Positions 1 to 64,000 of a DNA stretch of 64,000 nucleotides are shown one piece after another. Positions within the stretch are counted from its first letter, which is position 1. The number at the start of each line of letters is the position of its first letter. The position numbers and the translations under genes are program-made. The notes under the pieces were generated by a model that had not been told where the DNA came from, searched no databases, and saw only the letters and a list, made by a program, of their open reading frames with translations. The stretch comes from Clostridia bacterium (GTDB taxonomy: Bacteria; Bacillota; Clostridia; Lachnospirales; Lachnospiraceae). The stretch covers positions 1 through 64,000 of the forward strand of contig CAJTAT010000012.1 in NCBI GenBank assembly GCA_910574475.1, written 5' to 3'.

Positions 1-120
1 GAAAATAAACGAATCATGAAATATAAAGAGAAATGGTGTGCATAGAAAAATGCCTGCACTCCCAAATAAAATGCAGGCATCATCCGCACTAAATTTTAGA
101 TATTTGTCCTGTCTACTTGA
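1..120 (+). mobile_element. putative insertion-sequence right end
   Basis: An open frame runs from base 1 to a TAG at 43-45 and could be the last 14 codons of a transposase-like gene. It is followed by a perfect 9-bp inverted repeat, ATGCCTGCA (50-58) and TGCAGGCAT (72-80). A run of five T follows this hairpin on the minus strand, so it could stop transcription entering from the right. In the transporter frame a TGA lies at 118-120, and homologous-looking coding sequence resumes directly after it. I infer that a mobile element ends near 110-120. No transposase domain is visible in the window, so the family is unknown. Confidence 0.35.
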
Positions 121-804
121 CAAGGGGCATATCAATTTAACGGTGCGGCTATTCCAACTATGACATTTATCTGTACCTATAATTTAGGGCTTCCTGATAC
201 AAAAGTAACATTATATTTGTTTGCGTATACAGGGGCAAGTATTATCGGCTCTTTCATTTTGGGGATTGTTTCCAGTAAATACGGCAAAATTTTGGGAGGT
301 AAATCCAAAGAAATCGCATATGCCTTTGGGGCCTATGCAGTAGTGGCTATTGCCAGCTATTTTATAGGAACCAGTGACTTTACCGTGCTTTTGAATTTGT
401 TTATGCTGGGATTCACCTGTAACGCTTTCTTTCTCCATGGATGGAACCTGGCTTTAGATGCAGCGAAGATTGATTACTATAAGACGGGAGAGGAAAAGGG
501 CGGTATTTATACGGCGCTCATTGGTTTCTGTTTTAAGGTAGGCGGAGCTATAGGTATGTGGCTGGTAGGTATCTTCCTGGATATGTTTGGATTTAATTCA
601 GAGGCAGCACAGCAGAGTGCTCAGGCTCTGAAGGGTGTGGAAATCACATTTTTCCTTTTGACGGGAGTCATTCTAGTGGTTGCCTGTGTGGTATTGTACA
701 GGAATCCTATGACCAGAAAGAAAATGGATGCCCTGCTGGATGCCATTGACAAGAAGGAAAAAGGAGAAGCTTGTACAGAAGAAGGCTTTGCAGACTTATT
801 GTAA
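121..804 (+). pseudogene. 5'-truncated GPH-family (MFS) sugar:cation symporter
   Basis: This is the C-terminal half of a membrane transporter of the glycoside-pentoside-hexuronide type. It has about five or six hydrophobic helices, an intracellular KYGKILGGKSKE loop, and a basic/acidic cytoplasmic tail. Complete family members have about 450 residues; only about 228 codons are open here. The frame starts right after TGA 118-120, and residues before the first ATG (160) already look like transporter sequence. The gene is therefore cut at its 5' end rather than starting late. It would have imported the substrate for the enzymes encoded just downstream. A translated half-protein is unlikely to transport anything. 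Confidence 0.7.
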
Positions 805-822
805 AGGAGTGTGAATAGGAAA

Positions 823-1575
823 ATGCAGTTTCAAAATGATATCGTATTAATTACTGGAGGAGCAAGCGGGATCGGAGAAGCTACAGCCCAGCTGTTTGTG
901 GAAAGAGGAGCCAGGGTGATTGTGGCAGATCTGGATGGACAAAGGGGCAGGGAGCTTCAAAAGAAAATGGGCGGTAAGCTGGAATTTTATCAGGTAGATG
1001 TGACTAATGAAGAACAGGTACAAAGGCTGTTTGCTTATGTGGAAGAGAAATACGGGGTATTGGATATCCTTCATAATAATGCGGCGTATTCTCTGAGTAA
1101 AACTTTGTGGGACACTACAGTAGAGGATTGGGATAAAGTTATGTGCGTGAATCTGAAAGGATATTTTTTGTGTGCTAAATATGCACTGGAGCTTTTGAAA
1201 AAAAGCCGTCACGGGGCAATTGTATGTACGGCCAGTGAGCTTGGGGTAGTGGGCTGCGTGGAAAGTCTAGCCTATAATACTTCAAAGGGCGGAGTTCTTC
1301 AATTTGTAAAAAGCCTGGCATTGGAATTGGCTCCTTATCAGATTCGGGTAAATGCAGTATGCCCATCAGGAACTGTCACGCCAGCTTTTATCAGGGATAT
1401 GTCAAGAACGGGAAATTACGAAAAGGAGTGTGAAGAGCTGGTGGCCACCTATCCTCTGGGACGTTTGGGACAGCCGGAGGATATTGCTAAGGCAGTAGCT
1501 TTTCTGGCTAGCGAGGAGTCATCCTTTGTCACAGGCACACACCTGATGGTGGACGGGGGATTTGTAGCCCAGTAA
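823..1575 (+). CDS. short-chain dehydrogenase/reductase (SDR)
   Basis: A 250-residue classical SDR, an NAD(P)-dependent oxidoreductase acting on a hydroxyl/carbonyl group. The Rossmann motif TGGASGIG lies at about residues 12-19, the structural HNNAA motif near 86-90, the catalytic serine in CTASELG, and the catalytic YNTSK pair shortly after. The C-terminus has the usual FVTGTHLMVDGG end. I chose ATG 823: AAGGAG at 804-809 is one base from the alternative GTG 811 but well placed upstream of 823. It sits about 20 nt after the transporter remnant and about 20 nt before the esterase-like gene. The substrate cannot be told; sugar alcohols, steroids and bile acids are all oxidised by this family. 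Confidence 0.88.
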   Translation: MQFQNDIVLITGGASGIGEATAQLFVERGARVIVADLDGQRGRELQKKMGGKLEFYQVDVTNEEQVQRLFAYVEEKYGVLDILHNNAAYSLSKTLWDTTVEDWDKVMCVNLKGYFLCAKYALELLKKSRHGAIVCTASELGVVGCVESLAYNTSKGGVLQFVKSLALELAPYQIRVNAVCPSGTVTPAFIRDMSRTGNYEKECEELVATYPLGRLGQPEDIAKAVAFLASEESSFVTGTHLMVDGGFVAQ

Positions 1576-1592
1576 GGAGGAAAGAAAAGGAA

Positions 1593-3164
1593 ATGAGCCA
1601 TAAGGAAAATGCATTTGTGGAGTGGGCACAGAAAAGTGCCCATCCGATGAAAAGCTTTGAAGGTGCAGATTTTGAAGATTTGGCTTTTCTGGAGGAAGCA
1701 GTGGGAGATGCCAGAATTGTCACTGTGGGAGAAAGTCAGCATTATACTAGGGAATTCAACGGGATTACCAGGAGAATATTTGAATATCTGGTGGAAAAAA
1801 AGGGGTTTACGGCGTTTGTCTATGAGACTCCTCTTGTACAGGCCTTTACTGTAGATGAGTATGTCCAGGGAGCAGATATGACTCTTGAACAGGCCTGCAG
1901 GGAGGGTATTACAGAGCTTTTCGGAGGCTGGAAAGAAATGCGCGATATTGTGGAGTGGATGCGCAATTATAATCTCCAGCATCCAGAAAGGCGGAAGCTT
2001 CATTATTATGGTGCGGATATCTGTTGCGAAGGCCCATATAGGACGATGAACTATGCGTTAGGTTATTTGAAGAGGGTTGACCCTGAATATGCAAAGCTTT
2101 TAGAGGAGGAGGTACAGGCCAGCAAAGACTATACAATTTTTAATTATGCGGAGCTTAACCAGCAGGAAAGAGATGCTTTTGCAGCCTGGGCTATGCGGTT
2201 GCAATGCCGTCTGGAAGCATTTGCGCCTATGTATGCAGCAAAGACAGGAGAGGTAGCCTGGAAAAGAGCCCGGCAGGCTGCCAACAATGCCATGAAAGCC
2301 GTTGCCTGGTTTGACACCTTTTTAATGACAGGCTCTTCCTGGCAGACAGATAGTGTGCGGGATGGCTGTATGGGTGAAAATATGAAATGGGTTATGGATC
2401 TGGAAGGAGAGCAGGGAAAGATTGTGTATCACGCTCATAATGAGCATGTGCGTCGCCAGCTTAGAGAAGAAGATCAGCAGCAGACAGGAGTACATCTTGA
2501 TTTCCTTTTTGGGAAGGATGCAGTGGTATCTGTGGGATGTATGAGCTATCTGAATATGCGGCCGGATGATACCTGTCCGGGGGATTGCCTCCAGCACTAT
2601 CTTGCTTTGGTAGACAGGGATCATTATATTTTGAATCTGAAAGAGCTGCCAAAAGGATCGGAGGCGGAAAAATGGGCAGATTTGGAGATGCCGGATCGTC
2701 TCAGTACAAATTTTATAAATGCAAGACTGCTTCCCTCTTATGATATAGTAGCGTTTACCAGGCTGCCTCTTCATGAGGATCAAATGGAATTCTGTCCTTA
2801 TCATGAGGAAATTATAGAGCTTAATTCGGAAATTTATAAAGACTATGTGGGGACTTATGCTCTCGATCATACTTGGTTTCCGGGGGAAGTGAAGGATTAT
2901 CTTACTGTGGAATGTCATGAGGGGAGATTATATTCCCATTCCCTGTACGGAGCAGATGGAAAGCCGGATCCGGCTTCCACGATAGCAGAACATTCGCCAG
3001 TGGCCCTAAGTGAGATGTTCCCTATTTCTGAGACACGTTTTATCTGGAAAAATTATTGTGGTATTTTTGAATTTAAAAGGGATTCTAGCGGGAAGGTGAT
3101 AGGAGGAGAATACAGTTATTATTATCTGGAAGAGCAGAAATATCCGACAAATAAAATACGCTAA
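1593..3164 (+). CDS. erythromycin esterase family protein
   Basis: A 523-residue protein of the EreA/EreB-type hydrolase family (PF05139). The family's active-site segments are recognisable in order: VGESQHYTREF near residue 48 (Glu and His), VYETP near 83, YYGADICCEGPY near 148, and VYHAHNEHVRR near 280. About 120 residues follow the hydrolase core (after about 400) and carry no domain I can name. Known members open macrolide lactones by hydrolysis, but most chromosomal homologues have no shown resistance role. The operon context with an SDR, an aldo/keto reductase and a sugar transporter suggests a metabolic ester or lactone substrate instead. ATG 1593 follows AAGGAGGAAAG. Confidence 0.8.
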   Translation: MSHKENAFVEWAQKSAHPMKSFEGADFEDLAFLEEAVGDARIVTVGESQHYTREFNGITRRIFEYLVEKKGFTAFVYETPLVQAFTVDEYVQGADMTLEQACREGITELFGGWKEMRDIVEWMRNYNLQHPERRKLHYYGADICCEGPYRTMNYALGYLKRVDPEYAKLLEEEVQASKDYTIFNYAELNQQERDAFAAWAMRLQCRLEAFAPMYAAKTGEVAWKRARQAANNAMKAVAWFDTFLMTGSSWQTDSVRDGCMGENMKWVMDLEGEQGKIVYHAHNEHVRRQLREEDQQQTGVHLDFLFGKDAVVSVGCMSYLNMRPDDTCPGDCLQHYLALVDRDHYILNLKELPKGSEAEKWADLEMPDRLSTNFINARLLPSYDIVAFTRLPLHEDQMEFCPYHEEIIELNSEIYKDYVGTYALDHTWFPGEVKDYLTVECHEGRLYSHSLYGADGKPDPASTIAEHSPVALSEMFPISETRFIWKNYCGIFEFKRDSSGKVIGGEYSYYYLEEQKYPTNKIR

Positions 3165-3185
3165 TAGAAACGGGGAGGAGCTTTT

Positions 3186-3968
3186 ATGAGCGAAAAACAG
3201 CTTTGGGCAAAGACGGTACAGATGGCAGGGACCGAGGTGTCGCAAATCGCTTTTGGTACGGAGCATATTAATCAGTATCTTCCTGAATTCTCCGGTAAGA
3301 TTTTGAGAGATGCGGCCCTCAAGCATCATGTGTTTTTCTGGGATACGGATAATTGCTACGGAAGCCAGCCTGCTGTGGCGGCAGGATTGAAAATGTTGCC
3401 AAGAGACAAAGTGGTGGTGACAAGCAAAACATATGCGGATTCTGAAGAAGATGCATATGAAAGTGTAAAAAAAATTCTCCATGATTTGGACACACCCTAT
3501 TTGGACTTTTGTCTGCTTCACGGTGTGGAGAAGGGGCGCTTGCCCTATAAAAAGCCTGCAATCCGGGCTTTGAAACAGATGAAAAAGGAGGGCCTGCTCC
3601 ATCATATTGGTCTGTCCACTCACTATCCGTCTGTGGCCTGGGAGGCAAGCGAGGTGGAAGAGATAGAGGTGCTTTGTACGATTTTTAATAAGATGGGGTA
3701 CTGGCTGGATGAGGGAACTGTGGATCAGATGGCGAAGGCTCTGGATAAGGCCCACAATAGACGAAAGATCGGTACCTATGTAATAAAAACATTAGGGAGG
3801 GGAAGCTTGCTGAAGGATATCAGAGGCGCCTTGAACTGGGTACTGGACTACCATGATTTTATTGATGTGTACAATATCGGATATGCGGGGCTTAGGGAGC
3901 TGCGACAGGATTTGAGCGTGGTAAACGATTATTTTAGCAGATTGGAGGGAGACACTCAGGATGCATAG
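3186..3968 (+). CDS. aldo/keto reductase family protein
   Basis: A 260-residue aldo/keto reductase-like TIM barrel, somewhat shorter than the usual 280-330. Conserved points are the DTDNCYG segment (catalytic Asp and Tyr) near residue 56, VVVTSKTY (catalytic Lys) near 80, and the DFCLLHGV strand (His) near 115, followed by a single-helix motif with HIGLSTH. The last third is less like the standard NADPH-binding C-terminus. It is preceded by a GGGGAGG ribosome site. Its stop overlaps the start of the amidohydrolase-like gene by 8 bases, which indicates translational coupling. A role in reducing or oxidising the product of its operon partners is inferred from position only. Confidence 0.82.
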   Translation: MSEKQLWAKTVQMAGTEVSQIAFGTEHINQYLPEFSGKILRDAALKHHVFFWDTDNCYGSQPAVAAGLKMLPRDKVVVTSKTYADSEEDAYESVKKILHDLDTPYLDFCLLHGVEKGRLPYKKPAIRALKQMKKEGLLHHIGLSTHYPSVAWEASEVEEIEVLCTIFNKMGYWLDEGTVDQMAKALDKAHNRRKIGTYVIKTLGRGSLLKDIRGALNWVLDYHDFIDVYNIGYAGLRELRQDLSVVNDYFSRLEGDTQDA

Positions 3969-5340
3969 GTTGTTAATAAAAAATTGTACCAAGGCAACCT
4001 TCTTCAATGATGGATATAATGCGGTGAATCTGCTCCAGGGAGTGGATATTTTAATTGAAGATCACCAGATTGTACGGATTGACAGAGGCTTAGATGAGAA
4101 GGAAGCCAAGGAAGTAATTGACGCCACAGGGAAGCTGGTATTTCCAGGATTAAATAACGGATACAGCCGCTGTCTGGGAAGCAGGATCTCCAGAATGATG
4201 GCAGAAGACTGGAATTATGAGAGATTTGATCACACACCCCTGTATGCAAAAATATATCCCTTGTTGAATCTTGCCTTGGAACAGCTTAACGATATACAAT
4301 TGGAAACGATTCTGGAGCTGGCAGTTTATGAGGCAGCCAACAGCGGAACTACCATGCTGATGGAATATTGCTCTCCCAGAGAGGTTCCGATTTTTTTGAA
4401 ATTATGTAAAAAATATGGGATTCGTGCCATAGTATTTCCTGCGCTGATGAGCCGTAAAAAATGGCCTGTAGTGGATGGGTGGGGAGACTATGATTTGGAA
4501 TTAGGTGATACAGACGAGGACCAATTACTTTCCTGGAATGAGAGGATGGTGAAAGAAACAAAAGGCTCTCTGCAGTCAGTGGCAGTGGGAACAGGAACCC
4601 TTGAGAGCACCAGCCTTGGGCTGCTTTCTAAGGCGGCAAAGCTTGCCAGAGACCAGAACACCTTTTTAATGACAGGAATCAATGAAACCCGACATGAGAG
4701 GGATACCTGCCAAAAACGTTACAAAAAGACTCCTGTACAGGCTATGGAAGAGGCGGGAGCCCTGGGTAAAAACACATTGCTTGCAGGAAATGTATTTACA
4801 GACCATGAGGAACGGCTGCTGATGAGAAAATATGAGGCAAAAGCCGTCGTGTCCCCCCTGGAAAGTATGTTGGACGCAAGAATCACTCCCTTTATAGGCT
4901 TCCTGATTGACGATGTGCCTACCTTTTGCGGTTCCGGACGATGTACTCAGGATATGTTTCGGCAGATGCATGCACTGGCATTAAACGGGAAAATTGAATC
5001 CAAAAGCAGAAGCCAGATGTGTGCCCATGATGCCTTCTATGCAGCTACGGTGGGAGTGGGAAAGGCACTGGAGCTTCCTCTTGGGCAGATCGAAGAAGGT
5101 TTTTTGGCAGATATTGTTATCGCAGATATTCAGAAACCAGAGCATATTCCCTTTACCATGCCTGTAAATGAGATCGTATATTCCTTACAGGCCTCTGACA
5201 TTTCAGACGTGATTGTTGACGGACAGATAATAAAACGTGATGGAAAGCTTTTGCATCATGAACCTAATAAGCTTATAGAGCATGCTGGGAAGGTTCTGGA
5301 AATCCTATGGCAGCATGCCAGGGATCAGGGGGAAATCTAA
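3961..5340 (+). CDS. amidohydrolase-superfamily protein lacking metal ligands
   Basis: A 459-residue protein with the fold pattern of the TrzN/SsnA chlorohydrolase branch: an N-terminal beta-sandwich, the VFPGLNNG turn, a TIM barrel, and a C-terminal beta segment ending in FLADIVIADI. The expected metal-binding residues are missing. PGLxNxHxH reads PGLNNGYSR; the His before the NET motif is Gly; the barrel His in TLLAH is Gly (TLLAGN); and GTD reads GSG. The catalytic-type Glu of NET is kept. It is probably a pseudoenzyme or a metal-independent derivative with a binding or structural role. It is translationally coupled to the aldo/keto reductase gene and is the last gene before a terminator. 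Confidence 0.75.
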   Translation: MHRLLIKNCTKATFFNDGYNAVNLLQGVDILIEDHQIVRIDRGLDEKEAKEVIDATGKLVFPGLNNGYSRCLGSRISRMMAEDWNYERFDHTPLYAKIYPLLNLALEQLNDIQLETILELAVYEAANSGTTMLMEYCSPREVPIFLKLCKKYGIRAIVFPALMSRKKWPVVDGWGDYDLELGDTDEDQLLSWNERMVKETKGSLQSVAVGTGTLESTSLGLLSKAAKLARDQNTFLMTGINETRHERDTCQKRYKKTPVQAMEEAGALGKNTLLAGNVFTDHEERLLMRKYEAKAVVSPLESMLDARITPFIGFLIDDVPTFCGSGRCTQDMFRQMHALALNGKIESKSRSQMCAHDAFYAATVGVGKALELPLGQIEEGFLADIVIADIQKPEHIPFTMPVNEIVYSLQASDISDVIVDGQIIKRDGKLLHHEPNKLIEHAGKVLEILWQHARDQGEI

Positions 5341-5351
5341 GAAAAGAAAGT

Positions 5352-5400
5352 GGAATTGATATTAAGAAGGATAAATTCCCCTTCATATCAGTTCTATTCT
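5352..5400 (+). terminator. terminator after the SDR-amidohydrolase operon
   Basis: The arms GAATTGATAT...AGAAGG (5353-5370) and CCCTTC..ATATCAGTTC (5378-5394) form a long imperfect hairpin. It is followed by TATTCTTTAT. It starts 11 bases after the amidohydrolase stop. Confidence 0.6.
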
Positions 5401-5524
5401 TTATGACAGAACAATGTGAATAATTTTGCTGTCCTTACTGGATCCTAATCTCGATTTGGTTATATAACTGATTTTGAGCTAAGTTTTGACACTAAAAATT
5501 GCTTGCATTTCTTCCTCTCCTGTG

Positions 5525-5571
5525 ATACCTTATATAGTATACCGTATGGAATGAAATACTATATTTTGTGT
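5525..5571 (+). promoter_or_regulatory. pair of NrdR boxes upstream of nrdD
   Basis: Two 16-bp sites resemble the NrdR consensus ACACTATATATAGTGT: ATACCTTATATAGTAT at 5525-5540 and ATACTATATTTTGTGT at 5556-5571. Their starts are exactly 31 bp apart, the three-helical-turn spacing known for tandem NrdR boxes. The second box ends 18 bp before the nrdD start codon, so bound repressor would cover the promoter or initial transcript. The repressor itself is not in this window. Confidence 0.82.
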
Positions 5572-5589
5572 AATGGGGGAGGACTTTTT

Positions 5590-7920
5590 ATGGAAAATAA
5601 AGGTAACAGCAGTTACCCTGAGATGATAAAGAAACGGAACGGCACCCCGGTGCCCTTTGATGCAGGGAAGATTCGGGATGCTATCCGCAAGGCCAATGAG
5701 GCGGCTCAGGTAGAAGCTATTTCTCCCCTGCAATTCAATGACCTGGTAGAAGAAATCATTCGCGCTATTCCCGGGGACAAGACTCCACATGTGGAGCAGG
5801 TGCAGGATATTGTGGAGGAAAAGCTCATTAAGGGCGGCTTTGCAAATACGGCGAAAGCCTATATTCTGTACCGGGCGGAGCACACGAAAGTGCGCAAATC
5901 AGAGGCAGATCTGGTGAATATTTACCGGGAGCTGACCTTTACCAGCGCTGCAGACGCAGATATTAAACGGGAAAATGCGAATATTGACACAGATACTTCT
6001 ATGGGAACCATGTTGAAATACGGTTCCGAGGGTGCCAATTATTTTGTGGATAATTATATTCTTCCCAAGGATATTGCGGCGGCTCATATTAACGGTGATA
6101 TCCATATTCATGATAAGGATTTTTATATGCTTACCGAGACCTGCTGTCAGATTGATTTGATTAAGCTGGTAAAGGAAGGCTTTTGTACCGGACATGGATA
6201 TATTCGGGAACCGAATTCCATTAAAACCTATTCGGCCCTGGCCTGTATCGCCATTCAGGCAAATCAGAATGAGATGCACGGAGGGCAGTCGATTCCCAAC
6301 TTTGATTATGCTATGGCTCAGGGTGTGGCCAGGACATTTCGGAAGGAATATTTCAAAGCTTTCGAGAGATATCTTCAGATTAAGCTGGAGTGGAGTGTCA
6401 AGCAGAGCGCTGACTTTATCAAAAGTATGAAAGAGGAAGTTGGCTCGGATATCTCCATGGGAAATATAGAAGCGTATGGCAAGAAAGCTGAGGCTTGGCT
6501 AAAGGAGGGCGGAGCTTCAGAGGAGAGATGCGAAGTCACTCTGGAGAAGTTGAAAAAAGCTCACAGCTGTGCCGCAGACATGGCTCTTCGGGAGACGGAA
6601 TCTGAGACCTATCAGGCTATGGAGGCCCTGGTTCACAATCTGAATACCATGAATTCCCGGGCAGGCGCTCAAGTGCCTTTTAGCTCCATTAATTATGGAA
6701 CGGACTATTCCCCGGAGGGACGGATGGCCATTAAAAATCTGCTGTTGGCTACAGATGCAGGCTTGGGAAATGGGGAGACGCCGATTTTCCCGGTACAGAT
6801 TTTCAAGGTAAAGGAAGGGATCAATTACAATTCAGGCGACCCCAACTATGATCTGTTCCGTCTGGCCATTCGGACTTCCGCCAAGCGGCTGTTTCCGAAC
6901 TTTAGCTTTATAGATGCGCCATTTAATCTTCAATATTATAAAGAGGGCGATTATAATACAGAGATTGCCTATATGGGATGCAGAACCCGTGTCATGGGCA
7001 ACCATTACGATCCCAGCCGGGAAGTGACCTGCGGACGGGGAAATTTAAGCTTTGTATCCATTAACCTGCCCCGTCTGGGAATCAAGGCTCATCAGGATTT
7101 GGATGCCTTTTATGACAGCCTGGACAAATGCATTGACCTGGCATGCCGTCAGCTTCTTCATCGCTTTGGAATCCAGAGCAGTAAGAAGGTGCGTAATTAT
7201 CCGTTTTTGATGGGACAGGGCATTTGGATGGATTCTGATAAGCTGGATTTGGATGATTCCATTGGCGAGGTGCTAAAGCACGGAACCTTGAGCGTAGGTT
7301 TTATCGGCCTGGCAGAGACTCTGGTAGCTCTCACCGGAAAGCATCACGGGGAAAGCCCTGAGAGTCAGAAGCTGGGACTTGAGATTATCGGGCATATGCG
7401 TCAGCGGATGGATGAGAAGTCTGAGGAGACGGGAATGAATTTTACTCTTCTGGCGACTCCGGCAGAGGGCCTGTCAGGACGTTTTGTGAGAATTGACAGG
7501 AAACGGTTTGGAGAGCTTCCGGGTATCACGGATCGGGAGTATTACACCAATTCCTTCCATGTGCCGGTCTACTATCCTATCCGCGCTTTTGACAAGATTC
7601 GCCTGGAGGCTCCTTATCATGCCCTTACAAATGCAGGACATATCAGCTATGTAGAGCTGGACGGAGATACCACAAAGAATCCACAGGCTTTTGAGGCCGT
7701 GATCCGCTGTATGAAGGAGGAGGGTATCGGCTATGGCTCTGTGAATCATCCGGTCGATCGAGATCCGGTCTGCGGCTATACAGGTGTGATTGATGAGGTG
7801 TGCCCCCGCTGCGGCAGACGGGAGGGCGAGGCTGTCCCGGTTGAGAAGCTTCGGGAGCTTCGGAAAAAATTCCCGGATGTACCCGCCTATGCTTTGCCGG
7901 ATAAAGTAAGGATGCTATAA
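5590..7920 (+). CDS. nrdD: anaerobic ribonucleoside-triphosphate reductase, main chain without glycyl radical site
   Basis: Class III ribonucleotide reductase large polypeptide (776 residues), which makes dNTPs without oxygen. An ATP-cone covers roughly residues 10-105 (allosteric activity site), followed by the ten-stranded NRDD barrel. The YMGCRTRV segment with Cys464 is the likely thiyl-radical cysteine. The C-terminal zinc-type cysteines lie at 728, 738 and 741 (VCGYTG...CPRCG). Family members continue with the glycyl-radical motif RxTGYL. Here the chain ends after about 35 unrelated residues, and the motif is encoded by the next cistron. ATG 5590 is preferred over in-frame ATG 5503, because GGGGGAGG precedes 5590 and 5503 lies upstream of the NrdR boxes. 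Confidence 0.93.
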   Translation: MENKGNSSYPEMIKKRNGTPVPFDAGKIRDAIRKANEAAQVEAISPLQFNDLVEEIIRAIPGDKTPHVEQVQDIVEEKLIKGGFANTAKAYILYRAEHTKVRKSEADLVNIYRELTFTSAADADIKRENANIDTDTSMGTMLKYGSEGANYFVDNYILPKDIAAAHINGDIHIHDKDFYMLTETCCQIDLIKLVKEGFCTGHGYIREPNSIKTYSALACIAIQANQNEMHGGQSIPNFDYAMAQGVARTFRKEYFKAFERYLQIKLEWSVKQSADFIKSMKEEVGSDISMGNIEAYGKKAEAWLKEGGASEERCEVTLEKLKKAHSCAADMALRETESETYQAMEALVHNLNTMNSRAGAQVPFSSINYGTDYSPEGRMAIKNLLLATDAGLGNGETPIFPVQIFKVKEGINYNSGDPNYDLFRLAIRTSAKRLFPNFSFIDAPFNLQYYKEGDYNTEIAYMGCRTRVMGNHYDPSREVTCGRGNLSFVSINLPRLGIKAHQDLDAFYDSLDKCIDLACRQLLHRFGIQSSKKVRNYPFLMGQGIWMDSDKLDLDDSIGEVLKHGTLSVGFIGLAETLVALTGKHHGESPESQKLGLEIIGHMRQRMDEKSEETGMNFTLLATPAEGLSGRFVRIDRKRFGELPGITDREYYTNSFHVPVYYPIRAFDKIRLEAPYHALTNAGHISYVELDGDTTKNPQAFEAVIRCMKEEGIGYGSVNHPVDRDPVCGYTGVIDEVCPRCGRREGEAVPVEKLRELRKKFPDVPAYALPDKVRML

Positions 7921-7934
7921 AATTTAAAAGATAT

Positions 7935-7964
7935 AAAAATATAGAAAAATATAGAAAAATATAG
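7935..7964 (+). repeat. three tandem copies of AAAAATATAG
   Basis: The 10-bp unit AAAAATATAG occurs three times in a row (7935-7944, 7945-7954, 7955-7964). It lies in the 59-nt spacer between the nrdD main-chain stop and the small glycyl-radical cistron, directly before the latter's Shine-Dalgarno sequence. The spacer is almost pure A/T and should be unstructured, which would favour ribosome loading. Confidence 0.8.
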
Positions 7965-7979
7965 AAGGAGAATAATTGT

Positions 7980-8135
7980 ATGACAGGAAAGGTATTGCCT
8001 CAGGGCGACATGGTAGGAGAAAGTGTAAAATTTGACCGTATTCGCAGAATCACCGGATATCTGGTAGGAACTACAGATCGGTTTAACAACGCAAAGCGGG
8101 CGGAGGAGCAGGACCGCGTAAAGCATGGATTTTAA
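7980..8135 (+). CDS. separate glycyl-radical domain of anaerobic ribonucleotide reductase
   Basis: A 51-residue ORF holding the C-terminal glycyl-radical segment normally fused to NrdD. After a 17-residue leader it reads DRIRRITGYLVGTTDRFNNA and ends in a KRAEEQDRVKH-type tail, the usual extreme C-terminus of clostridial NrdD. Gly26 in RITGYL is the predicted radical glycine. It has its own AAGGAG (7965-7970) 9 nt before ATG 7980 and lies in a different frame from nrdD, with a 59-nt spacer; a single sequencing error does not explain it. It overlaps the nrdG start by 11 bases. It should dock into the NrdD barrel after activation by NrdG, comparable in principle to the YfiD/GrcA spare part for pyruvate formate-lyase. 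Confidence 0.88.
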   Translation: MTGKVLPQGDMVGESVKFDRIRRITGYLVGTTDRFNNAKRAEEQDRVKHGF

Positions 8136-8652
8136 GCTTCAGATCAGTGGGATTGTTCATGAATCCATTGTGGATGGCCCGGGCTTATGCTATGTAATCT
8201 TTGTTCAGGGCTGTCCCCATCACTGTCCGGGCTGTCACAATCCCCAGACCCATGATTTTTCCGGCGGCAGGGCGGCAGACCTTAAAGAGCTTTTGAAGGA
8301 AATCCGGGAAAATCCGATTCTCACAGGAGTGACCTTTTCCGGCGGAGAGCCCTTCTGTCAGCCGGAAGCACTGTGTGAGCTGGGACAAGAGATCAAGGGA
8401 ATGGGCAAGCAGCTGACCGTTTATACTGGTTACACCTATGAGCAGCTTATGGAGCTGGGGAAGGAGCGACCGGCTGTCCTGGAGCTTTTGAAGCTGGCGG
8501 ATCTTCTGGTAGATGGTCCATATCTGGAAAAGGAACGGGATCTTACGCTGCTCTATCGGGGAAGTACAAATCAGCGAATGATAGATTTGAAAAAGACACG
8601 GGAATGTGGCAGAGTATCACTCTATCAGGAAGATTATTATCAGGGACTTTGA
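8125..8652 (+). CDS. nrdG: anaerobic ribonucleotide reductase activating protein
   Basis: A 175-residue radical-SAM activase that cleaves S-adenosylmethionine to create the glycyl radical. The cluster motif appears as CPHHCPGC (CxxxCxxC) at about residues 30-37. The SAM-binding FSGGEP motif is near 73-78, and VYTGYTYEQL follows. The length is typical. The start ATG 8125 lies inside the last codons of the small glycyl-radical ORF, with GGAGGAG about 16 nt upstream. The two are therefore translationally coupled, which fits a need for matched amounts of activase and radical domain. Confidence 0.95.
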   Translation: MDFKLQISGIVHESIVDGPGLCYVIFVQGCPHHCPGCHNPQTHDFSGGRAADLKELLKEIRENPILTGVTFSGGEPFCQPEALCELGQEIKGMGKQLTVYTGYTYEQLMELGKERPAVLELLKLADLLVDGPYLEKERDLTLLYRGSTNQRMIDLKKTRECGRVSLYQEDYYQGL

Positions 8653-8670
8653 GAGGTCCCTGATTTTTTT
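8641..8670 (+). terminator. nrd operon terminator
   Basis: Perfect 7-bp stem CAGGGAC (8641-8647) / GTCCCTG (8656-8662), followed by ATTTTTTT. The hairpin overlaps the nrdG stop codon. Confidence 0.9.
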
Positions 8671-8718
8671 ACAGTAAGACTTTTTGTAATGGTTTATATA
8701 CAGAAAGGATGGGGCTAT

Positions 8719-9126
8719 ATGAGAAAATTTGACTATTCTTTTTTGATCAATGGCTTATTGCCTGCTAATCTTGTGAATTTAACCGCAAACATATCTGCGC
8801 TTAAAACAATGGCAGGTGTACGGAAAGACGAATACAAACAGATCTTTACTGAGCTTGAAGCTGTTGCAAAGATACAATCGATTAAGAGTTCCAATGCTAT
8901 TGAGGGAATTGTAACAAGTGATGAGCGTATCGCTGCCATTGTAAATCAAAATAGCGCCCCTCTTAATCATAACGAGGCAGAGATTGCAGGTTATAGGGAT
9001 GCATTAAATGAAATCCATTTAGGCTTTAAACATATTGATTTCAGAGAGCGTGCTTATATGGATGCGCGTAGCGACGCAAATGTTAATCAACTTTTGTTGA
9101 TTCCCTGCGTTATTTTAGCAGATTGA
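8719..9126 (+). pseudogene. Fic-family protein, N-terminal fragment
   Basis: The N-terminal part of a Fic/DOC AMP-transferase-type protein. It contains the SNAIEG motif, which fits the (S/T)xxxE(G/N) inhibitory helix of class II Fic proteins, near residue 56. After HIDFRER it jumps to AYMDARSDANVNQLLLIP, which in complete relatives lies about 70 residues further on, so an internal deletion is likely. The frame then ends at a TGA (9124-9126). The catalytic-loop half is found at about 10790-11116, after an intervening gene. ATG 8719 is chosen over 8689 because the family start motif MRKFDYSFL fits there. Confidence 0.72.
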
Positions 9127-9423
9127 CATTTCCTATGACCTCGTAGGGATATTCCCCGCATCCCTGATCAATGACCTGCAAAATGGAGAAACGGCATAGC
9201 CCGCAAGTTACATAGTTTCCCGAAAACATTTCTAATACTGCCTTATGAATGCCACCCAAAGGGAGCACTTTTGCTGTATGGAAAAGATACAAATTTATGT
9301 ATTTCGCTATGCTTTCGTGTTATAATTTATTTTAAGTTATTGCATTTACATTGAATTATGGCTTTTAATATCAGCAATTAAATTTTGATGGTCCAAGATG
9401 CAAATAGAAGTGGAGGTCACGAA
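9127..9423. other. intergenic 5' part of the segment splitting the Fic gene
   Basis: About 300 bases separate the Fic N-terminal fragment from the ATP-binding gene. A 60-codon open frame occurs on the minus strand (9110-9292), with a regular composition (phrases such as VLPLGGIHKAVLEMFSGNY). It could be a remnant of a mobile-element gene, but I do not recognise it. The stretch 9300-9400 is A/T-rich and holds TATAATTTAT near 9320, a possible -10 region for the downstream gene. No inverted or direct repeats mark an obvious boundary. Confidence 0.4.
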
Positions 9424-10776
9424 ATGGCAGAGAGTCAAAATATAGAATGGAAAGAGTCGTGGCGCGATGAATATCTTAAATGGATATGTGGATTTGCAAA
9501 CGCACAGGGTGGAAAAATATATATTGGAACACGAGATGATGGAACTGTAATTGGGGTGAGTAATCCCAAAAAGCTGTTAGAAGATATTCCTAACAAAATT
9601 CAAAACAAATTGGGAATTATGGCAGATGTGAATCTGCTTACTAAAGGTGGACTAGATTATATTGAGATTGTCGTTAGTCCGTGGTCATTTCCTGTAAACT
9701 ATGATGGAGAATACCATTATAGAAGTGGTAGTACAAAACAGATGCTGCGAGGAAATGCATTGACCAATTTTTTAATGTCAAAGACTGGATTAAAGTGGGA
9801 TGCAGCAACAATATCTAATATTGGGATAGATGACTTGGATCAGGAGAGTTTTGATATTTTTAGAAGAGAGGCTCTGCGAAGCGGGCGGATGTCAAAAGAA
9901 GATTTGGACATTGAGAATACCGAACTGTTAGAGAAACTGGACCTGGTAGTAGACGGAAAGCTTAAGCGTGCAGGTGCATTGTGTTTTTACCGTAAACCGG
10001 AAAAGGTTATTGGTGGTTGTTATGTGAAAATAGGCAAATTTGAAGGCAGTGAATTATTATATCAGGATGAAGTACATGGCTCTCTGCTTATTTTAGCAGA
10101 TAGAGTAATTGATCTGATTTATCTAAAATATCTGAAGGCAGCAATTTCATATTACAAGGAAACAAGAGTAGAGACCTATCCTTTTGCCCGTGATGCTGTA
10201 AGAGAGGCCGTTTTTAATGCTTTAATTCACTGTAATTGGGCTGACAATGTTCCAGTACAGATACGCATTGAAGATAATGCCATGTATGTTAGTAATTGTA
10301 GTATGCTACCCTTTGGCTGGACAGTTGAGACACTTTTGAGTGCTCATGTATCAAAACCATACAATCCGGACATTGCACGAGTATTTTATCGTGCAGGATA
10401 TATTGAAAGCTGGGGACGTGGGATTCAGAAAATTTGTGATGCCTGCAAAAATCTCGGAGCGAAAGAACCGGAGTATATTGTTCATGGTGAAGACATAATG
10501 GTGAAATTTTCTGCGCTTCAAAGTACAGAAATATTAAATTCCAAAGCCCAGGATGTCACAAAGGATGTCACAAAGAATGTCACAAAGGACATCTCAATAG
10601 AAGTAAAAATATTAGCGTTGCTTAAAGAAAATGCATCCATCACTACCACTGAAATGGCTGAAAGGTTGTCTGTTAACAGACGTACCATTCAAAGAGGTCT
10701 GGATGCGTTGAAGGCCAAAAGGAAAATAGAACGTAAAGGTGGTAAGAGATACGGATATTGGGAAATTTGTGAATAG
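9424..10776 (+). CDS. AlbA_2/HATPase_c_4 ATP-binding regulator with C-terminal winged helix
   Basis: A 450-residue protein of the Schlafen-AlbA_2 plus GHKL-ATPase type. The N-terminal AlbA_2 domain starts with ESQNIEWKES and contains GFANAQGGKIYIG (residues about 5-130). The HATPase_c_4 domain with VREAVFNALIHCNW and GRGIQKI spans about 250-365. The C-terminal HTH (about 390-450) contains TTTEMAERLSVNRRTIQRG. Before the HTH, VTKDVTKNVTKD is a short repeat typical of this family. These proteins are thought to be DNA-binding regulators, often in accessory DNA. ATG 9424 has GGAGG seven to eleven bases upstream, better than ATG 9385. The gene interrupts a Fic gene and probably arrived with the insertion. 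Confidence 0.82.
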   Translation: MAESQNIEWKESWRDEYLKWICGFANAQGGKIYIGTRDDGTVIGVSNPKKLLEDIPNKIQNKLGIMADVNLLTKGGLDYIEIVVSPWSFPVNYDGEYHYRSGSTKQMLRGNALTNFLMSKTGLKWDAATISNIGIDDLDQESFDIFRREALRSGRMSKEDLDIENTELLEKLDLVVDGKLKRAGALCFYRKPEKVIGGCYVKIGKFEGSELLYQDEVHGSLLILADRVIDLIYLKYLKAAISYYKETRVETYPFARDAVREAVFNALIHCNWADNVPVQIRIEDNAMYVSNCSMLPFGWTVETLLSAHVSKPYNPDIARVFYRAGYIESWGRGIQKICDACKNLGAKEPEYIVHGEDIMVKFSALQSTEILNSKAQDVTKDVTKNVTKDISIEVKILALLKENASITTTEMAERLSVNRRTIQRGLDALKAKRKIERKGGKRYGYWEICE

Positions 10777-11116
10777 CTTTTATATTCCCATCGTGCCATT
10801 ACCAGACGGAAATGGGAGAATGTCACGCCTGCTTTCTTTGCTGCTCTTATATAAAAATGGTTTTGACGCAGGAAAATATATATCCTTTGAAGAACAGATC
10901 AATAACTACAAAGCATATTATTATGAATCTCTCCGTAAATCTTCGAATGGTTGGGAATCTGGTGAAAACAGCTATTTTCCTTTTATCGAAAACTTTTTAT
11001 CTACGCTTTATATGTGCTATAAAGAACTTGATAAACGTTTTGCTGTTGTTCACGGAAAAAAGATTACAAAGAAAGCCCGTATTGAGGCTACGATATTAAT
11101 AGCTTGCACAAGATAA
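10777..11116 (+). pseudogene. Fic-family protein, C-terminal fragment
   Basis: The resumed Fic reading frame gives VPLPDGNGRMSRLL, matching the HxFx(D/E)GNGRxxR catalytic loop but with Val in place of the catalytic His. It then continues with the usual helices (LLLYKNGFDAGKYI, ENSYFPFIENFL, YKELDKRFAVVHGKKITKKAR). It stops at 11116, before the C-terminal winged-helix region seen in full-length relatives. No start codon is evident at the break. Together with 8719-9126 it represents one gene broken by insertion and deletion. AMPylation activity is not expected. Confidence 0.72.
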
Positions 11117-11385
11117 CAGACGCTATAACTATTGCCCTGCTTTATCGGGTATTGCTGTGGATTATTCTACTGGCTCTTTATATAATTTTATAAAAAAGGA
11201 AAAAAGTGGCCCCGACTAGCCGGTTGGCGAGTGGACTTATCGGCAGAAACGACGTAAAATAAGATGTAACTGTGGATGTCTAAAGCATCCATAGAAAACG
11301 CGGGAAGAAGTTCTGAGCCTGCAAAGCACACAGGCTAGAAACTTCAAAATCTCACGTAAAATTTACGAAAAGGTGTTGCAAAATA
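11117..11385. other. non-coding stretch with two strong hairpins
   Basis: No gene is visible here. Two stable stem-loops are: TGGATG/CATCCA (about 11272-11292), and a long one pairing GAAGTT and AGCCTG with CAGGCT and AACTTC (about 11308-11346). CGTAAAATTTACG (11355-11367) is a perfect palindrome just before the leader ORF. The stretch could be a structured 5' leader for the CAAG-repeat ORF or decayed mobile-element DNA. Confidence 0.45.
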
Positions 11386-11586
<201 letters not shown>

Positions 11587-11645
11587 ACGAATCCCCATAG
11601 TCCTTCTCGCTGGCTCCTTTTTGCGCGTTGGCAATGAGCCATGCG

Positions 11646-11705
11646 CAGGCAGAAATATAAATGCGTCGGGGAGCAAGCTCCCCAGAGCATTTATATTTCT
11701 GCCTG
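11646..11705. repeat. 60-bp near-perfect palindrome
   Basis: The 19-bp arms CAGGCAGAAATATAAATGC (11646-11664) and their exact reverse complement (11687-11705) enclose GGGGAGCAAGCTCCCC, itself a 6-bp stem with a CAAG loop. It would form a long cruciform or RNA hairpin. Its right half overlaps the first copy of the 113-bp tandem repeat. Confidence 0.9.
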
Positions 11706-11993
11706 GATAGGGCGAAGCCCGTGACCGAGATGGAGGCGAAGCCGTAATCGAGGTGCGCATGGCGGAAGTATAGATGAGCCAAGGAGCAAGCTCCCCCGAA
11801 CATTTAAATTTGTGCCTGGATAGGGCGAAGCCCGTGACCGAGATGGAGGCGAAGCCGTAATCGAGGTGCGCATGGCGGAAGTATAGATGAGCCAAGGAGC
11901 AAGCTCCCCAGAGCATTTATATTTGTGCCTGGATAGGGCGAAGCCCGTGACCGAGATGAAGGCGAAGCCGTAATCGAGGTGCGCATGGCGGGG
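11670..11993. repeat. 113-bp tandem repeat, about 2.9 copies, rich in mini-hairpins
   Basis: Copies begin with GGAGCAAGCTCC at 11670, 11783 and 11896, exactly 113 bp apart, and differ by only a few bases. Each unit holds three tight hairpins: GGAGCAAGCTCC, GGGCGAAGCCC and AGGCGAAGCCG. The core GCGAAGC is a sequence known to form an exceptionally stable DNA mini-hairpin. The last copy runs to within about 35 bases of the MalT-like regulator's probable start. Open frames on the minus strand across it repeat with the unit and look non-coding. Confidence 0.95.
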
Positions 11994-12028
11994 TAGTGGC
12001 CCTAATCGTCAGAATAAGGAGAAAAGAT

Positions 12029-14446
12029 TTGGATAAAAGCTATATAGCCCCCGAAACCGCCCTGAAAAAACTGCGGATGGCAAGGAGCCTTGGGCAGACC
12101 GTGTATATCTACGGCGCTACAGGGTACGGAAAGACAGAACTGGTAAAACAATACCTGAAGAACCGCAGGTACCGGTATATTTCCTGCGTGGAAAATACTG
12201 CCGCCCTTACAGCGCTGGCGGAAGATGTGCCAGAGGGCATGCCGAAAGGCAGGGAGGGAAACAGAAAAGGGAAAGATGCAAAAAACGAATCCCAGACAGT
12301 GATAGTGCTGGATGACCTGCACCTGTTAAAGAACGAATCCGGGCGAAGGGCGGTCCTTGCCCTTGTGGGGTGGGAGGATGTATGGCTCATCCTGATTGGA
12401 CGCAGCCCCCTCCCCTCATGGCTGATACCGCCTTATGTGCGGAGAAGCTTTTTCGTCATCACCGAGGATGACCTGAGCCTTGGAGAGATGGAAATCACTG
12501 CCTACATGGAAACCCAGGGCATCAGCCTCACGGAAGAAGAACTGGCAATTGTCTGTAAAAAGAGCCGGGGAAATGCTTATGTCGTTCGCCATACTGCCCT
12601 GAAGGTGCGGGAAGGGATACGTCCAGGTCCGGCGCTGCAGCAGGAGATAGGAAACGCCTTTGCGGGTTATCTGGAAGATCATGTGATGGTGCAGTGGGAC
12701 AGCGATCTTCTGGAGTTTTTGATGCAGCTTTCCGTAACAGAAGAATTCACCCTGCCCCTTGCAGAGACGATCACAGGGAACAGCTATGCGGCAGGGCTTC
12801 TGGAATGTGCGTCAGAGACAGGGAATTTCCTTACTGTCACTGACGGCGTCTACCGTCTGCACCCAGTGCTTGTGAAAGCGCTACGCAGGCGTGGAGCAAA
12901 GGTGTTAGGCTCGGAGGTATTAAAAGACTATGCTTACAATGCAGGGCTGTGGTATGAGATGCAGGGGCAGATCATGCCGGCCCTTACCATGTTTGAAAAA
13001 TGCGGGAACAGGGAGCGCATCCGGGAGCTCTTAGTGCGAAACGCCCGGCTGAACCCCGGTAATGGACATTACTTTGAACTGCGCCGTTATTACCTTGGGA
13101 TGGAAGAAAAAGAAATAGAAGACAGCCCCGTCCTCATGGCGGGCATGAGCATGTTATATTCCCTGCTGATGCAGGAGGAAGAAAGCGAATACTGGTACGG
13201 AAAGCTGGAAAGATTTGTATCTGCCGCAAAAGGCGGGCAGAGGCGGGAGGCACTTAGTCGCCTTGCCTACCTTGACATCGCCCTGCCCCACCGGGGGAGC
13301 AAGGATATGATAGATATTATGAAAAAGATACCAGCCCTTATTTTGGATAAAGGGATCGGGTTGCCGGAGTTTTCCGTGACCAGCAACAATCCCAGCACCA
13401 TGAACGGCGGAAAGGATTTCTGCCACTGGAGCGGGGACGACCGGAAACTCGCCGCCACCATCGGTAAGCTGGTGGAACGAATACTGGGGCGGTATGGGAA
13501 AGGACTTGTGAAAGCCGCCCTTGGAGAGAGCCTGTATGAAAAAGGGGAGGACGCCTATGAAGTCCTGACCCTCTTTACCCGCGCCAGGATGGAGGCGGAT
13601 GGAGGTGGAGTGCCAGAGATCGCCTTTGCCGCCGTAGGGATGACAGTAAGGCTTGACACCTTGCAGGGGGAACTACAGACAGCAAAAGAGGTGCTGGCCT
13701 CTTTTGAAAAGAGCGTAAGGGAACAGGGGGCATTGCAGCTCCTCCCCAACATATCAGCTTTAAAGTGCCGCCTTGCCCTGCGGGAGGGGGATAAAAAAGC
13801 GGTGATGGCCTGGATGGGAGAAGCGCCGGAGGAAGAAAAAGAGTTCTGCATCCTGGAGCGTTACTGCTATCTGACAAAGGTACGCTGCTACCTTTCCACA
13901 GGGGAATATATAAAGGCGCAGTTCCTGCTGGAGAAACTGCGCTACTATGCAGAGAAATGTAAACGCACTTATATCCATATAGAAGTAAACCTGTTAAGCG
14001 CCGTCACCAAGTACCGGACAGGTGGAGAATGGAAGGAGGACTTCCTTGGGGCCCTGAAAGAAGCGGAAAGTTACCATTTCCTGCGCATCATCAGCGAGGA
14101 AGGGGCTGCGGTGCAGGAGCTGTTTGCAGCGGCAGGGAAAAAGCTCCTGGAAAAGGAGATAGCAGACAGGGAGTGGCTCTCCCGCCTCCTTCAGGAGACT
14201 GGAAAGGTGGCGGTACGCTACCCAGTGTACTTAAAAGGACAGCTTGCGAAAGCACCGGATTTCTGTGAGACAGCGCTGTCCATCCTGCGCCTGCAGGCGG
14301 AGGGAAAAAGTTACAACCAGATCGCAGAGGAGCTGTCCATCAAGACAGCCACGGTGAAGTATCATGCGGCGGAGAATTACCGGAAGCTGGGTGTGTCCGG
14401 CAAGGCTGACGCGGTACTTGCGGCGCGGAACTTAGGGATTTTATAA
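12029..14446 (+). CDS. MalT/LuxR-type ATP-dependent transcriptional regulator
   Basis: A large (805-residue) STAND-type regulator. The Walker A motif GATGYGKTE lies near residue 29, Walker B TVIVLDDLHLL near 91, then a winged-helix region and a long helical TPR-like middle. A C-terminal LuxR-type HTH starts around 745 (SYNQIAEELSIKTATVKYHA). Such proteins bind ATP and a ligand, oligomerise and activate nearby genes. TTG 12029 has AAGGAG at the ideal distance (12016-12021); the upstream GTG 11996 lacks a site and lies at the repeat edge. It lies 15 nt upstream of the giant surface protein gene, likely its target. Codon use is more G/C-rich than in flanking housekeeping genes, consistent with transfer. 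Confidence 0.85.
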   Translation: MDKSYIAPETALKKLRMARSLGQTVYIYGATGYGKTELVKQYLKNRRYRYISCVENTAALTALAEDVPEGMPKGREGNRKGKDAKNESQTVIVLDDLHLLKNESGRRAVLALVGWEDVWLILIGRSPLPSWLIPPYVRRSFFVITEDDLSLGEMEITAYMETQGISLTEEELAIVCKKSRGNAYVVRHTALKVREGIRPGPALQQEIGNAFAGYLEDHVMVQWDSDLLEFLMQLSVTEEFTLPLAETITGNSYAAGLLECASETGNFLTVTDGVYRLHPVLVKALRRRGAKVLGSEVLKDYAYNAGLWYEMQGQIMPALTMFEKCGNRERIRELLVRNARLNPGNGHYFELRRYYLGMEEKEIEDSPVLMAGMSMLYSLLMQEEESEYWYGKLERFVSAAKGGQRREALSRLAYLDIALPHRGSKDMIDIMKKIPALILDKGIGLPEFSVTSNNPSTMNGGKDFCHWSGDDRKLAATIGKLVERILGRYGKGLVKAALGESLYEKGEDAYEVLTLFTRARMEADGGGVPEIAFAAVGMTVRLDTLQGELQTAKEVLASFEKSVREQGALQLLPNISALKCRLALREGDKKAVMAWMGEAPEEEKEFCILERYCYLTKVRCYLSTGEYIKAQFLLEKLRYYAEKCKRTYIHIEVNLLSAVTKYRTGGEWKEDFLGALKEAESYHFLRIISEEGAAVQELFAAAGKKLLEKEIADREWLSRLLQETGKVAVRYPVYLKGQLAKAPDFCETALSILRLQAEGKSYNQIAEELSIKTATVKYHAAENYRKLGVSGKADAVLAARNLGIL

Positions 14447-14461
14447 ATAACAGGAGGCAAT

Positions 14462-17400
14462 ATGAGAAAGATAAGGAAATGTGTATTTGCAGCTGTGCTC
14501 GCTGCAGCTCTGCTCTTCACCATGCCGGGGATGGTGTCCTATGCAGAGACAGGGGACGCACAGACGGAAAATATTTCTGAAAGCATCACAGGACAGGAGG
14601 AAACGGATGATGCAGAGGAACCGAAATCGGAAACAGATGTGATTGAGGGAGAAGAGCCGGAAAATCCCGAAGAGAAAGAGGAAGAAGAGGAGACAGAGCC
14701 GGAAAATCCCATAGAGAATCAGGAAAAAGAGGGGAAGGAATCGGAAAATCCCCAGGAGAATCAGAAAGAAATCCCAGAAGAGAATGTAGAGGAAATGGCC
14801 GGGGAGGATTCTGCCCTTATGGAATCTGTAGGCCGTAGAAAGGCGGCGGTGAGAAGCGGCGCGCAAAGTGAGCAGACGGAAGAGAGCATTGCAAGCGTGA
14901 CTGTAGACGGAGTGACGAGTTATTATGATCACCTTGATTACCTCAGGATAGCCTGGAAGGAAGCACAGGGAAAGACAGCCGTCATTCGGATTTTGCGTGA
15001 TGTGGATTTGAACAGATACGAACTATACATTGATAATCCCGACAGCAATTTCACTTTAGAAATGTCCGAGGGTGTTACATTATCAGGGGATGGCGGATCA
15101 AGCGGTAAAAGAGGGTTTATGATTATGTCCGCCGGAAGCCTTACCATGAAAAGCGGGACGCTTCACAATACAATGAGTCTGCAGGGCCGGGGCATAGATA
15201 TACGTGGGGGAAGCTTTATATTAGAGGGCGGTACTGTGAAAACAGATGGAAGCGATAACTGGAATACAGCTATACATGCAGAAAATGGCAGTACGGTCCT
15301 GATTAAGGGCGGCGAGATTATTGCTGATAAATATGGTTTATATGCTGGCAGTAAGAGCAGCGTTAGAATTGAAAGAGGGAGGATCACAGCCGGTGAAAAA
15401 GGCACAGCTATCATGTTGTCTAATTGTGTGGCGGCTGAGATCCTAGATGGTGAGTTTACAGGAGAAAGTAAGGGAATCTATTTAGAAGCGGGCAGCGCAA
15501 AAATCAGCGGAGGGACATTTTCCGGTTACTGCGGCGCAACCTCAGGGAATAAAACTGCAATTTTCCAACTTACCGGGGGTACTTTTGTTGGTACATCTGA
15601 ATCACTGAGAGGAGGAAATGGGAAACCGATTAACTGGCTGGAGGAAGGATGCTGTTACTATGAGCTTGAGAGCGGAAACATGGTTCCATCCGCCTCGATG
15701 GACAATTACTATTGGAAAACTTCTGTCACAGTGGGGGAATGTAACCATTCTTTGTGGAAAGACTGGACCTTTGATGAGGAAGATAACCACAGCCATGTCT
15801 GCCAGGGCTGCGGAAAAACGGAATCCGGGCCTCACCAGTGGGACGAAAATAAACGATGCACGGTTTGCGGGAAGCAGGCAGTGGCAAGTGTGACGGCAGC
15901 GGGAGAGACAAACTATTATTCCTTGCTGAGCAATGCCTGGAAAGCAGCCCAGGGGAAGACAGCCACAGTGAAAATAATGCAAAATGTGGATCTGGAAGAA
16001 GACACGCTGGAAGTGAATGATCCAAACAGTAATATTACCCTGGAGATGGCGGAGGGAGTTACCCTTGAAAGGCCGAAAAATACGGGCTGCCTCATTCATA
16101 TAACGGACGGGAATTTCACTTTTGCCAGCGGGACGGCGAAAATCACTTGTGGGAGTTACGCTAATCTGAGGGACGCAAGTGTGATCCTGGTGGAAGGCGG
16201 AGAAGTTCGGCTGAAAGGAGGTATGCTGACGAACACGTCAAGCAATAGTTACTATGGCTGTGGGGTAAAGGTGAATGGGGGCAGGCTTGTTGTAAACGGC
16301 GGGGAAATTCAGTTTCCCAATAACTTAAGTGTCGGAGTAGACGTAAATGGCGGAGAGACTGTGATACAGGGAGGCAGCATCACTGCCGTTTCCCAGGGGG
16401 TTAAGGTCACAGACGGAAAGCTTACTGTGGAAGGAGAAGCCAAGCTTCAGGGAACGTCGGGATATGGCTTGTTTGATTCCAATGGGGTTTCGGTTCTTTA
16501 TGGAGGAATATTTATCGGCGGTTCAGGGGCGATATATGGCGTCTGGACCAGTAATGTAAAGCAGATGCCGGGAGAAGGCTATGTTTATTACTATTTGGAT
16601 GATGCCGGAAATAAAACGCTGGTTACTTCTGTTTCAGCTACTTTAAAAGGAACTGTCACAGTAGCTCCGTGCGACCATGATTATGGAGAGTGGGCAGAAG
16701 ATGGAAATGGTTCCCATAGTCGTATATGTAAGGGTTGCGGCATCGAGGAAACGCAAGCCTGCAATTATGAATATGAAGACGCTGGCAAAGATGGGCATGT
16801 AGGCAGCTGTACCGTTTGCGGCCATCAAAAGACGCAGGAAGCCCATACCTTTACTGCATGGAGCGCTTCGGATACGGAAAACGGCTATGTCCGCACCTGT
16901 ACGGCGTGTAAATGGCAGCATACAGCGGAAATTACACAATCTTCCCTAATCCTTCAGGCAGTTTATGACGCAATCGAAGAGCAGAACCTGTCTGCTACGG
17001 TGACAGGGGCAAAAGCTGCCTATGAATGGAAATTGCAGGGATCAGACAATGTACTTGGGACACAAGAAAGCTATACCATTCCCACGGATCTGCCTGCCGG
17101 AAATTTTACGTATCAATGCGTCGTCACATTGGAAGATGACAGTGAACCTGCAGTAATTCTCTCCTATTCTCTGAGCGTTGCACAGGCAGATCTTGAGAAA
17201 GCGTCAGCAGAGGTGGCAGAAGGAGAAGGGATTTTTTATGACGGGAAGAAAAAAGAGCCGGACGTCACGGTAAAGTTGGGAGAAAAGACGTTGGAAAAGG
17301 GCGTCGATTATACTGTATCGTATACGAATAACATGAAAGTCGGAAAAGGGATGCTCACCATAACCGGCATCGGAAATTATGCAGGAACAGTATCGAAAAA

Positions 17401-20400
17401 CTTTGCCATCCGGTATTATGAGACGGAAGCGGCCGCCAAAGGGCCGGGAGACTGGTGCAGCAGGGCGCAGATAAGTGCACCGGCGGGCTTTACCATCAGC
17501 GATTCCCTGGATGGGGAGTTTGGAGACACCTTCTACTATGGTACGGAGACCGGCGGGGACGGAGCGGAAATTACTTATTATTTAAAGCAGGATGGAACTG
17601 GTTATATCACGGATGCGAAAACAATCCGGGTGAAAGTGGATACCACACAGCCGGCTTTTACCGGCACAGGAAATGGAATCAAGATTACCGACAGGGATGC
17701 CTGGTGGCAGGAGCTTCTTTCCAAAATCACCTTTGGACGTTATAAGCCACAGGTAGCGACCGTTCAGGCGGCAGACAGTCTTTCCGGTATCGACAAGATT
17801 TATTATTATATTCATCGGACGCAGAAAGATACGCCACTGACAGCGGAAGAATTAAGGAAAGTGGGTGCTGATGAGTGGAAGTCATCCGACTCCGTGACTT
17901 TCACGCTGGATGAGGAAGGCGGCTATGTGATTTACGCTTATGCTGTGGATAAAGTGGGGAATCAGAGCGCGTATATCTGTTCGGACGGCATTGTGATCGA
18001 TCATACTCCGCCGAGAGTTACATTGGCGGAGCCTTTGAAGGATGGGGGAATAAAAGATACCAGCGCCGCTCCTTTGGCTCAGATGAATGAAGCGGGCAAT
18101 ATCACCTATATTTTGCTAAATGTGCCAGACAGCGGCATCACAGCAGAAAAGATCCTGAACTCCACGGACAAAGGAACAGGTTCCATTACTGACGAACAGG
18201 CAGGAAAGGATATGGAACTGCATTTTAGCGGGCTAAAGGCAGACACCACATATTATCTTTATGCCGTGGGAACAGATACAGCGGGAAATATCAATGATGA
18301 GATTGCTTCCCTTTCCTTTACCACGCTGAAATCCGTCATAGCCGGTACAGTTTCACTGGCAGGAAAGGAGGCATTTGGGGAAACGCTGACAGTTTCCGCG
18401 AATATAAAGACAGAGGATTATGGTAAGGTTTCTTATCAGTGGCACCGCATAGATGAAAATGGAAATGATATGGAAATTGCAGGGGCAGAGTCCGAATTTT
18501 ATACCCTGACAGCGGAGGATATTGGATGCAGTATCCGTGTGGAGGTGACAGCGGACAACTGCTCCGGCAGTTTGAAAGCGGCGACGGGAGACAAAATACA
18601 AAAAGCGGATCCTCCGGCGGAAAATATGCCGGTGAACGGCCGGGTGGACGACACTTTGGGGATGGACACCTTTACCTTCACAGGGAAAAAAGGTGTGGTC
18701 TATGAGTATAGTACCGATGGAGGAAATACCTGGAACACCATGAAAGACTCTGCCTTTTCCCAGGATATATCGGATCATACGAAAGTGACCGGAACCATTG
18801 AAATCGGCAATTATGCCCATGCAGCCGGACAAATTCAGGTGCGGTCAAAAGAAACAGCGACTTCCAAAGCAGGAAAGGCACTGAAAAATATGGAAGCATT
18901 TACAGCCAGCCTGGAAGGAAGCGTGCTCCTGACAGGAACGGCAAAATATGGCGAAACATTGACAGCAACCGTAGATGGGGTGCAGCCGGGCATTACTCTT
19001 ATTTACAGCTTTTACAGGGATGGAGCGGGAACAGTCATACAGACAGGAAAAAGCAATACCTATACACCGACGGTGAAGGATATTGGGAAACATATCTCTG
19101 TTAAAGTGACGGCAGCAGGATGCACAGGAGCCTTGGAGGCACAGACAGAGGGAATTGTCCAGAAAGCGGAGGGAGCGGAAATTCCCGGCACTGTGACCGG
19201 ACACTATATCATTGACGGGCAGACTTATACCTACACGGTAGATGCCGTTGCCGGAGCAGAGTACCGGATGGACGATGGCCCATGGCAGAAGTCTAATGTA
19301 TTTATGAATATCAGGCCAGGTTCCTCCCATATGTTTGAGGCAAGGATGGCAGAGACGGACTGCTTGGAGGCAGGAAATGCCAAGGGGACAGGAGAAGTGA
19401 CATTTCCTAAGCTTACGCCTGCGGTTCCAGCACTGCAGTATCAGGTGGAAAAGTCGGAAAACGGTGATGTAGCCGTGACCATTGTACAGGTGGATGGGGC
19501 AGAATACAGTTTTGACGGCGGAACAACATGGGGAAGTGAAAATAAACAGACAGGTTTTAATACCTCGCAGACAGTAACCCTTGCCGTACGGCTGAAAGAG
19601 ACGGACACTCATAATCCGTCTCCAGCACAGACAGTGGCTGTGAATCTTGCCAAAGGAAACAGAGAAGCGCCGCCTGCCTTTACTCTTAACTATGAGGCAA
19701 ACGGTGAGACAGACTATACCGTCATAATACCGCCTGCAGCAGGCTGCGAGTACAGCTTCGATGGCGAACACTGGTCGGATGACAACGTAAAGTCCGGTGT
19801 AAGAGTCGGCGAGACCGTGACCGGATATATGCGTTACAAGGAGAACAATGATTATAATACCAGCAGCGCAGTGTCTGATACAAAGACAATGCCCAAATTT
19901 ACGGTAAAGACGCCCGTCATTACTCCGGCAGGCGGTAGTTATATAGGCAGCGTCAGTGTGACCATCACCTGCGGTTCACCAGATGCGGAGATCTATTACA
20001 CTACGGACGGAAGTACACCCACCAGAAGCGCTGCACGCTATACAGGGGCATTTCCGGTGCCTGTCCCGGTGACAGTAAAGGCGATCGCCATAAAGGATGG
20101 GCTGGCTGACAGCGCTGTTGCAACAGCTTCCTATTTGAAACGGAGCAGCGAAGGCTCCAGCATTTCCGGCGAAGGAAACAGTGGTGATAAAGGAAATACC
20201 TCTAACGAAAATGCCCTAGGCAGTCGCGCAGATACTTCAATGCAGGAGACAAAGCAGCCATTCATCAAAGGCGAAAACGGCAAGATCGGCTGGGATGTGA
20301 TCCGTTCCGAGGAAGAACAGGCAATAGAAGGCAGCATTATAAACGTGGATATGAACGGAACCACGGTTGTTCCGGGAGATATATTTGACAGCATCAAAGG

Positions 20401-20971
20401 CAGGGACATCACCATCACCTTTGACATGGGGGGTGGTATCTTCTGGAGCGTGGACGGAAAAAGCATCACTACTGACAAGGCAGGCAACATTGATTTTTCC
20501 GTAAAAACAGGAACAAACGCTATACCGGTGGATATCGTGAACAACGTCACTGGAGAGTGCTACAGCATCCAGATAAGCCTGTCCTATGAAGGGGAGTTCG
20601 GCTTTACTGCAGTGCTTTCTGTGAACCTGGGCAAAGAGAACCAGGGATATATCGCAAGTCTGTATTACTATAAGGAAGGAACAGGGGAACTTGAGTTTAT
20701 CTGTTCGGATAAAGTCGCAGAAGACGGCACTGTATCCCTTGCCTTTACCCATGCGTCAGATTATGTGATCGCAATAGATGAGGAAGAAGAAAGCGGCAAT
20801 GTCACGGAACCTGTACAGCCGGAAGAACAGGATGAAGATAGCACTGAGGCGGCAGAGGAAAATCTGCAAACTGAGCAGGCGCGGAGACTGTGGTGGCTTA
20901 TTGTGGCCGGGGCGTTGGTGATCCTTATGGGAATCGGTGTATTCTTCCTGGTAAAGAAGAAAAATTCATAA
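14462..20971 (+). CDS. giant multidomain cell-surface protein, membrane-anchored
   Basis: 2169 residues. A signal peptide (about 1-29, AVLAAALLFTMPGMVSYA) is followed by a Glu-rich low-complexity region (30-115). Two related modules (about 135-430 and 455-745) begin with IASVTVDG / VASVTAAG and contain Gly-Gly-rich beta-helix-like repeats. Zinc-ribbon-like CxxC pairs (CQGCGKTE, CTVCGKQ, CKGCGIEE, CTVCGHQ, CTACKW) follow or separate them. Further on are Ig-like/MBG-like modules, a chitobiase/hexosaminidase C-terminal-like domain (YYTTDGSTPTRSAARYTG, near 1840-1880) and a final TM helix with a basic KKKNS tail; no LPXTG motif is seen. It probably acts in adhesion or glycan/peptide binding outside the cell. 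It follows the MalT-like gene by 15 nt, with AGGAGG as ribosome site. Confidence 0.83.
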   Translation: MRKIRKCVFAAVLAAALLFTMPGMVSYAETGDAQTENISESITGQEETDDAEEPKSETDVIEGEEPENPEEKEEEEETEPENPIENQEKEGKESENPQENQKEIPEENVEEMAGEDSALMESVGRRKAAVRSGAQSEQTEESIASVTVDGVTSYYDHLDYLRIAWKEAQGKTAVIRILRDVDLNRYELYIDNPDSNFTLEMSEGVTLSGDGGSSGKRGFMIMSAGSLTMKSGTLHNTMSLQGRGIDIRGGSFILEGGTVKTDGSDNWNTAIHAENGSTVLIKGGEIIADKYGLYAGSKSSVRIERGRITAGEKGTAIMLSNCVAAEILDGEFTGESKGIYLEAGSAKISGGTFSGYCGATSGNKTAIFQLTGGTFVGTSESLRGGNGKPINWLEEGCCYYELESGNMVPSASMDNYYWKTSVTVGECNHSLWKDWTFDEEDNHSHVCQGCGKTESGPHQWDENKRCTVCGKQAVASVTAAGETNYYSLLSNAWKAAQGKTATVKIMQNVDLEEDTLEVNDPNSNITLEMAEGVTLERPKNTGCLIHITDGNFTFASGTAKITCGSYANLRDASVILVEGGEVRLKGGMLTNTSSNSYYGCGVKVNGGRLVVNGGEIQFPNNLSVGVDVNGGETVIQGGSITAVSQGVKVTDGKLTVEGEAKLQGTSGYGLFDSNGVSVLYGGIFIGGSGAIYGVWTSNVKQMPGEGYVYYYLDDAGNKTLVTSVSATLKGTVTVAPCDHDYGEWAEDGNGSHSRICKGCGIEETQACNYEYEDAGKDGHVGSCTVCGHQKTQEAHTFTAWSASDTENGYVRTCTACKWQHTAEITQSSLILQAVYDAIEEQNLSATVTGAKAAYEWKLQGSDNVLGTQESYTIPTDLPAGNFTYQCVVTLEDDSEPAVILSYSLSVAQADLEKASAEVAEGEGIFYDGKKKEPDVTVKLGEKTLEKGVDYTVSYTNNMKVGKGMLTITGIGNYAGTVSKNFAIRYYETEAAAKGPGDWCSRAQISAPAGFTISDSLDGEFGDTFYYGTETGGDGAEITYYLKQDGTGYITDAKTIRVKVDTTQPAFTGTGNGIKITDRDAWWQELLSKITFGRYKPQVATVQAADSLSGIDKIYYYIHRTQKDTPLTAEELRKVGADEWKSSDSVTFTLDEEGGYVIYAYAVDKVGNQSAYICSDGIVIDHTPPRVTLAEPLKDGGIKDTSAAPLAQMNEAGNITYILLNVPDSGITAEKILNSTDKGTGSITDEQAGKDMELHFSGLKADTTYYLYAVGTDTAGNINDEIASLSFTTLKSVIAGTVSLAGKEAFGETLTVSANIKTEDYGKVSYQWHRIDENGNDMEIAGAESEFYTLTAEDIGCSIRVEVTADNCSGSLKAATGDKIQKADPPAENMPVNGRVDDTLGMDTFTFTGKKGVVYEYSTDGGNTWNTMKDSAFSQDISDHTKVTGTIEIGNYAHAAGQIQVRSKETATSKAGKALKNMEAFTASLEGSVLLTGTAKYGETLTATVDGVQPGITLIYSFYRDGAGTVIQTGKSNTYTPTVKDIGKHISVKVTAAGCTGALEAQTEGIVQKAEGAEIPGTVTGHYIIDGQTYTYTVDAVAGAEYRMDDGPWQKSNVFMNIRPGSSHMFEARMAETDCLEAGNAKGTGEVTFPKLTPAVPALQYQVEKSENGDVAVTIVQVDGAEYSFDGGTTWGSENKQTGFNTSQTVTLAVRLKETDTHNPSPAQTVAVNLAKGNREAPPAFTLNYEANGETDYTVIIPPAAGCEYSFDGEHWSDDNVKSGVRVGETVTGYMRYKENNDYNTSSAVSDTKTMPKFTVKTPVITPAGGSYIGSVSVTITCGSPDAEIYYTTDGSTPTRSAARYTGAFPVPVPVTVKAIAIKDGLADSAVATASYLKRSSEGSSISGEGNSGDKGNTSNENALGSRADTSMQETKQPFIKGENGKIGWDVIRSEEEQAIEGSIINVDMNGTTVVPGDIFDSIKGRDITITFDMGGGIFWSVDGKSITTDKAGNIDFSVKTGTNAIPVDIVNNVTGECYSIQISLSYEGEFGFTAVLSVNLGKENQGYIASLYYYKEGTGELEFICSDKVAEDGTVSLAFTHASDYVIAIDEEEESGNVTEPVQPEEQDEDSTEAAEENLQTEQARRLWWLIVAGALVILMGIGVFFLVKKKNS

Positions 20972-21086
20972 AAGTTTTGTTGCATTAATCGAAATAAGAT
21001 AATAAAATAAAAATCAGATATCAGTTTTTCCTGTCCGAAGATATAGTATTACTGCGAAATTTAAAATAGATAGGGAACATAAATCG
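20972..21086. other. right edge of the accessory island
   Basis: A/T-rich intergenic DNA between the surface protein and tsaC. No terminator hairpin, tRNA or repeat matching the left side (near 8670-8700) is visible, so the island has no recognisable attachment sites. Confidence 0.4.
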
Positions 21087-22136
21087 ATGGAGACGCTTAT
21101 TAAAAAACTGAATTATGACAAGATGGATTTGAGTCTTATCAGGGAAGCAGGGGCAATCATCCGAAGGGGCGGATTGGTAGCCTTTCCTACAGAGACAGTT
21201 TATGGTCTGGGAGGAGATGCTCTGAATCCACAGTCATCTGAAAAAATCTATGCAGCCAAGGGGAGACCATCGGATAATCCGTTGATTGTACATATTGCTG
21301 AAAAGGAAGATGTATATAAGATCGCCAGGCAGGTGCCAGAGAAAGCAAAGCAATTAATGGAAGCCTTCTGGCCTGGACCTTTGACCCTGATCTTTCCAAA
21401 GGACAGTATCGTGCCGGACAAAACCACAGGAGGGCTGGATACTGTGGCAGTGCGGATGCCCAGTGATAAAATCGCAGCGGCATTTATCCATGCGGCAGGA
21501 GGCTTTGTAGCTGCCCCCAGCGCCAACGCTTCCGGGCGGCCCAGCACGACTATGGCAGAGCATGTGGTAGAGGATCTATCAGGGCGGATTGAAATGATTC
21601 TGGATGGCGGCCAAGCTGTGATTGGTTTGGAATCAACGATTGTAGATGTAAGTGAAGAGCATCCGGTGATTCTTCGGCCGGGCGTGATTACCAAAGAGAT
21701 GCTGGAGGCTGTGATTGGGCCTCTGGAGACAGATCAGGCTTTGATTGCACCGGATTCCAGTGTAAAGCCAAAGGCACCGGGGATGAAATATCGCCATTAT
21801 GCCCCAAAAGCAGTACTGACGATTGTGGAAGGGGAGTCAAAGGCTGTGGTGGAGGCTGTGAATCATTTGGCAGCCAGGGCCGAAGAAGAGGGAAAGCGAG
21901 TTGGTATTATTGCCACAGATGAGACGGCAGATTGCTATCAATATGGGACTGTGAGAAGCCTTGGGGCACGCTGTCACGAGGAAGAGATTTCTATGCATCT
22001 TTTTGATGTGCTTCGAAGCTTTGATGAGACAGATGTGGACTGTATTTACTCAGAATCTTTTGGGGATGCCAAGATAGGGCAGGCTATCATGAATCGCTTG
22101 TTAAAGGCGGCAGGGCATAAGGTGATACATGTTTAG
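21087..22136 (+). CDS. tsaC: L-threonylcarbamoyladenylate synthase (Sua5 type)
   Basis: A 349-residue Sua5/YwlC-type enzyme that makes threonylcarbamoyl-AMP from threonine, bicarbonate and ATP for the t6A modification of ANN-decoding tRNAs. The YrdC domain covers about 1-205: FPTETVYGLGGDA, KGRPSDNPL, SANASGRPSTT. The linker has APGMKYRHYAPK, and the C-terminal Sua5 domain (about 240-345) has the usual Rossmann-like pattern. Length is normal for the two-domain form (also called ywlC in Bacillus). It marks the return to core genome after the island. Confidence 0.95.
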   Translation: METLIKKLNYDKMDLSLIREAGAIIRRGGLVAFPTETVYGLGGDALNPQSSEKIYAAKGRPSDNPLIVHIAEKEDVYKIARQVPEKAKQLMEAFWPGPLTLIFPKDSIVPDKTTGGLDTVAVRMPSDKIAAAFIHAAGGFVAAPSANASGRPSTTMAEHVVEDLSGRIEMILDGGQAVIGLESTIVDVSEEHPVILRPGVITKEMLEAVIGPLETDQALIAPDSSVKPKAPGMKYRHYAPKAVLTIVEGESKAVVEAVNHLAARAEEEGKRVGIIATDETADCYQYGTVRSLGARCHEEEISMHLFDVLRSFDETDVDCIYSESFGDAKIGQAIMNRLLKAAGHKVIHV

Positions 22137-22178
22137 GCTGAATATACAGGCAAATTTTCCCGACTCATGGAGGTAAAG

Positions 22179-22841
22179 ATGAATGAGAAGGTTTTATCGG
22201 CAGCATTTCCTTTTTGGGGTAAACTGCTTGAAGAAGAGAAACAGAAAATCCTTAATAGCTGTATTCAGACAGACTATCAAAAGGGCGTTACCATCCATCG
22301 CTCACATATGGATTGTAAGGGTGTGATTCTCGTACTCTCTGGCACCTTGCGGGTTTACATCCTTTCTGATGAGGGGCGGGAGGTTACGCTTTTTAGAATC
22401 CACCAGGAAGAAAGCTGCGTGCTATCTGCTGCCTGCCTTCTGGATTCCATCTTGTTTGACATTCTGATTGAAGCCACAGAACAGACAGAGACTGTTATTA
22501 TTCCAACGAATGTGCTGCGGCCCTTGATGGAGAGCAATCCTTATGTGGGAATGTATCTGTATAAACAGGCCACAGAGCGGTTTTCGGCGGTGATGTGGAC
22601 GATGCAGCAGATTTTATTCATGGGTGCAGATAAGAGAGTAGCAATCTTTTTGTGGGATGAGATGGTTCACCAAAAAGGGTCTGTGTTGAAAATTACCCAT
22701 GAGGAGCTTGCCCGTAACATCGGAAGCGCCAGGGAGGTAGTTACGAAGGTTCTAAACTATTTTTGTGAGGAAGGTGTGGTTTCTCTGAGCAGAGGAAAGG
22801 TAGAAATTATAGATAGAGAGAAATTGCAGAGCTGGCTTTGA
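22179..22841 (+). CDS. Crp/Fnr-family transcriptional regulator
   Basis: A 220-residue regulator. The N-terminal cyclic-nucleotide-binding-like beta-roll (about 15-130) contains GVILVLSGTLRVYILSDEG. A long dimer helix follows, then a C-terminal winged helix (about 150-220) with recognition-helix segment ARNIGSAREVVTKVLNYF. There is no N-terminal FNR-type cysteine cluster. The beta-roll does contain cysteines (ESCVLSAACLLD), a pattern seen in Clostridia next to redox genes. ATG 22179 follows GGAGG with a 5-nt gap; the ATG at 22167 overlaps that site. A 19-bp palindrome before the next operon suggests it controls the thioredoxin-ferredoxin genes. Confidence 0.9.
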   Translation: MNEKVLSAAFPFWGKLLEEEKQKILNSCIQTDYQKGVTIHRSHMDCKGVILVLSGTLRVYILSDEGREVTLFRIHQEESCVLSAACLLDSILFDILIEATEQTETVIIPTNVLRPLMESNPYVGMYLYKQATERFSAVMWTMQQILFMGADKRVAIFLWDEMVHQKGSVLKITHEELARNIGSAREVVTKVLNYFCEEGVVSLSRGKVEIIDREKLQSWL

Positions 22842-22850
22842 CTTCGGCCT

Positions 22851-22869
22851 TATGTAACTGGATTACATA
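22851..22869 (+). promoter_or_regulatory. Crp/Fnr-type operator
   Basis: Perfect 7-bp inverted repeat TATGTAA (22851-22857) / TTACATA (22863-22869) with a 5-bp spacer, centred at 22860. A -10-like TAGAAT at 22889-22894 predicts a start near 22901, placing the operator centre at about -41, the class II activator position. Confidence 0.7.
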
Positions 22870-22947
22870 CGCTGCTCTTATTTTTTGATAGAATAACATC
22901 AATCTAAGGATACTAAATGACTAATTTATCAAAAAAGGAGAGTTATT

Positions 22948-23274
22948 ATGGCAGAGTTAAAAATTACAGGGAAAGAATTTAATCAGGAAATCATTCAATC
23001 ATCAACCCCAGTGCTGGTAGATTTTTATGCAGATTGGTGCGGACCATGTAAAATGCTTTCTCCCGTCATCAGCCAAATCGCAGAAGAGCATGAAGACGGC
23101 TTGAAGGTTGTGAAAGTAAATGTAGACGAAGCTCAGGATTTGGCTATCAAGTTTCAGATTAGAAGTATTCCTACCTTGATGTATTTTCAAGAGGGGAAGG
23201 TGAAAGGTACCTCTCTGGGACTGCTGGACAAAGAGAGCCTGGAGCGAAAATTATTGGAGTGGGGAGGCAAGTGA
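22948..23274 (+). CDS. trxA: thioredoxin
   Basis: A 108-residue thioredoxin with the canonical DFYADWCGPCK active site (residues about 28-37) and the cis-Pro loop RSIPTLMYF (near 73). It is a dithiol reductant in the cytoplasm. It heads a three-gene unit with a ferredoxin and a NapH-like membrane iron-sulphur protein. Its TGA overlaps the ferredoxin ATG (TGATG). No thioredoxin reductase gene is adjacent, so electrons may arrive by another route. AAGGAGAG precedes ATG 22948. Confidence 0.95.
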   Translation: MAELKITGKEFNQEIIQSSTPVLVDFYADWCGPCKMLSPVISQIAEEHEDGLKVVKVNVDEAQDLAIKFQIRSIPTLMYFQEGKVKGTSLGLLDKESLERKLLEWGGK

Positions 23275-23480
23275 TGGCGTCAAAACGATATGCAAAGGTA
23301 GAGGAAGGAATCTGCGTTGCCTGCGGCACTTGTGAGCTGGTCTGCCCTAAGGGGGCAATTACAGTAGAGAATGGTTGCTGTGCTCAGGTGAACATAGATA
23401 CCTGCATCGGCTGTGGGAAGTGTGCGAAAGCCTGTCCTGCCAACTGCATTGACACAGTGGAAAGGGCGGTGAATAAATGA
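23274..23480 (+). CDS. 2[4Fe-4S] ferredoxin
   Basis: A 68-residue bacterial ferredoxin with two cluster motifs, CVACGTCELVCPKG and CIGCGKCAKACPAN. Each has the CxxCxxCxxxCP pattern that carries a [4Fe-4S] cluster. GGGGAGG at 23261-23267 supports ATG 23274, which overlaps the thioredoxin stop. It overlaps the next gene by 4 bases. It is likely an electron carrier between the cytoplasm and the adjoining membrane protein. Confidence 0.93.
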   Translation: MASKRYAKVEEGICVACGTCELVCPKGAITVENGCCAQVNIDTCIGCGKCAKACPANCIDTVERAVNK

Positions 23481-24067
23481 AAAAACGATGGTATGATTAT
23501 CTCTTTATCTGGTCGATTCTTTATTTTGCGCTTGGTTTTTTCAATATCCTGTTTGCCTGGCTGGGCATGATTGATTTTTTACTTCCTCTGTGCTTTGCAA
23601 TCTTTGGAGGGAACAAGTGGTTTTGCAATCACCTCTGCGGCCGAGGGCAGCTTTACATGAAGCTGGGAGCGGACTGGAAGTGTTCACGAAAGCGGCCGAC
23701 GCCAAAATGGATGTACTCTAAATGGTTCCGCTACGGCTTTCTCGTATTTTTCCTGGCTATGTTTGGGAACATGGTTTTCCAGACCTGGTTGGTAGGGGCT
23801 GGAGCATCTTCCCTGAGGGAAGCCATTAAACTGTTCTGGACCTTCCGGGTTCCCTGGGGATGGACCTATACAGCGGGAACCGTGGCAGACTGGGTGGCAC
23901 AGTTTAGCTTTGGATTTTATAGTTTGATGTTGACTTCTTTACTCATAGGCCTTATTGTCATGGTACTCTACAAGCCCAGAACATGGTGTGCGTTCTGCCC
24001 CATGGGGACTATGACACAGGGTATTTGTAAATTAAAAATACATTTGAAAAAGCGTCCGGGAAAATGA
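23477..24067 (+). CDS. NapH/NosR-like membrane 4Fe-4S protein
   Basis: A 196-residue protein with about four to five transmembrane helices and two cysteine clusters, CNHLCGRGQ near residue 52 and WCAFCPMGTMTQ near 174. This pattern matches the Fer4_5 family of NapH, NosR and CcoG. Members pass electrons between the quinone pool or flavin partners and ferredoxin-like sites. It overlaps the ferredoxin gene by 4 bases. Context suggests a small Crp/Fnr-controlled redox relay (ferredoxin, thioredoxin, membrane polyferredoxin). The biological acceptor is unknown. Confidence 0.82.
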   Translation: MKKRWYDYLFIWSILYFALGFFNILFAWLGMIDFLLPLCFAIFGGNKWFCNHLCGRGQLYMKLGADWKCSRKRPTPKWMYSKWFRYGFLVFFLAMFGNMVFQTWLVGAGASSLREAIKLFWTFRVPWGWTYTAGTVADWVAQFSFGFYSLMLTSLLIGLIVMVLYKPRTWCAFCPMGTMTQGICKLKIHLKKRPGK

Positions 24068-24087
24068 AGAAATTTTTTGAGAACAAT

Positions 24088-24131
24088 ACCCTCTCTTGAC
24101 AAGGGCGTGTGTGCCCTTGTCAAGAGAGGGT
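24088..24131. terminator. perfect 19-bp hairpin after the redox operon
   Basis: The 19-base arm at 24088-24106 (ACCCTCTCTTG then ACAAGGGC) is exactly mirrored at 24113-24131, with a 6-base GTGTGT loop. No T-run follows on either strand, so it may be an unusual terminator, an RNA-stabilising 3' hairpin or a repeat element. Confidence 0.6.
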
Positions 24132-24384
24132 AAGAAAACAGTTTACCTCTTTGGAATTCTGATACTTGCATTTCCTATACTCATTTTATAAGCTACACGG
24201 GAACAATCCTGGGTGGCTTTTTGACGCTATATGGGGTTTGGCGGACCATAGAAGATAAGAAAGCTCCGGGGATCGCCCTCTATATTGACGTGACTGGGAG
24301 CATATGGTATTATGACACAGGCGTTGCTGATTTTAGCGGCGAAAGCTATATGAAAACAAAACGGTCTATATGGAGGGTAGGCGT
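24132..24384 (+). other. unassigned segment with a possible membrane-protein remnant
   Basis: One plus-strand frame stays open from just after a TAA near 24133 to 24433. It begins with a hydrophobic stretch read as FISYTGTILGGFLTLYGVWR, then a soluble part. It has no good start codon or ribosome site and runs into the histidine kinase gene in another frame. It may be the tail of a deleted gene. Otherwise I see only the kinase's ribosome site GGAGG (24372-24376). Confidence 0.3.
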
Positions 24385-26967
24385 ATGGATTATTCGAGGG
24401 AGCATTTTGAACGGGCTGGTGAAGGCGCTCTAGTGGATGGGAGTCGAGAGCAGCACAGTGATATGCAAAGTGTTCAGAATTTGGAGAACGTCATCAATGA
24501 GGGTCTTCGCGCTGCCTTGTTGGAGGACGGCCCGGACCAGGCGTTGGTGGTGCTGCTGGAGTACCTGGGAAAAGCGCTGGACGGGGAACGGACCTACATA
24601 TTTGAGCAGAACAAGTCCGGCGGTGATGACAACACTTATGAGTGGGTGGCTGACGGAGTGGAACCAGAAAAGGAGAGTCTTCAAAATGTTCCCCCAGAAG
24701 TGTGTGCAAGCTGGTATCGGAAGTTTGGCATCGGTAGGCATATCGTTATTGAGAGCTTGGAAGATATCCGAGAGACTGACCCCCTACAGTATGAGAATTT
24801 GAAGCGGCAGAGTATCCATTCCCTTGTAGTGGTTCCCCTTTATGACGGCGAAAAGCTCATCGGCTTTTACGGCGTGGATAATCCTCCGGTGAAGTCGCTG
24901 GAATACGCGTCAAATATACTTCAGACCGCGGCATACTTTATCGTATCCTCGTTGAAGCGACGTAACCTGGTCCGCGAGCTTCAAAAGCGGAGCTATAATG
25001 TTCTCCATGCCTTAAGCGTAGACTACCTGGGAATCTATCAGGTGAACTTTGACACTGGCGAATGTGAGATATACCGGAATAGTGAACGCATGAGTATGGA
25101 TTGGGCCGTCAATTTTGAGGAGGGCTATCAGACTGCTATGGAGCGGTATATTTCCCAATATGTGGTTTCCCGTGACCAGGAACGGCTTCGCGCTGTGACG
25201 AAAAAAGACTATGTGCTTGCTGAGCTCAGGACAAAAAAGAAGTTCTCTGTCAGGTATCAGGTGAAAGACAGTTCCTATGGGCTGAAGCATTTGGAGATTC
25301 ATTTTTCTGCTACAGAGAAGACAAAAGAAGAAAATTGTGCGATTTTTGCCCAGAGGGATGTCAATGCCGTGGTAGAACAGGAAGAGAAGTATAAGCTGGA
25401 GGCAAGGCAGAGCCTGGAGGACATTTTGGAGGGAGCCAGAACTGGTATCTGGACGATCGAACTGGAGGAGGGCTGCCAGCCAAGGATGTATGTGGATCGA
25501 ACTATGCGAATTCTCCTGGGAGCGCCAGATGAGATGGGGCCTGAGGAATGCTATCAGCACTGGTTTGAAAACATTGAACCAGACTATGTGGAGATGGTGC
25601 AGGATGCAGTGCTGGAGATACTGAGAACTGGGCGTTCCGAGGTGATTTATCCCTGGAATCATCCAAAGCTGGGTAAAATTTATGTACGTTGTGGCGGTGT
25701 GCCAGACAAAACATTCAAGAAACAGGGCGCCTGTTTGAATGGATACCATCAGGATATCACAGAGGTTATGGTGACGAGAAAGAAGCAGGAGCAGGCCATC
25801 ATGGAGCTTCTGGAGAAGGTGAGACAGGCGAATTCGGCAAAAAGCGAATTTCTTTCCCATATGTCCCACGATCTGCGCACACCCATTAACGGGATTCTTG
25901 GAATGTTGGACATTATGGAAAAAAGTCAGGATGATTTGGAGAGGCAGCGATCATGCTGGAAGAAAATCCGTGTGTCAACGGAGCATCTGCTATCTCTGGT
26001 AAATGATGTTCTTCAGGTCAGTAAGTTGGAGAGCGGAAGGCCAACAGAAGTGGAGGAACCCTTTGACCTTCATGATACATTGGAAGATTGCATCACAATC
26101 CTATCCCCCCAGGCAGAGGAGAGAGGAATCCGGCTAGTGGCGGAGGAAGTCGATCTACAGCATAGGAGGTTGATCGGAAATCCTCTCCACTTGAAGAAAA
26201 TCCTGATGAATGTTATTGACAATGCTCTTAAATATAACCGGCCTCATGGTTCTGTATTTGTCCAAGTAGAGGAGAGTGCCTGTCAGGGTGGGACTGCAAA
26301 CTATCGGTTTGCGATCAAAGATACCGGAATTGGCATTGGGGAGGACTTCAAAAAACATATTTTTGAGCCCTTTACCCAGGAAAATCAAGGTGCAAGGACC
26401 CATTATAATGGCGCTGGGCTTGGTATGTCCATTGTAAAGAAGCTGGTAGACCAGATGAAGGGGACCGTTGAGGTAGACAGTCAACTTGGCAAGGGGAGTG
26501 TGGTTCAGATCACCCTTTCTATTCCAGTCGATGAAACGTGGAGCGCCCAGCCAGCAGATGAGGAACAGAATTTGCGGAGCAATCTTGCCGGGATGTGTGT
26601 CCTTCTGGTGGAGGACAACGAGATCAACTGTGAAATCGTAGAGTTTATGCTTAAGGAGGCGGGCGTGGAGGTCGTGACAGCCAACGACGGAAAAGTTGCC
26701 GTAGATGCATTCGTGGCATCAGAGCCGGGAACGTTTAATTGTGTACTCATGGATTTGATGATGCCGGTTATGAGTGGATACGAGGCGGCTCGCGTGATTC
26801 GTGGCTTGGATCGGACAGACGCAAAAACTGTGCCCATTATAGCGCTGTCGGCTAACGCATTTGAAGAGGACGTCACAATGGCAAAGGATGCTGGAATGAA
26901 TGAACATTTGGCGAAGCCGGTGGACATCAGAAAAATGTTCAATGTCATGAGGCGGCTGCGACGCTGA
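24385..26967 (+). CDS. hybrid sensor histidine kinase/response regulator (GAF-type, cytoplasmic)
   Basis: An 860-residue hybrid kinase without transmembrane segments. A GAF-like sensor covers roughly residues 30-200. A PAS-like region (about 340-470) follows, then HisKA with SHMSHDLRTP (phosphorylated His near 495), HATPase_c (GAGLGMSIVKKLV near 680), and a C-terminal receiver (CVLLVEDNEIN... CVLMDLMMPVMSGYE, near 735-855) with intact Asp and Lys. ATG 24385 has GGAGG 8 nt upstream, better than ATG 24370. It lies about 70 nt before a second hybrid kinase. No separate output protein follows, so the output is either protein contact or a distant phosphotransfer partner. Confidence 0.9.
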   Translation: MDYSREHFERAGEGALVDGSREQHSDMQSVQNLENVINEGLRAALLEDGPDQALVVLLEYLGKALDGERTYIFEQNKSGGDDNTYEWVADGVEPEKESLQNVPPEVCASWYRKFGIGRHIVIESLEDIRETDPLQYENLKRQSIHSLVVVPLYDGEKLIGFYGVDNPPVKSLEYASNILQTAAYFIVSSLKRRNLVRELQKRSYNVLHALSVDYLGIYQVNFDTGECEIYRNSERMSMDWAVNFEEGYQTAMERYISQYVVSRDQERLRAVTKKDYVLAELRTKKKFSVRYQVKDSSYGLKHLEIHFSATEKTKEENCAIFAQRDVNAVVEQEEKYKLEARQSLEDILEGARTGIWTIELEEGCQPRMYVDRTMRILLGAPDEMGPEECYQHWFENIEPDYVEMVQDAVLEILRTGRSEVIYPWNHPKLGKIYVRCGGVPDKTFKKQGACLNGYHQDITEVMVTRKKQEQAIMELLEKVRQANSAKSEFLSHMSHDLRTPINGILGMLDIMEKSQDDLERQRSCWKKIRVSTEHLLSLVNDVLQVSKLESGRPTEVEEPFDLHDTLEDCITILSPQAEERGIRLVAEEVDLQHRRLIGNPLHLKKILMNVIDNALKYNRPHGSVFVQVEESACQGGTANYRFAIKDTGIGIGEDFKKHIFEPFTQENQGARTHYNGAGLGMSIVKKLVDQMKGTVEVDSQLGKGSVVQITLSIPVDETWSAQPADEEQNLRSNLAGMCVLLVEDNEINCEIVEFMLKEAGVEVVTANDGKVAVDAFVASEPGTFNCVLMDLMMPVMSGYEAARVIRGLDRTDAKTVPIIALSANAFEEDVTMAKDAGMNEHLAKPVDIRKMFNVMRRLRR

Positions 26968-27039
26968 CAGGAGTAGGAAAACGGCCACAAATTATTTTCC
27001 ACTTTTAACAAAAACCAGAGAATGGAGATTGAAAAAAGT

Positions 27040-29604
27040 ATGAAAAACATAACTTTGCCGCGTTCCCTAAAAATTAGTATAGCAGTGATTATTTGCTTGA
27101 ATATATTTGTGTTCTCATTCTTAGGAATATCCATTCACAAAATGAGCGAAAACACCATTGAGAATATAGGCATTACTTACATGGCCGGAATGAACGAGCA
27201 GGTATCTTTACATTTTGAAACGATTATAGATCTCCGCCTGACTATGGCGGAATCCATAGCACACATTGCAACGGATGAAGAAAGTTTTAGTTACGGCTCG
27301 AAGGAAGAGATAGAATATGGAGCAAGGGCAAGGCATTTTTTATGTGCTGCTCTATATTCGTCTGATGGCAAAATTGAAATGATTTATGGCGATTCTGTGG
27401 AACCAAACCACCCCGAACAGTTTTTAGACAGTTTGAAAAACGGGGAACGCAAAGCAGCCTCCGCTACTGACAGCAGTGGGAATGATGTGATTTTGTTTGG
27501 TGTTCCCTGTGAATATCCTATGTCAGATGGAAACACTAGCCTTGCCATTGTTGTAGGGCTTTCTTCCAAATATATGGGTGAGGTTCTATTTCTTCAATCA
27601 GATAGCTCGCTGATGTATTCTTATGTTATACGCAAGGATGGCAGCTATGTTGTCCGGGACGAGGGCGGTATCCACGAAAATTATTTTGACAGGCTTTATA
27701 GCATTTTTGACGGGCAGAAAGAGGATGCGGATTATTATATTGAGCAGATGACGGAAGCTATGAACTCAAATAAAAATTATTCCGTTATTCTGAAAAGTGG
27801 CGAATCACGCCGCCATCTTTACTGTACTAGTCTCCCCTATTGCGAATGGTATCTGGTGACAGTCCTACCTTTCGATGGGTTGGATTATGCAATTTCAGGT
27901 ATGGGCAGCCATTGGCTCACCATCGTTTATATAGCCTCTTTTGCAGTAATTGCCATGCTCCTTTATATATTCTTTCAGTATTTAGGGGTATTCAAAAAGC
28001 AAGTATCTGAATTGAAAAGCATGAATACTGAGATGGATGTAGCGCGAAAAGAAGCTGAACGCGCCAATGCGGCAAAACAGGAATTTCTGTCCAGTATGAG
28101 CCATGATATACGCACTCCCATGAATGCTATTATCGGTATGACATCCTTAGCCACAGCCAATACGCACAATCAAGAACAGGTTCAGGATTACCTGCGTAAG
28201 ATCTCATTATCCAGTAAGCATTTATTGGGACTTATCAATGATGTGCTGGATATATCGAAGATTGAAAGCGGCAAAATGACGCTAAATATTGAATCGGTGT
28301 CATTAAGGGAGGTTATGGAAAACATTGTAAATATTGTTCAGTCACAGGCTGAGGAGAAAAATCAACAGTTCAACGCGGTTGCATATGAAATTTTTTCCGA
28401 AGATGTGTGTTGCGACAGTGTGCGGCTGAATCAGGTGTTAATTAACTTGTTGGGAAATGCTGTCAAATTTACACCAGACCACGGCTCTGTTCAAGTAACG
28501 GTATATCAGGAAGAACTGCCAGAGGAAACTTCCTGCGTCCGCACCCATTTTCTGGTGAGTGATACAGGGATTGGTATGTCAAAAGAGTACCAAAAGGAAA
28601 TATTTAATTCCTTTAGCAGGGAAGAGAACACCCGTGTTCAGAAAACAGAGGGTTCTGGACTGGGAATGGCAATTACCAAGTATATTGTAGACGCGATGGG
28701 CGGCACCATTTCCGTTCAGAGCGAGCAGGGCAAGGGCAGCGAGTTCCACGTTGTTCTTGATCTGGCAAAGGCAAAAGAGCAGGAGCTTGCTCCGGCCTTT
28801 CCTGACTGGAATATCCTTGTAGTTGACGAGGATGAGCGGTTATGTATCAACGCAGTTCATTCCTTAAAGTCAATCGGCCTTCACTCTGAATGGTGTCTGA
28901 GCGTTGAGCAAGCAATGGAAATGATCGCGGAGCGCCATCACCAAAAGGATGGTTATCAGATGATTCTTCTGAGCTGGAAATTACCAGGCATGAATGGGAT
29001 TGCGGCTGCTCGAAAAATACGTTTGAACTATGGGGAAGACATTCCAGCTTTGCTACTTATGGCCTGTGATTGGAGCAAGATAGAAAAAGAAGCCAGAGAA
29101 GCAGGAATTTCCGGTTTTATTTCCAAACCCTTGTTCAAGTCTGCTTTGTTTGACGCTCTAAAAATATTTGACGGTACTCATGGTGAAGAAGCTGCAGATT
29201 CCAAAGAAGCGATTGATCTGGAGCTTAGGGGGAAACATATTTTATTGGCGGAGGATAACGAGCTTAATTGGGAAGTTGCAAGGGAGCTGCTTTCTGATCT
29301 TAAAATAGAATTGGATTGGGTTGAAAACGGACAAATTTGCGTTACGAAATTCGAGAAATCCTCTATTGGTTATTATGATGCAATTATAATGGATGTGCGG
29401 ATGCCTGTGATGGATGGATACGAAGCAACCAAAGCCATCAGGGGGTTGGAACGCGAGGACGCAAATATTCCTATTATTGCTATGACTGCTGATGCTTTTT
29501 CGGAAGATATTCAAAAGTGTTTAGAGTGCGGCATGAACGACCATTTGGCAAAACCGATTGATATTCAGATCGTGTCCCAAAAACTAAAAAAATATGTGAA
29601 ATAA
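27040..29604 (+). CDS. membrane hybrid histidine kinase with two receiver domains
   Basis: An 854-residue kinase. TM1 is at about 12-33, an extracytoplasmic sensor spans about 35-290, and TM2 is at about 295-318 (IVYIASFAVIAMLLYIFFQY). HisKA with SSMSHDIRTP lies near 350 and HATPase_c with GSGLGMAITKYIV near 545. Receiver 1 is at about 590-710 and receiver 2 at about 735-854. Receiver 2 has its phosphoacceptor (AIIMDVRMPVMDG). In receiver 1 the matching position reads ILLSWKLPGMNG, Ser for Asp, so it cannot be phosphorylated normally. ATG 27040 has GGAG about 10 nt upstream. It is probably co-transcribed with the preceding cytoplasmic kinase. Confidence 0.9.
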   Translation: MKNITLPRSLKISIAVIICLNIFVFSFLGISIHKMSENTIENIGITYMAGMNEQVSLHFETIIDLRLTMAESIAHIATDEESFSYGSKEEIEYGARARHFLCAALYSSDGKIEMIYGDSVEPNHPEQFLDSLKNGERKAASATDSSGNDVILFGVPCEYPMSDGNTSLAIVVGLSSKYMGEVLFLQSDSSLMYSYVIRKDGSYVVRDEGGIHENYFDRLYSIFDGQKEDADYYIEQMTEAMNSNKNYSVILKSGESRRHLYCTSLPYCEWYLVTVLPFDGLDYAISGMGSHWLTIVYIASFAVIAMLLYIFFQYLGVFKKQVSELKSMNTEMDVARKEAERANAAKQEFLSSMSHDIRTPMNAIIGMTSLATANTHNQEQVQDYLRKISLSSKHLLGLINDVLDISKIESGKMTLNIESVSLREVMENIVNIVQSQAEEKNQQFNAVAYEIFSEDVCCDSVRLNQVLINLLGNAVKFTPDHGSVQVTVYQEELPEETSCVRTHFLVSDTGIGMSKEYQKEIFNSFSREENTRVQKTEGSGLGMAITKYIVDAMGGTISVQSEQGKGSEFHVVLDLAKAKEQELAPAFPDWNILVVDEDERLCINAVHSLKSIGLHSEWCLSVEQAMEMIAERHHQKDGYQMILLSWKLPGMNGIAAARKIRLNYGEDIPALLLMACDWSKIEKEAREAGISGFISKPLFKSALFDALKIFDGTHGEEAADSKEAIDLELRGKHILLAEDNELNWEVARELLSDLKIELDWVENGQICVTKFEKSSIGYYDAIIMDVRMPVMDGYEATKAIRGLEREDANIPIIAMTADAFSEDIQKCLECGMNDHLAKPIDIQIVSQKLKKYVK

Positions 29605-29666
29605 GGGGCGCCGAGAATCCCTTCACTGTTATAGTAAGTATAAAAGGGATACAATGTTGTAAAAGC

Positions 29667-29692
29667 GAGTGTAAACATTTTTACACTCACTT
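29667..29692 (+). terminator. terminator after the second hybrid kinase
   Basis: Stem GAGTGTAAA (29667-29675) / TTTACACTC (29680-29688), followed by ACTTTTC. Confidence 0.75.
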
Positions 29693-29710
29693 TTCACACA
29701 CCCAAACATT

Positions 29711-29753
29711 AAAAAATGTGATAAATACAGCATTTCTGCTATATTTATCACAC
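29711..29753 (-). terminator. terminator of tRNA-Leu
   Basis: On the minus strand, directly 3' of the tRNA, TGTGATAAATA and its complement form a long A/T-rich stem with one bulge and a short loop, followed by TTTTTT (complement of 29711-29716). Confidence 0.88.
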
Positions 29754-29763
29754 CCTTAATCCA

Positions 29764-29846
29764 TGCAGGAGATGGGACTTGAACCCACACAGCCTTGCGA
29801 CTACAGGCACCTGAAGCCTGCGCGTCTGCCATTCCGCCACTCCTGC
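29764..29846 (-). tRNA. tRNA-Leu (anticodon CAG)
   Basis: The minus strand gives a class II tRNA of 83 nt. The acceptor GCAGGAG pairs with CTCCTGC plus discriminator A. The D-arm is GGCGGAATGGCAGACGC, the anticodon loop CTTCAGGTG with anticodon CAG, then a variable arm and the T-arm GGTTCAAGTCC. The 3' CCA is not encoded. Confidence 0.95.
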
Positions 29847-29857
29847 GAACAAATCAT

Positions 29858-29886
29858 ATTTTACCCGACTTTAAGACAAATGTCAA
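29858..29886 (-). promoter_or_regulatory. promoter of tRNA-Leu
   Basis: Minus strand TTGACA (complement of 29881-29886), a 17-bp spacer and TAAAAT (complement of 29858-29863), about 12 bases before the mature tRNA. Confidence 0.8.
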
Positions 29887-29919
29887 CACTTTTTTTGTTT
29901 TTTTAAATTCACTTTGTAC

Positions 29920-29948
29920 TTGCAATCCGCAGTCAAGTGTGGTAATAT
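29920..29948 (+). promoter_or_regulatory. promoter of the ACT-hom-apgM-lysC operon
   Basis: TTGCAA (29920-29925), a 17-bp spacer and TAATAT (29943-29948). The leader to ATG 30013 holds an imperfect inverted repeat (GTGTTGGAATCCAC near 29956 against GGTGGACGAACAC near 29988) that could fold in the mRNA. Confidence 0.6.
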
Positions 29949-30012
29949 TTTTCGTGTTGGAATCCACACTAGAAATACAAGTGTTTTTGGTGGACGAACA
30001 CGGAGGGGAGAA

Positions 30013-30456
30013 ATGATAGAAAAGAGCAAATATTTTGTCGTAAAACAAAAGGCTGTTCCAGAGGTTCTTTTAAAAGTGGTAGAGGCTAAGCGGCTTCTGG
30101 AATCTTCCAAGGTAATGACGGTACAGGAAGCTACTGAGCAGGTGGGAATCAGCCGGAGTTCCTTCTATAAATATAAGGATGATATTTTTCCTTTCCATGA
30201 CAATTCCAAGGGCAAGAGTATTACCTTTGTTCTTCAGATGGATGATGAACCAGGCCTTTTGTCCATGGTATTACAGACAATTGCAGAATACAAGGGAAAT
30301 GTATTGACCATCCATCAGACAATTCCCATCAATGGTGTTGCTTCCCTGACACTTACCGTAGATTTGCTGCCAACCACGAGAGATGTGTCGTCCATGATAG
30401 AGCAGATTGAAAGTCAGCCAGGGATTCATTACTTAAAAATACTGGCAAAGGAGTAG
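30013..30456 (+). CDS. ACT domain-containing protein (PheB/UPF0735 type)
   Basis: A 147-residue protein. A short helix-turn-helix-like N-terminal region (about 1-65, EATEQVGISRSSFYKYKDD) is followed by a C-terminal ACT domain (about 70-145, ITFVLQMDDEPGLLSMVLQT). ACT domains bind amino acids, and the HTH-like part suggests an amino-acid-sensing regulator. It is the first gene of the threonine-branch operon and lies 5 nt upstream of homoserine dehydrogenase. ATG 30013 has GGAGGGGAG upstream. Confidence 0.88.
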   Translation: MIEKSKYFVVKQKAVPEVLLKVVEAKRLLESSKVMTVQEATEQVGISRSSFYKYKDDIFPFHDNSKGKSITFVLQMDDEPGLLSMVLQTIAEYKGNVLTIHQTIPINGVASLTLTVDLLPTTRDVSSMIEQIESQPGIHYLKILAKE

Positions 30457-30461
30457 AGAAA

Positions 30462-31676
30462 ATGATTCAGATTGCAGTTATGGGATATGGAACAGTAGGT
30501 TCTGGAGTAGTAGAGGTTCTGGATACGAACCAGGCCAGCATTAATAAGCGGGCGGGTGAGGAGATTCATATTAAGTATGTGCTGGACTTGCGGGATTTTC
30601 CAGGGGATCCGGTGGAATCCAAGCTGGTACATGACTTTGAGACCATTATCAACGACCCGGAGATACGGATTGTAGTAGAAGTAATGGGAGGAGTGGAGCC
30701 AGCATACACCTTTACGAAGCGTTGTCTGGAGGCGGGCAAAAGTGTATGTACTTCAAATAAAGAGCTGGTGGCAAGACACGGAGCAGAGCTCCTTGAGATT
30801 GCAAAGGAGAGAAATCTCAATTATTTATTTGAGGCAAGTGTAGGCGGGGGGATTCCCATTATCCGCCCTCTGAATTCTTCCCTGACAGCAGATGAGATCA
30901 CAGAGATTACCGGTATCCTCAATGGAACTACGAATTATATTTTGACGAAAATGAGCCACGGAGGGATTGACTTTGATACAGCCTTAAAAGATGCCCAGGC
31001 AAAAGGCTATGCAGAGAGAAACCCGGAGGCTGATGTGGAAGGCTATGATGCCTGCCGTAAGATTGCGATTCTTACTTCCCTGGTCAGCGGCCAGCAGGTG
31101 GATTTTGAGGATATATACACAGAGGGAATTACAAAGATTACGGCTGAGGATATTAAATACGCGAAAAAGCTGGGTAGGGCTGTAAAGCTTTTGGCCACCA
31201 GCAAAAAGGAGAATGGCAAGTTCTTCGCCATGGTTGCCCCGTTTATGATTAATGAGCTGCATCCTCTTTTTAGCGTAAATGATGTATTCAATGCTATTTT
31301 TGCAAAAGGAAATGTGCTGGGAGATGTGATGTTCTATGGTAGCGGGGCAGGGAAGCTTCCCACAGCCAGTGCAGTAGTGGCTGATGTGGTGGATGCAGCC
31401 AAGCATTTGCATCGCAATATTATGACCTTCTGGAGCAGCCAGAAGCTGGAACTGACAGATATCAGCGATGCCAAGCGGCGGTTCTTTGTCCGTGTAAAGG
31501 GCGACAGCAAAAAGGATGGAATTGGCATGGCAGAAATTTTTGGGCCTATTGAGCTGGTGACAGTAGATCTGGATGGCGAGTTTGGATTTGTGACAGGAGA
31601 ATATACGGAGGCAGAATATAAAGAACGGGCATCTAAGACGGATGCTGTGATCAATATGATCCGTGTGGAAGGGTAA
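30462..31676 (+). CDS. hom: homoserine dehydrogenase
   Basis: A 404-residue NAD(P)-dependent enzyme converting aspartate semialdehyde to homoserine. The Rossmann motif MGYGTVGSGV is at the N-terminus. TSNKELVARHG and the catalytic domain segment GILNGTTNYILTKM (near 147) are typical, with the NPEADVEGYDA motif near 190. The last 80 residues resemble an ACT regulatory domain. It lies between the ACT protein and apgM, and its product is the substrate of the threonine branch. Confidence 0.96.
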   Translation: MIQIAVMGYGTVGSGVVEVLDTNQASINKRAGEEIHIKYVLDLRDFPGDPVESKLVHDFETIINDPEIRIVVEVMGGVEPAYTFTKRCLEAGKSVCTSNKELVARHGAELLEIAKERNLNYLFEASVGGGIPIIRPLNSSLTADEITEITGILNGTTNYILTKMSHGGIDFDTALKDAQAKGYAERNPEADVEGYDACRKIAILTSLVSGQQVDFEDIYTEGITKITAEDIKYAKKLGRAVKLLATSKKENGKFFAMVAPFMINELHPLFSVNDVFNAIFAKGNVLGDVMFYGSGAGKLPTASAVVADVVDAAKHLHRNIMTFWSSQKLELTDISDAKRRFFVRVKGDSKKDGIGMAEIFGPIELVTVDLDGEFGFVTGEYTEAEYKERASKTDAVINMIRVEG

Positions 31677-31682
31677 GGTACT

Positions 31683-32882
31683 ATGAAGTATATGATTATT
31701 CTTGGGGATGGAATGGCAGATGAGCCCCTGGATGAATTGGGAGGGAAAACGCCCCTGGAGTATGCCAGGACTCCAGCCCTGGATGAACTGGCGGGAAAGT
31801 CAGAGATAGGTCTGGCCCATATGATTCCCAAGGGTATGAAACCGGGAAGCGATACGGCAAATCTTGCCGTTTTGGGTTATAACCCCAGAGAGTATTATAC
31901 AGGACGCTCTCCCCTGGAGGCACTCAGTATCGGTGTGGATATGAAAGCAGAGGATATTGCACTGCGCACCAATCTCATCACAGTCTCGGATGGGGAAGAA
32001 CCTTATGAGGAAAAGCTGATCCTGGATCACAGTTCCAGTGAAATCAGTACAGAAGATGCGGCAGTACTTCTGGATGCCGTGCGGTCGGAGCTGGAAGATG
32101 ATATTTATAAATTCTATGTAGGGACCAGCTATCGCCATCTGCTCATCTGGACAGGGGGAAGTGTGGTGGAACTGACACCACCTCATGATGTCCTGGGGCA
32201 AAAGGTGGGAGACCATCTTCCTACTGATAAAAAACTTTTGGAAATGCAGAAAAAGAGTTATGAGATTTTATCTAAACATCCTATCAACCTGGAACGGAAA
32301 GCGAAGGGACTGAACCCGGCCAATTCCTGCTGGTTTTGGGGAGCTGGGACACGTCCCTCCCTGGCCTCTTTTGAGGAAAAAAATCATAAAAAAGGCGTTA
32401 TGATTTCTGCTGTAGATCTGCTGAAGGGAATTGCTGTGGGAGCCAGGATGAAGAATATCACAGTGGAGGGGGCCAATGGCCAGTTACACACCAATTATGA
32501 GGGCAAGGCGCAGGCTGCTGTGGATGCACTTTTAAAGGATGGATACGACTTCGCCTATATCCATGTGGAAGCACCAGATGAGATGGGACATCAGGGCAGT
32601 ATTGAGCGGAAAGTGCAGGCGATTGAATATCTGGATCAGAGATTGATAAAAAATGTTATAAAAGCTATGGATGAGTCTGGTGAAAGTTATCGGTTGATGG
32701 TACTTCCAGATCATCCTACGCCCATTCGAGTGCGAACACACACCAGCGATCCAGTTCCTTACTTGCTGTATGATAATCAAAAGCAGCTTCGAAGGATTGG
32801 GGCATATAATGAAAGAGAGGCTCAGGAGAGCGGAGTGACAGTAGAAAATGGCTATGAGTTAATAGATCATCTTTTTATGTGA
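31683..32882 (+). CDS. apgM-type phosphoglycerate mutase / proposed homoserine kinase
   Basis: A 399-residue protein of the alkaline-phosphatase superfamily, archaeal-type cofactor-independent phosphoglycerate mutase (ApgM). It has the metal-site segments LGDGMADEP at the N-terminus, GSDTANLAVLGY (phosphoserine-type site) near 57, HVEAPDEMGHQG near 298 and LPDHPTPIR near 340. In bacteria that place it between hom and lysC and lack thrB nearby, this subfamily has been proposed to act as homoserine kinase. The position here, 6 nt after hom, fits that role. Which activity applies cannot be decided from sequence. Confidence 0.88.
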   Translation: MKYMIILGDGMADEPLDELGGKTPLEYARTPALDELAGKSEIGLAHMIPKGMKPGSDTANLAVLGYNPREYYTGRSPLEALSIGVDMKAEDIALRTNLITVSDGEEPYEEKLILDHSSSEISTEDAAVLLDAVRSELEDDIYKFYVGTSYRHLLIWTGGSVVELTPPHDVLGQKVGDHLPTDKKLLEMQKKSYEILSKHPINLERKAKGLNPANSCWFWGAGTRPSLASFEEKNHKKGVMISAVDLLKGIAVGARMKNITVEGANGQLHTNYEGKAQAAVDALLKDGYDFAYIHVEAPDEMGHQGSIERKVQAIEYLDQRLIKNVIKAMDESGESYRLMVLPDHPTPIRVRTHTSDPVPYLLYDNQKQLRRIGAYNEREAQESGVTVENGYELIDHLFM

Positions 32883-32909
32883 AAAATACAAAAACGAGGA
32901 GAAAAAGCA

Positions 32910-34118
32910 ATGCTGATTGTGAAAAAATTTGGCGGAACATCCGTGGCTGACAAAGAAAGAATTTTCAATGTGGCCAAAAGATGTGCGGAAGATTTCAAAA
33001 AAGGAAATGATGTAATAGTTGTTCTTTCCGCAATGGGAAAATCTACAGATGAGCTGATCGCCAAGGCACATGAGATCAACCCAGACCCTCCCAAGAGGGA
33101 ATTGGATATGCTGCTGACCACAGGGGAGCAGGTATCCGTGGCCTTGATGGCAATGGCCTTTGATGTGATGGACGTACCGTCTGTATCCCTAAATGCATTT
33201 CAGGTATCCATGCATACAACCCGGGTTCACGGCAATGCCAGGCTGAAACGCATTGATACAGACCGGATTATGCACGAATTGGAGCACCGGAGAATTGTAA
33301 TTGTGACAGGATTTCAGGGGGTCAATAAGTACGACAACTATACGACTCTGGGACGAGGCGGTTCCGACACCACGGCCGTAGCACTGGCAGCAGTTCTTCA
33401 TGCAGACGCCTGTGAGATCTACACCGATGTAGACGGGATCTACACGGCTGATCCCCGCTATGTTCCAAAAGCCCGCAAGCTTGAGGAGATCACTTATGAT
33501 GAGATGCTGGATCTGGCGACTCTGGGCGCCGGGGTATTACACAACCGTTCTGTGGAAATGGCAAAGAAATATGGTGTACAATTGGTAGTTCGATCAAGTC
33601 TGAATGATCACGAAGGAACTATTGTTAAGGAGGAAACAAACGTGGAAAGAATGTTAATTAGCGGTGTAGCGCTGGATAAAAATACAGCAAGAATTTCAGT
33701 CATTGGCCTGGAGGATCAGCCAGGTATTGCCTTTAAACTATTTCATCTTCTGGCAAGGGACAACATCAACGTAGATGTAATTCTGCAGTCTATTGGACGT
33801 GATAATACAAAGGATATTTCCTTTACCGTATCCCGGGATGACGCAGATCTGGCCATCAAAATTCTGGAGAGCCATATGAGCAGAATCGGCGGAAAACATA
33901 TTTCCTGCAATAAGGAAGTGGCAAAAGTATCCATCGTAGGCGCTGGTATGATGTCGAATCCGGGTGTTGCAGCCAAGATGTTTGAGGCTCTTTACAATCA
34001 GAATATTAATATTAACATGATTTCTACTTCTGAGATCCGTGTGACTGTGTTGATTCACGAGAGAGACGCAGAGCGGGCGGTAAATGCAGTTCATGATGCT
34101 TTTGAATTAGAAGAGTAG
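32910..34118 (+). CDS. lysC: aspartate kinase
   Basis: A 402-residue aspartokinase, the first step of the lysine/threonine/methionine pathway. The N-terminal KFGGTSVAD motif and the GRGGSDTTAVALA segment (near 148) mark the kinase domain (1-240). Two ACT domains follow (about 265-330 and 345-402), the usual sites of lysine or threonine feedback. Inside the gene AAGGAGG (33627-33633) precedes in-frame GTG 33642, as in the Bacillus gene that also yields a small beta subunit. It is the last gene of the operon; a bidirectional terminator overlaps its stop. Confidence 0.96.
   Translation: MLIVKKFGGTSVADKERIFNVAKRCAEDFKKGNDVIVVLSAMGKSTDELIAKAHEINPDPPKRELDMLLTTGEQVSVALMAMAFDVMDVPSVSLNAFQVSMHTTRVHGNARLKRIDTDRIMHELEHRRIVIVTGFQGVNKYDNYTTLGRGGSDTTAVALAAVLHADACEIYTDVDGIYTADPRYVPKARKLEEITYDEMLDLATLGAGVLHNRSVEMAKKYGVQLVVRSSLNDHEGTIVKEETNVERMLISGVALDKNTARISVIGLEDQPGIAFKLFHLLARDNINVDVILQSIGRDNTKDISFTVSRDDADLAIKILESHMSRIGGKHISCNKEVAKVSIVGAGMMSNPGVAAKMFEALYNQNININMISTSEIRVTVLIHERDAERAVNAVHDAFELEE
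33627..33644 (+). promoter_or_regulatory. internal ribosome site for an aspartokinase beta subunit
   Basis: AAGGAGG (33627-33633) sits 8 nt before in-frame GTG 33642 (codon 245), with a further in-frame ATG at 33651. Initiation here would give a 158-residue polypeptide made only of the two ACT domains. Confidence 0.65.
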
Positions 34119-34134
34119 GGGAAAACCCCTACTC
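34113..34134. terminator. bidirectional terminator between lysC and tex
   Basis: GAGTAGGGG and CCCCTACTC form a perfect 9-bp stem with an AAAA loop, overlapping the lysC stop and the end of the convergent tex gene. TATTCCTTTC follows on the plus strand. Confidence 0.8.
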
Positions 34135-36279
34135 TATTCCTTTCATAGTCAAAGCAATCCGCTTCTTCTGCAAATCCACACTCATCACCTTCACATCCAC
34201 CACATCGCCTACACTGAGCACTTCCAGTGGATGTTTGATAAACTTTTTATCTGTAATCTGGGAAATGTGAACGAGTCCGTCCTGGTGTACCCCAATATCC
34301 ACAAACACTCCAAAGTCAATGACATTGCGCACAGTTCCCTTTAAAATCATTCCAGGAGTCAGATCTTTCATTTCTAACACATCTGTTCTGAGAATCGGCT
34401 TCGGCATCTCATCTCGCGGATCTCTGGCTGGTTTTTCCAGCTCTTTCACGATGTCCCTAAGGGTAATTTCTCCAATTTCCAGATCTTTGGAAAGCTTTTC
34501 ATAATCCTTTACTTTCTTTGACAAGCCATTTAGGCCTCCGCTTAAAATATCAGCCTCGCTGTAGCCCATAGAAGACAAAAGCTTTGCGGCAGCCTCATAA
34601 GATTCTGGATGTACACTGGTGGTGTCTAAAGGATTCTTCCCTCCCGTAATGCGCATAAATCCGGCACATTGTTCATATGCTTTGGGACCTAACTTAGCTA
34701 CTTTTAAAAGCTGTTTTCGATCCAGGAAGCGTCCATTGGCCTCCCGGTAGGCCACTATATTCTTAGCTAAGGTTTTACTGATACCTGAGATATATTCCAG
34801 CAGGGAGGCAGAAGCTGTATTCAGATCCACTCCGACCTTATTGACACAGTCTTCCACTACGCCAGACAGGGCTTCACTCAGCTTTTTCTGATTCATATCA
34901 TGCTGGTACTGACCCACTCCAATGGACTTGGGATCGATTTTCACTAACTCAGCCAGAGGATCCTGGAGTCTTCGGGCGATAGAAGCCGCGCTGCGCTGTC
35001 CCACATCAAAATTGGGGAATTCTTCTGTGGCAAGCTTGCTGGCCGAATATACAGAGGCTCCTGCTTCATTGACTATTATATACTGCACTTTCACTGGCAG
35101 TTCCTTTAAAAGCTCTACAATGACCATCTCAGATTCCCGGGAAGCCGTTCCATTTCCCACAGAAATCAAGGTAATGTTATACTTTTGAATTAATTTTTTC
35201 AGTACGGCTTTCGCCTCAGTGACTTTATTCTGTGGCGCTGTGGGGTAGATGACAACCGTATCAAGAACTTTCCCTGTGGCATCCACCACGGCAAGTTTGC
35301 AACCTGTGCGGAAGGCTGGATCCCAACCCAACACCACCTGGCCTACAATTGGGGGCTGCATTAGAAGCTGCTCCAAATTCTTTCCAAATACTTTAATCGC
35401 ACCGTCCTCAGCTTTTTCCGTGAGATCGTTTCGAATTTCCCGCTCAATGGCTGGGGCGATGAGGCGCTTATAGCTGTCTTCAATGACCACTTTTAACACT
35501 GGGGTAGTGTACGGATTTTCCCGCACAATCACTTTTTTCTCCAAAAAGCGCAGAATCCGCTCCTCAGGAGCTTCCAGCTTTACTGAAAGCGCTTTTTCTG
35601 CCTCCCCTCGATTTAACGCCAGGACTCGATGTCCTGCCAGCTTTTTCAAGGGCTCCTCAAAATTATAATACATCTCATAGACAGTCTGTACCTTTTCATC
35701 TTTGGCTGTAGAGAGGATTTTTCCCTCATCAAAGGTGGCCTTTCGGATATAGATACGATAATCCGCCTCATCCGAGATAGCTTCAGCCAGAATATCTCCT
35801 GCTCCCGCAATAGCCTCCTCTACAGTGAGTACCCCTTTTTCTTCAGAAATATAGTTTAAAGCTTCCTCCTCCAGAGGCCGCTTTGTCATCTGAAGACGAA
35901 TCAGATCAGCCAGACCATTAAGCCCTTTTTCCTTTGCAATGGTAGCGCGGGTGCGCCGCTTTGGACGGTAGGGACGGTACAAATCTTCGACCACTACCAA
36001 AGTCTCCGCAGCCAGGATTTGTGCTTTCAGCTCTTCTGTGAGCTTTCCCTGCTCCTCAATACTGCCTAAGACCTGTTCTTTCTTTTCTTCCAGATTTCTA
36101 AGATAAGCCAACCGCTCATTCAGACTTCTTAAGACTTCATCGTTCAAAGAGCCTGTTATTTCCTTTCGGTATCTGGAAATAAATGGGATTGTATTTCCCT
36201 CATCAATCAACTTCACCGCTGCTTCTGTCTGCCATTGTTGAATTCCCAGCTCATCCGTCAACTTTTTTAAAATATCCAT
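34129..36279 (-). CDS. tex: Tex-family S1 RNA-binding transcription accessory protein
   Basis: A 716-residue Tex protein. The N-terminal helical Tex domain (about 1-195) is followed by a YqgF-like RNase H fold (about 320-450, VVLGWDPAFRTGCKLAVVD), helix-hairpin-helix motifs (about 490-570, VGVDLNTASASLLEYISGI) and a C-terminal S1 domain (about 640-712, GMILKGTVRNVIDFGVFVDIG). Tex proteins bind nucleic acids and influence transcription; the exact role is still debated. It is transcribed alone from its own promoter, convergent with lysC. Confidence 0.96.
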   Translation of the reverse strand: MDILKKLTDELGIQQWQTEAAVKLIDEGNTIPFISRYRKEITGSLNDEVLRSLNERLAYLRNLEEKKEQVLGSIEEQGKLTEELKAQILAAETLVVVEDLYRPYRPKRRTRATIAKEKGLNGLADLIRLQMTKRPLEEEALNYISEEKGVLTVEEAIAGAGDILAEAISDEADYRIYIRKATFDEGKILSTAKDEKVQTVYEMYYNFEEPLKKLAGHRVLALNRGEAEKALSVKLEAPEERILRFLEKKVIVRENPYTTPVLKVVIEDSYKRLIAPAIEREIRNDLTEKAEDGAIKVFGKNLEQLLMQPPIVGQVVLGWDPAFRTGCKLAVVDATGKVLDTVVIYPTAPQNKVTEAKAVLKKLIQKYNITLISVGNGTASRESEMVIVELLKELPVKVQYIIVNEAGASVYSASKLATEEFPNFDVGQRSAASIARRLQDPLAELVKIDPKSIGVGQYQHDMNQKKLSEALSGVVEDCVNKVGVDLNTASASLLEYISGISKTLAKNIVAYREANGRFLDRKQLLKVAKLGPKAYEQCAGFMRITGGKNPLDTTSVHPESYEAAAKLLSSMGYSEADILSGGLNGLSKKVKDYEKLSKDLEIGEITLRDIVKELEKPARDPRDEMPKPILRTDVLEMKDLTPGMILKGTVRNVIDFGVFVDIGVHQDGLVHISQITDKKFIKHPLEVLSVGDVVDVKVMSVDLQKKRIALTMKGIE

Positions 36280-36340
36280 AATATTTGTTCCCCTTATTTC
36301 ATAACCTTAGCGCATCCTGCTCTCTCAGGCGGCAATCTCT

Positions 36341-36369
36341 ATTATAACGAAAATAGTGCCTGTTCGCAA
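36341..36369 (-). promoter_or_regulatory. promoter of tex
   Basis: Minus strand TTGCGA (complement of 36364-36369), 17-bp spacer, TATAAT (complement of 36341-36346). Confidence 0.8.
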
Positions 36370-36376
36370 GAATCAT

Positions 36377-36405
36377 TTGTTTTTCTAACCAGGCTGTGGT
36401 ATAAT
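36377..36405 (+). promoter_or_regulatory. promoter of the 36505-37613 gene pair
   Basis: TTGTTT (36377-36382), 17-bp spacer, TATAAT (36400-36405), divergent from and adjacent to the tex promoter. The 100-nt leader contains an inverted repeat, GCTATGGCTCA near 36437 against TGAACCATAGC near 36469. Confidence 0.78.
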
Positions 36406-36504
36406 CTCCCGTGATGAAACTAATGAAAAGACCAGCTATGGCTCAGGGATTGCATGAATGTATTGAATGAACCATAGCAAAACTTAAAATAGGAGCCATT
36501 ATTT

Positions 36505-36867
36505 ATGGAACAATCTACATCCACAAAACCAAATCCTATGGCTATGTTCTCTTTAATTCTAGGGATCACTTCATTTCTGTTCATTCTTAATGTATATTAC
36601 GCGCTCTTTTTTGGCTGCATGGGCATCCTTTTTGCTGTGCTGTCCCGGGGAAGCGGGCTGAAAATGCCAGACAAAGCCGTAGGTGGCTTTGCTGTCTCTG
36701 TGGTAGCTATTACTTTAAGTGTTGTTCTTACCATTGCTTCTTTCTATCTGATGATCCGTCTGTTTGGACTGGAGACTGCCACAGATCCAGAAGCCCTGCG
36801 AAATGCTGTGATGGATTTGTATAACAGAATGTTAAATGATATGCAGGCAGGAGGGAGCGCTCTATGA
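36505..36867 (+). CDS. small DUF4190-like membrane protein
   Basis: A 120-residue protein. A short N-terminal cytoplasmic stretch with NPMAMFSLILGI is followed by three hydrophobic helices (about 13-38, 40-50 and 62-88) and a soluble C-terminus. The spacing resembles DUF4190 proteins, which lack a known function. It overlaps the next membrane protein gene by 4 bases, so the two are probably made together. Confidence 0.7.
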   Translation: MEQSTSTKPNPMAMFSLILGITSFLFILNVYYALFFGCMGILFAVLSRGSGLKMPDKAVGGFAVSVVAITLSVVLTIASFYLMIRLFGLETATDPEALRNAVMDLYNRMLNDMQAGGSAL

Positions 36868-37613
36868 TTTCCACATCCAAAGAATTAAAACGCAGAGCCA
36901 GAGCCACTCTGGAAGGAAAATATTTTTTGGCTACCAGTCTGGCAGCCCTTTTGTCTCTTTTTTCTTATCTGATGATGTATCTCTTGTCAGGTTTCCTGAC
37001 TTCCTCGGAGGGAACTTTGCCGCAGGCGCCTTTCTGGATTCTGTGGGTGATTATGATTCTTTTAAATTCCCTGTTTGAGGTAGGATTTATTAAGTTTCTA
37101 TATACATTAAGCTCTCTGGGAGCTACAAAGATACCTGGAACCTTAATTTATGGCTTTAAAAATCAGCCGGATACCTTTATTTTGACGGCCGCTTTTCGCT
37201 ATCTGATCACCTTGACTTGGTTTATTCCGGCTATTCTCAGATATCTTCAGATTCCATACAATCTGGAACTGACTGCACTTCCCGGGGCTGTTTTTCCTGT
37301 TCTGCTTCTTTTGCTGGCAGGAGCTGTTCCGGCAGTATTTCTTGCTTTGCCATATTGCCTGTCCACATATATACTTCTGGATGAGCCTTACTGCTCTGCC
37401 AGGGATGCGCTGAAGCGCAGTCGTATTCTGATGCAAGGCCAAAAAAAGCGCATGTTCCTTTTGTGGATGGGGTTTCTTCCCCTCTGCCTTGTAGGGATTG
37501 GATCTTATGGTATCGGTTTTCTGTGGATTCGGCCTTATTACCACACAACCATGAGTCAGTTCTATCTAGATTTAAAACAAAATAAGAGAAAAGAAAAGGA
37601 TGTTGCAGAATAA
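36864..37613 (+). CDS. DUF975 family membrane protein
   Basis: A 249-residue integral membrane protein with about five or six helices. The N-terminal KELKRRARATLEGKYFLA segment and the C-terminal ARDALKRSRILMQGQKKRMF segment are typical of DUF975, a family of unknown function common in Firmicutes. It overlaps the preceding gene by 4 bases and ends at a clear terminator. Confidence 0.85.
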   Translation: MISTSKELKRRARATLEGKYFLATSLAALLSLFSYLMMYLLSGFLTSSEGTLPQAPFWILWVIMILLNSLFEVGFIKFLYTLSSLGATKIPGTLIYGFKNQPDTFILTAAFRYLITLTWFIPAILRYLQIPYNLELTALPGAVFPVLLLLLAGAVPAVFLALPYCLSTYILLDEPYCSARDALKRSRILMQGQKKRMFLLWMGFLPLCLVGIGSYGIGFLWIRPYYHTTMSQFYLDLKQNKRKEKDVAE

Positions 37614-37648
37614 GTCCTCAGGCTTACTGTGTAACATCCTCTTTTTTC
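37598..37648 (+). terminator. terminator after the DUF975 gene
   Basis: Outer stem GGATGTT (37598-37604) / AACATCC (37633-37639) with an inner stem AAG/CTT around TCCTCAGG, followed by TCTTTTTTC. It overlaps the gene's last codons. Confidence 0.88.
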
Positions 37649-37673
37649 TATTTTGTTCAATTTTTAAGCAATG

Positions 37674-37844
37674 TTAAACTCGAACATCAATATGATCACC
37701 CAGGCCAGGTGTCTGAGCCACAGCAAGCATTTCGACCATAGCTTCTGCAGTGCTCTCTGTTGTATCAAGAACCTTTGACATTAAAGTAAAATTCAAGTCC
37801 GTACTCAGTCTGCTCATAGACGCAGATAGTGATGAAAGCTCCAT
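37674..37844 (-). CDS. YjfB family protein (putative motility protein)
   Basis: A 56-residue minus-strand protein (MELSSLSASMSRLST... ending HIDVRV). The central TLMSKVLDTTESTAEAMVE helix is typical of the YjfB family (PF14070), small proteins annotated as putative motility proteins without shown function. AGGTGAG precedes the ATG (complement of 37842-37844). It has its own promoter (37884-37912) and stands alone between two convergent units. No flagellar gene is in the window. Confidence 0.85.
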   Translation of the reverse strand: MELSSLSASMSRLSTDLNFTLMSKVLDTTESTAEAMVEMLAVAQTPGLGDHIDVRV

Positions 37845-37883
37845 AAACTCACCTCATTATATTTTAATGTTTATCTTTATCAA

Positions 37884-37912
37884 ATTATAGCAAAACTACT
37901 GAAAAAATGCAA
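37884..37912 (-). promoter_or_regulatory. promoter of the YjfB gene
   Basis: Minus strand TTGCAT (complement of 37907-37912), 17-bp spacer, TATAAT (complement of 37884-37889). Confidence 0.8.
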
Positions 37913-37950
37913 GATTTTTCTGATAGACTCTGCTTCAGAGGGATATAAAT

Positions 37951-38493
37951 TTAGAACTGAAAAATAATTCCAATCACAGCCGCTGCCAAAAGCCAGGCTG
38001 CCGGATGAAGTTTCTTGAGTTGCTTGATGTGCATCAGTGCAAAAAATATGACACAAAGTATTAAGGGCTTTATGGCAATGCCATCCTCTGTCATAAGCGC
38101 CACCTGAAACAGTCCAAAGACAGCAGAAGCAATGAGAGCAGTTACGGCTGGACGGATACCTGCGAAAACTGCCTTGACAGTAGCGTTTTCACTGAAATTG
38201 GTCAGGAATTTGGCTATTAGGATGATGACGATAATGCTTGGCAGGACCAGACCCATAGTGGCAACTACGCCACCGATTACGCCACCTGCGTGAAATCCTG
38301 CATAAGTGGCCATATTAATTCCAAGGGGGCCGGGAGTGCTTTCTGAGACAGCCATCATATTGGTCAGGTCAGCCATCGTGTACCAATCATAATGTTTTGT
38401 TAGATCCATTAAAAAAGGTAAGGTTGCAGGGCCGCCGCCAATGGCAAACAGGCCGATTTTGAAAAACTCATAGAAAAGCAATAAATAAGTCAT
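37951..38493 (-). CDS. chromate transporter, second half-subunit
   Basis: A 180-residue CHR-family half protein. It carries the N-terminal FYEFFKIGLFAIGGGPATLPFL motif and the SESTPGPLGINMATYAG motif, with five or six membrane helices. Short-chain CHR proteins are encoded as adjacent pairs that together equal one long ChrA. Its start overlaps the stop of the partner (38490-39038) by 4 bases. Long ChrA proteins export chromate. In anaerobes without chromate exposure the natural substrate may be another anion. Confidence 0.9.
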   Translation of the reverse strand: MTYLLLFYEFFKIGLFAIGGGPATLPFLMDLTKHYDWYTMADLTNMMAVSESTPGPLGINMATYAGFHAGGVIGGVVATMGLVLPSIIVIILIAKFLTNFSENATVKAVFAGIRPAVTALIASAVFGLFQVALMTEDGIAIKPLILCVIFFALMHIKQLKKLHPAAWLLAAAVIGIIFQF

Positions 38494-39038
38494 GCGCGTC
38501 TTGCCCTCACTTTCTCAGTAATCACCCCAAAGATACCGGCGGCCACTACGATGGCGATGGTGGGGACTGGGGTTAGCTGGGCCAGAAGAAAGGCAATGAT
38601 ACAGACTGCCACACAAAGAAAATTTACCAGACTCTTTTTGGCAAGCGTAATCACTGTATTTAGCATCAGTGCGCACACGACGCCTTTGATTCCCATTACT
38701 GCATGTTGAAACCAAATATTGTCCATCAATGCTTGAAAAAAGCTGGCGATAATGGAGACGATAATGAGAGAGGGGGAGACCATTCCCAGAGTGGCCATAA
38801 TACCTCCAGGGATACCTTTCCGCTTATATCCTACAAAAGTAGCTGTGTTGACGGCAATAATACCAGGGGTACACTGTCCTATGGCGTAGCAATCGATGAG
38901 ATCCTCCTCCGAGATCCAATTATTCTTTTGGACTAGTTCATATTTTAATAAGGGCAGCATAGTCAATCCACCGCCAAAGGTAAGCCCTCCGATACGGAAA
39001 AATACGGCGAAAAGCTGCCAAAGTTCTTTCCAGTGCAT
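38490..39038 (-). CDS. chromate transporter, first half-subunit
   Basis: A 182-residue CHR-family half protein homologous to its neighbour. FFRIGGLTFGGGLTMLPLL and IGQCTPGIIAVNTATFVGY are the two family motifs. I chose the ATG complementary to 39036-39038, giving MHWKELWQLF, because GAGAGG lies just upstream; a longer frame from 39089 has no ribosome site. It is first gene of the minus-strand pair and translationally coupled to the second. Confidence 0.9.
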   Translation of the reverse strand: MHWKELWQLFAVFFRIGGLTFGGGLTMLPLLKYELVQKNNWISEEDLIDCYAIGQCTPGIIAVNTATFVGYKRKGIPGGIMATLGMVSPSLIIVSIIASFFQALMDNIWFQHAVMGIKGVVCALMLNTVITLAKKSLVNFLCVAVCIIAFLLAQLTPVPTIAIVVAAGIFGVITEKVRARRA

Positions 39039-39245
39039 AAGATACCTCTCATAGTTTAGATTTGATGAAAATAGATACCTGATAAGCATATCATAAATTT
39101 TACGGGTTTTCTACATAAAAAGTTGAGAACAAAATATTGTGCAAATATTATAATTATGTAAAAAAGCACAAGGGATTATTGACAAAAATGACAAGCAGTG
39201 GCAAAATATAAGATATTAGGAAAGATTTCTGCGGGAGGGTTGCAA

Positions 39246-40001
39246 ATGAGTATAGGAACTTATAGTATGATAAGGGAGATTCTGGAAAAGAGTAAGTATA
39301 CAGTGGCCATGTGCGGAACGAATATGATGAAAGAATCGGGTATGCCGAGCCTTCGGTCTCCAGAAATTGCTTATAAGGTGGAGAAAAAGTACAAATATTC
39401 TCCAGAAGAGATTTTTGCATCCGTATTTTATACAAACAGAACTGAGACTTTTTTTAAATATTACCGGGATGAGATGCTAAAACCGCCCCTTGAACCGAGC
39501 GAGGGTTTTTATGCTATGGCTGAATTGGAGCGCCAGGGGCTACTTCAATGTTCCATTACCAACAATGTGTATAATTTGCCAGGACGGGCTGGCTGTAAAA
39601 ATATTTTGAACCTGCATGGTACAGTTTATGATAATGAATGTCCCCGATGCGGGAAGAAGTATCCCATGGAGTATATTCGGGATGCCAAGAAGATCCCTCT
39701 CTGTGAGAAGTGCCTGATTCCAGTACGGCCTAAGGTGTTGTTGTTTGGAGAGCAAGTAGACAATCAGTTGATGACTAAGGCTGTGGGAGAAGTGGCAAAG
39801 GCAGATGTTCTCCTACTGCTTGGGACCACATTGAACTCTGGCTTGTGTGAGGGATATGTAGAGTATTTTGAGGGCAGTCAGATGATTATTATTAATGGAC
39901 AGGAGCATTATACTGACTGTAAGGCAGATGTAGTTCTCCATGAGGAAGTAAAGACAGCGCTTCCCAAAATTGCCTGGCCGAATGGAAAAGATAAAAAATA
40001 G
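39246..40001 (+). CDS. divergent Sir2-family (sirtuin-like) protein
   Basis: A 251-residue sirtuin relative. The zinc-ribbon cysteines are intact (CPRCG... CEKC), as are the catalytic-type NLHGT His and the GTTLNSG strand. Other signature motifs differ. The NAD loop GAGxSxxSGIPxFR reads GTNMMKESGMPSLR, and TQNIDxLH reads TNNVYNLP, losing the Asp and second His. It may act on NAD differently or use another ligand. GGGAGGG 7 nt upstream supports ATG 39246 over 39198. It stands alone, with a terminator behind it. Confidence 0.8.
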   Translation: MSIGTYSMIREILEKSKYTVAMCGTNMMKESGMPSLRSPEIAYKVEKKYKYSPEEIFASVFYTNRTETFFKYYRDEMLKPPLEPSEGFYAMAELERQGLLQCSITNNVYNLPGRAGCKNILNLHGTVYDNECPRCGKKYPMEYIRDAKKIPLCEKCLIPVRPKVLLFGEQVDNQLMTKAVGEVAKADVLLLLGTTLNSGLCEGYVEYFEGSQMIIINGQEHYTDCKADVVLHEEVKTALPKIAWPNGKDKK

Positions 40002-40027
40002 GTAGGGTAGAGTGTGAAATAGAGAAA

Positions 40028-40066
40028 GAGGCTGACACATAATTTTTTGTGTGGCAGCCTCTTGTT
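40028..40066 (+). terminator. terminator after the sirtuin-like gene
   Basis: GAGGCTG (40028-40034) pairs with CAGCCTC (40055-40061); an inner stem CACA/TGTG extends it, and TTGTTTG follows. No purine-riboswitch core is seen between it and the phosphoribosyltransferase start. Confidence 0.72.
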
Positions 40067-40106
40067 TGATGTAACTGATACGAATGTTGTAAGGAGGAGC
40101 CAGATT

Positions 40107-40673
40107 ATGAAATTGCTGGAAGATAAGATATTAAATGAAGGAATTGTGCTTGGGCAGGACATCCTAAAAGTAGATGGATTTATCAATCATCAGATAGATG
40201 TTTCATTTATGGAAGAATTAGGAAAAGATATGGCGGAATATTTTCAAGGCCAGGGAATTACGAAAGTATTTACTATTGAGTCATCAGGAATTGCCCCTGC
40301 TGTTTTCACAGCGAAATATTTGAATGTGCCTATGGTTATTTTGAAAAAGCAGGCGTCAAAAAATCTTAAAACCCAGGTTTGGCAGACGGAAGTAGTTTCT
40401 TATACAAAGGATCTTTCTTATGAACTGACCCTTGCAAAAGAATATATATCTGATACGGATCATATCCTGATAGTTGATGATTTTTTGGCAAACGGAGAGG
40501 CCGCTACAGGTGCGGTACGCCTTATCCGTAAGGCTCATGCCACGATAGCTGGGGTGGGAGTCTTGATAGAGAAGTCTTTTCAGCCAGGACGGGAGAAGCT
40601 GGAGAGTCAGGGGATTTCTGTGTATGCCCAGGCCCAGATTCGTGATTTTGAGAATGGAAAAGTTCGGTTTTAA
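40107..40673 (+). CDS. xpt: xanthine phosphoribosyltransferase
   Basis: A 188-residue purine salvage enzyme converting xanthine and PRPP to XMP. The N-terminus MKLLEDKILNEGIVLG and the segment TIESSGIAPAVFTA are family hallmarks. The PRPP motif is ILIVDDFLANGEA (near 127-139). ATG 40107 follows AGGAGG; an upstream in-frame ATG at 40047 has no site and lies in the terminator. It stands as a single gene or a pair with the following YitT gene. Confidence 0.94.
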   Translation: MKLLEDKILNEGIVLGQDILKVDGFINHQIDVSFMEELGKDMAEYFQGQGITKVFTIESSGIAPAVFTAKYLNVPMVILKKQASKNLKTQVWQTEVVSYTKDLSYELTLAKEYISDTDHILIVDDFLANGEAATGAVRLIRKAHATIAGVGVLIEKSFQPGREKLESQGISVYAQAQIRDFENGKVRF

Positions 40674-40721
40674 AGGCTGATCCGTGAAAATGGGGGAATT
40701 TTCTGGAGGTAGAAGGCAGTT

Positions 40722-41624
40722 ATGGGAGTAAAGAGAAAGAGATCAATTCAAAAGCTTGAAAGAAAGGATTGGACTAGAATTCTGACAGCCATTGTAGGAA
40801 TGTTGATATTTTCTGTGGGAATTAATATCTTTGTCGTACCGGCAGGCCTGTACAATGGAGGGGTTCTGGGAGTGAGCCAGATTATCCGAACGCTTTTGGT
40901 CCGCTATGGAAATGTGAACTTAGGCAGAGTTGATATAGCGGGTACGATTAACTTGTTGTTCAATATCCCGCTTTTTTTCCTGGCTTACCGCTCCATAGGC
41001 AAGGGATTTTTCTTTCGGACTTTGATCTGTGTAGTCAGTCAGACTTTTTTCATGACAGCCATTCCTATTCCTGCTGTGCCTATTGTGGAAGACACCCTGA
41101 CGGCCTGTCTGATCGGTGGGATTATTACGGGAGCTGGAATTGGCCTTTCTCTTCGATGCGGTGGCTCCAGCGGTGGGATGGATATTTTGGGAGTCCACTA
41201 TACAAAAAAATATCAGGATTTCAGTGTGGGCCGTCTGGCTCTGTTTGTAAATCTTTTGATCTATGCGGCCTGTGCCCTGCTGTTTGACATTACGGTTGTA
41301 ATCTACTGTGTGATTTATACGGCTGTGAGCACTCTGATCATGGATCGGACTCATACACAGAATATCAGTACGCAAGTGATTATTTTTACGAAACAGGAAC
41401 CGAAAGTGATCATGGACTACATTCTAAAAGACTTGGAGCGGGGAGCTACTTTCTGGGAGGCCAAAGGAGGATATACAGCAGAAAAGACAAATATTATTTT
41501 TACAGTAGTGTCCAAACATGAGCTGTCGGCCCTTAGGAGACGGCTTCACTCGATCGATCCTCATGCGTTCCTTGTTAGCAAAGAAAATGTGGATGTGAAT
41601 GGAAAGTTTATGAAGCATTTGTAG
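40722..41624 (+). CDS. YitT family membrane protein
   Basis: A 300-residue protein. A basic N-terminus is followed by about five transmembrane helices (residues about 20-205), containing VPAGLYNGGVLGVSQI and RCGGSSGGMDILG, both typical of the YitT/DUF161 family. A soluble C-terminal DUF2179 domain (about 215-295) follows. The function is unknown; family members are sometimes listed as possible transporters. It lies about 48 nt after xpt and ends at a terminator. Confidence 0.9.
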   Translation: MGVKRKRSIQKLERKDWTRILTAIVGMLIFSVGINIFVVPAGLYNGGVLGVSQIIRTLLVRYGNVNLGRVDIAGTINLLFNIPLFFLAYRSIGKGFFFRTLICVVSQTFFMTAIPIPAVPIVEDTLTACLIGGIITGAGIGLSLRCGGSSGGMDILGVHYTKKYQDFSVGRLALFVNLLIYAACALLFDITVVIYCVIYTAVSTLIMDRTHTQNISTQVIIFTKQEPKVIMDYILKDLERGATFWEAKGGYTAEKTNIIFTVVSKHELSALRRRLHSIDPHAFLVSKENVDVNGKFMKHL

Positions 41625-41668
41625 AATATGAAAATGATAATGGCTCTGTGCTGCTTAGAAAGGTTTCT

Positions 41669-41693
41669 GTGGCTTAGAGCCACATTTTTATTT
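41669..41693 (+). terminator. terminator after the YitT gene
   Basis: Stem GTGGCT (41669-41674) / AGCCAC (41678-41683) with a TAG loop, followed by ATTTTTATTT. Confidence 0.88.
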
Positions 41694-41717
41694 ACAGAAA
41701 AAAATTATTTGATTTTA

Positions 41718-41750
41718 TTGAAGATTATTTGAAAATCTCCTCGTTATAAT
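41718..41750 (+). promoter_or_regulatory. possible promoter of the first sigma operon
   Basis: TATAAT occurs at 41745-41750, only 10 nt before ATG 41760, but no good -35 element is spaced at 17. An ECF-like reading fits as well: TGAAGA (41719-41724), 17 bp, then CGTTAT (41742-41747), which resembles the TGAAAC/CGTC pattern and would mean autoregulation. Either way the 5' leader is very short. Confidence 0.4.
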
Positions 41751-41759
41751 AGTGAACAG

Positions 41760-42299
41760 ATGAAAAAGAGGAGGGAGGCGGATGCGATTAAGAGGGAAGA
41801 ACAATTGGAAATATTGATCGATCGATATCAAAATCTAATATTTTCCATCTGTTACAAGATGACAGCAGATTATTTTATATCCGAAGATCTGGCACAAGAG
41901 ACTTTTTTATCCGCTTACGAAAAATATTCCTCTTTTGATGGCAAAAATGAAAAGGCCTGGATATGTAGAATTGCAACAAATAAATGTCTTGATTACCTGA
42001 AACACTCTGGGAGAAAGACAATACCTACAGAAGACACTTATTTTTCCTATCAAGAGGATACAGGGCAGTCTCCAGAGGAAGCTTGTCTGGAAGAGGAAGT
42101 CAGGAATGAATTATATTGCTGTTGCAAGAACTTAAAACCGCCTTATGATGAAATTGCACTGGACTATTACTACTATGAGTTAGATGTGGGCGAGATTGCA
42201 AAAAAGCGTAACCGCAACGCAAAAACGGTCCAGACGCAGATTTATCGGGCAAGAGGGATGCTTCGAAAGCACTATAAAAAGAAGGAGGAGAGCGCATGA
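41760..42299 (+). CDS. ECF-type RNA polymerase sigma factor
   Basis: A 179-residue sigma-70 family protein. Region 2 is at about 25-95 (SEDLAQETFLSAYEKYSSFDG, WICRIATNKCLDYL) and region 4 at about 115-170 (ELDVGEIAKKRNRNAKTVQTQIYRARGML). It overlaps the next gene by 4 bases, the usual layout for a sigma/anti-sigma pair. No ribosome site precedes ATG 41760, and the predicted transcript starts only a few bases upstream. A near-leaderless mRNA or a later start (TTG within EEQLEIL) is possible. Confidence 0.87.
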   Translation: MKKRREADAIKREEQLEILIDRYQNLIFSICYKMTADYFISEDLAQETFLSAYEKYSSFDGKNEKAWICRIATNKCLDYLKHSGRKTIPTEDTYFSYQEDTGQSPEEACLEEEVRNELYCCCKNLKPPYDEIALDYYYYELDVGEIAKKRNRNAKTVQTQIYRARGMLRKHYKKKEESA

Positions 42300-42745
42300 G
42301 GACAGAAGATAGAAAATCACCGATCCTGTTTCCAAAGAATGTGGTTGATTTGAGGGATTCCAAAGATTTGGATGCCTATACACAAGCTATCATTCATCAG
42401 GTGGAAGCTGAAGGATTGATTCGGGCGCCGAAACATATGAAGCAAGAGATTTTACAGCGCTCTCAGCGAGTAGATTATCAACTGGCTATTCAGTCCAGGG
42501 AAATTTCGAAAAAAATGCAATTTTTTTTCTATAGTTTAAAAGTAGGAGCAGCAGTGGTGACGGCTTTGTTTATGGTATTTGCCATTCCCAAAGAGCTGCC
42601 CACGGCCGAGGGCTCTGTGCCAGAAGCGTCATCATGGGGACAGGAAGAATCCATCGGTGAAAAATTAAATAAGGGTTTACAGGAGTTTAACCAGATCTTT
42701 GATGAACTCATTACAACAAATCGAAACAGACAATTGGAGGATTAG
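42296..42745 (+). CDS. probable anti-sigma factor with one membrane helix
   Basis: A 149-residue protein. A soluble N-terminal part (1-75) is followed by one transmembrane helix (about 80-98, SLKVGAAVVTALFMVFAIP) and an extracytoplasmic tail. It matches no family I recognise, but its topology and 4-base overlap with the sigma gene are those of an anti-sigma factor. Its stop is followed immediately by the next membrane protein gene. Confidence 0.6.
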   Translation: MRTEDRKSPILFPKNVVDLRDSKDLDAYTQAIIHQVEAEGLIRAPKHMKQEILQRSQRVDYQLAIQSREISKKMQFFFYSLKVGAAVVTALFMVFAIPKELPTAEGSVPEASSWGQEESIGEKLNKGLQEFNQIFDELITTNRNRQLED

Positions 42746-42747
42746 AT

Positions 42748-43332
42748 ATGACAAAGAAAAAAAGTGGTTTTTGGACGTTTATTTTCTCTCTGATGCCAGG
42801 AGCAGCGGAGATGTATATGGGATTTATGAAAATGGGTGTCAGCTTGATGGGCTTGTTTTTTGGCGTAGCGTTTCTGGCTGGATTCTTTGGAATAGGCGTA
42901 ATAGCTCTGATAGATGTAATTATATGGTTCTATGGCTTCTTCCACGCTCACAATCTACGGGCAATGGATGATGAGGACTTCTACGCCTTAGAAGACCAAT
43001 ATCTCCTTCCTATGGAAGGGTTTGCCAAAGAATTTTGGACCAGGACTGTTATTTCCCGATATCGGAAGATTATTGCAATTGTATTGATCCTATTTGGCCT
43101 CTCTATTTTGTGGGACAATTTTTTGTGGATTATTGAACTCATTATTCCAAGAATTATCTTTGACTATATTTATTCATTTAGCTACAGAATTCCACAGCTC
43201 ATACTTGGAATTGGTATCATTGCAGTGGGAGTCATGCTGATTCGCGGTAAGAAACAGGAGCTGTTGGAAGATGCTATAGATATAGAGGAGGTAGATGAAT
43301 ATGGAAGCAAGGCAGGCGATCAAAACTCGTAG
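42748..43332 (+). CDS. multi-pass membrane protein of the sigma operon
   Basis: A 194-residue protein. An N-terminal TM2-like pair of helices (PGAAEMYMGFMKMGVSLMGLFFG, about 12-60) and two or three further helices (about 93-165) end in an acidic tail. The N-terminal pattern is seen in membrane proteins next to sigma or phage-shock-like genes. It overlaps the next gene. It may take part in envelope stress sensing together with its neighbours; this is inference from position. Confidence 0.65.
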   Translation: MTKKKSGFWTFIFSLMPGAAEMYMGFMKMGVSLMGLFFGVAFLAGFFGIGVIALIDVIIWFYGFFHAHNLRAMDDEDFYALEDQYLLPMEGFAKEFWTRTVISRYRKIIAIVLILFGLSILWDNFLWIIELIIPRIIFDYIYSFSYRIPQLILGIGIIAVGVMLIRGKKQELLEDAIDIEEVDEYGSKAGDQNS

Positions 43333-43624
43333 AGTGGGTAGTACTACCCTGGGAATTATTCTTGTGTTATGGGGCGCATTGTTCTTACTCCATGTGATTT
43401 TTCCAGTTTTAGATTATGAGCTAATTTTTCGCCTGTGGCCTCTCGTCTTTGTCTCTTTGGGAATCGAAGTGCTGGTGAGCAGCAGGAAGCCACAGGAACG
43501 CATGGTTTATGATGGGGCAGCCATTTTCCTTTTAATACTGCTGGTAGTCTTTGCTATGGGAATGGCGGGAGTGGATTGGATCTTTACGCACTATCATGAG
43601 TGCCCTCAAGGGGGCTGGTTTTAA
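43301..43624 (+). CDS. LiaF-TM/DUF5668-like small membrane protein
   Basis: A 107-residue protein with three hydrophobic helices. The segment LGIILVLWGALFLL and the motif FRLWPLVFVSLGIEVL resemble the membrane part of LiaF/DUF5668 proteins, which act in cell-envelope stress circuits. AGGAGG (43286-43291) lies 9 nt before ATG 43301; ATG 43295 would leave only 3. It overlaps the preceding gene and is the last coding member of the operon. Confidence 0.7.
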   Translation: MEARQAIKTRRVGSTTLGIILVLWGALFLLHVIFPVLDYELIFRLWPLVFVSLGIEVLVSSRKPQERMVYDGAAIFLLILLVVFAMGMAGVDWIFTHYHECPQGGWF

Positions 43625-43645
43625 TTGGCAGAAAGGCAAAAAACT

Positions 43646-43727
43646 GCATATGATAAAGAAGGTAGAAACCTATATTTGTCGCGGATAGGTAGCAGCTCAG
43701 ATATATTTCCTGCCCAATATCATATGC
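43646..43727 (+). ncRNA. candidate structured RNA element
   Basis: A perfect 10-bp closing stem, GCATATGATA (43646-43655) / TATCATATGC (43718-43727), encloses 62 nt that contain a second hairpin with stem ACCTAT/ATAGGT. It lies in the 3' region of the sigma operon, 30 nt before a strong terminator. I do not recognise a known riboswitch core; a 3'-UTR small RNA is possible. Confidence 0.35.
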
Positions 43728-43756
43728 ATATTTCGAAATATGTTTCTATATGGAAA

Positions 43757-43795
43757 AAGTCTGCAGCCCGATTTTACGGGCTGTAGGCTTTTTGT
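43757..43795 (+). terminator. terminator of the first sigma operon
   Basis: Stem GTCTGCAGCCCG against CGGGCTGTAGGC with an ATTTTA loop, followed by TTTTTG. Confidence 0.85.
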
Positions 43796-43833
43796 GCTTT
43801 CTATGTAAGGGATACAGAAATTATTTTTATAAT

Positions 43834-43865
43834 TGCATCCAACAGGGGCGTTGATTTGTCTAATG
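43834..43865 (+). promoter_or_regulatory. possible ECF-type promoter of the second sigma operon
   Basis: TGCATCCAAC (43834-43843) and GTCTAATG (43858-43865) are 14 bp apart and resemble the AAC-type -35 and GTC-type -10 elements used by ECF sigma factors. An autoregulatory promoter is plausible. The gene starts at 43913 behind AAGGAGGAGAGG. Confidence 0.4.
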
Positions 43866-43912
43866 ATTGAATGTACATTTAATATGAGAGCGAAAAGGAG
43901 GAGAGGCATGAT

Positions 43913-44437
43913 ATGAAAAAGGACAGCATAGAAGATTTGATAAATCGTGCCAGAGCTTGTGATGGGGAAGCCTTTGTAGAGCTAATGGAACGTCATAAGC
44001 AGTCCATGTATAAGATTGCAAAAGCTTATTTGAAGCAGGAAGAAGATGTGGCAGATGCTATGTCAGAGACAATCTTAGACTGCTTTGAACACTTGGAAAA
44101 TTTGAAAGAAGCTCAGTATTTTGGCACTTGGCTTGTGCGGATTCTGATTAATAATTGCAAGAACATGTTGAAAAAGAGACAGAGATTTGACTGTACCGAT
44201 GGGATCGAGGACACTTTACAGAGTGTATCTATGGAGGAGGAAGGAACGAGAGCCTTTCTGGACTATCTGCAACCCTTAGAAGAAGAGGACAGAATTTTAA
44301 TGATACTGTTTTACGTATGGGGATTTCGTGTCAGGGAAATCGCAGAACTTCTCCATATGAAAGAGGCAACTGTAAAGTCAAGGATGCAGAGGGGAAGAGG
44401 AAAGATCAAGAAAACTTTTTTCCCTCTGGTAGTATGA
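43913..44437 (+). CDS. ECF-type RNA polymerase sigma factor
   Basis: A 174-residue sigma-70 family protein. Region 2 (about 15-85) includes EEDVADAMSETILDCFEHLENL and region 4 (about 115-170) includes GFRVREIAELLHMKEATVKSRMQRGRGKI. It is followed after 51 nt by a large membrane-anchored protein that is probably its anti-sigma partner. It is distinct in sequence from the sigma factor at 41760. The ribosome site AAGGAGGAG lies before an out-of-frame ATG and ATG 43913. Confidence 0.9.
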   Translation: MKKDSIEDLINRARACDGEAFVELMERHKQSMYKIAKAYLKQEEDVADAMSETILDCFEHLENLKEAQYFGTWLVRILINNCKNMLKKRQRFDCTDGIEDTLQSVSMEEEGTRAFLDYLQPLEEEDRILMILFYVWGFRVREIAELLHMKEATVKSRMQRGRGKIKKTFFPLVV

Positions 44438-44488
44438 GGCTGTAGCAAAACTGAAAAACAGCGGAACTTTAAATAGGAGGTAGGGCAT

Positions 44489-45925
44489 ATGAATCGCGAA
44501 GAGAAATTATTGGACCAGAGAGCAGAAAAGGCTCTGGGGAAAGAGCTTTCCATCCCCACAGCTACAGAAGATAAAATTCAGGCAGCTTATGATATTGTAC
44601 GTGCAAAAAACAGACAGAAAATCAAGGAGGGAAAAATGAAACATACAAAAACAAGTTCTTTTCGTCATGTGTGGGCGGCTGGATTGGCAGCAGCGCTTCT
44701 GGCAGTGTCAGGTTTAGGCGTTTTAGCGGCTACTGGCTATTTTACCAAGACTGTAAATGAAGGAGATAATAAGATTTCCTACGAATTTGAAGTCAATTAT
44801 GAATTAAAACCAGTAGAAGTTCAGGCAACGCCCAGCTATATTCCTGAAGGAATGGAAGACCAGGGAGACGGAAAATTCTGGTCTCAGGAAAACTATGGGC
44901 ATGGAATTTCTATTCTACCATTGAATATGGTAAACATTGACGAGAACATGGCACGGATGAATTTCGATCATGTGGCAAACGTAGAAAAGACAACCATCCA
45001 GAATATGGAAACGCATATTATCACTTTTGAGGATGAAGAAAAGTATCAGACAGGCAAGGATATTTACATGTTTAATCCTGAAGAGGGATATGTAGTCTGG
45101 GTATATGGGGATTATAATGTACCTTTGGAAGAAGTAAAGAAGGTGGCGGAGAACCTTGAGATTACTGTTAAAGAAAATGAAGATCTGAAATACAATAATA
45201 CAGCGGAGGATCAACTGGAAAAAGAAAAACAGGCAGCAGACGACGCTCAGTGGGATGCTCTGGTAGAAAAGGGTGTGACAGCAGATCAGATTACGAAGAT
45301 CGGGGATGCTCTGGAGTGCTTCGATGGCCGCAAATATACAGTAGAAGAGGTAAATCTCTATGACAGCCTTTATGATGTGCCTGGATATACAGAAAAAGGC
45401 GTGTATAGCATGGAAAGACTGACTTCCTGGCTGAACGAGGACGGCACTCACAAATCCTACCTGCGTACCCATTATGATGAAAATGGAAATATTCTTGATG
45501 AGGAAGAAGCATCCGTAAAATTCCTGGCAGTGAAGGCCACGGCTGAGCAATTTGGAGAACCAGAGGGAGTATGGACAGACGCTGCTTTGGATGGCTCTCT
45601 GGTCTTTATAGAAAAACGTGCAGATGGAACTTATAACTTCAAAAAAGACTCTTATGATGCTGTGCCCAGCGAAAACTATGATCTTCAGATGGATCAGAGG
45701 TGCTTCTATCTGGATCAGCCAGTGAATTTGCAGGGAGAAGAGAGAGATCATTCCTTCTTCTACAGAACCATGGAAAAGGGAGAACGTATTACCTATACCC
45801 TGATCTTTGCAATAGATAAGGATCGTATTCCAAATGACGATCTTAGTCAGGTAGTATTACAGTTTAACGGAACTGGCAATGACTGTACCAATCCTATGTG
45901 GAGTGCTTTGGGAGAAATCAAATAA
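44489..45925 (+). CDS. membrane-anchored anti-sigma-like sensor (DUF4367/DUF4179 type)
   Basis: A 478-residue protein. A cytoplasmic N-terminus (1-62) is followed by one transmembrane helix (about 63-84, VWAAGLAAALLAVSGLGVLAA) and a large extracytoplasmic region. The first outer domain (about 105-235) has the PSYIPEGM and MFNPEEGYVVWVYGDY elements of DUF4367; the rest (235-478) is unassigned. The layout after a sigma gene fits an anti-sigma factor that senses envelope conditions. ATG 44489 follows AGGAGG; a second ATG at 44636 with GGAGGG upstream could start a shorter form. Confidence 0.78.
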   Translation: MNREEKLLDQRAEKALGKELSIPTATEDKIQAAYDIVRAKNRQKIKEGKMKHTKTSSFRHVWAAGLAAALLAVSGLGVLAATGYFTKTVNEGDNKISYEFEVNYELKPVEVQATPSYIPEGMEDQGDGKFWSQENYGHGISILPLNMVNIDENMARMNFDHVANVEKTTIQNMETHIITFEDEEKYQTGKDIYMFNPEEGYVVWVYGDYNVPLEEVKKVAENLEITVKENEDLKYNNTAEDQLEKEKQAADDAQWDALVEKGVTADQITKIGDALECFDGRKYTVEEVNLYDSLYDVPGYTEKGVYSMERLTSWLNEDGTHKSYLRTHYDENGNILDEEEASVKFLAVKATAEQFGEPEGVWTDAALDGSLVFIEKRADGTYNFKKDSYDAVPSENYDLQMDQRCFYLDQPVNLQGEERDHSFFYRTMEKGERITYTLIFAIDKDRIPNDDLSQVVLQFNGTGNDCTNPMWSALGEIK

Positions 45926-45964
45926 TTCTTAAAAAGATTCGTATATAAAAGTTTATAGAAAAAA

Positions 45965-45993
45965 CCCGGCCTATTTTACAGGCCGGGCTTTTT
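45965..45993 (+). terminator. terminator of the second sigma operon
   Basis: CCCGGCCT (45965-45972) / AGGCCGGG (45980-45987) perfect stem, then CTTTTT. Confidence 0.93.
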
Positions 45994-46019
45994 CGGACAT
46001 TCACTGCCACTTCCCAATC

Positions 46020-46187
46020 TTACATTTTGTACTTAAATGACTGGCAGTCCGTACACTCTACTTTCGTTGGATCAGATTCGTGGGTACCTACTTGAATTTT
46101 GCTCAGAGTACAATAATTTTCTGTCTGTGCATGATAGGAACAATTGTTTACAGTACAGGCAATGCTGGTATTTTTCTTCTCTGCCAT
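46020..46187 (-). CDS. DUF1540 domain protein
   Basis: A 55-residue cysteine-rich protein on the minus strand. The motif CTVNNCSYH, then NYCTLSKIQVG, then CTDCQSF gives the five-cysteine pattern of DUF1540 (PF07561), probably a small metal-binding fold. The function is unknown; such genes are common in Clostridia. AGGAGG lies 7 nt before the ATG (complement of 46185-46187). It is convergent with the sigma operon. Confidence 0.88.
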   Translation of the reverse strand: MAEKKNTSIACTVNNCSYHAQTENYCTLSKIQVGTHESDPTKVECTDCQSFKYKM

Positions 46188-46847
46188 AATGAGCCTCCTT
46201 ATGCTTTTGAATTTAAGACTACAAAGTTAGTATCTGCAAAAGAAGTTGCAATATGATTGAAAAAAATGCCAAAAAATTTGTTACATTTTAGCCGGAAAAT
46301 CTAGATATATGGCTTAACTGTAACAAATTTTTTGCTTGTATTACCATCTTTATGTAAAGGAGTAGCCTCCATAATTGTTAGCCGAAGCTGGTCAGCACCC
46401 ATAAGCACCGGCAGCCTCTATTTGATAATACTATCTTATCGTAAGGATGTGAAGAATATGTGTACCAGGTCTTAAAAATTTATGAGGGTATTCTAAAATA
46501 TTTCTAAAATAGAAAGGGAAAATATCGATTTTACATCTATGTAATCTTCTAATTCTCAGTATGGAATGGTATAGAATAAAGTCCCTTCTGAATATAGGGC
46601 ATATAGAAATGTCATATTTGGAATAATTTGGAAGTTTTTATGATGGAAAATGTAGAATCATGCAGAAATGCATGGTATAATGGCAATGTTGTCCCACCAT
46701 TTGAATTCAAGATACTTTTTTCGAACAATTTTCAAGCTGTAAATGCAAATATCGTTATCAGTGTTGCCAGTAATGCGAATGTACTTATATACAGGATTAT
46801 ATAGCTTGAAAAAAACAAAAACCACCATAAATTTGGTGGTTTCAGAG
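46188..46847. other. 660-bp intergenic region without a convincing gene
   Basis: It contains a 15-bp perfect inverted repeat, AAAAAATTTGTTACA (46271-46285) with its complement at 46319-46333, flanking AGCC/GGCT. It also holds a GC-rich, hairpin-forming block at about 46358-46420 (GGAGTAGCCTCC; GCCG...CGGC; two AGCACC copies) and a 54-codon plus-strand ORF (46640-46804) with no clear ribosome site. The rest is A/T-rich. Confidence 0.5.
46809..46842 (-). terminator. terminator of tRNA-Gly
   Basis: Minus strand ACCACC/GGTGGT stem (complement of 46821-46840) followed by TTTTTGTTTTTT. Confidence 0.85.
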
Positions 46848-46918
46848 AGCAGATAACGGGAATCGAACCCGCCTCCCCAGCTTGGGAAGCTGGTGTTCTA
46901 CCAATGAACTATATCTGC
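46848..46918 (-). tRNA. tRNA-Gly (anticodon CCC)
   Basis: The minus strand gives a 71-nt tRNA. The acceptor GCAGATA pairs with TATCTGC plus discriminator T. The D-arm is GTTCATTGGTAGAAC, the anticodon stem CCAGC/GCTGG with loop TTCCCAA (anticodon CCC), and the T-arm GCGGGTTCGATTCCCGT. The 3' CCA is not encoded. Confidence 0.95.
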
Positions 46919-46928
46919 GTGTATTCCT

Positions 46929-46956
46929 ATTATAGCACATGAAATGAAGAAATCAA
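46929..46956 (-). promoter_or_regulatory. promoter of tRNA-Gly
   Basis: Minus strand TTGATT (complement of 46951-46956), 16-bp spacer, TATAAT (complement of 46929-46934). Confidence 0.78.
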
Positions 46957-46993
46957 GATCAAAAATGAGAATCGTGTGAAAGTATTAAAAAAC

Positions 46994-47033
46994 GAAAGAA
47001 GCGCCTGGGGTTTCCAGGCGCTCTTTCTTTCTT
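46994..47033. terminator. strong orphan hairpin
   Basis: GCGCCTGG (47001-47008) / CCAGGCGC (47014-47021), extended by GAAAGA/TCTTTC, with TCTTTCTTTCTT behind it on the plus strand and a T-run on the minus strand further out. No gene on either strand obviously ends here. Confidence 0.6.
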
Positions 47034-47051
47034 ATGAGGGGGGAGATAGTG

Positions 47052-47150
47052 ATGTCTAAATCAACTATCTGCGATTATTATAATGCCCAAATGTGTTCAA
47101 AGTATGTCCATTTTCTAAAAGATACGAAAAAAATCTTGGCTAAAACTTAA
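47052..47150 (+). CDS. possible 32-residue small protein
   Basis: ATG 47052 is preceded by GGGGGGAG (ends about 7 nt upstream), a very good ribosome site. The ORF encodes a 32-residue peptide with two cysteines and a basic C-terminus (CDYYNAQMCSKYVHFLKD in the middle). The sequence GATAGT...ACTATC around the start could form a hairpin that hides it. I do not recognise the peptide, and it may not be real. Confidence 0.3.
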   Translation: MSKSTICDYYNAQMCSKYVHFLKDTKKILAKT

Positions 47151-47197
47151 AAAATGATTAAGCAAAGCTTAAAGGAAATGAAATTCCCGCGTAAGCA

Positions 47198-47227
47198 TTG
47201 GAAAACCCAAGGCAGGTATGGTATAAT
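47198..47227 (+). promoter_or_regulatory. promoter of the aldose-epimerase gene
   Basis: TTGGAA (47198-47203), 18-bp spacer, TATAAT (47222-47227). A TTGACA at about 47235 lies downstream of this -10. Confidence 0.65.
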
Positions 47228-47316
47228 GTACGCGTTGACAATAAGCAGTGCCAGAATCTATGATTTTCTGAATGGTACTGCAGAATGAGCGAAAAAGCAC
47301 CGAGGGAGGGGAATTT

Positions 47317-48195
47317 ATGTCAGAGATGCATATACTGGAAAATGAGAGGTTAAAGATAAGCGTCAGCGATCATGGCGCTGAGTTGTGCAGTATTTATAAT
47401 AAGAAAGAAGACAGAGAAATGATCTGGACAGCCGACCCTGCCTACTGGAACAGACATGCCCCTGTACTATTTCCTTTCGTAGGTAAGGTGACAGGTGGCT
47501 ATTATACTTACGAGGGGCAGAAATATCCCATGGGCCAGCATGGCTTTGCAAGAGACCGGGAGTTTGCTCTTTTAGAGATGACAGAGAATACAGTGGTACA
47601 CAGCCTTACATCCGACGAGGCAAGCCTGAGAGTATATCCTTTTGAGTTTGTTCTTGAGATTGTGCATAAATTAGATGGGAATTGTGTAACAGTAGAATGG
47701 AAAGTAAAAAATATTGGGAATAAAAAGATGTATTATTCCATTGGCGGACATCCTGCTTTTTGTGTGGAGCAGTTAGAGGGCAGCCGCGTTGTCTTTGATG
47801 GGTTAAAAAACTTGACCAGAGTGGCCATTGACCCTGTGACAGAGGGCGTGGATGTGGATCATCCAGAGACTTTGGAGCTGAGGGATGGCGTTTACCAGGT
47901 AGAGGAACATACCTTTGATCGGGATGCTCTGATTTTTGATCACAATCAGGTGAAATGTGTGAGCCTGGAAACTGCTGAAGGGAAAAGGCTGGTCACATTG
48001 TCCTGCCCAGATGCACATAGTGTAGGTATCTGGTCGCCAGTGAAGCGACAGGCACCTTTTATCTGTCTGGAGCCATGGATTGGAAGATGTGATAACAGTG
48101 GTTTTGTAGGAGAACTAAAAGATAAGTTTGATGTTCAGTCCCTGGAAGCAGGAGAAAGTTTTGAGACTGCTTACAGGATTCTGATTGGTGAGTAA
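47317..48195 (+). CDS. aldose 1-epimerase family protein (LacX-like)
   Basis: A 292-residue galactose-mutarotase-fold protein of the LacX/YeaD branch. Typical segments are LFPFVGKVTGGYY with KYPMGQHGFARDREF (near 45-80), SIGGHPAFCVE (near 140) and a late FICLEPWIGRCDN strand. The family interconverts sugar anomers, but the LacX branch lacks assigned substrates. ATG 47317 follows GGGAGGGG; the ATG-like start at 47272 has no site. It precedes murE by 33 nt. Confidence 0.9.
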   Translation: MSEMHILENERLKISVSDHGAELCSIYNKKEDREMIWTADPAYWNRHAPVLFPFVGKVTGGYYTYEGQKYPMGQHGFARDREFALLEMTENTVVHSLTSDEASLRVYPFEFVLEIVHKLDGNCVTVEWKVKNIGNKKMYYSIGGHPAFCVEQLEGSRVVFDGLKNLTRVAIDPVTEGVDVDHPETLELRDGVYQVEEHTFDRDALIFDHNQVKCVSLETAEGKRLVTLSCPDAHSVGIWSPVKRQAPFICLEPWIGRCDNSGFVGELKDKFDVQSLEAGESFETAYRILIGE

Positions 48196-48228
48196 GGCGA
48201 AGCATTACTTATATATGGAGGAAGGAAA

Positions 48229-49698
48229 ATGAGAGCAGCAAGGGAATTGCTGAAAGATTTAGAGTATGAGGTATTGAGCGGAAGCGTCAATGCAAATATC
48301 AATGATTTGGTCTATAATACAGCCAAGGTTACAAAGGAATGTATGTTTATCTGTATCAAAGGAGCAACCTTTGACAGCCATGAAGCAGCAGAGCAGGCGG
48401 CCAGGGCAGGGGCGACTGTGATTGTGGCAGAACATCCTGTAAAAGTGCCAGAGGGAACAACCGTTGTTCTGGTTTCAGATACCCGTTATGCACTTGCGAT
48501 GATTTCGGCGGCTTACTTTGATTATCCGGCAAATAAGTTAAGGATTATTGGAATCACTGGAACAAAAGGAAAGACGACTACGACGTATATGATACGCTCC
48601 ATTCTGGAACACGCGGGAATCCGCACTGGGCTCATAGGAACCATTGAGACGATAATTGGGGATCGTCATATGCCAGACTGTAATACGACACCAGAGTCAT
48701 ATGCTCTTCAGGAATCCTTCGCACAGATGGTAAAAGCAGGGTGCCAGGCAGTGGTAATGGAGGTTTCTTCTCAGGGGCTGAAGCTGAAACGGACAGCAGG
48801 AATTCCTTTTGAATTGGGTATCTTTACAAATCTTGCCCCAGATCACATTGGACCCAATGAACATGAAAGCTTCGAAGAATATATGGAGTGCAAAGGGAAA
48901 CTGTTTCAACAGTGCAAGACAGGTATAGTCAACTTAGACGATGAGCACTGCATGGAAGTGTTAAAGGGACACACCTGTGAATTGGAAACTTATGGATTTA
49001 CCGAACAGGCAGATCTGCGGGCTTCTAATATAGAACTTATCAGCCGCCCTGGCTATCTGGGGATCTCCTACCAGGTATCTGGACTTTTAGACTTTGATGT
49101 AGAGATTGATCTGCCCGGCAAATTCAGCGTGTATAATTCTCTGGTTGCCATTGCTGTATGCCGGCATTTTGATATTTCTAAGAAAGATATGGCTACAGCA
49201 CTCAGAGGGGCTAAGACCAAAGGAAGAATTGAAATGATCAAGGCGTCGGAAGCGTTTACTCTGATGATTGACTATGCCCATAATGCCATGAGTCTGGAAA
49301 GTCTTTTGACCACCTTAAAGGAGTATCAGCCCAAACGGCTTGTGTGTCTCTTTGGATGTGGCGGAAACCGTTCTCGTCTACGCCGCTTTGAGATGGGTGA
49401 AGTGTCTGGCAATCTGGCGGATCTTACAGTGATTACTTCGGATAATCCCAGGTTTGAAGAGCCCCAGGCAATCATTGACGACATTCGGACTGGTATGGAG
49501 AAGACAAAAGGAAAATTTATAGAGATCATTGATCGAAAAGAAGCGATACGATACGTGATCGAACACGGGGAGCCAGGCGATGTGATTGTATTGGCTGGAA
49601 AAGGACATGAGGATTACCAAGAAATTAAGGGAGTCAAGTACCCTATGGATGAACGGGTTTTGATTCAGGAAGTACTTCAGGAGATGGGAAGAGCGTGA
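48229..49698 (+). CDS. murE: UDP-N-acetylmuramyl-tripeptide synthetase, DAP type
   Basis: A 489-residue Mur ligase adding the third residue of the peptidoglycan stem peptide. The ATP loop is GITGTKGKTTTTY (near 107-119); NTTPE, EVSSQGL and the carbamylated-lysine region MECKGKLF follow. The C-terminal TSDNPRFEEP (near 403-412) contains DNPR, the motif of enzymes that use meso-diaminopimelate rather than lysine. It overlaps priA by 4 bases (GTGA). It stands away from a mur/fts cluster, so it may be a second MurE copy. Confidence 0.93.
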   Translation: MRAARELLKDLEYEVLSGSVNANINDLVYNTAKVTKECMFICIKGATFDSHEAAEQAARAGATVIVAEHPVKVPEGTTVVLVSDTRYALAMISAAYFDYPANKLRIIGITGTKGKTTTTYMIRSILEHAGIRTGLIGTIETIIGDRHMPDCNTTPESYALQESFAQMVKAGCQAVVMEVSSQGLKLKRTAGIPFELGIFTNLAPDHIGPNEHESFEEYMECKGKLFQQCKTGIVNLDDEHCMEVLKGHTCELETYGFTEQADLRASNIELISRPGYLGISYQVSGLLDFDVEIDLPGKFSVYNSLVAIAVCRHFDISKKDMATALRGAKTKGRIEMIKASEAFTLMIDYAHNAMSLESLLTTLKEYQPKRLVCLFGCGGNRSRLRRFEMGEVSGNLADLTVITSDNPRFEEPQAIIDDIRTGMEKTKGKFIEIIDRKEAIRYVIEHGEPGDVIVLAGKGHEDYQEIKGVKYPMDERVLIQEVLQEMGRA

Positions 49699-51926
49699 AA
49701 TATGCCAATATCATAGTAGACATTTCCATGGAAAAGCTGGATAAGACTTTTCAGTATGAGATTCCAGAGGAATTGAAGGATATTCTGGCTGTGGGGATGC
49801 AGGTAGTGGTTCCCTTTGGAAAGGGCAGCAGGACTTTGACCGGATATGTCATAGAACTGACGGATCAATGGGAATACGATCCTTCCCGAATAAAAAAGAT
49901 TTTGCAGATTGCAGATAAAGGGATTCGACTGGAAGGCCAATTGATTGCCTTGGCTGCCTGGATTCGCCGTACTTATGGCTCTACAATGAATCAAGCTTTG
50001 AAAACAGTTCTGCCGGTTCGTCAAAAAGTACAGGAAAAAACCAGAAGGCGGGTGATGCTGACTATCTCCCCAAAAGAGGCAGTGGAATATCTGGAAATAT
50101 TTCAAAAAAAGCATCAGACAGCCAGATTTCGCCTTTTAGCTGCCCTCATAGATACGAAGGAGATGGATTACCGTCTTGTTATGGAACAACTTCATCTCAC
50201 AGTTTCCACAGTAAAAAAGCTGGAGGAGATGGGGATTCTTCGTGTAGAGACAGCGATGGTGTTCCGCAATCCTGTGAAAAAGATTGAAAGTAACCCTATT
50301 CTGCACAGATTAAATGATACTCAGCAAGCCATTGTGGAGGATATACTTGCCAGAAATGACAGACAAGATAAGAGACCTTCTCTTGTTCATGGAGTAACAG
50401 GAAGCGGAAAGACAGAAGTTTATATGGAATTAATTGCCGCCACTCTGGATCGAGGACAGGAGGCTATTGTGTTGATTCCTGAGATTGCATTAACCTTTCA
50501 GACAGCTCTTCGTTTTTATCAGAGGTTTGGAGAGCAGGTGACAATTATTAATTCCAGGCTTTCTCAAGGAGAACGCTATGATCAGATGGAGCGGGCCAGA
50601 ACAGGTCAGGTGAAAGTAATGATAGGCCCTCGCTCAGCTCTTTTCACTCCCTTCCAGAATCTGGGGATTATTGTTATAGACGAGGAACATGAGGCCAGCT
50701 ATAAAAGTGAGACAGCCCCTCGATATCATGCCCGGGAGACTGCCATAGAGCGGGCTAGGATGTGTAAAGCCTTTGTGGTGCTAGGCTCAGCCACACCTAC
50801 CGTAGAGTCGTATGAGAAAGCTCTGAATGGAGAATATAATCTGTATGAGCTGAAAAAAAGAGTTTTAGATAAACCCTTGCCGGTATCGGAGATCATTGAT
50901 CTGCGAGAGGAACTTCAGGCGGGCAACCGTTCCATTTTGAGTGATCGTCTGCGGTCACTGATGGAAGATCGTCTGCAAAAGAGACAGCAGATTATGTTAT
51001 TTCTAAACAGGCGGGGATATGCAGGCTTTGTTTCTTGCAGAGCCTGTGGACATGTGATAAAATGTCCACATTGTGATGTGTCTCTGGCTCTGCATACAGG
51101 AAAGCGCATGGTCTGTCACTATTGCGGCTATGAAGAGCCTGCCAGGGAAAAATGCCCTTCCTGCGGATCTGGATATATTGGAGCTTTTCGCGCAGGAACT
51201 CAGCAGGTGACAGAGATCGTTCAGCGGGAGTTTCCGTCTGCCAGGGTTCTGCGGATGGATATGGATACGACCAAGAATAAAGATGGGCATGAGAAGATTC
51301 TTGAAGCCTTTGCAGACGGACAGGCCGATATCCTGGTTGGCACTCAGATGATTGTAAAAGGACATGATTTCCCAGAGGTAACTTTGGTAGGCGTGTTGGC
51401 GGCAGACATGTCCCTTTATGCCGGAGACTATCGGGCTTCTGAGAGAACCTTTCAGCTTTTAGCTCAGGCAGCAGGCCGCGCAGGACGAGGGCGGGAGAAA
51501 GGAATAGCTATTATCCAGACCTACAGTCCAGCTCATTATAGTATCCAGACAGCGGCAGCTCAAGATTATGAAGCTTTTTTTAAGGAGGAGATAGCGTATC
51601 GCCGTCTCATGGAATACCCACCGGCGGCCCACCTTCTGGCACTGTACCTTTCCTGCAGAGAGAAAGAACTTCTGGATAAGGAAAGCAACTTTCTGGGAAA
51701 AGAGCTTATCGGGCTGATAGGAAAGGAGCCTATTCGTATCATAGGACCAGCAGACGCACATGTATCAAAGGTCAATGACATTTATCGGAAAGTCTTTTAC
51801 CTGAAATGCCAGGACCAGGAACCCTTGCTGGTCCTGAAAGAACAGTTGGAGCAATTGACAAAGGAAAAGGAAAGTCTTAAGCCCGTAACCATACAGTTCG
51901 ACATGAACCCCATAAGCGGATACTAA
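49695..51926 (+). CDS. priA: primosomal protein N' (replication restart helicase)
   Basis: A 743-residue PriA. The N-terminal DNA-binding domain covers about 1-105. The helicase domain has HGVTGSGKTEVYM (Walker A, near 233), VIDEEHEASYKS (DEEH box, near 328), GSATPTVES and QAAGRAGRG. The zinc motifs are CRACGH, CPHCD, CHYCGY and CPSCG (near 445-495). It restarts stalled forks. It starts at GTG 49695, overlapping the murE stop. Confidence 0.96.
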   Translation: MKYANIIVDISMEKLDKTFQYEIPEELKDILAVGMQVVVPFGKGSRTLTGYVIELTDQWEYDPSRIKKILQIADKGIRLEGQLIALAAWIRRTYGSTMNQALKTVLPVRQKVQEKTRRRVMLTISPKEAVEYLEIFQKKHQTARFRLLAALIDTKEMDYRLVMEQLHLTVSTVKKLEEMGILRVETAMVFRNPVKKIESNPILHRLNDTQQAIVEDILARNDRQDKRPSLVHGVTGSGKTEVYMELIAATLDRGQEAIVLIPEIALTFQTALRFYQRFGEQVTIINSRLSQGERYDQMERARTGQVKVMIGPRSALFTPFQNLGIIVIDEEHEASYKSETAPRYHARETAIERARMCKAFVVLGSATPTVESYEKALNGEYNLYELKKRVLDKPLPVSEIIDLREELQAGNRSILSDRLRSLMEDRLQKRQQIMLFLNRRGYAGFVSCRACGHVIKCPHCDVSLALHTGKRMVCHYCGYEEPAREKCPSCGSGYIGAFRAGTQQVTEIVQREFPSARVLRMDMDTTKNKDGHEKILEAFADGQADILVGTQMIVKGHDFPEVTLVGVLAADMSLYAGDYRASERTFQLLAQAAGRAGRGREKGIAIIQTYSPAHYSIQTAAAQDYEAFFKEEIAYRRLMEYPPAAHLLALYLSCREKELLDKESNFLGKELIGLIGKEPIRIIGPADAHVSKVNDIYRKVFYLKCQDQEPLLVLKEQLEQLTKEKESLKPVTIQFDMNPISGY

Positions 51927-52080
51927 ATTCGTTCCAGCCCCCGTACACTGGGGCTGGAGCGGGACTAAAAAAACAGCGGAAGCCGCGCCAGTGCACAGAA
52001 CAATTTACGTACACATGAAAATGTGGACGGAAATTCGTTCTAGATCCCCGTGTACTGAGGGGCTGGAGCGGGACTTAAAA
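51925..52080 (+). repeat. duplicated hairpin element between priA and def
   Basis: Two imperfect copies of about 46-50 bp (51925-51970 and 52031-52080) start with AAATTCGTTC and end with GGGGCTGGAGCGGGACT. Each contains a G/C stem, CCAGCCCC/GGGGCTGG in the first and TCCCC/GGGG in the second. The first covers the priA stop codon. The second is just upstream of the def ribosome site. Confidence 0.8.
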
Positions 52081-52093
52081 TAGGAGGAAAACG

Positions 52094-52570
52094 ATGGCAA
52101 TCAGAAATATCAGAAAAATAGGAGATGACATTCTTCGGAAAAAGTGTCGGGAAGTGAAAGAGATGACGCCTAAGCTGCAAGAGCTCATTGATGACATGTA
52201 TGAGACCATGTACGAGGCTATGGGAGTGGGACTTGCGGCCCCCCAGGTAGGAGTGCTGAAGCGGATCGTAGTTATTGATGTGGACGGAACGCCCTACACC
52301 ATGATTAACCCCAGGATTCTGGAGAGTCGGGATACGCAGAAAGGCGGAGAAGGATGCTTAAGCCTGCCAGGTAAGGCTGGCGTCGTTACCCGTCCCAACT
52401 ATGTTCGTGCGGAAGCCTGGAATGAGAAGATGGAGCGGTATGAGGTGGAAGGTACAGAGCTCCTTGCCAGAGCCATTGCCCATGAGGTGGAGCATTTGGA
52501 AGGTGTTCTGTATGTGGATCATGTAGAGGGCGAGCTCTATGATGTAGAGGCTGATGAAGAGGACGAATAA
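52094..52570 (+). CDS. def: peptide deformylase
   Basis: A 158-residue metalloenzyme removing the N-formyl group from nascent proteins. The three motifs are GVGLAAPQVG (near 44), EGCLSLPG (near 90) and AHEVEHLEGVLYVDH (near 132). The usual HExDH is HEVEH here, which keeps both His and the catalytic Glu. It pairs with fmt 30 nt downstream, the enzyme that adds the formyl group. Confidence 0.96.
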   Translation: MAIRNIRKIGDDILRKKCREVKEMTPKLQELIDDMYETMYEAMGVGLAAPQVGVLKRIVVIDVDGTPYTMINPRILESRDTQKGGEGCLSLPGKAGVVTRPNYVRAEAWNEKMERYEVEGTELLARAIAHEVEHLEGVLYVDHVEGELYDVEADEEDE

Positions 52571-52599
52571 TTTTTTGCCTGAGAGAAAGGATTGGATCT

Positions 52600-53532
52600 A
52601 TGAAAATAATATTTATGGGAACGCCTGATTTCTCTGTGGGAACATTGGAGGCTTTGGTAAAAGCGGGCCATGAGATTACACTGGTAGTCTCCCAGCCGGA
52701 CAGACCTAAGGGGCGGGGCCATGAACTGGTTCCCACGCCGGTAAAGGAAATGGCTTTCAAACATAATCTTCGGGTTTATCAGCCTGAAAAATTAAAAGGG
52801 AAATTGGCTGAAGAAATGATTGAAAAAACAGAGGCTGATGTCATTGTTGTAGTAGCCTTTGGACAGATCATACCAAAGTCCATTTTGAATATGAAGCGGT
52901 ATGGATGTATCAATGTTCATGCTTCTCTTTTGCCCAAGTACCGTGGAGCTGCTCCTATTCAGTGGGCGGTAATAGACGGAGAGACGGAGAGTGGCGTCAC
53001 CATTATGAAGATGGACGAAGGGCTGGATACAGGCGATATGCTGCTGAAGGCTGGCATCCCTCTGGATGAGAAAGAGACGGGCGGTAGCCTGTTTGACAAA
53101 CTGAGTACCCTGGGGGCTTCTCTCTGTGTGGAAGCTTTGGAAAAGCTGGAGGCGGGAGAAATTACACCTGAAAAACAAGGAGAGACAACGACTGCCTACG
53201 CAAAAATGCTGACGAAAGAAATGGGGTATCTGGACTGGACACGGCCGGCTGTGGAGCTGGAACGCCTGATTCGCGGGTTGAATCCATGGCCCAGTGCTTA
53301 CGCACAGCTTCAGGGAAAGACCTTGAAAATCTGGGCAGCAGACGTATGTGAGGAAGAGCAGGCAGAAAGTACCTGTGGGGAGATCGTAAAGGTAGCAAAG
53401 GATGCAATCTATGTAGCTTGCGGCAAAGGGACTCTTAAGATTACAGAACTTCAGCTTCAGGGAAAGAAACGAATGGATACGGCAGCCTTCCTGCGGGGAT
53501 ACAGCCTGGAGAAAGGCATCCTGTTGGGCTAA
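52600..53532 (+). CDS. fmt: methionyl-tRNA formyltransferase
   Basis: A 310-residue enzyme transferring a formyl group from 10-formyl-THF to initiator Met-tRNA. The N-terminus is KIIFMGTPDFSVGTLEAL. NVHASLLPKYRGAAPIQWAV (near 104-123) carries the catalytic Asn and His, and the Asp follows in DEGLDTGDML. The C-terminal domain spans about 208-305. Length is normal. The start ATG 52600 has AGAAAGGA upstream. Confidence 0.97.
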   Translation: MKIIFMGTPDFSVGTLEALVKAGHEITLVVSQPDRPKGRGHELVPTPVKEMAFKHNLRVYQPEKLKGKLAEEMIEKTEADVIVVVAFGQIIPKSILNMKRYGCINVHASLLPKYRGAAPIQWAVIDGETESGVTIMKMDEGLDTGDMLLKAGIPLDEKETGGSLFDKLSTLGASLCVEALEKLEAGEITPEKQGETTTAYAKMLTKEMGYLDWTRPAVELERLIRGLNPWPSAYAQLQGKTLKIWAADVCEEEQAESTCGEIVKVAKDAIYVACGKGTLKITELQLQGKKRMDTAAFLRGYSLEKGILLG

Positions 53533-53607
53533 ACGTTTGAGATATGTGAGCTGTGAGTGATAGCTGGTAAACAACTGTCTGACAGAAAGTAAGGAGATGA
53601 TTCAATT

Positions 53608-54303
53608 ATGTATGGCTATTATTTTGACCCAACTTATATTTTAGTTCTGATAGGCCTGGTGATTTCTCTTTGGGCGTCGGCAAAAGTAAAGTCTACTTAT
53701 GCGAAGTACAACAAAGTGAGAAGCGTGTCTGGCCTGAGTGGAGCGGCAGCGGCGGAACGCATTTTGAAATCCGCAGGTCTTTATGATGTGCGGATAGAGC
53801 ATATTTCAGGAAATCTGACGGATCACTACGATCCCCGCACCCGGGTATTGCGTTTATCAGATTCTGTATACGGCTCCACCTCTGTGGCAGCCATAGGCGT
53901 GGCAGCTCATGAGTGCGGCCATGCCATTCAGGATGACCAGTCCTACGCTCCGCTTAAACTGCGCAACTCCTTTGTCCCAATTGCCAATATTGGTACTCAG
54001 GCAGCCTGGCCGATTATCTTAATCGGACTGTTTTTTGGCAGCTCTCAGTTTCTGATTAATCTGGGAATTTTATTATTTTCCCTGGGAGTATTGTTCCAGC
54101 TCATTACCTTGCCCGTAGAATTTGACGCCTCCAGTCGCGCTCTACGGATTTTGGGAGATTCAGGAATCTTGTACGGCGATGAAATCAAGAATACAAGAAA
54201 GGTTTTGAGTGCAGCGGCCATGACCTATGTGGCAGCAGCGGCGGCATCTATTTTGTCCCTGCTTCGTCTTATCATACTATTTGGAGGAAGGAACCGTGAC
54301 TAA
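53608..54303 (+). CDS. YugP-type membrane zinc metallopeptidase
   Basis: A 231-residue protein of the Zn_peptidase_2 (DUF2006) family. An N-terminal membrane helix is followed by AAHECGHAIQD (near 107-117), the HExxH-like zinc site, and two or three C-terminal helices. The substrate is unknown. It overlaps the rsmB start by 8 bases and follows fmt by about 75 nt. Confidence 0.9.
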   Translation: MYGYYFDPTYILVLIGLVISLWASAKVKSTYAKYNKVRSVSGLSGAAAAERILKSAGLYDVRIEHISGNLTDHYDPRTRVLRLSDSVYGSTSVAAIGVAAHECGHAIQDDQSYAPLKLRNSFVPIANIGTQAAWPIILIGLFFGSSQFLINLGILLFSLGVLFQLITLPVEFDASSRALRILGDSGILYGDEIKNTRKVLSAAAMTYVAAAAASILSLLRLIILFGGRNRD

Positions 54304-55648
54304 GACGGTAAACACCCGGGAACTGATACTCGGTATACTGATGGAAGTAACCCGTCAGGAGGAATACAGCCATATAGCCATCCGCAATGTTTTGGAAAAA
54401 TATCAGTATTTGGATAAGCAGGAGAGAGCCTTTATTACTCGTGTGACAGAAGGAACTCTGGAATGGATGCTTCACCTGGATTACATCATTGGACAGTTTT
54501 CCAGCGTCAAACTTAACAAAATAAAGCTTCCTATCCGAAACATTCTACGGATGTCTGTGTATCAGTTAAAATTTATGGACAGTGTGCCAGATTCGGCTGT
54601 CTGCAATGAAGCTGTAAAACTGGCCCAGAGGAAAGGATTTCATCAGTTAAAGGGATTTGTAAATGGGGTTCTGAGAAATATAGCCAGAAACATTTCCCAG
54701 GTGGAATACCCATCTCAGACAGAAGCGAAGAAATATTTATCCGTCATGTACTCCATGCCAGAATGGATTGTACAGGACTGGCTGGATATTTATGGACGGG
54801 AAACTACAGAGAGAATTTTAAAAGATTTTCTGGAGAAACGGCCCTTGTCCATCCGTACCAATCTGGAGAAAATATCTTCACAGAGACTTAAAGAACGATT
54901 GGAGCAGCAGGGAATTCAGGTGACACAGGTTCCAGGAATCTCTTATGCACTGGAGATAGAAAATTTTGATTATCTAAGGGCGATTCCAGAATTTCAGGAA
55001 GGTTTGTTCCAGGTTCAGGATATCAGTTCCATGCTGGCAGTGGAGGCGGCTTCACCTAAGGCGGGAGATGTCTGTATAGATATGTGTGCAGCGCCTGGAG
55101 GGAAGAGCCTGCATCTTGGGGAAGCTTTAAAAGGTACGGGATGCGTTGAGGCACGTGACCTGACAGAATATAAAGCAGAACTGATTCGTGAGAATATCAG
55201 GCGAATGGGAGCAGACAATATAGAGGTACGTGTATGGGACGCCTGCGAAAAGGATGAAACATCTCTGGAAACGGCAGATGTACTTCTTGCGGATTTGCCC
55301 TGCTCAGGGCTTGGCGTCCTGGGGAAAAAGACGGATCTGAAGTACCGGATGACAAAAGAGCAGCAGAAGGAACTGGCGGCATTGCAGCGGCAGATTCTTA
55401 GTACCGTTCAGGCCTATGTGAAGCCGGGAGGAACCCTGGTCTACAGCACTTGTACAATCAACCGGGAGGAAAATGAAGAAAATGTTGCCTGGTTTTTAAA
55501 AGAATACCCCTTTGAGGCGGTTCCTCTGGAAGGAGAACTTTGGGAAATATATGGAGGAAAGACTCATGGGCAGGGGTATGTGCAGCTGCTTCCCGGACTA
55601 CAGGGGTGTGATGGTTTTTTTATAGCAAAATTCAGAAAGTTGACATAA
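54296..55648 (+). CDS. rsmB: 16S rRNA (cytosine967-C5)-methyltransferase
   Basis: A 450-residue RsmB. The N-terminal NusB-like RNA-binding domain covers about 1-140. The SAM-binding domain has DMCAAPGGKSLHL (near 262) and DLPCSGLGVLGKK (catalytic PC, near 333). YSTCTINREENEENV carries the second conserved Cys. GTG 54296 is preferred over ATG 54227, since GGAGGAAGGA lies just upstream and the family N-terminus begins there. Confidence 0.95.
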   Translation: MTKTVNTRELILGILMEVTRQEEYSHIAIRNVLEKYQYLDKQERAFITRVTEGTLEWMLHLDYIIGQFSSVKLNKIKLPIRNILRMSVYQLKFMDSVPDSAVCNEAVKLAQRKGFHQLKGFVNGVLRNIARNISQVEYPSQTEAKKYLSVMYSMPEWIVQDWLDIYGRETTERILKDFLEKRPLSIRTNLEKISSQRLKERLEQQGIQVTQVPGISYALEIENFDYLRAIPEFQEGLFQVQDISSMLAVEAASPKAGDVCIDMCAAPGGKSLHLGEALKGTGCVEARDLTEYKAELIRENIRRMGADNIEVRVWDACEKDETSLETADVLLADLPCSGLGVLGKKTDLKYRMTKEQQKELAALQRQILSTVQAYVKPGGTLVYSTCTINREENEENVAWFLKEYPFEAVPLEGELWEIYGGKTHGQGYVQLLPGLQGCDGFFIAKFRKLT

Positions 55649-55654
55649 GGAAAG

Positions 55655-56755
55655 ATGGGACGAATTGATGTGAAATCTCTGACCAGGGAAGAATTGCGAT
55701 CTGAGATGGCAAAAAGGGGAGAGAAAACTTTCCGCGGAGATCAGATCTATGAATGGATTCACAAAAAACTGGCTGAAAGTTTTACTCAGATGAGTAATCT
55801 TTCCAGAGATTTAAGAGAACAATTGGAAGAAGAATATGAATATGTCAGTTTGGAGATTGTAGAAGTACAGAGATCAAAGCTGGACGGCACCTGTAAATAT
55901 CTGTTTCGATTGCCAGACGGATATGTGATTGAGAGCGTACTTATGCCATATCACCATGGAAATTCTGTGTGTATTTCTTCCCAGGCTGGCTGCCGGATGG
56001 GCTGTCGGTTTTGTGCCTCTACGATCGGAGGATTGGAACGAAATCTACGCCCTTCCGAAATGCTGGATCAGGTCTATCAAATTCAGAAAGATTCTGGGGA
56101 ACGTGTCTCCAATGTGGTCATCATGGGCACAGGGGAACCATTGGATAATTATACGAATCTTTTGACCTTTCTACACTTGCTGTCTGACGAGGGCGGTCTG
56201 AACATCAGCCAGAGGAATATTACGGTGTCTACCTGTGGAATTGTTCCCGGGATCCGTCAGTTGGCGGAGGAGAAGCTTCAGATTACTCTGGCCATTTCTC
56301 TTCACGCTCCCACCCAGGAGAAACGGCAGAAATTAATGCCTGTGGCCAATAAATATCATTTAGAAGAGGTGTTGGATGCCTGTGCTTATTATTTTAGAAA
56401 AACAGGCAGAAGAATTACCTTTGAATATAGTCTCTTGGGAGGGATCAATGACAGCCTTGAGGATGCAGAAGCTTTGGCAGCCCTCGTAAAACCCATCGGA
56501 GGCCATGTGAATTTGATCCCGGTAAACCCAGTAACAGAGCGGGATTTTGTCCGGCCGGGTAAAAAAGTTATTGATAATTTCAAAAATAAACTTGAAAATT
56601 GCGGAATAAATGGTACACTTAGAAGAGAAATGGGTCGGGATATAGATGGCGCCTGCGGGCAACTTCGCAAACGATATATGAAAGACAGACCTGAAAATAG
56701 CCCTTTCGGACACAAGAATTATGCCAGAGGGGAGAAAGGAGGAGACAAATGCTGA
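55655..56755 (+). CDS. rlmN: 23S rRNA (adenine2503-C2)-methyltransferase
   Basis: A 366-residue radical-SAM methyltransferase. The cluster motif is CRMGCRFCAST (near 113-123); GTGEPLDNY and the C-terminal catalytic-type Cys in LRREMGRDIDGACGQL are present. It methylates A2503 in the peptidyl transferase centre and also some tRNAs. The tail after RYMKD (20 residues) is variable. It lies 6 nt after rsmB and overlaps the phosphatase gene by 7 bases. Confidence 0.96.
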   Translation: MGRIDVKSLTREELRSEMAKRGEKTFRGDQIYEWIHKKLAESFTQMSNLSRDLREQLEEEYEYVSLEIVEVQRSKLDGTCKYLFRLPDGYVIESVLMPYHHGNSVCISSQAGCRMGCRFCASTIGGLERNLRPSEMLDQVYQIQKDSGERVSNVVIMGTGEPLDNYTNLLTFLHLLSDEGGLNISQRNITVSTCGIVPGIRQLAEEKLQITLAISLHAPTQEKRQKLMPVANKYHLEEVLDACAYYFRKTGRRITFEYSLLGGINDSLEDAEALAALVKPIGGHVNLIPVNPVTERDFVRPGKKVIDNFKNKLENCGINGTLRREMGRDIDGACGQLRKRYMKDRPENSPFGHKNYARGEKGGDKC

Positions 56756-57474
56756 GGGCATATGGAATGAAAGATGTCGGCCGATGTCGGGACATCAATC
56801 AGGATTATATTTTTGTATCAGAAAAACCGGTCGGTAATTTACCCAATCTCTTCCTGGTAGCGGATGGAATGGGCGGTCATAAGGCAGGCGATCTGGCCTC
56901 CGAGTATACAGTCTCCATGATTCGGGAGGCAGTCGAGAAAAGTATGCGGAATATCCCCCTACAGATTTTAAAAGGCGCATTTCAGTATGCAAATCAAAAA
57001 CTAATAGAGAAAGCCGGAGAGTCTTCTGCCTATACAGGCATGGGTACTACTTTGGTGGCGGCAACTGTAGTAGGTGAAATGGTTTATGTGGTAAATGTAG
57101 GAGACAGCCGACTTTATAAAGTGGGCAGAAACATAGAACAGATCACACAAGATCATTCCCTTGTGGAGGAAATGGTTCGCCTGGGAGAGATTTCAAGAGA
57201 GCAAGCAATGAATCACCCTGAGAAAAACATTATAACGAGAGCTATTGGAGTAGAGAAGGAAGTGGAACCGGATTATTTCACTATTTCTCTGGAGCAGGGA
57301 GAGTGTTTACTTTTGTGCTCAGATGGCCTGAGTAATATGATAGAGGATTCCCAAATCAAAGAGATTTTGGACAGACGGGCAGATTTACGGTCCGCAACAA
57401 AAGAGCTGGTGTACACAGCAAATCAGAATGGCGGAAGAGATAATATTGCCGTTGTATTGGTTGAACAGGGATGA
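56749..57474 (+). CDS. stp: PP2C-type Ser/Thr phosphatase
   Basis: A 241-residue PPM phosphatase (also called prpC in Bacillus). Metal-binding residues are in VADGMGGHKAGD (near 36-47), GDSRLYKV (near 117), CSDGLSN (near 192) and NGGRDNIAV (near 224). It reverses phosphorylation by the kinase encoded 12 nt downstream. Both act on cell-wall and translation targets in relatives. It overlaps rlmN. Confidence 0.95.
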   Translation: MLRAYGMKDVGRCRDINQDYIFVSEKPVGNLPNLFLVADGMGGHKAGDLASEYTVSMIREAVEKSMRNIPLQILKGAFQYANQKLIEKAGESSAYTGMGTTLVAATVVGEMVYVVNVGDSRLYKVGRNIEQITQDHSLVEEMVRLGEISREQAMNHPEKNIITRAIGVEKEVEPDYFTISLEQGECLLLCSDGLSNMIEDSQIKEILDRRADLRSATKELVYTANQNGGRDNIAVVLVEQG

Positions 57475-57486
57475 TGAGGTGATAAA

Positions 57487-59841
57487 ATGGTAAGGATAGG
57501 AATGTTTTTGGGAGACCGCTATGAGGTTCTGGAAAAGATTGGTTCCGGCGGAATGGCAGATGTTTTCAAGGGCAAAGATCATAAATTGAACCGCTTTGTA
57601 GCAGTCAAAGTTTTAAAAGACGAATTTGTGGAGGATAAGAATTTTGTCCGCAAATTTAAGGAGGAAGCTCAGGCTGCCGCTGCGCTGGCTCATCCCAATA
57701 TTGTAAATGTCTATGATGTGGGCGATGAGCAGAATATTAACTATATTGTCATGGAGCTGGTGGAAGGCATTACCCTGAAAACGTATATTGAGAAAAAGGG
57801 TAAGTTAACGGTAAAAGAGGCTACCAGCATTGCAATCCAGGTAAGTGCTGGCCTGGAGATTGCACATAACAATCAAGTGGTACATCGGGATATTAAGCCC
57901 CAGAATATTATTATTTCACGAGAGGGAAAGGTGAAGGTGACGGATTTTGGCATAGCCAAGTCTGTTTCCTCTAACACTAATACTTCGGATGCCATGGGAT
58001 CTGTACACTATACCTCACCGGAACAGGCCAGAGGCGGATACAGTGATGCCAAAAGCGATATCTATTCTCTGGGTATTGTAATGTATGAAATGGTGACAGG
58101 ACGCGTACCCTTTGATGGTGAGACGACGGTAGTGATTGCGGTAAAGCATCTCCAGGAGGATATTGTATCTCCAAGAGTATATGCATCTGAGATACCAGTG
58201 AGCCTGGAACACATTATATTGAAGTGTACAGAGAAGAGCCCAGATCGCCGCTATGCAAGTGTGGTAGAATTAATTGCAGATCTGAAACAATCTTTGTTGA
58301 CGCCAGATGTAGACTTTGTAAAAGAGATTTTACCAAATGGTGCAAAGACTGTGTCCATCACCAGAGATGAGATATCCAAAATCAAGGAAGAGACAGGGCG
58401 TCTTCCCAGGGAAGAGATGAGATCCAGGTACCCGTATCTGGACGATGGGGAAGATGACGATGAGGATTATGACGACGAGGATGATGATTATGATGATGAC
58501 GACTATGATGATGTAGATGATGATTACGATGACGACGATGATTATGATGATGAAGATTATGATGATGACGACGAGGATGAAGATGAGGACGGCATCCTGG
58601 ATCCAAAGCTTGAGAAAATCATGACCATCGGTGGAATTGTGGCGGCAGTCATCATTGTTATTATCATTGTTTTTATCCTGGCAAAGCTGTTTGGATTCGG
58701 AAAGTCCAACAAGAAGGATAAAGAGGACAATGAACCTCAGATAGAAGATGTATTAGATGATGAGAAAGAAGACGAGGAAAAAGCTGTAGAAGTTCCTGAT
58801 CTGCTGGGTAAGAGCTATTCTGAGGCTAAAGAAGTTTTGAATGAGCGGAATCTGGGGATTACATTGGGAGAGACAAGAGCTTCCAGTGACTATGAGCCAG
58901 GTCAGATTATCGCGCAGAGCATAGAGAAAGGGACTGAGGTGGAGCCCAATACTACGATTACCGTAGACATCTGTGGGGACGGAGAAGAAGTTGAAGTGCC
59001 GGATGTGCTTGGATATACAAAGGAACGAGCTGTATCTGCTCTGGAGGAACTGGGCTTTACTGTGGATGTGGCGGAGGCCTTTGATTCAGCCGCAGCAGGA
59101 AATGTGATCTCTACATCGCCCAGTGCAGGGAGCAAGGCGAAGCGCAGTGGTGTCATTAAGGTAGTGGTGAGCAAAGGGCCAGAAGAAGATAAAAACGAAG
59201 AGACTGTTCCCAAGATTGAAGGCTTGAGAGAGGCAGATGCAAAAGCAGCGCTGTCTTCTGTTAATCTCAAGTCAGGTACGGTGACAGAAGAGTTCCACAA
59301 TTCTGTGGCAGAGGGATATATTATCTCCCAGAGTGTGAAGGCGGGAACAAAGGTACCAAAGAATACGGCTGTAAACTATGTAGTCAGCAAAGGGAAAGAA
59401 GAGACAACAGTCTATATCGGCAATGCGGAGAAAAATGGAAGCGATGCAAATTCTGTTGCAGCTTACTTTGCAGACAAAGGTTTGAATGTAGTCCAGGAAG
59501 AAGCGTATAGCAATGATGTGGCAGAGGGTAATGTCATTTCCTACAATCCGGGAAATGGAGCTACGGTTGAAAAAGGATCGACTGTGACGATTGTAGTCAG
59601 CCGTGGACCAGAGCCAATGCAGACAGTACCAGGAGCTGGTGCAGATGTAAATGAGATTACTTCCAAAGGTTTTGTAGTGGGAAATAAAGATTATGCCTTT
59701 AGCAATGAGATTGCAGAAGGGAAGATTATATCCTGCAGTCCGTCAGGGGCACAACCAGCTGGAACAAAGATAGATGTTATTATTAGTAAAGGTGTAGATA
59801 ATACACCACCCGCCCCCCAGGATGCAACTGTAACGAACTAG
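57487..59841 (+). CDS. prkC: PASTA-domain Ser/Thr kinase with Asp-rich linker
   Basis: A 784-residue membrane kinase. The kinase domain (about 10-270) has GSGGMADVF, VHRDIKPQNI, VTDFGIAKS and SDIYSLG. A juxtamembrane segment follows, then an extremely acidic stretch of about 50 residues, nearly all Asp, Glu and Tyr (about 319-369). A transmembrane helix (about 378-403) and about five extracellular PASTA repeats (435-778) complete it. PASTA domains bind muropeptides and peptidoglycan. The acidic stretch on the cytoplasmic side is unusual for the family. It pairs with the phosphatase upstream. Confidence 0.95.
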   Translation: MVRIGMFLGDRYEVLEKIGSGGMADVFKGKDHKLNRFVAVKVLKDEFVEDKNFVRKFKEEAQAAAALAHPNIVNVYDVGDEQNINYIVMELVEGITLKTYIEKKGKLTVKEATSIAIQVSAGLEIAHNNQVVHRDIKPQNIIISREGKVKVTDFGIAKSVSSNTNTSDAMGSVHYTSPEQARGGYSDAKSDIYSLGIVMYEMVTGRVPFDGETTVVIAVKHLQEDIVSPRVYASEIPVSLEHIILKCTEKSPDRRYASVVELIADLKQSLLTPDVDFVKEILPNGAKTVSITRDEISKIKEETGRLPREEMRSRYPYLDDGEDDDEDYDDEDDDYDDDDYDDVDDDYDDDDDYDDEDYDDDDEDEDEDGILDPKLEKIMTIGGIVAAVIIVIIIVFILAKLFGFGKSNKKDKEDNEPQIEDVLDDEKEDEEKAVEVPDLLGKSYSEAKEVLNERNLGITLGETRASSDYEPGQIIAQSIEKGTEVEPNTTITVDICGDGEEVEVPDVLGYTKERAVSALEELGFTVDVAEAFDSAAAGNVISTSPSAGSKAKRSGVIKVVVSKGPEEDKNEETVPKIEGLREADAKAALSSVNLKSGTVTEEFHNSVAEGYIISQSVKAGTKVPKNTAVNYVVSKGKEETTVYIGNAEKNGSDANSVAAYFADKGLNVVQEEAYSNDVAEGNVISYNPGNGATVEKGSTVTIVVSRGPEPMQTVPGAGADVNEITSKGFVVGNKDYAFSNEIAEGKIISCSPSGAQPAGTKIDVIISKGVDNTPPAPQDATVTN

Positions 59842-59864
59842 AGTCAGCAGAGGCAAATCAATTG

Positions 59865-60743
59865 ATGCAGGGAAAGATAGTGAGAGGAATCGCCGGATTC
59901 TACTACGTTCAGGTAGCAGAATCCGGCATCTATGAATGTAAAGCAAAAGGAATTTTCCGTAACCAAAAAGTGAAACCTCTGGTAGGGGACAATGTTAGAC
60001 TGAATATCCTTAATGAGGCGGAGAAAACGGGAAATATAGAAGTGATCTTGCCGCGAAAAAATGAATTGATACGCCCGGCAGTGGCAAATGTGGATCAGGC
60101 TCTGGTGATTTTTGCTACAGCCCGGCCAAAGCCTAATTTTAATCTGCTGGATCGCTTCTTGATTATGATGCTGTGGCAGAAAGTTTCTGCTGTGATCTGT
60201 TTTAACAAGTGTGATCTGGCGTCAGAGGAAGATCTGCGTCTTTTGGAAGAGACTTACCGGAGTGCTGGCTATGAGATACGTTTCACCAGTGCAATGGAAG
60301 GGAAGGGCGTGGAAGAGATACGAGCTCTGATACAGGGGAAGACCACCGTCGTGGCTGGGCCTTCCGGGGTGGGGAAATCTTCCCTAATTAATCTTATTCA
60401 CCCAGAAGCGGCTATGGAAACAGGGGTTATCAGTAAAAAAGTGGAGAGAGGGAGGCATACAACCCGTCATTCAGAATTATTTGCTCTGGATGAGGAGAGT
60501 TTTATCTGCGACACTCCAGGATTTAGTTCTATTTTCCTTCCTGATTTTGAGAAAGAGGATTTAAAAGAATATTTTCCAGAGTTCACAGAATATGAGATGA
60601 ATTGCCGCTTTCAGGGCTGCGTACATATCCGTGAGCCGGAGTGCGCAGTGAAAGAGGCGCTTGAGCGAAAAAAGCTCAGCCCTATCCGATACGAGAATTA
60701 TATAGCTTTATATGAGGAGCTAAAAGATAAAAGGAGGTATTAG
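59865..60743 (+). CDS. rsgA: ribosome small subunit-dependent GTPase A
   Basis: A 292-residue circularly permuted GTPase assisting late 30S assembly. An OB-fold occupies about 1-65. The G motifs are in permuted order: CFNKCDLA (G4) near 115, VAGPSGVGKSSLIN (G1) near 167, and DTPGFSS (G3) near 218. A C-terminal zinc motif has Cys and His in CRFQGCVHIREPEC. ATG 59865 is taken; a TTG directly before it is also possible. It follows prkC after 23 nt. Confidence 0.95.
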   Translation: MQGKIVRGIAGFYYVQVAESGIYECKAKGIFRNQKVKPLVGDNVRLNILNEAEKTGNIEVILPRKNELIRPAVANVDQALVIFATARPKPNFNLLDRFLIMMLWQKVSAVICFNKCDLASEEDLRLLEETYRSAGYEIRFTSAMEGKGVEEIRALIQGKTTVVAGPSGVGKSSLINLIHPEAAMETGVISKKVERGRHTTRHSELFALDEESFICDTPGFSSIFLPDFEKEDLKEYFPEFTEYEMNCRFQGCVHIREPECAVKEALERKKLSPIRYENYIALYEELKDKRRY

Positions 60744-60746
60744 AAA

Positions 60747-61400
60747 ATGAATAAGTTAGCACCGTCGATTCTCTCGGCAGATTTTTCGGCATTGGGAGAA
60801 GATGTGAAGAAAGCAGAACGGGCAGGAGCCCAGTATCTGCATATTGATGTGATGGATGGAAGTTTTGTTCCAAGCCTGTCTCTGGGATTTCCGGTGATTC
60901 AGTCTATTCGCAAGCTGACAGATATGGTTTTTGATGTTCATCTGATGATCTGTGATCCAGATCGGTATATCAGTGAGTTTGTGGCGGCTGGAGCAGATAT
61001 TATTACGGTACATGCGGAAGCCTGTCCTCATCTGAACCGTACCATTGCATCTATCAAAGAGAAAGGCGTCAAAGCCGGCGTAGTTTTGAACCCGGCAACC
61101 CCTTTGACAGAGCTGGAATACATTTTAGAGGATGTGGACATGGTTCTGCTGATGACTGTAAATCCAGGCTTTGGAGGCCAAAAGTATATTGAGAGCTGCA
61201 CGCGCAAAATCAAAGAGCTTCGTCAGATGATTACAGAGCGTGGCCTCAACATTGATATTGAGGTGGACGGCGGCGTCAAGCTGGACAATGTTCAGAAAGT
61301 TTTGGATGCAGGAGCCAATGTGGTTGTAGCAGGTTCTGCTGTCTTTGGAGGCGACATTGAACAAAATGTCAAGGATTTTCTGAAGGTTTTAAATCCATGA
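60747..61400 (+). CDS. rpe: ribulose-phosphate 3-epimerase
   Basis: A 217-residue TIM-barrel enzyme of the pentose phosphate pathway. [14 protein letters not shown] at the N-terminus, [16 protein letters not shown] (metal His/Asp, near 33), [26 protein letters not shown] and [10 protein letters not shown] are all present. It lies 3 nt after rsgA and overlaps thiN by 4 bases (ATGA). AGGAGG precedes the start. Confidence 0.97.
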
Positions 61401-62050
61401 AAACATTGATTGTAAGTGGGGGCAATATCGATCCAGATTTTGCCCTTTCTTTATATAAGAAAGATGCTTATGACAGAATTATCGGTGTGGACAATGGACT
61501 GCGTTTCCTCTATGAAAATCACATTTTACCCACTCATATTGTGGGAGACTTTGACACAGCCAAGCCAGAACTGGTAGACTATTACAGCTCTCTGAGCCAG
61601 ATTCAAATCCGCAGATTCAATCCGGTCAAAGACTCTACGGACACTCAGATTGCCATTGAACTGGCCCTGGAACTTGGTAGTAGCTCGATTGTGATTCTAG
61701 GCGGTACTGGAAGCCGTCTGGATCATGTGCTCGGGAATATTCAGAGTATGATGTTGGCGAAAAATGCTGGGGTAGGCTGTGAGATGTTGGATGAGCATAA
61801 TCGCATCCGCCTCATATCAGAGGATACAATGTTAGAGAAAGATGGGCAATATGGAGAGTTTGTATCTCTGATTCCATTGACCACAGTGGTAGATGGAGTG
61901 TATCTCAAAGGATTTAAGTATCCCCTCACAAATCATACTTTTACTAGTACGGGAAGCGCAGGGTTTGGAGTCAGCAATGAGATTATGGAAGAAGAGGCCT
62001 GGATTTGTATGCGATCAGGAGTATTCATTCTCATTGAATCCAGAGACTGA
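61397..62050 (+). CDS. thiN: thiamine pyrophosphokinase
   Basis: A 217-residue enzyme making thiamine diphosphate from thiamine. It shows [31 protein letters not shown] (substrate loop), [13 protein letters not shown] and [15 protein letters not shown]. The C-terminal beta region ends with [10 protein letters not shown]. It is last in the rsgA-rpe-thiN unit. No hairpin terminator follows closely; the next 280 bases are A/T-rich. Confidence 0.95.
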
Positions 62051-62335
62051 GCTCCTGGAAATTGAGGAGATATGTGGAAAGAGTAGAAAATCATAGAAAA
62101 TATTTTTATAATTTTAAAATTTTATTAGGTAGATTTCCGCTCTTAAATCACTATATTTTAGAAAGTTTGAAAAAATAATCCTTTTGAGTTGAAAATATTG
62201 TATATTCTTTCTAAAAAAGGAGAGAATAGAGGAGAAGGGCGCTAAAATAAACAGGATTGACAAATAAACGACTTCCTGTCATAATACGTCCATTAGAAAC
62301 TAATGTGAGATCTGGTTTTTGAGGAGTGAATGAGG
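62051..62335. promoter_or_regulatory. intergenic region with the promoter of the HPr-like gene
   Basis: A/T-rich DNA without a gene. A near-consensus promoter is TTGACA (62257-62262), 17-bp spacer, CATAAT (62280-62285). Before it, GGAGAGAATAGAGGAGAAGGG (about 62220-62240) is purine-rich but has no ORF behind it. Confidence 0.7.
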
Positions 62336-62560
62336 ATGCAGGAAAGAAGGATTAAGCTGACAACAGAAGATGTCAAAGAGTTTGTAAACAGTGCAAATCG
62401 ATGTGAATTTGATGTGGATGTGTTTTATAATCGAATTTTGATCGATGCAAAATCCATCTTAGGCGTTCTGAGCATGGATCTAAATAATGTGCTGACTGTA
62501 AAGTATCATGGCGAAAATGGGGATTTTGAGCGCATGTTGGCAAAATTTTCGGTGGCGTAA
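62336..62560 (+). CDS. HPr-like protein without the active-site histidine (Crh-like)
   Basis: A 74-residue protein resembling HPr of the PTS. The segment AKSILGVLSMDL matches the HPr region around regulatory Ser46 (KSIMGVMSLG). The N-terminal GxHxRPA loop with the phosphorylated histidine is replaced by TTEDVKEFVNSAN. Bacillus Crh likewise lacks His15 but keeps Ser46 and works in catabolite repression, so a regulatory role is possible. GAGGAG (62321-62326) is better spaced to ATG 62336 than to 62330. It has its own promoter and terminator. Confidence 0.75.
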   Translation: MQERRIKLTTEDVKEFVNSANRCEFDVDVFYNRILIDAKSILGVLSMDLNNVLTVKYHGENGDFERMLAKFSVA

Positions 62561-62580
62561 CAGGAATAAGAATTGTAGAA

Positions 62581-62613
62581 AAGGTCTGCTTATTGCAAGC
62601 AGGCCTTTTCTTT
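62581..62613 (+). terminator. terminator of the HPr-like gene
   Basis: AGG.CTGCTT and AAGCAG.CCT form a stem with an ATTGC loop, followed by TTTTCTTTG. It overlaps the -35 region of the next promoter. Confidence 0.82.
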
Positions 62614-62621
62614 GTTACAAT
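62593..62621 (+). promoter_or_regulatory. promoter of the helicase gene, leaderless
   Basis: TTGCAA (62593-62598), 17-bp spacer, TACAAT (62616-62621). The predicted start is 62628-62629, coinciding with the A of ATG 62629; no Shine-Dalgarno sequence is present. Confidence 0.55.
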
Positions 62622-62628
62622 ATTTTTT

Positions 62629-64000
62629 ATGGAAGATATAAGAACAAAGATCAAGATATCTGTCCGTGATTTGGTGGAATTTATTCTGCGATCAGGAGAT
62701 TTGGACAACCGAAGAGGAAAAAAGGCAGAGCGGGAAGCTATGCAGGCCGGAAATCGAATCCATCGAAAGATTCAGCGACGTATGGGAAGCGGCTACCAGG
62801 CAGAGGTCCCTTTGAAATATGAGGTATCTATGGAGGGCTTCGACTGCATTGTGGAAGGACGAGCTGATGGCATTTTCACAGAGGACGAAATTGTAACTGT
62901 GGATGAGATCAAGGGGATGTACCGTGATTTAAGCCTTTTAAAAGAACCCATAGGTGTACATCAGGCCCAGGCTATGTGTTACGCCTTTATTTATGCTGTT
63001 CAAAGGGAACTGTTGCAGATTCGGGTACAGATGACTTACTGTAACCTGGAGACAGAGGAGATCAAATATTTTAAAATTCTATATCAGCGAGAGGAATTAG
63101 AGGCCTGGTTTGCCAAGCTGATGAAGGAATATGGAAAATGGGCGGAGTTTCAAGCCCAGTGGAGAGATACTTGCAGGAGAAGTATTCGCCCTCTGGAATT
63201 TCCTTTTCCCTATCGTGAGGGACAAAAGGAGCTGGCTGTGGGGGCATACCGGACTATAGCCAGAAAGAAGCGGCTGTTTATACAGGCTCCCACAGGTGTG
63301 GGGAAAACCATGTCCACAGTATTTCCAGCTGTGAAAGCAGTGGGTGAGGAATTGGGCGACAAGATTTTTTATCTGACAGCCAAGACCATTACCCGGACAG
63401 TGGCAAAAGAGGCGTTTCGAATCTTAAGAGAACTGGGATTGCGAATGAAAAGCATTACTCTGACCGCAAAGGATAAGCTGTGTATCTGTGAAAACGTGGA
63501 CTGCAACCCGGAAAGCTGCCCCTATGCAAAAGGACATTTTGATCGGGTAAATGAGGCAGTTTTTCAGCTACTGACAGAGGGGCCGGATGATTTGAACCGT
63601 GAAGTGCTTCTCGATCAGGCCCATAAATATGAGGTATGTCCCTTTGAAATGAGCCTGGATGTGTCTAACTGGACAGATGTGGTGATCTGTGATTATAATT
63701 ATGTCTTTGATCCCAATGTGCGATTGAAACGTTTTTTCTCTGAGGGGGTAAGGGGAGAGTACATTTTCCTCATTGATGAGGCGCACAATCTGGTGGAACG
63801 GGGGAGGGAAATGTTCAGTGCTTCTCTCTACAAAGAAGATTTTCTGGATTTTAAGAGAAGGATTAAGGGAAAGTATAAAAAGGCGGAGAGGTGTCTGGAC
63901 AAATGTAATAAATACTTGTTGGATTTAAAGAGGGAGTGTGTGACTTACAGACTTCATGAAGATATAGGGGCTTTTTCTCTGCAGCTTCTGTCTCTGATGG
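62629..64000 (+). CDS. Rad3/DinG-like ATP-dependent DNA helicase (cut by window end)
   Basis: The first 457 codons of a large superfamily 2 helicase. An N-terminal PD-(D/E)xK/Cas4-like region (about 25-175: GNRIHRKIQ, EGRADGIF, VDEIKG, HQAQAMCYAFIY) precedes the helicase core with QAPTGVGKTMSTVFP (Walker A, near 222) and FLIDEAHNLVERG (DEAH box, near 380). Between them, cysteines in CICENVDCNPESCPYA and YEVCPFE are placed as in iron-sulphur-containing XPD/DinG helicases. It probably unwinds DNA or R-loops during repair. The start ATG 62629 is directly at the predicted transcript start. Confidence 0.88.
   Translation, partial: MEDIRTKIKISVRDLVEFILRSGDLDNRRGKKAEREAMQAGNRIHRKIQRRMGSGYQAEVPLKYEVSMEGFDCIVEGRADGIFTEDEIVTVDEIKGMYRDLSLLKEPIGVHQAQAMCYAFIYAVQRELLQIRVQMTYCNLETEEIKYFKILYQREELEAWFAKLMKEYGKWAEFQAQWRDTCRRSIRPLEFPFPYREGQKELAVGAYRTIARKKRLFIQAPTGVGKTMSTVFPAVKAVGEELGDKIFYLTAKTITRTVAKEAFRILRELGLRMKSITLTAKDKLCICENVDCNPESCPYAKGHFDRVNEAVFQLLTEGPDDLNREVLLDQAHKYEVCPFEMSLDVSNWTDVVICDYNYVFDPNVRLKRFFSEGVRGEYIFLIDEAHNLVERGREMFSASLYKEDFLDFKRRIKGKYKKAERCLDKCNKYLLDLKRECVTYRLHEDIGAFSLQLLSLM

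Follow-up and report, generated by a model that had tools for sequence, protein, structure and literature searches.

A putative split class III ribonucleotide reductase with its glycyl-radical loop encoded as a separate 51-residue protein

Within the window (the whole 64,000-nucleotide stretch of DNA analysed here), we identified an operon composed of an nrdD main chain, a small gene and nrdG (Table 1). The main chain comprises an ATP-cone, a catalytic barrel with an MGCR finger loop and the zinc half of the glycyl-radical domain, and it lacks the radical loop. The small protein carries a loop of this kind, with the expected radical glycine at residue 26 (codon 8055–8057). As the first-pass annotation of this DNA had stated, the small ORF lies 59 nt downstream of nrdD, overlaps the start of nrdG (by 11 nt) and possesses its own AAGGAG ribosome site (7965–7970, 9 nt upstream of the ATG). 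The spacer contains repeated AATATAGAA units, as judged by eye. A search for promoters inside the operon returned six promoter-like matches, compared with 5.1 in shuffled sequences. Downstream of nrdG, a short ORF (8689–9126) ends early and is followed by an ORF (9385–10776) for what we take to be an AlbA-type regulator.

Table 1. Coordinates of the nrdD operon and its associated features in the window.
Feature	Position	Strand	Basis
Two NrdR-box-like sites, 31 bp apart, upstream of nrdD	5525–5540 (4 mismatches), 5556–5571 (2 mismatches)		consensus scan
nrdD main chain, 776 aa	5590..7920 (ATG 5590, stop 7918–7920)	+	ORF and domain scan
Zinc-type cysteine region of the main chain, residues 728–745, begins CGYTGVIDEVCPRCGRR, three cysteines	7771..7824	+	alignment to P. 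copri NrdD 8p23
Main-chain tail, GEAVPVEKLRELRKKF...	7825..7917	+	tail kind compared across main chains
Spacer between nrdD and small gene, 59 nt, AT-rich	7921..7979	+	sequence reading
Small gene, 51 aa, glycyl-radical loop RRITGYLVG and C-terminal tail	7980..8135	+	ORF, domain scan, alignment
nrdG, radical-SAM activase	8125..8652	+	ORF and domain scan
Terminator-like hairpin and T run at nrdG end	8639..8664	+	hairpin scan

The sites upstream of nrdD were scored against what we take to be the NrdR-box consensus. At three or fewer mismatches, the 64 kb contain two sites, each matching on both strands; the one outside the operon, an imperfect palindrome (ACACTTTACAGAGTGT, 44211–44226), is probably a chance match. 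When 32 nrdD loci were scanned at up to 4 mismatches in 16, an NrdR-box-like site was found upstream of the gene in 22, against 0.01–0.11 expected for each from simple letter shuffles, and was absent in 10. The scan for the window's gene started 33 nt inside the gene, as may also be the case for others.

Domain searches confirmed that the glycyl-radical part is encoded apart from the main chain, as had been proposed from the reading frames. The main chain matched PF13597 (NRDD) over positions 1–531 only (E 1.7e-189), so the NRDD catalytic domain is present, and the ORF at 7980–8135 complemented it at positions 532–562, which correspond to the glycyl-radical loop (E 2.9e-8). Coverage of NCBIfam PRK07111 was likewise complementary, with the main chain spanning positions 3–711 and the small protein positions 708–744. 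The loop is thus not part of the main polypeptide, which stops at profile position 531, and is present in the operon as a separate ORF. The earlier description of a main chain that ends after its zinc-type cysteines without a radical loop also stands, with only the loop and C-terminal tail being detached. Neither the 51-mer (E up to 1) nor four separate relatives (E up to 0.1) matched the pyruvate formate-lyase glycine-radical domain PF01228, and all matched PF13597 only. NrdG scored 141 bits against TIGR02491 (cut-off 126), which identifies the radical-SAM activase.

The main chain aligns with NrdD from P. copri (8p23) through the zinc region up to residue 705. In the P. copri enzyme, the glycyl-radical domain is described as residues 676–739, with the radical on Gly711 (PMC11226230). 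Because the alignment ends at residue 705, the break falls inside the radical domain, between its zinc half and the radical loop. Three of the four P. copri zinc cysteines are kept on the window's main chain and an aspartate occupies the fourth position, a pattern common to one-chain relatives of this branch; the small protein contains no cysteine. The finger loop reads MGCRT and belongs to the MGCR single-cysteine type, for which an association with formate as reductant has been described (PMC9669993). The window's enzyme resembles one-chain NrdD from P. copri and phage T4 (1h78) in its catalytic domain, MGCR motif, zinc region, loop sequence and NrdG, and carries an ATP-cone as P. copri NrdD does. 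In contrast to these one-chain enzymes, its radical loop and tail are the product of a separate gene.

Breaks in the reading frame of known genes are frequently errors, and we considered whether this locus is a pseudogene or an assembly artefact. The small ORF was found in 14 of 299 family genomes, and an independent search for the main chain recovered the same 14; in the genus, both the small ORF and the truncated main chain were present in the same 9 of 16 genomes. For eight of the nine split genus members, dN/dS of the small gene ranged from 0 to 0.15 in all 28 pairs. The motif RIRRITGYLVG was invariant in all 16 aligned small proteins (16 of the 20 collected). Because both parts co-occur in the same genomes, with differing spacers and under purifying selection, the split is not a sequencing error, and conservation in many species together with this selection already refutes the pseudogene or assembly explanation, to which we assign a negligible probability. 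The split arrangement extends well beyond the window's family. The first-pass annotation had called for a search of short ORFs in relatives and had also raised the prospect that re-sequencing would restore one continuous frame. Presence of the arrangement in the family, the genus and further groups excludes its absence from relatives, and its conservation with varying spacers excludes a restored frame.

The same comparisons bear on a second alternative, in which the two ORFs, adjacent and in the same operon in the window, yield one chain after all via frameshifting, stop read-through or splicing over the gap. However, spacer length and frame vary between relatives, and all 20 small ORFs examined begin with an ATG of their own and show a ribosome-site match. 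The window's spacer shows no unusual RNA structure (z −0.23). Furthermore, the main chain and small gene are ~429 kb apart in G781 and lie on different contigs in seven genomes (G805, G727, G919, G613, G852, G651 and S. noxia), which refutes a single chain in the unlinked cases; elsewhere we consider it very improbable. We rejected sequencing error, pseudogene, frameshift and read-through on the basis of conservation with varying spacers, the separate ribosome sites, selection and the unlinked genes. A candidate nrdG start precedes the end of the small gene by 8–20 nt in 26 of 32 loci, and the overlap is absent in the other six. Such an overlap would fit coupled translation of the radical protein and its activase.

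Elsewhere in the window's genome there is a second nrdD, which is complete and has its own nrdG. The need for the split enzyme therefore cannot be inferred from this genome. Complete NrdD was also present in 9 of the 13 other split genomes sampled from the family and in all eight other split members of the genus (G001 being counted in both samples), so that the family mostly has the split enzyme as an additional ribonucleotide reductase (RNR). The first-pass annotation had anticipated that a second complete nrdD might do all the work; such a gene does exist here. We tested 37 genomes with a separate radical protein for the catalytic subunits of class I and II RNR (PF02867), and in 15 of them split NrdD was the only RNR found, with no PF02867 match and no complete NrdD (G028, G198, G045, G916, G802, G777, G826, G849, G938, G828, G919, G941, G613, G781 and G852). 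The monomeric class II enzyme RTPR (TIGR02505) was absent from all 14 of these genomes that were searched, i.e., all but G941. Two of the 15, G828 and G781, are single contigs that are 99% complete, and the other 13 are drafts of 86–99% completeness (86% for G045).

Ten named genomes were also examined for NrdD, separate loop genes and PF02867. In Selenomonas noxia ATCC 43541, Selenomonas sp. FOBRC6 and Anaerovibrio sp. RM50, we identified only a truncated NrdD and a separate loop gene, with no PF02867 match. The contig and coordinates of RM50 are those of G941, and RM50 is thus not an independent case. Anaerovibrio slackiae and a Megamonas genome contained both split NrdD and a PF02867 match. 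Contig C3 of RM50 (G941/G979) carries two truncated NrdD main chains (112339–114584 and 165113–166978), ~53 kb apart and placed in different branches of the tree, which appear to share a single radical gene.

Class III RNR makes DNA precursors and is sensitive to oxygen. Glycyl radicals ordinarily belong permanently to the enzyme that uses them, and its chain is cut by oxygen at the radical glycine. One explanation of the small protein is that it is a mere spare part that rescues oxygen-cleaved NrdD, with the truncated main chain a decayed or regulatory remnant and the complete second NrdD doing the work. The complete NrdD and NrdG of the window's genome are in accordance with this explanation, as are the complete NrdD in most split genomes of the family sample and the occurrence of single-gene relatives of the small protein in complete-NrdD genomes. 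However, no other RNR was found in the 15 genomes listed above, neither the main chain nor the small gene occurs without the other in the sampled family, purifying selection acts strongly on the small gene and the main chain keeps its catalytic motif. We regard this explanation as unlikely. Because the loop gene is conserved and selected and the split pair is the only RNR found in 15 of 37 genomes, these observations argue strongly for function as a split enzyme, in line with what the first-pass annotation had suggested.

Judged from sequence, the operon very probably encodes a split class III RNR that consists of truncated NrdD and a 51-residue loop protein activated by NrdG, and our best reading is an obligate split enzyme with a spare-part-like radical subunit. 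The 51-residue protein would supply the loop and tail missing from the main chain, and most likely docks where one-chain NrdD has its loop, beside the finger-loop cysteine. NrdG would then most likely install the glycyl radical on the bound small protein, from which the radical would most likely pass to the finger-loop cysteine. We infer that the split pair binds, receives the radical and forms dNTPs. The radical loop would thus reside on a separate protein that may be replaceable, and for some anaerobes the enzyme seems to be the sole RNR. This arrangement offers a natural test system for whether radical pieces are exchanged after oxygen damage, for whether the activase acts on the free peptide or only on the complex, and for the route from spare part to essential subunit.

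Small autonomous proteins with a glycyl-radical loop are represented by GrcA/YfiD and phage T4 Y06I, which are described as spare parts of pyruvate formate-lyase and also occur in phages (PMC8683613). The window's 51-mer is likewise a small autonomous protein with such a loop, and its kind also occurs in phages. Unlike GrcA/YfiD, it matches PF13597 rather than PF01228, and in sole-RNR genomes the loop has no other source, so that the protein would be obligate rather than a repair part. Detectable radical installation on YfiD is reported to require the cut partner enzyme (PMC8683613), and by analogy a requirement for the main-chain partner would be the natural expectation here. The YfiD authors also speculated on spare parts for other glycyl-radical enzymes (PMC8683613), and the small NrdD-type proteins are strong candidates for such spare parts of class III RNR.

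A different precedent is provided by Pseudomonas NrdJa/NrdJb, a split class II RNR, which a 2015 paper called the only split RNR found outside viruses (PMC4520616). As in the window, a C-terminal part of the RNR is a separate subunit encoded in the operon. However, the Pseudomonas enzyme is a B12-dependent class II RNR in which cysteine-bearing NrdJb does thiol exchange and NrdJa holds catalysis and cofactor, whereas the window's parts are those of class III and its small protein has no cysteine. Fragmented nrdD genes are also described in phages, where they are split by introns, inteins or homing endonucleases, and in one phage without a known cause (PMC3653736). In contrast to these breaks, the 59-nt gap in the window could not accommodate an intron, an intein or an endonuclease gene, and a break of this type recurs within the radical domain across many species. 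Searches of open-licence papers showed no class III RNR with a separate radical domain and no NrdD spare part.

The small radical proteins collected fall into two types. Type A proteins contain ~50–70 residues and include the window's family (f1) as well as f128, f31 and f34. Type B proteins contain ~90–100 residues with an extra N-terminal part and include f62, which matches Selenomonadaceae records, and other families. Among the best 80 of 585 confirmed matches in named genomes, 79 were ORFs of fewer than 400 codons, of which 78 had the loop in frame and eight had nrdD in the fetched locus; here and in the viral loci below, a nearby nrdD means a match to the window's main chain. Coexistence of complete NrdD with a separate radical protein was seen in Adlercreutzia hattorii, Enterorhabdus sp. 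P55, Ruminococcus flavefaciens FD-1, Raoultibacter timonensis and strain VE202-01, and also in seven f17 genomes, G361 and G917; G574, an eighth f17 genome, has its NrdD divided between two contig pieces. Loop proteins that are more distantly related accompany complete NrdD in G634, G734, G785, G883, G809 and G760. The small proteins that coexist with complete NrdD are candidates for NrdD spare parts, and such single-gene relatives make the GrcA-like exchange idea more plausible. The A. hattorii genome (G982) has two small radical-loop ORFs (C1:68836–68928 and C1:617450–617545) in addition to complete NrdD, and one of the two scores below the family cut-off.

Separate radical genes also occur in viral contigs. 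Among the best 80 of 301 matches, 74 were separate small ORFs (seven with nrdD in the locus) and six were one-chain genes, in a ranking that favours small ORFs because the query was small. We scanned the neighbours in six viral loci (20 proteins). L271, L272, L276 and L291 contained an endolysin, holin, integrase or DNA polymerase, L281 a DNA methyltransferase, and L315 nothing recognised; L271 and L291 also carry truncated nrdD. Searched against 50,697 annotated phage records, the 51-mer gave matches in 14, a count that includes one-chain genes. Stand-alone NrdD-type radical genes adjoin endolysin genes in L276 (5001–5129), whose contig also has an integrase, and in L272 (5001–5135). In L291 (5001–7368), the small radical gene precedes truncated nrdD, the reverse of the order in the window, and lies downstream of a phage DNA polymerase. 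Eggerthella phage EL753P1 (OP172808) has a weak radical-loop match at 7095–7172, where no gene is annotated. We give roughly even chances to a broader proposal, namely that exchangeable radical cofactor proteins form a general class III RNR system in many anaerobes and phages. Such a system would have begun as repair of oxygen-cut NrdD and repeatedly become obligate after loop loss, with the main chain permanently “cut” and a 50–100-residue piece replaced; the phage copies would keep or seize dNTP synthesis.

Trees of the main chains, from which the radical loop was left out, required six changes between split and one-chain states, and well-supported branches forced at least five and at least four changes in the two trees, respectively. 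Of the 72 main chains collected, the first tree left out five near relatives; the second left out 11 main chains and gained nine from viruses. Neither tree includes six complete canonical NrdD loci (L072 and L359 to L363), which ORF picking missed or shortened. An alignment of 60 of the 76 usable type B proteins (A3) underlies no result reported here. A single origin of the split was rejected when split rows were constrained to one clade, under a model without site mixtures and with long branches present; one origin followed by re-fusion or gene transfer is a possible alternative. Loss of the loop seems to have happened several times among the main chains, and we infer that it did so because an autonomous small protein could replace the loop.

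Against this reading, the second tree placed the one-chain NrdD L175 inside a split group. The main chain of G651 ends in FERIHRITE and that of L269 in SERILRIRR, where one-chain relatives read FERIRRITGYL; each is accompanied by an intact separate loop gene and is grouped with a one-chain NrdD. By sequence resemblance, these ends look like freshly cut remnants of the radical loop. A GRREGEAV... tail is found after the zinc region in all 28 type A main chains, in none of 18 type B and in 2 of 26 one-chain enzymes, as scored with a loose expression. In six of eight representatives, the tail is similar to the beginning of the small protein, each time in the same register (shuffle p 0–0.07, uncorrected and not independent); in the two viral ones, it aligns best in other registers (p 0.74 and 0.05). 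The tail of the window's main chain is thus a possible remnant of the lost radical loop. These resemblances suggest that the separate copy came first and that the main chain's own loop may then have decayed. Among the one-chain genes, the NrdD at L140 (G361:C108) has an in-frame TAG mid-gene, which may represent an error, decay or a recoded stop.
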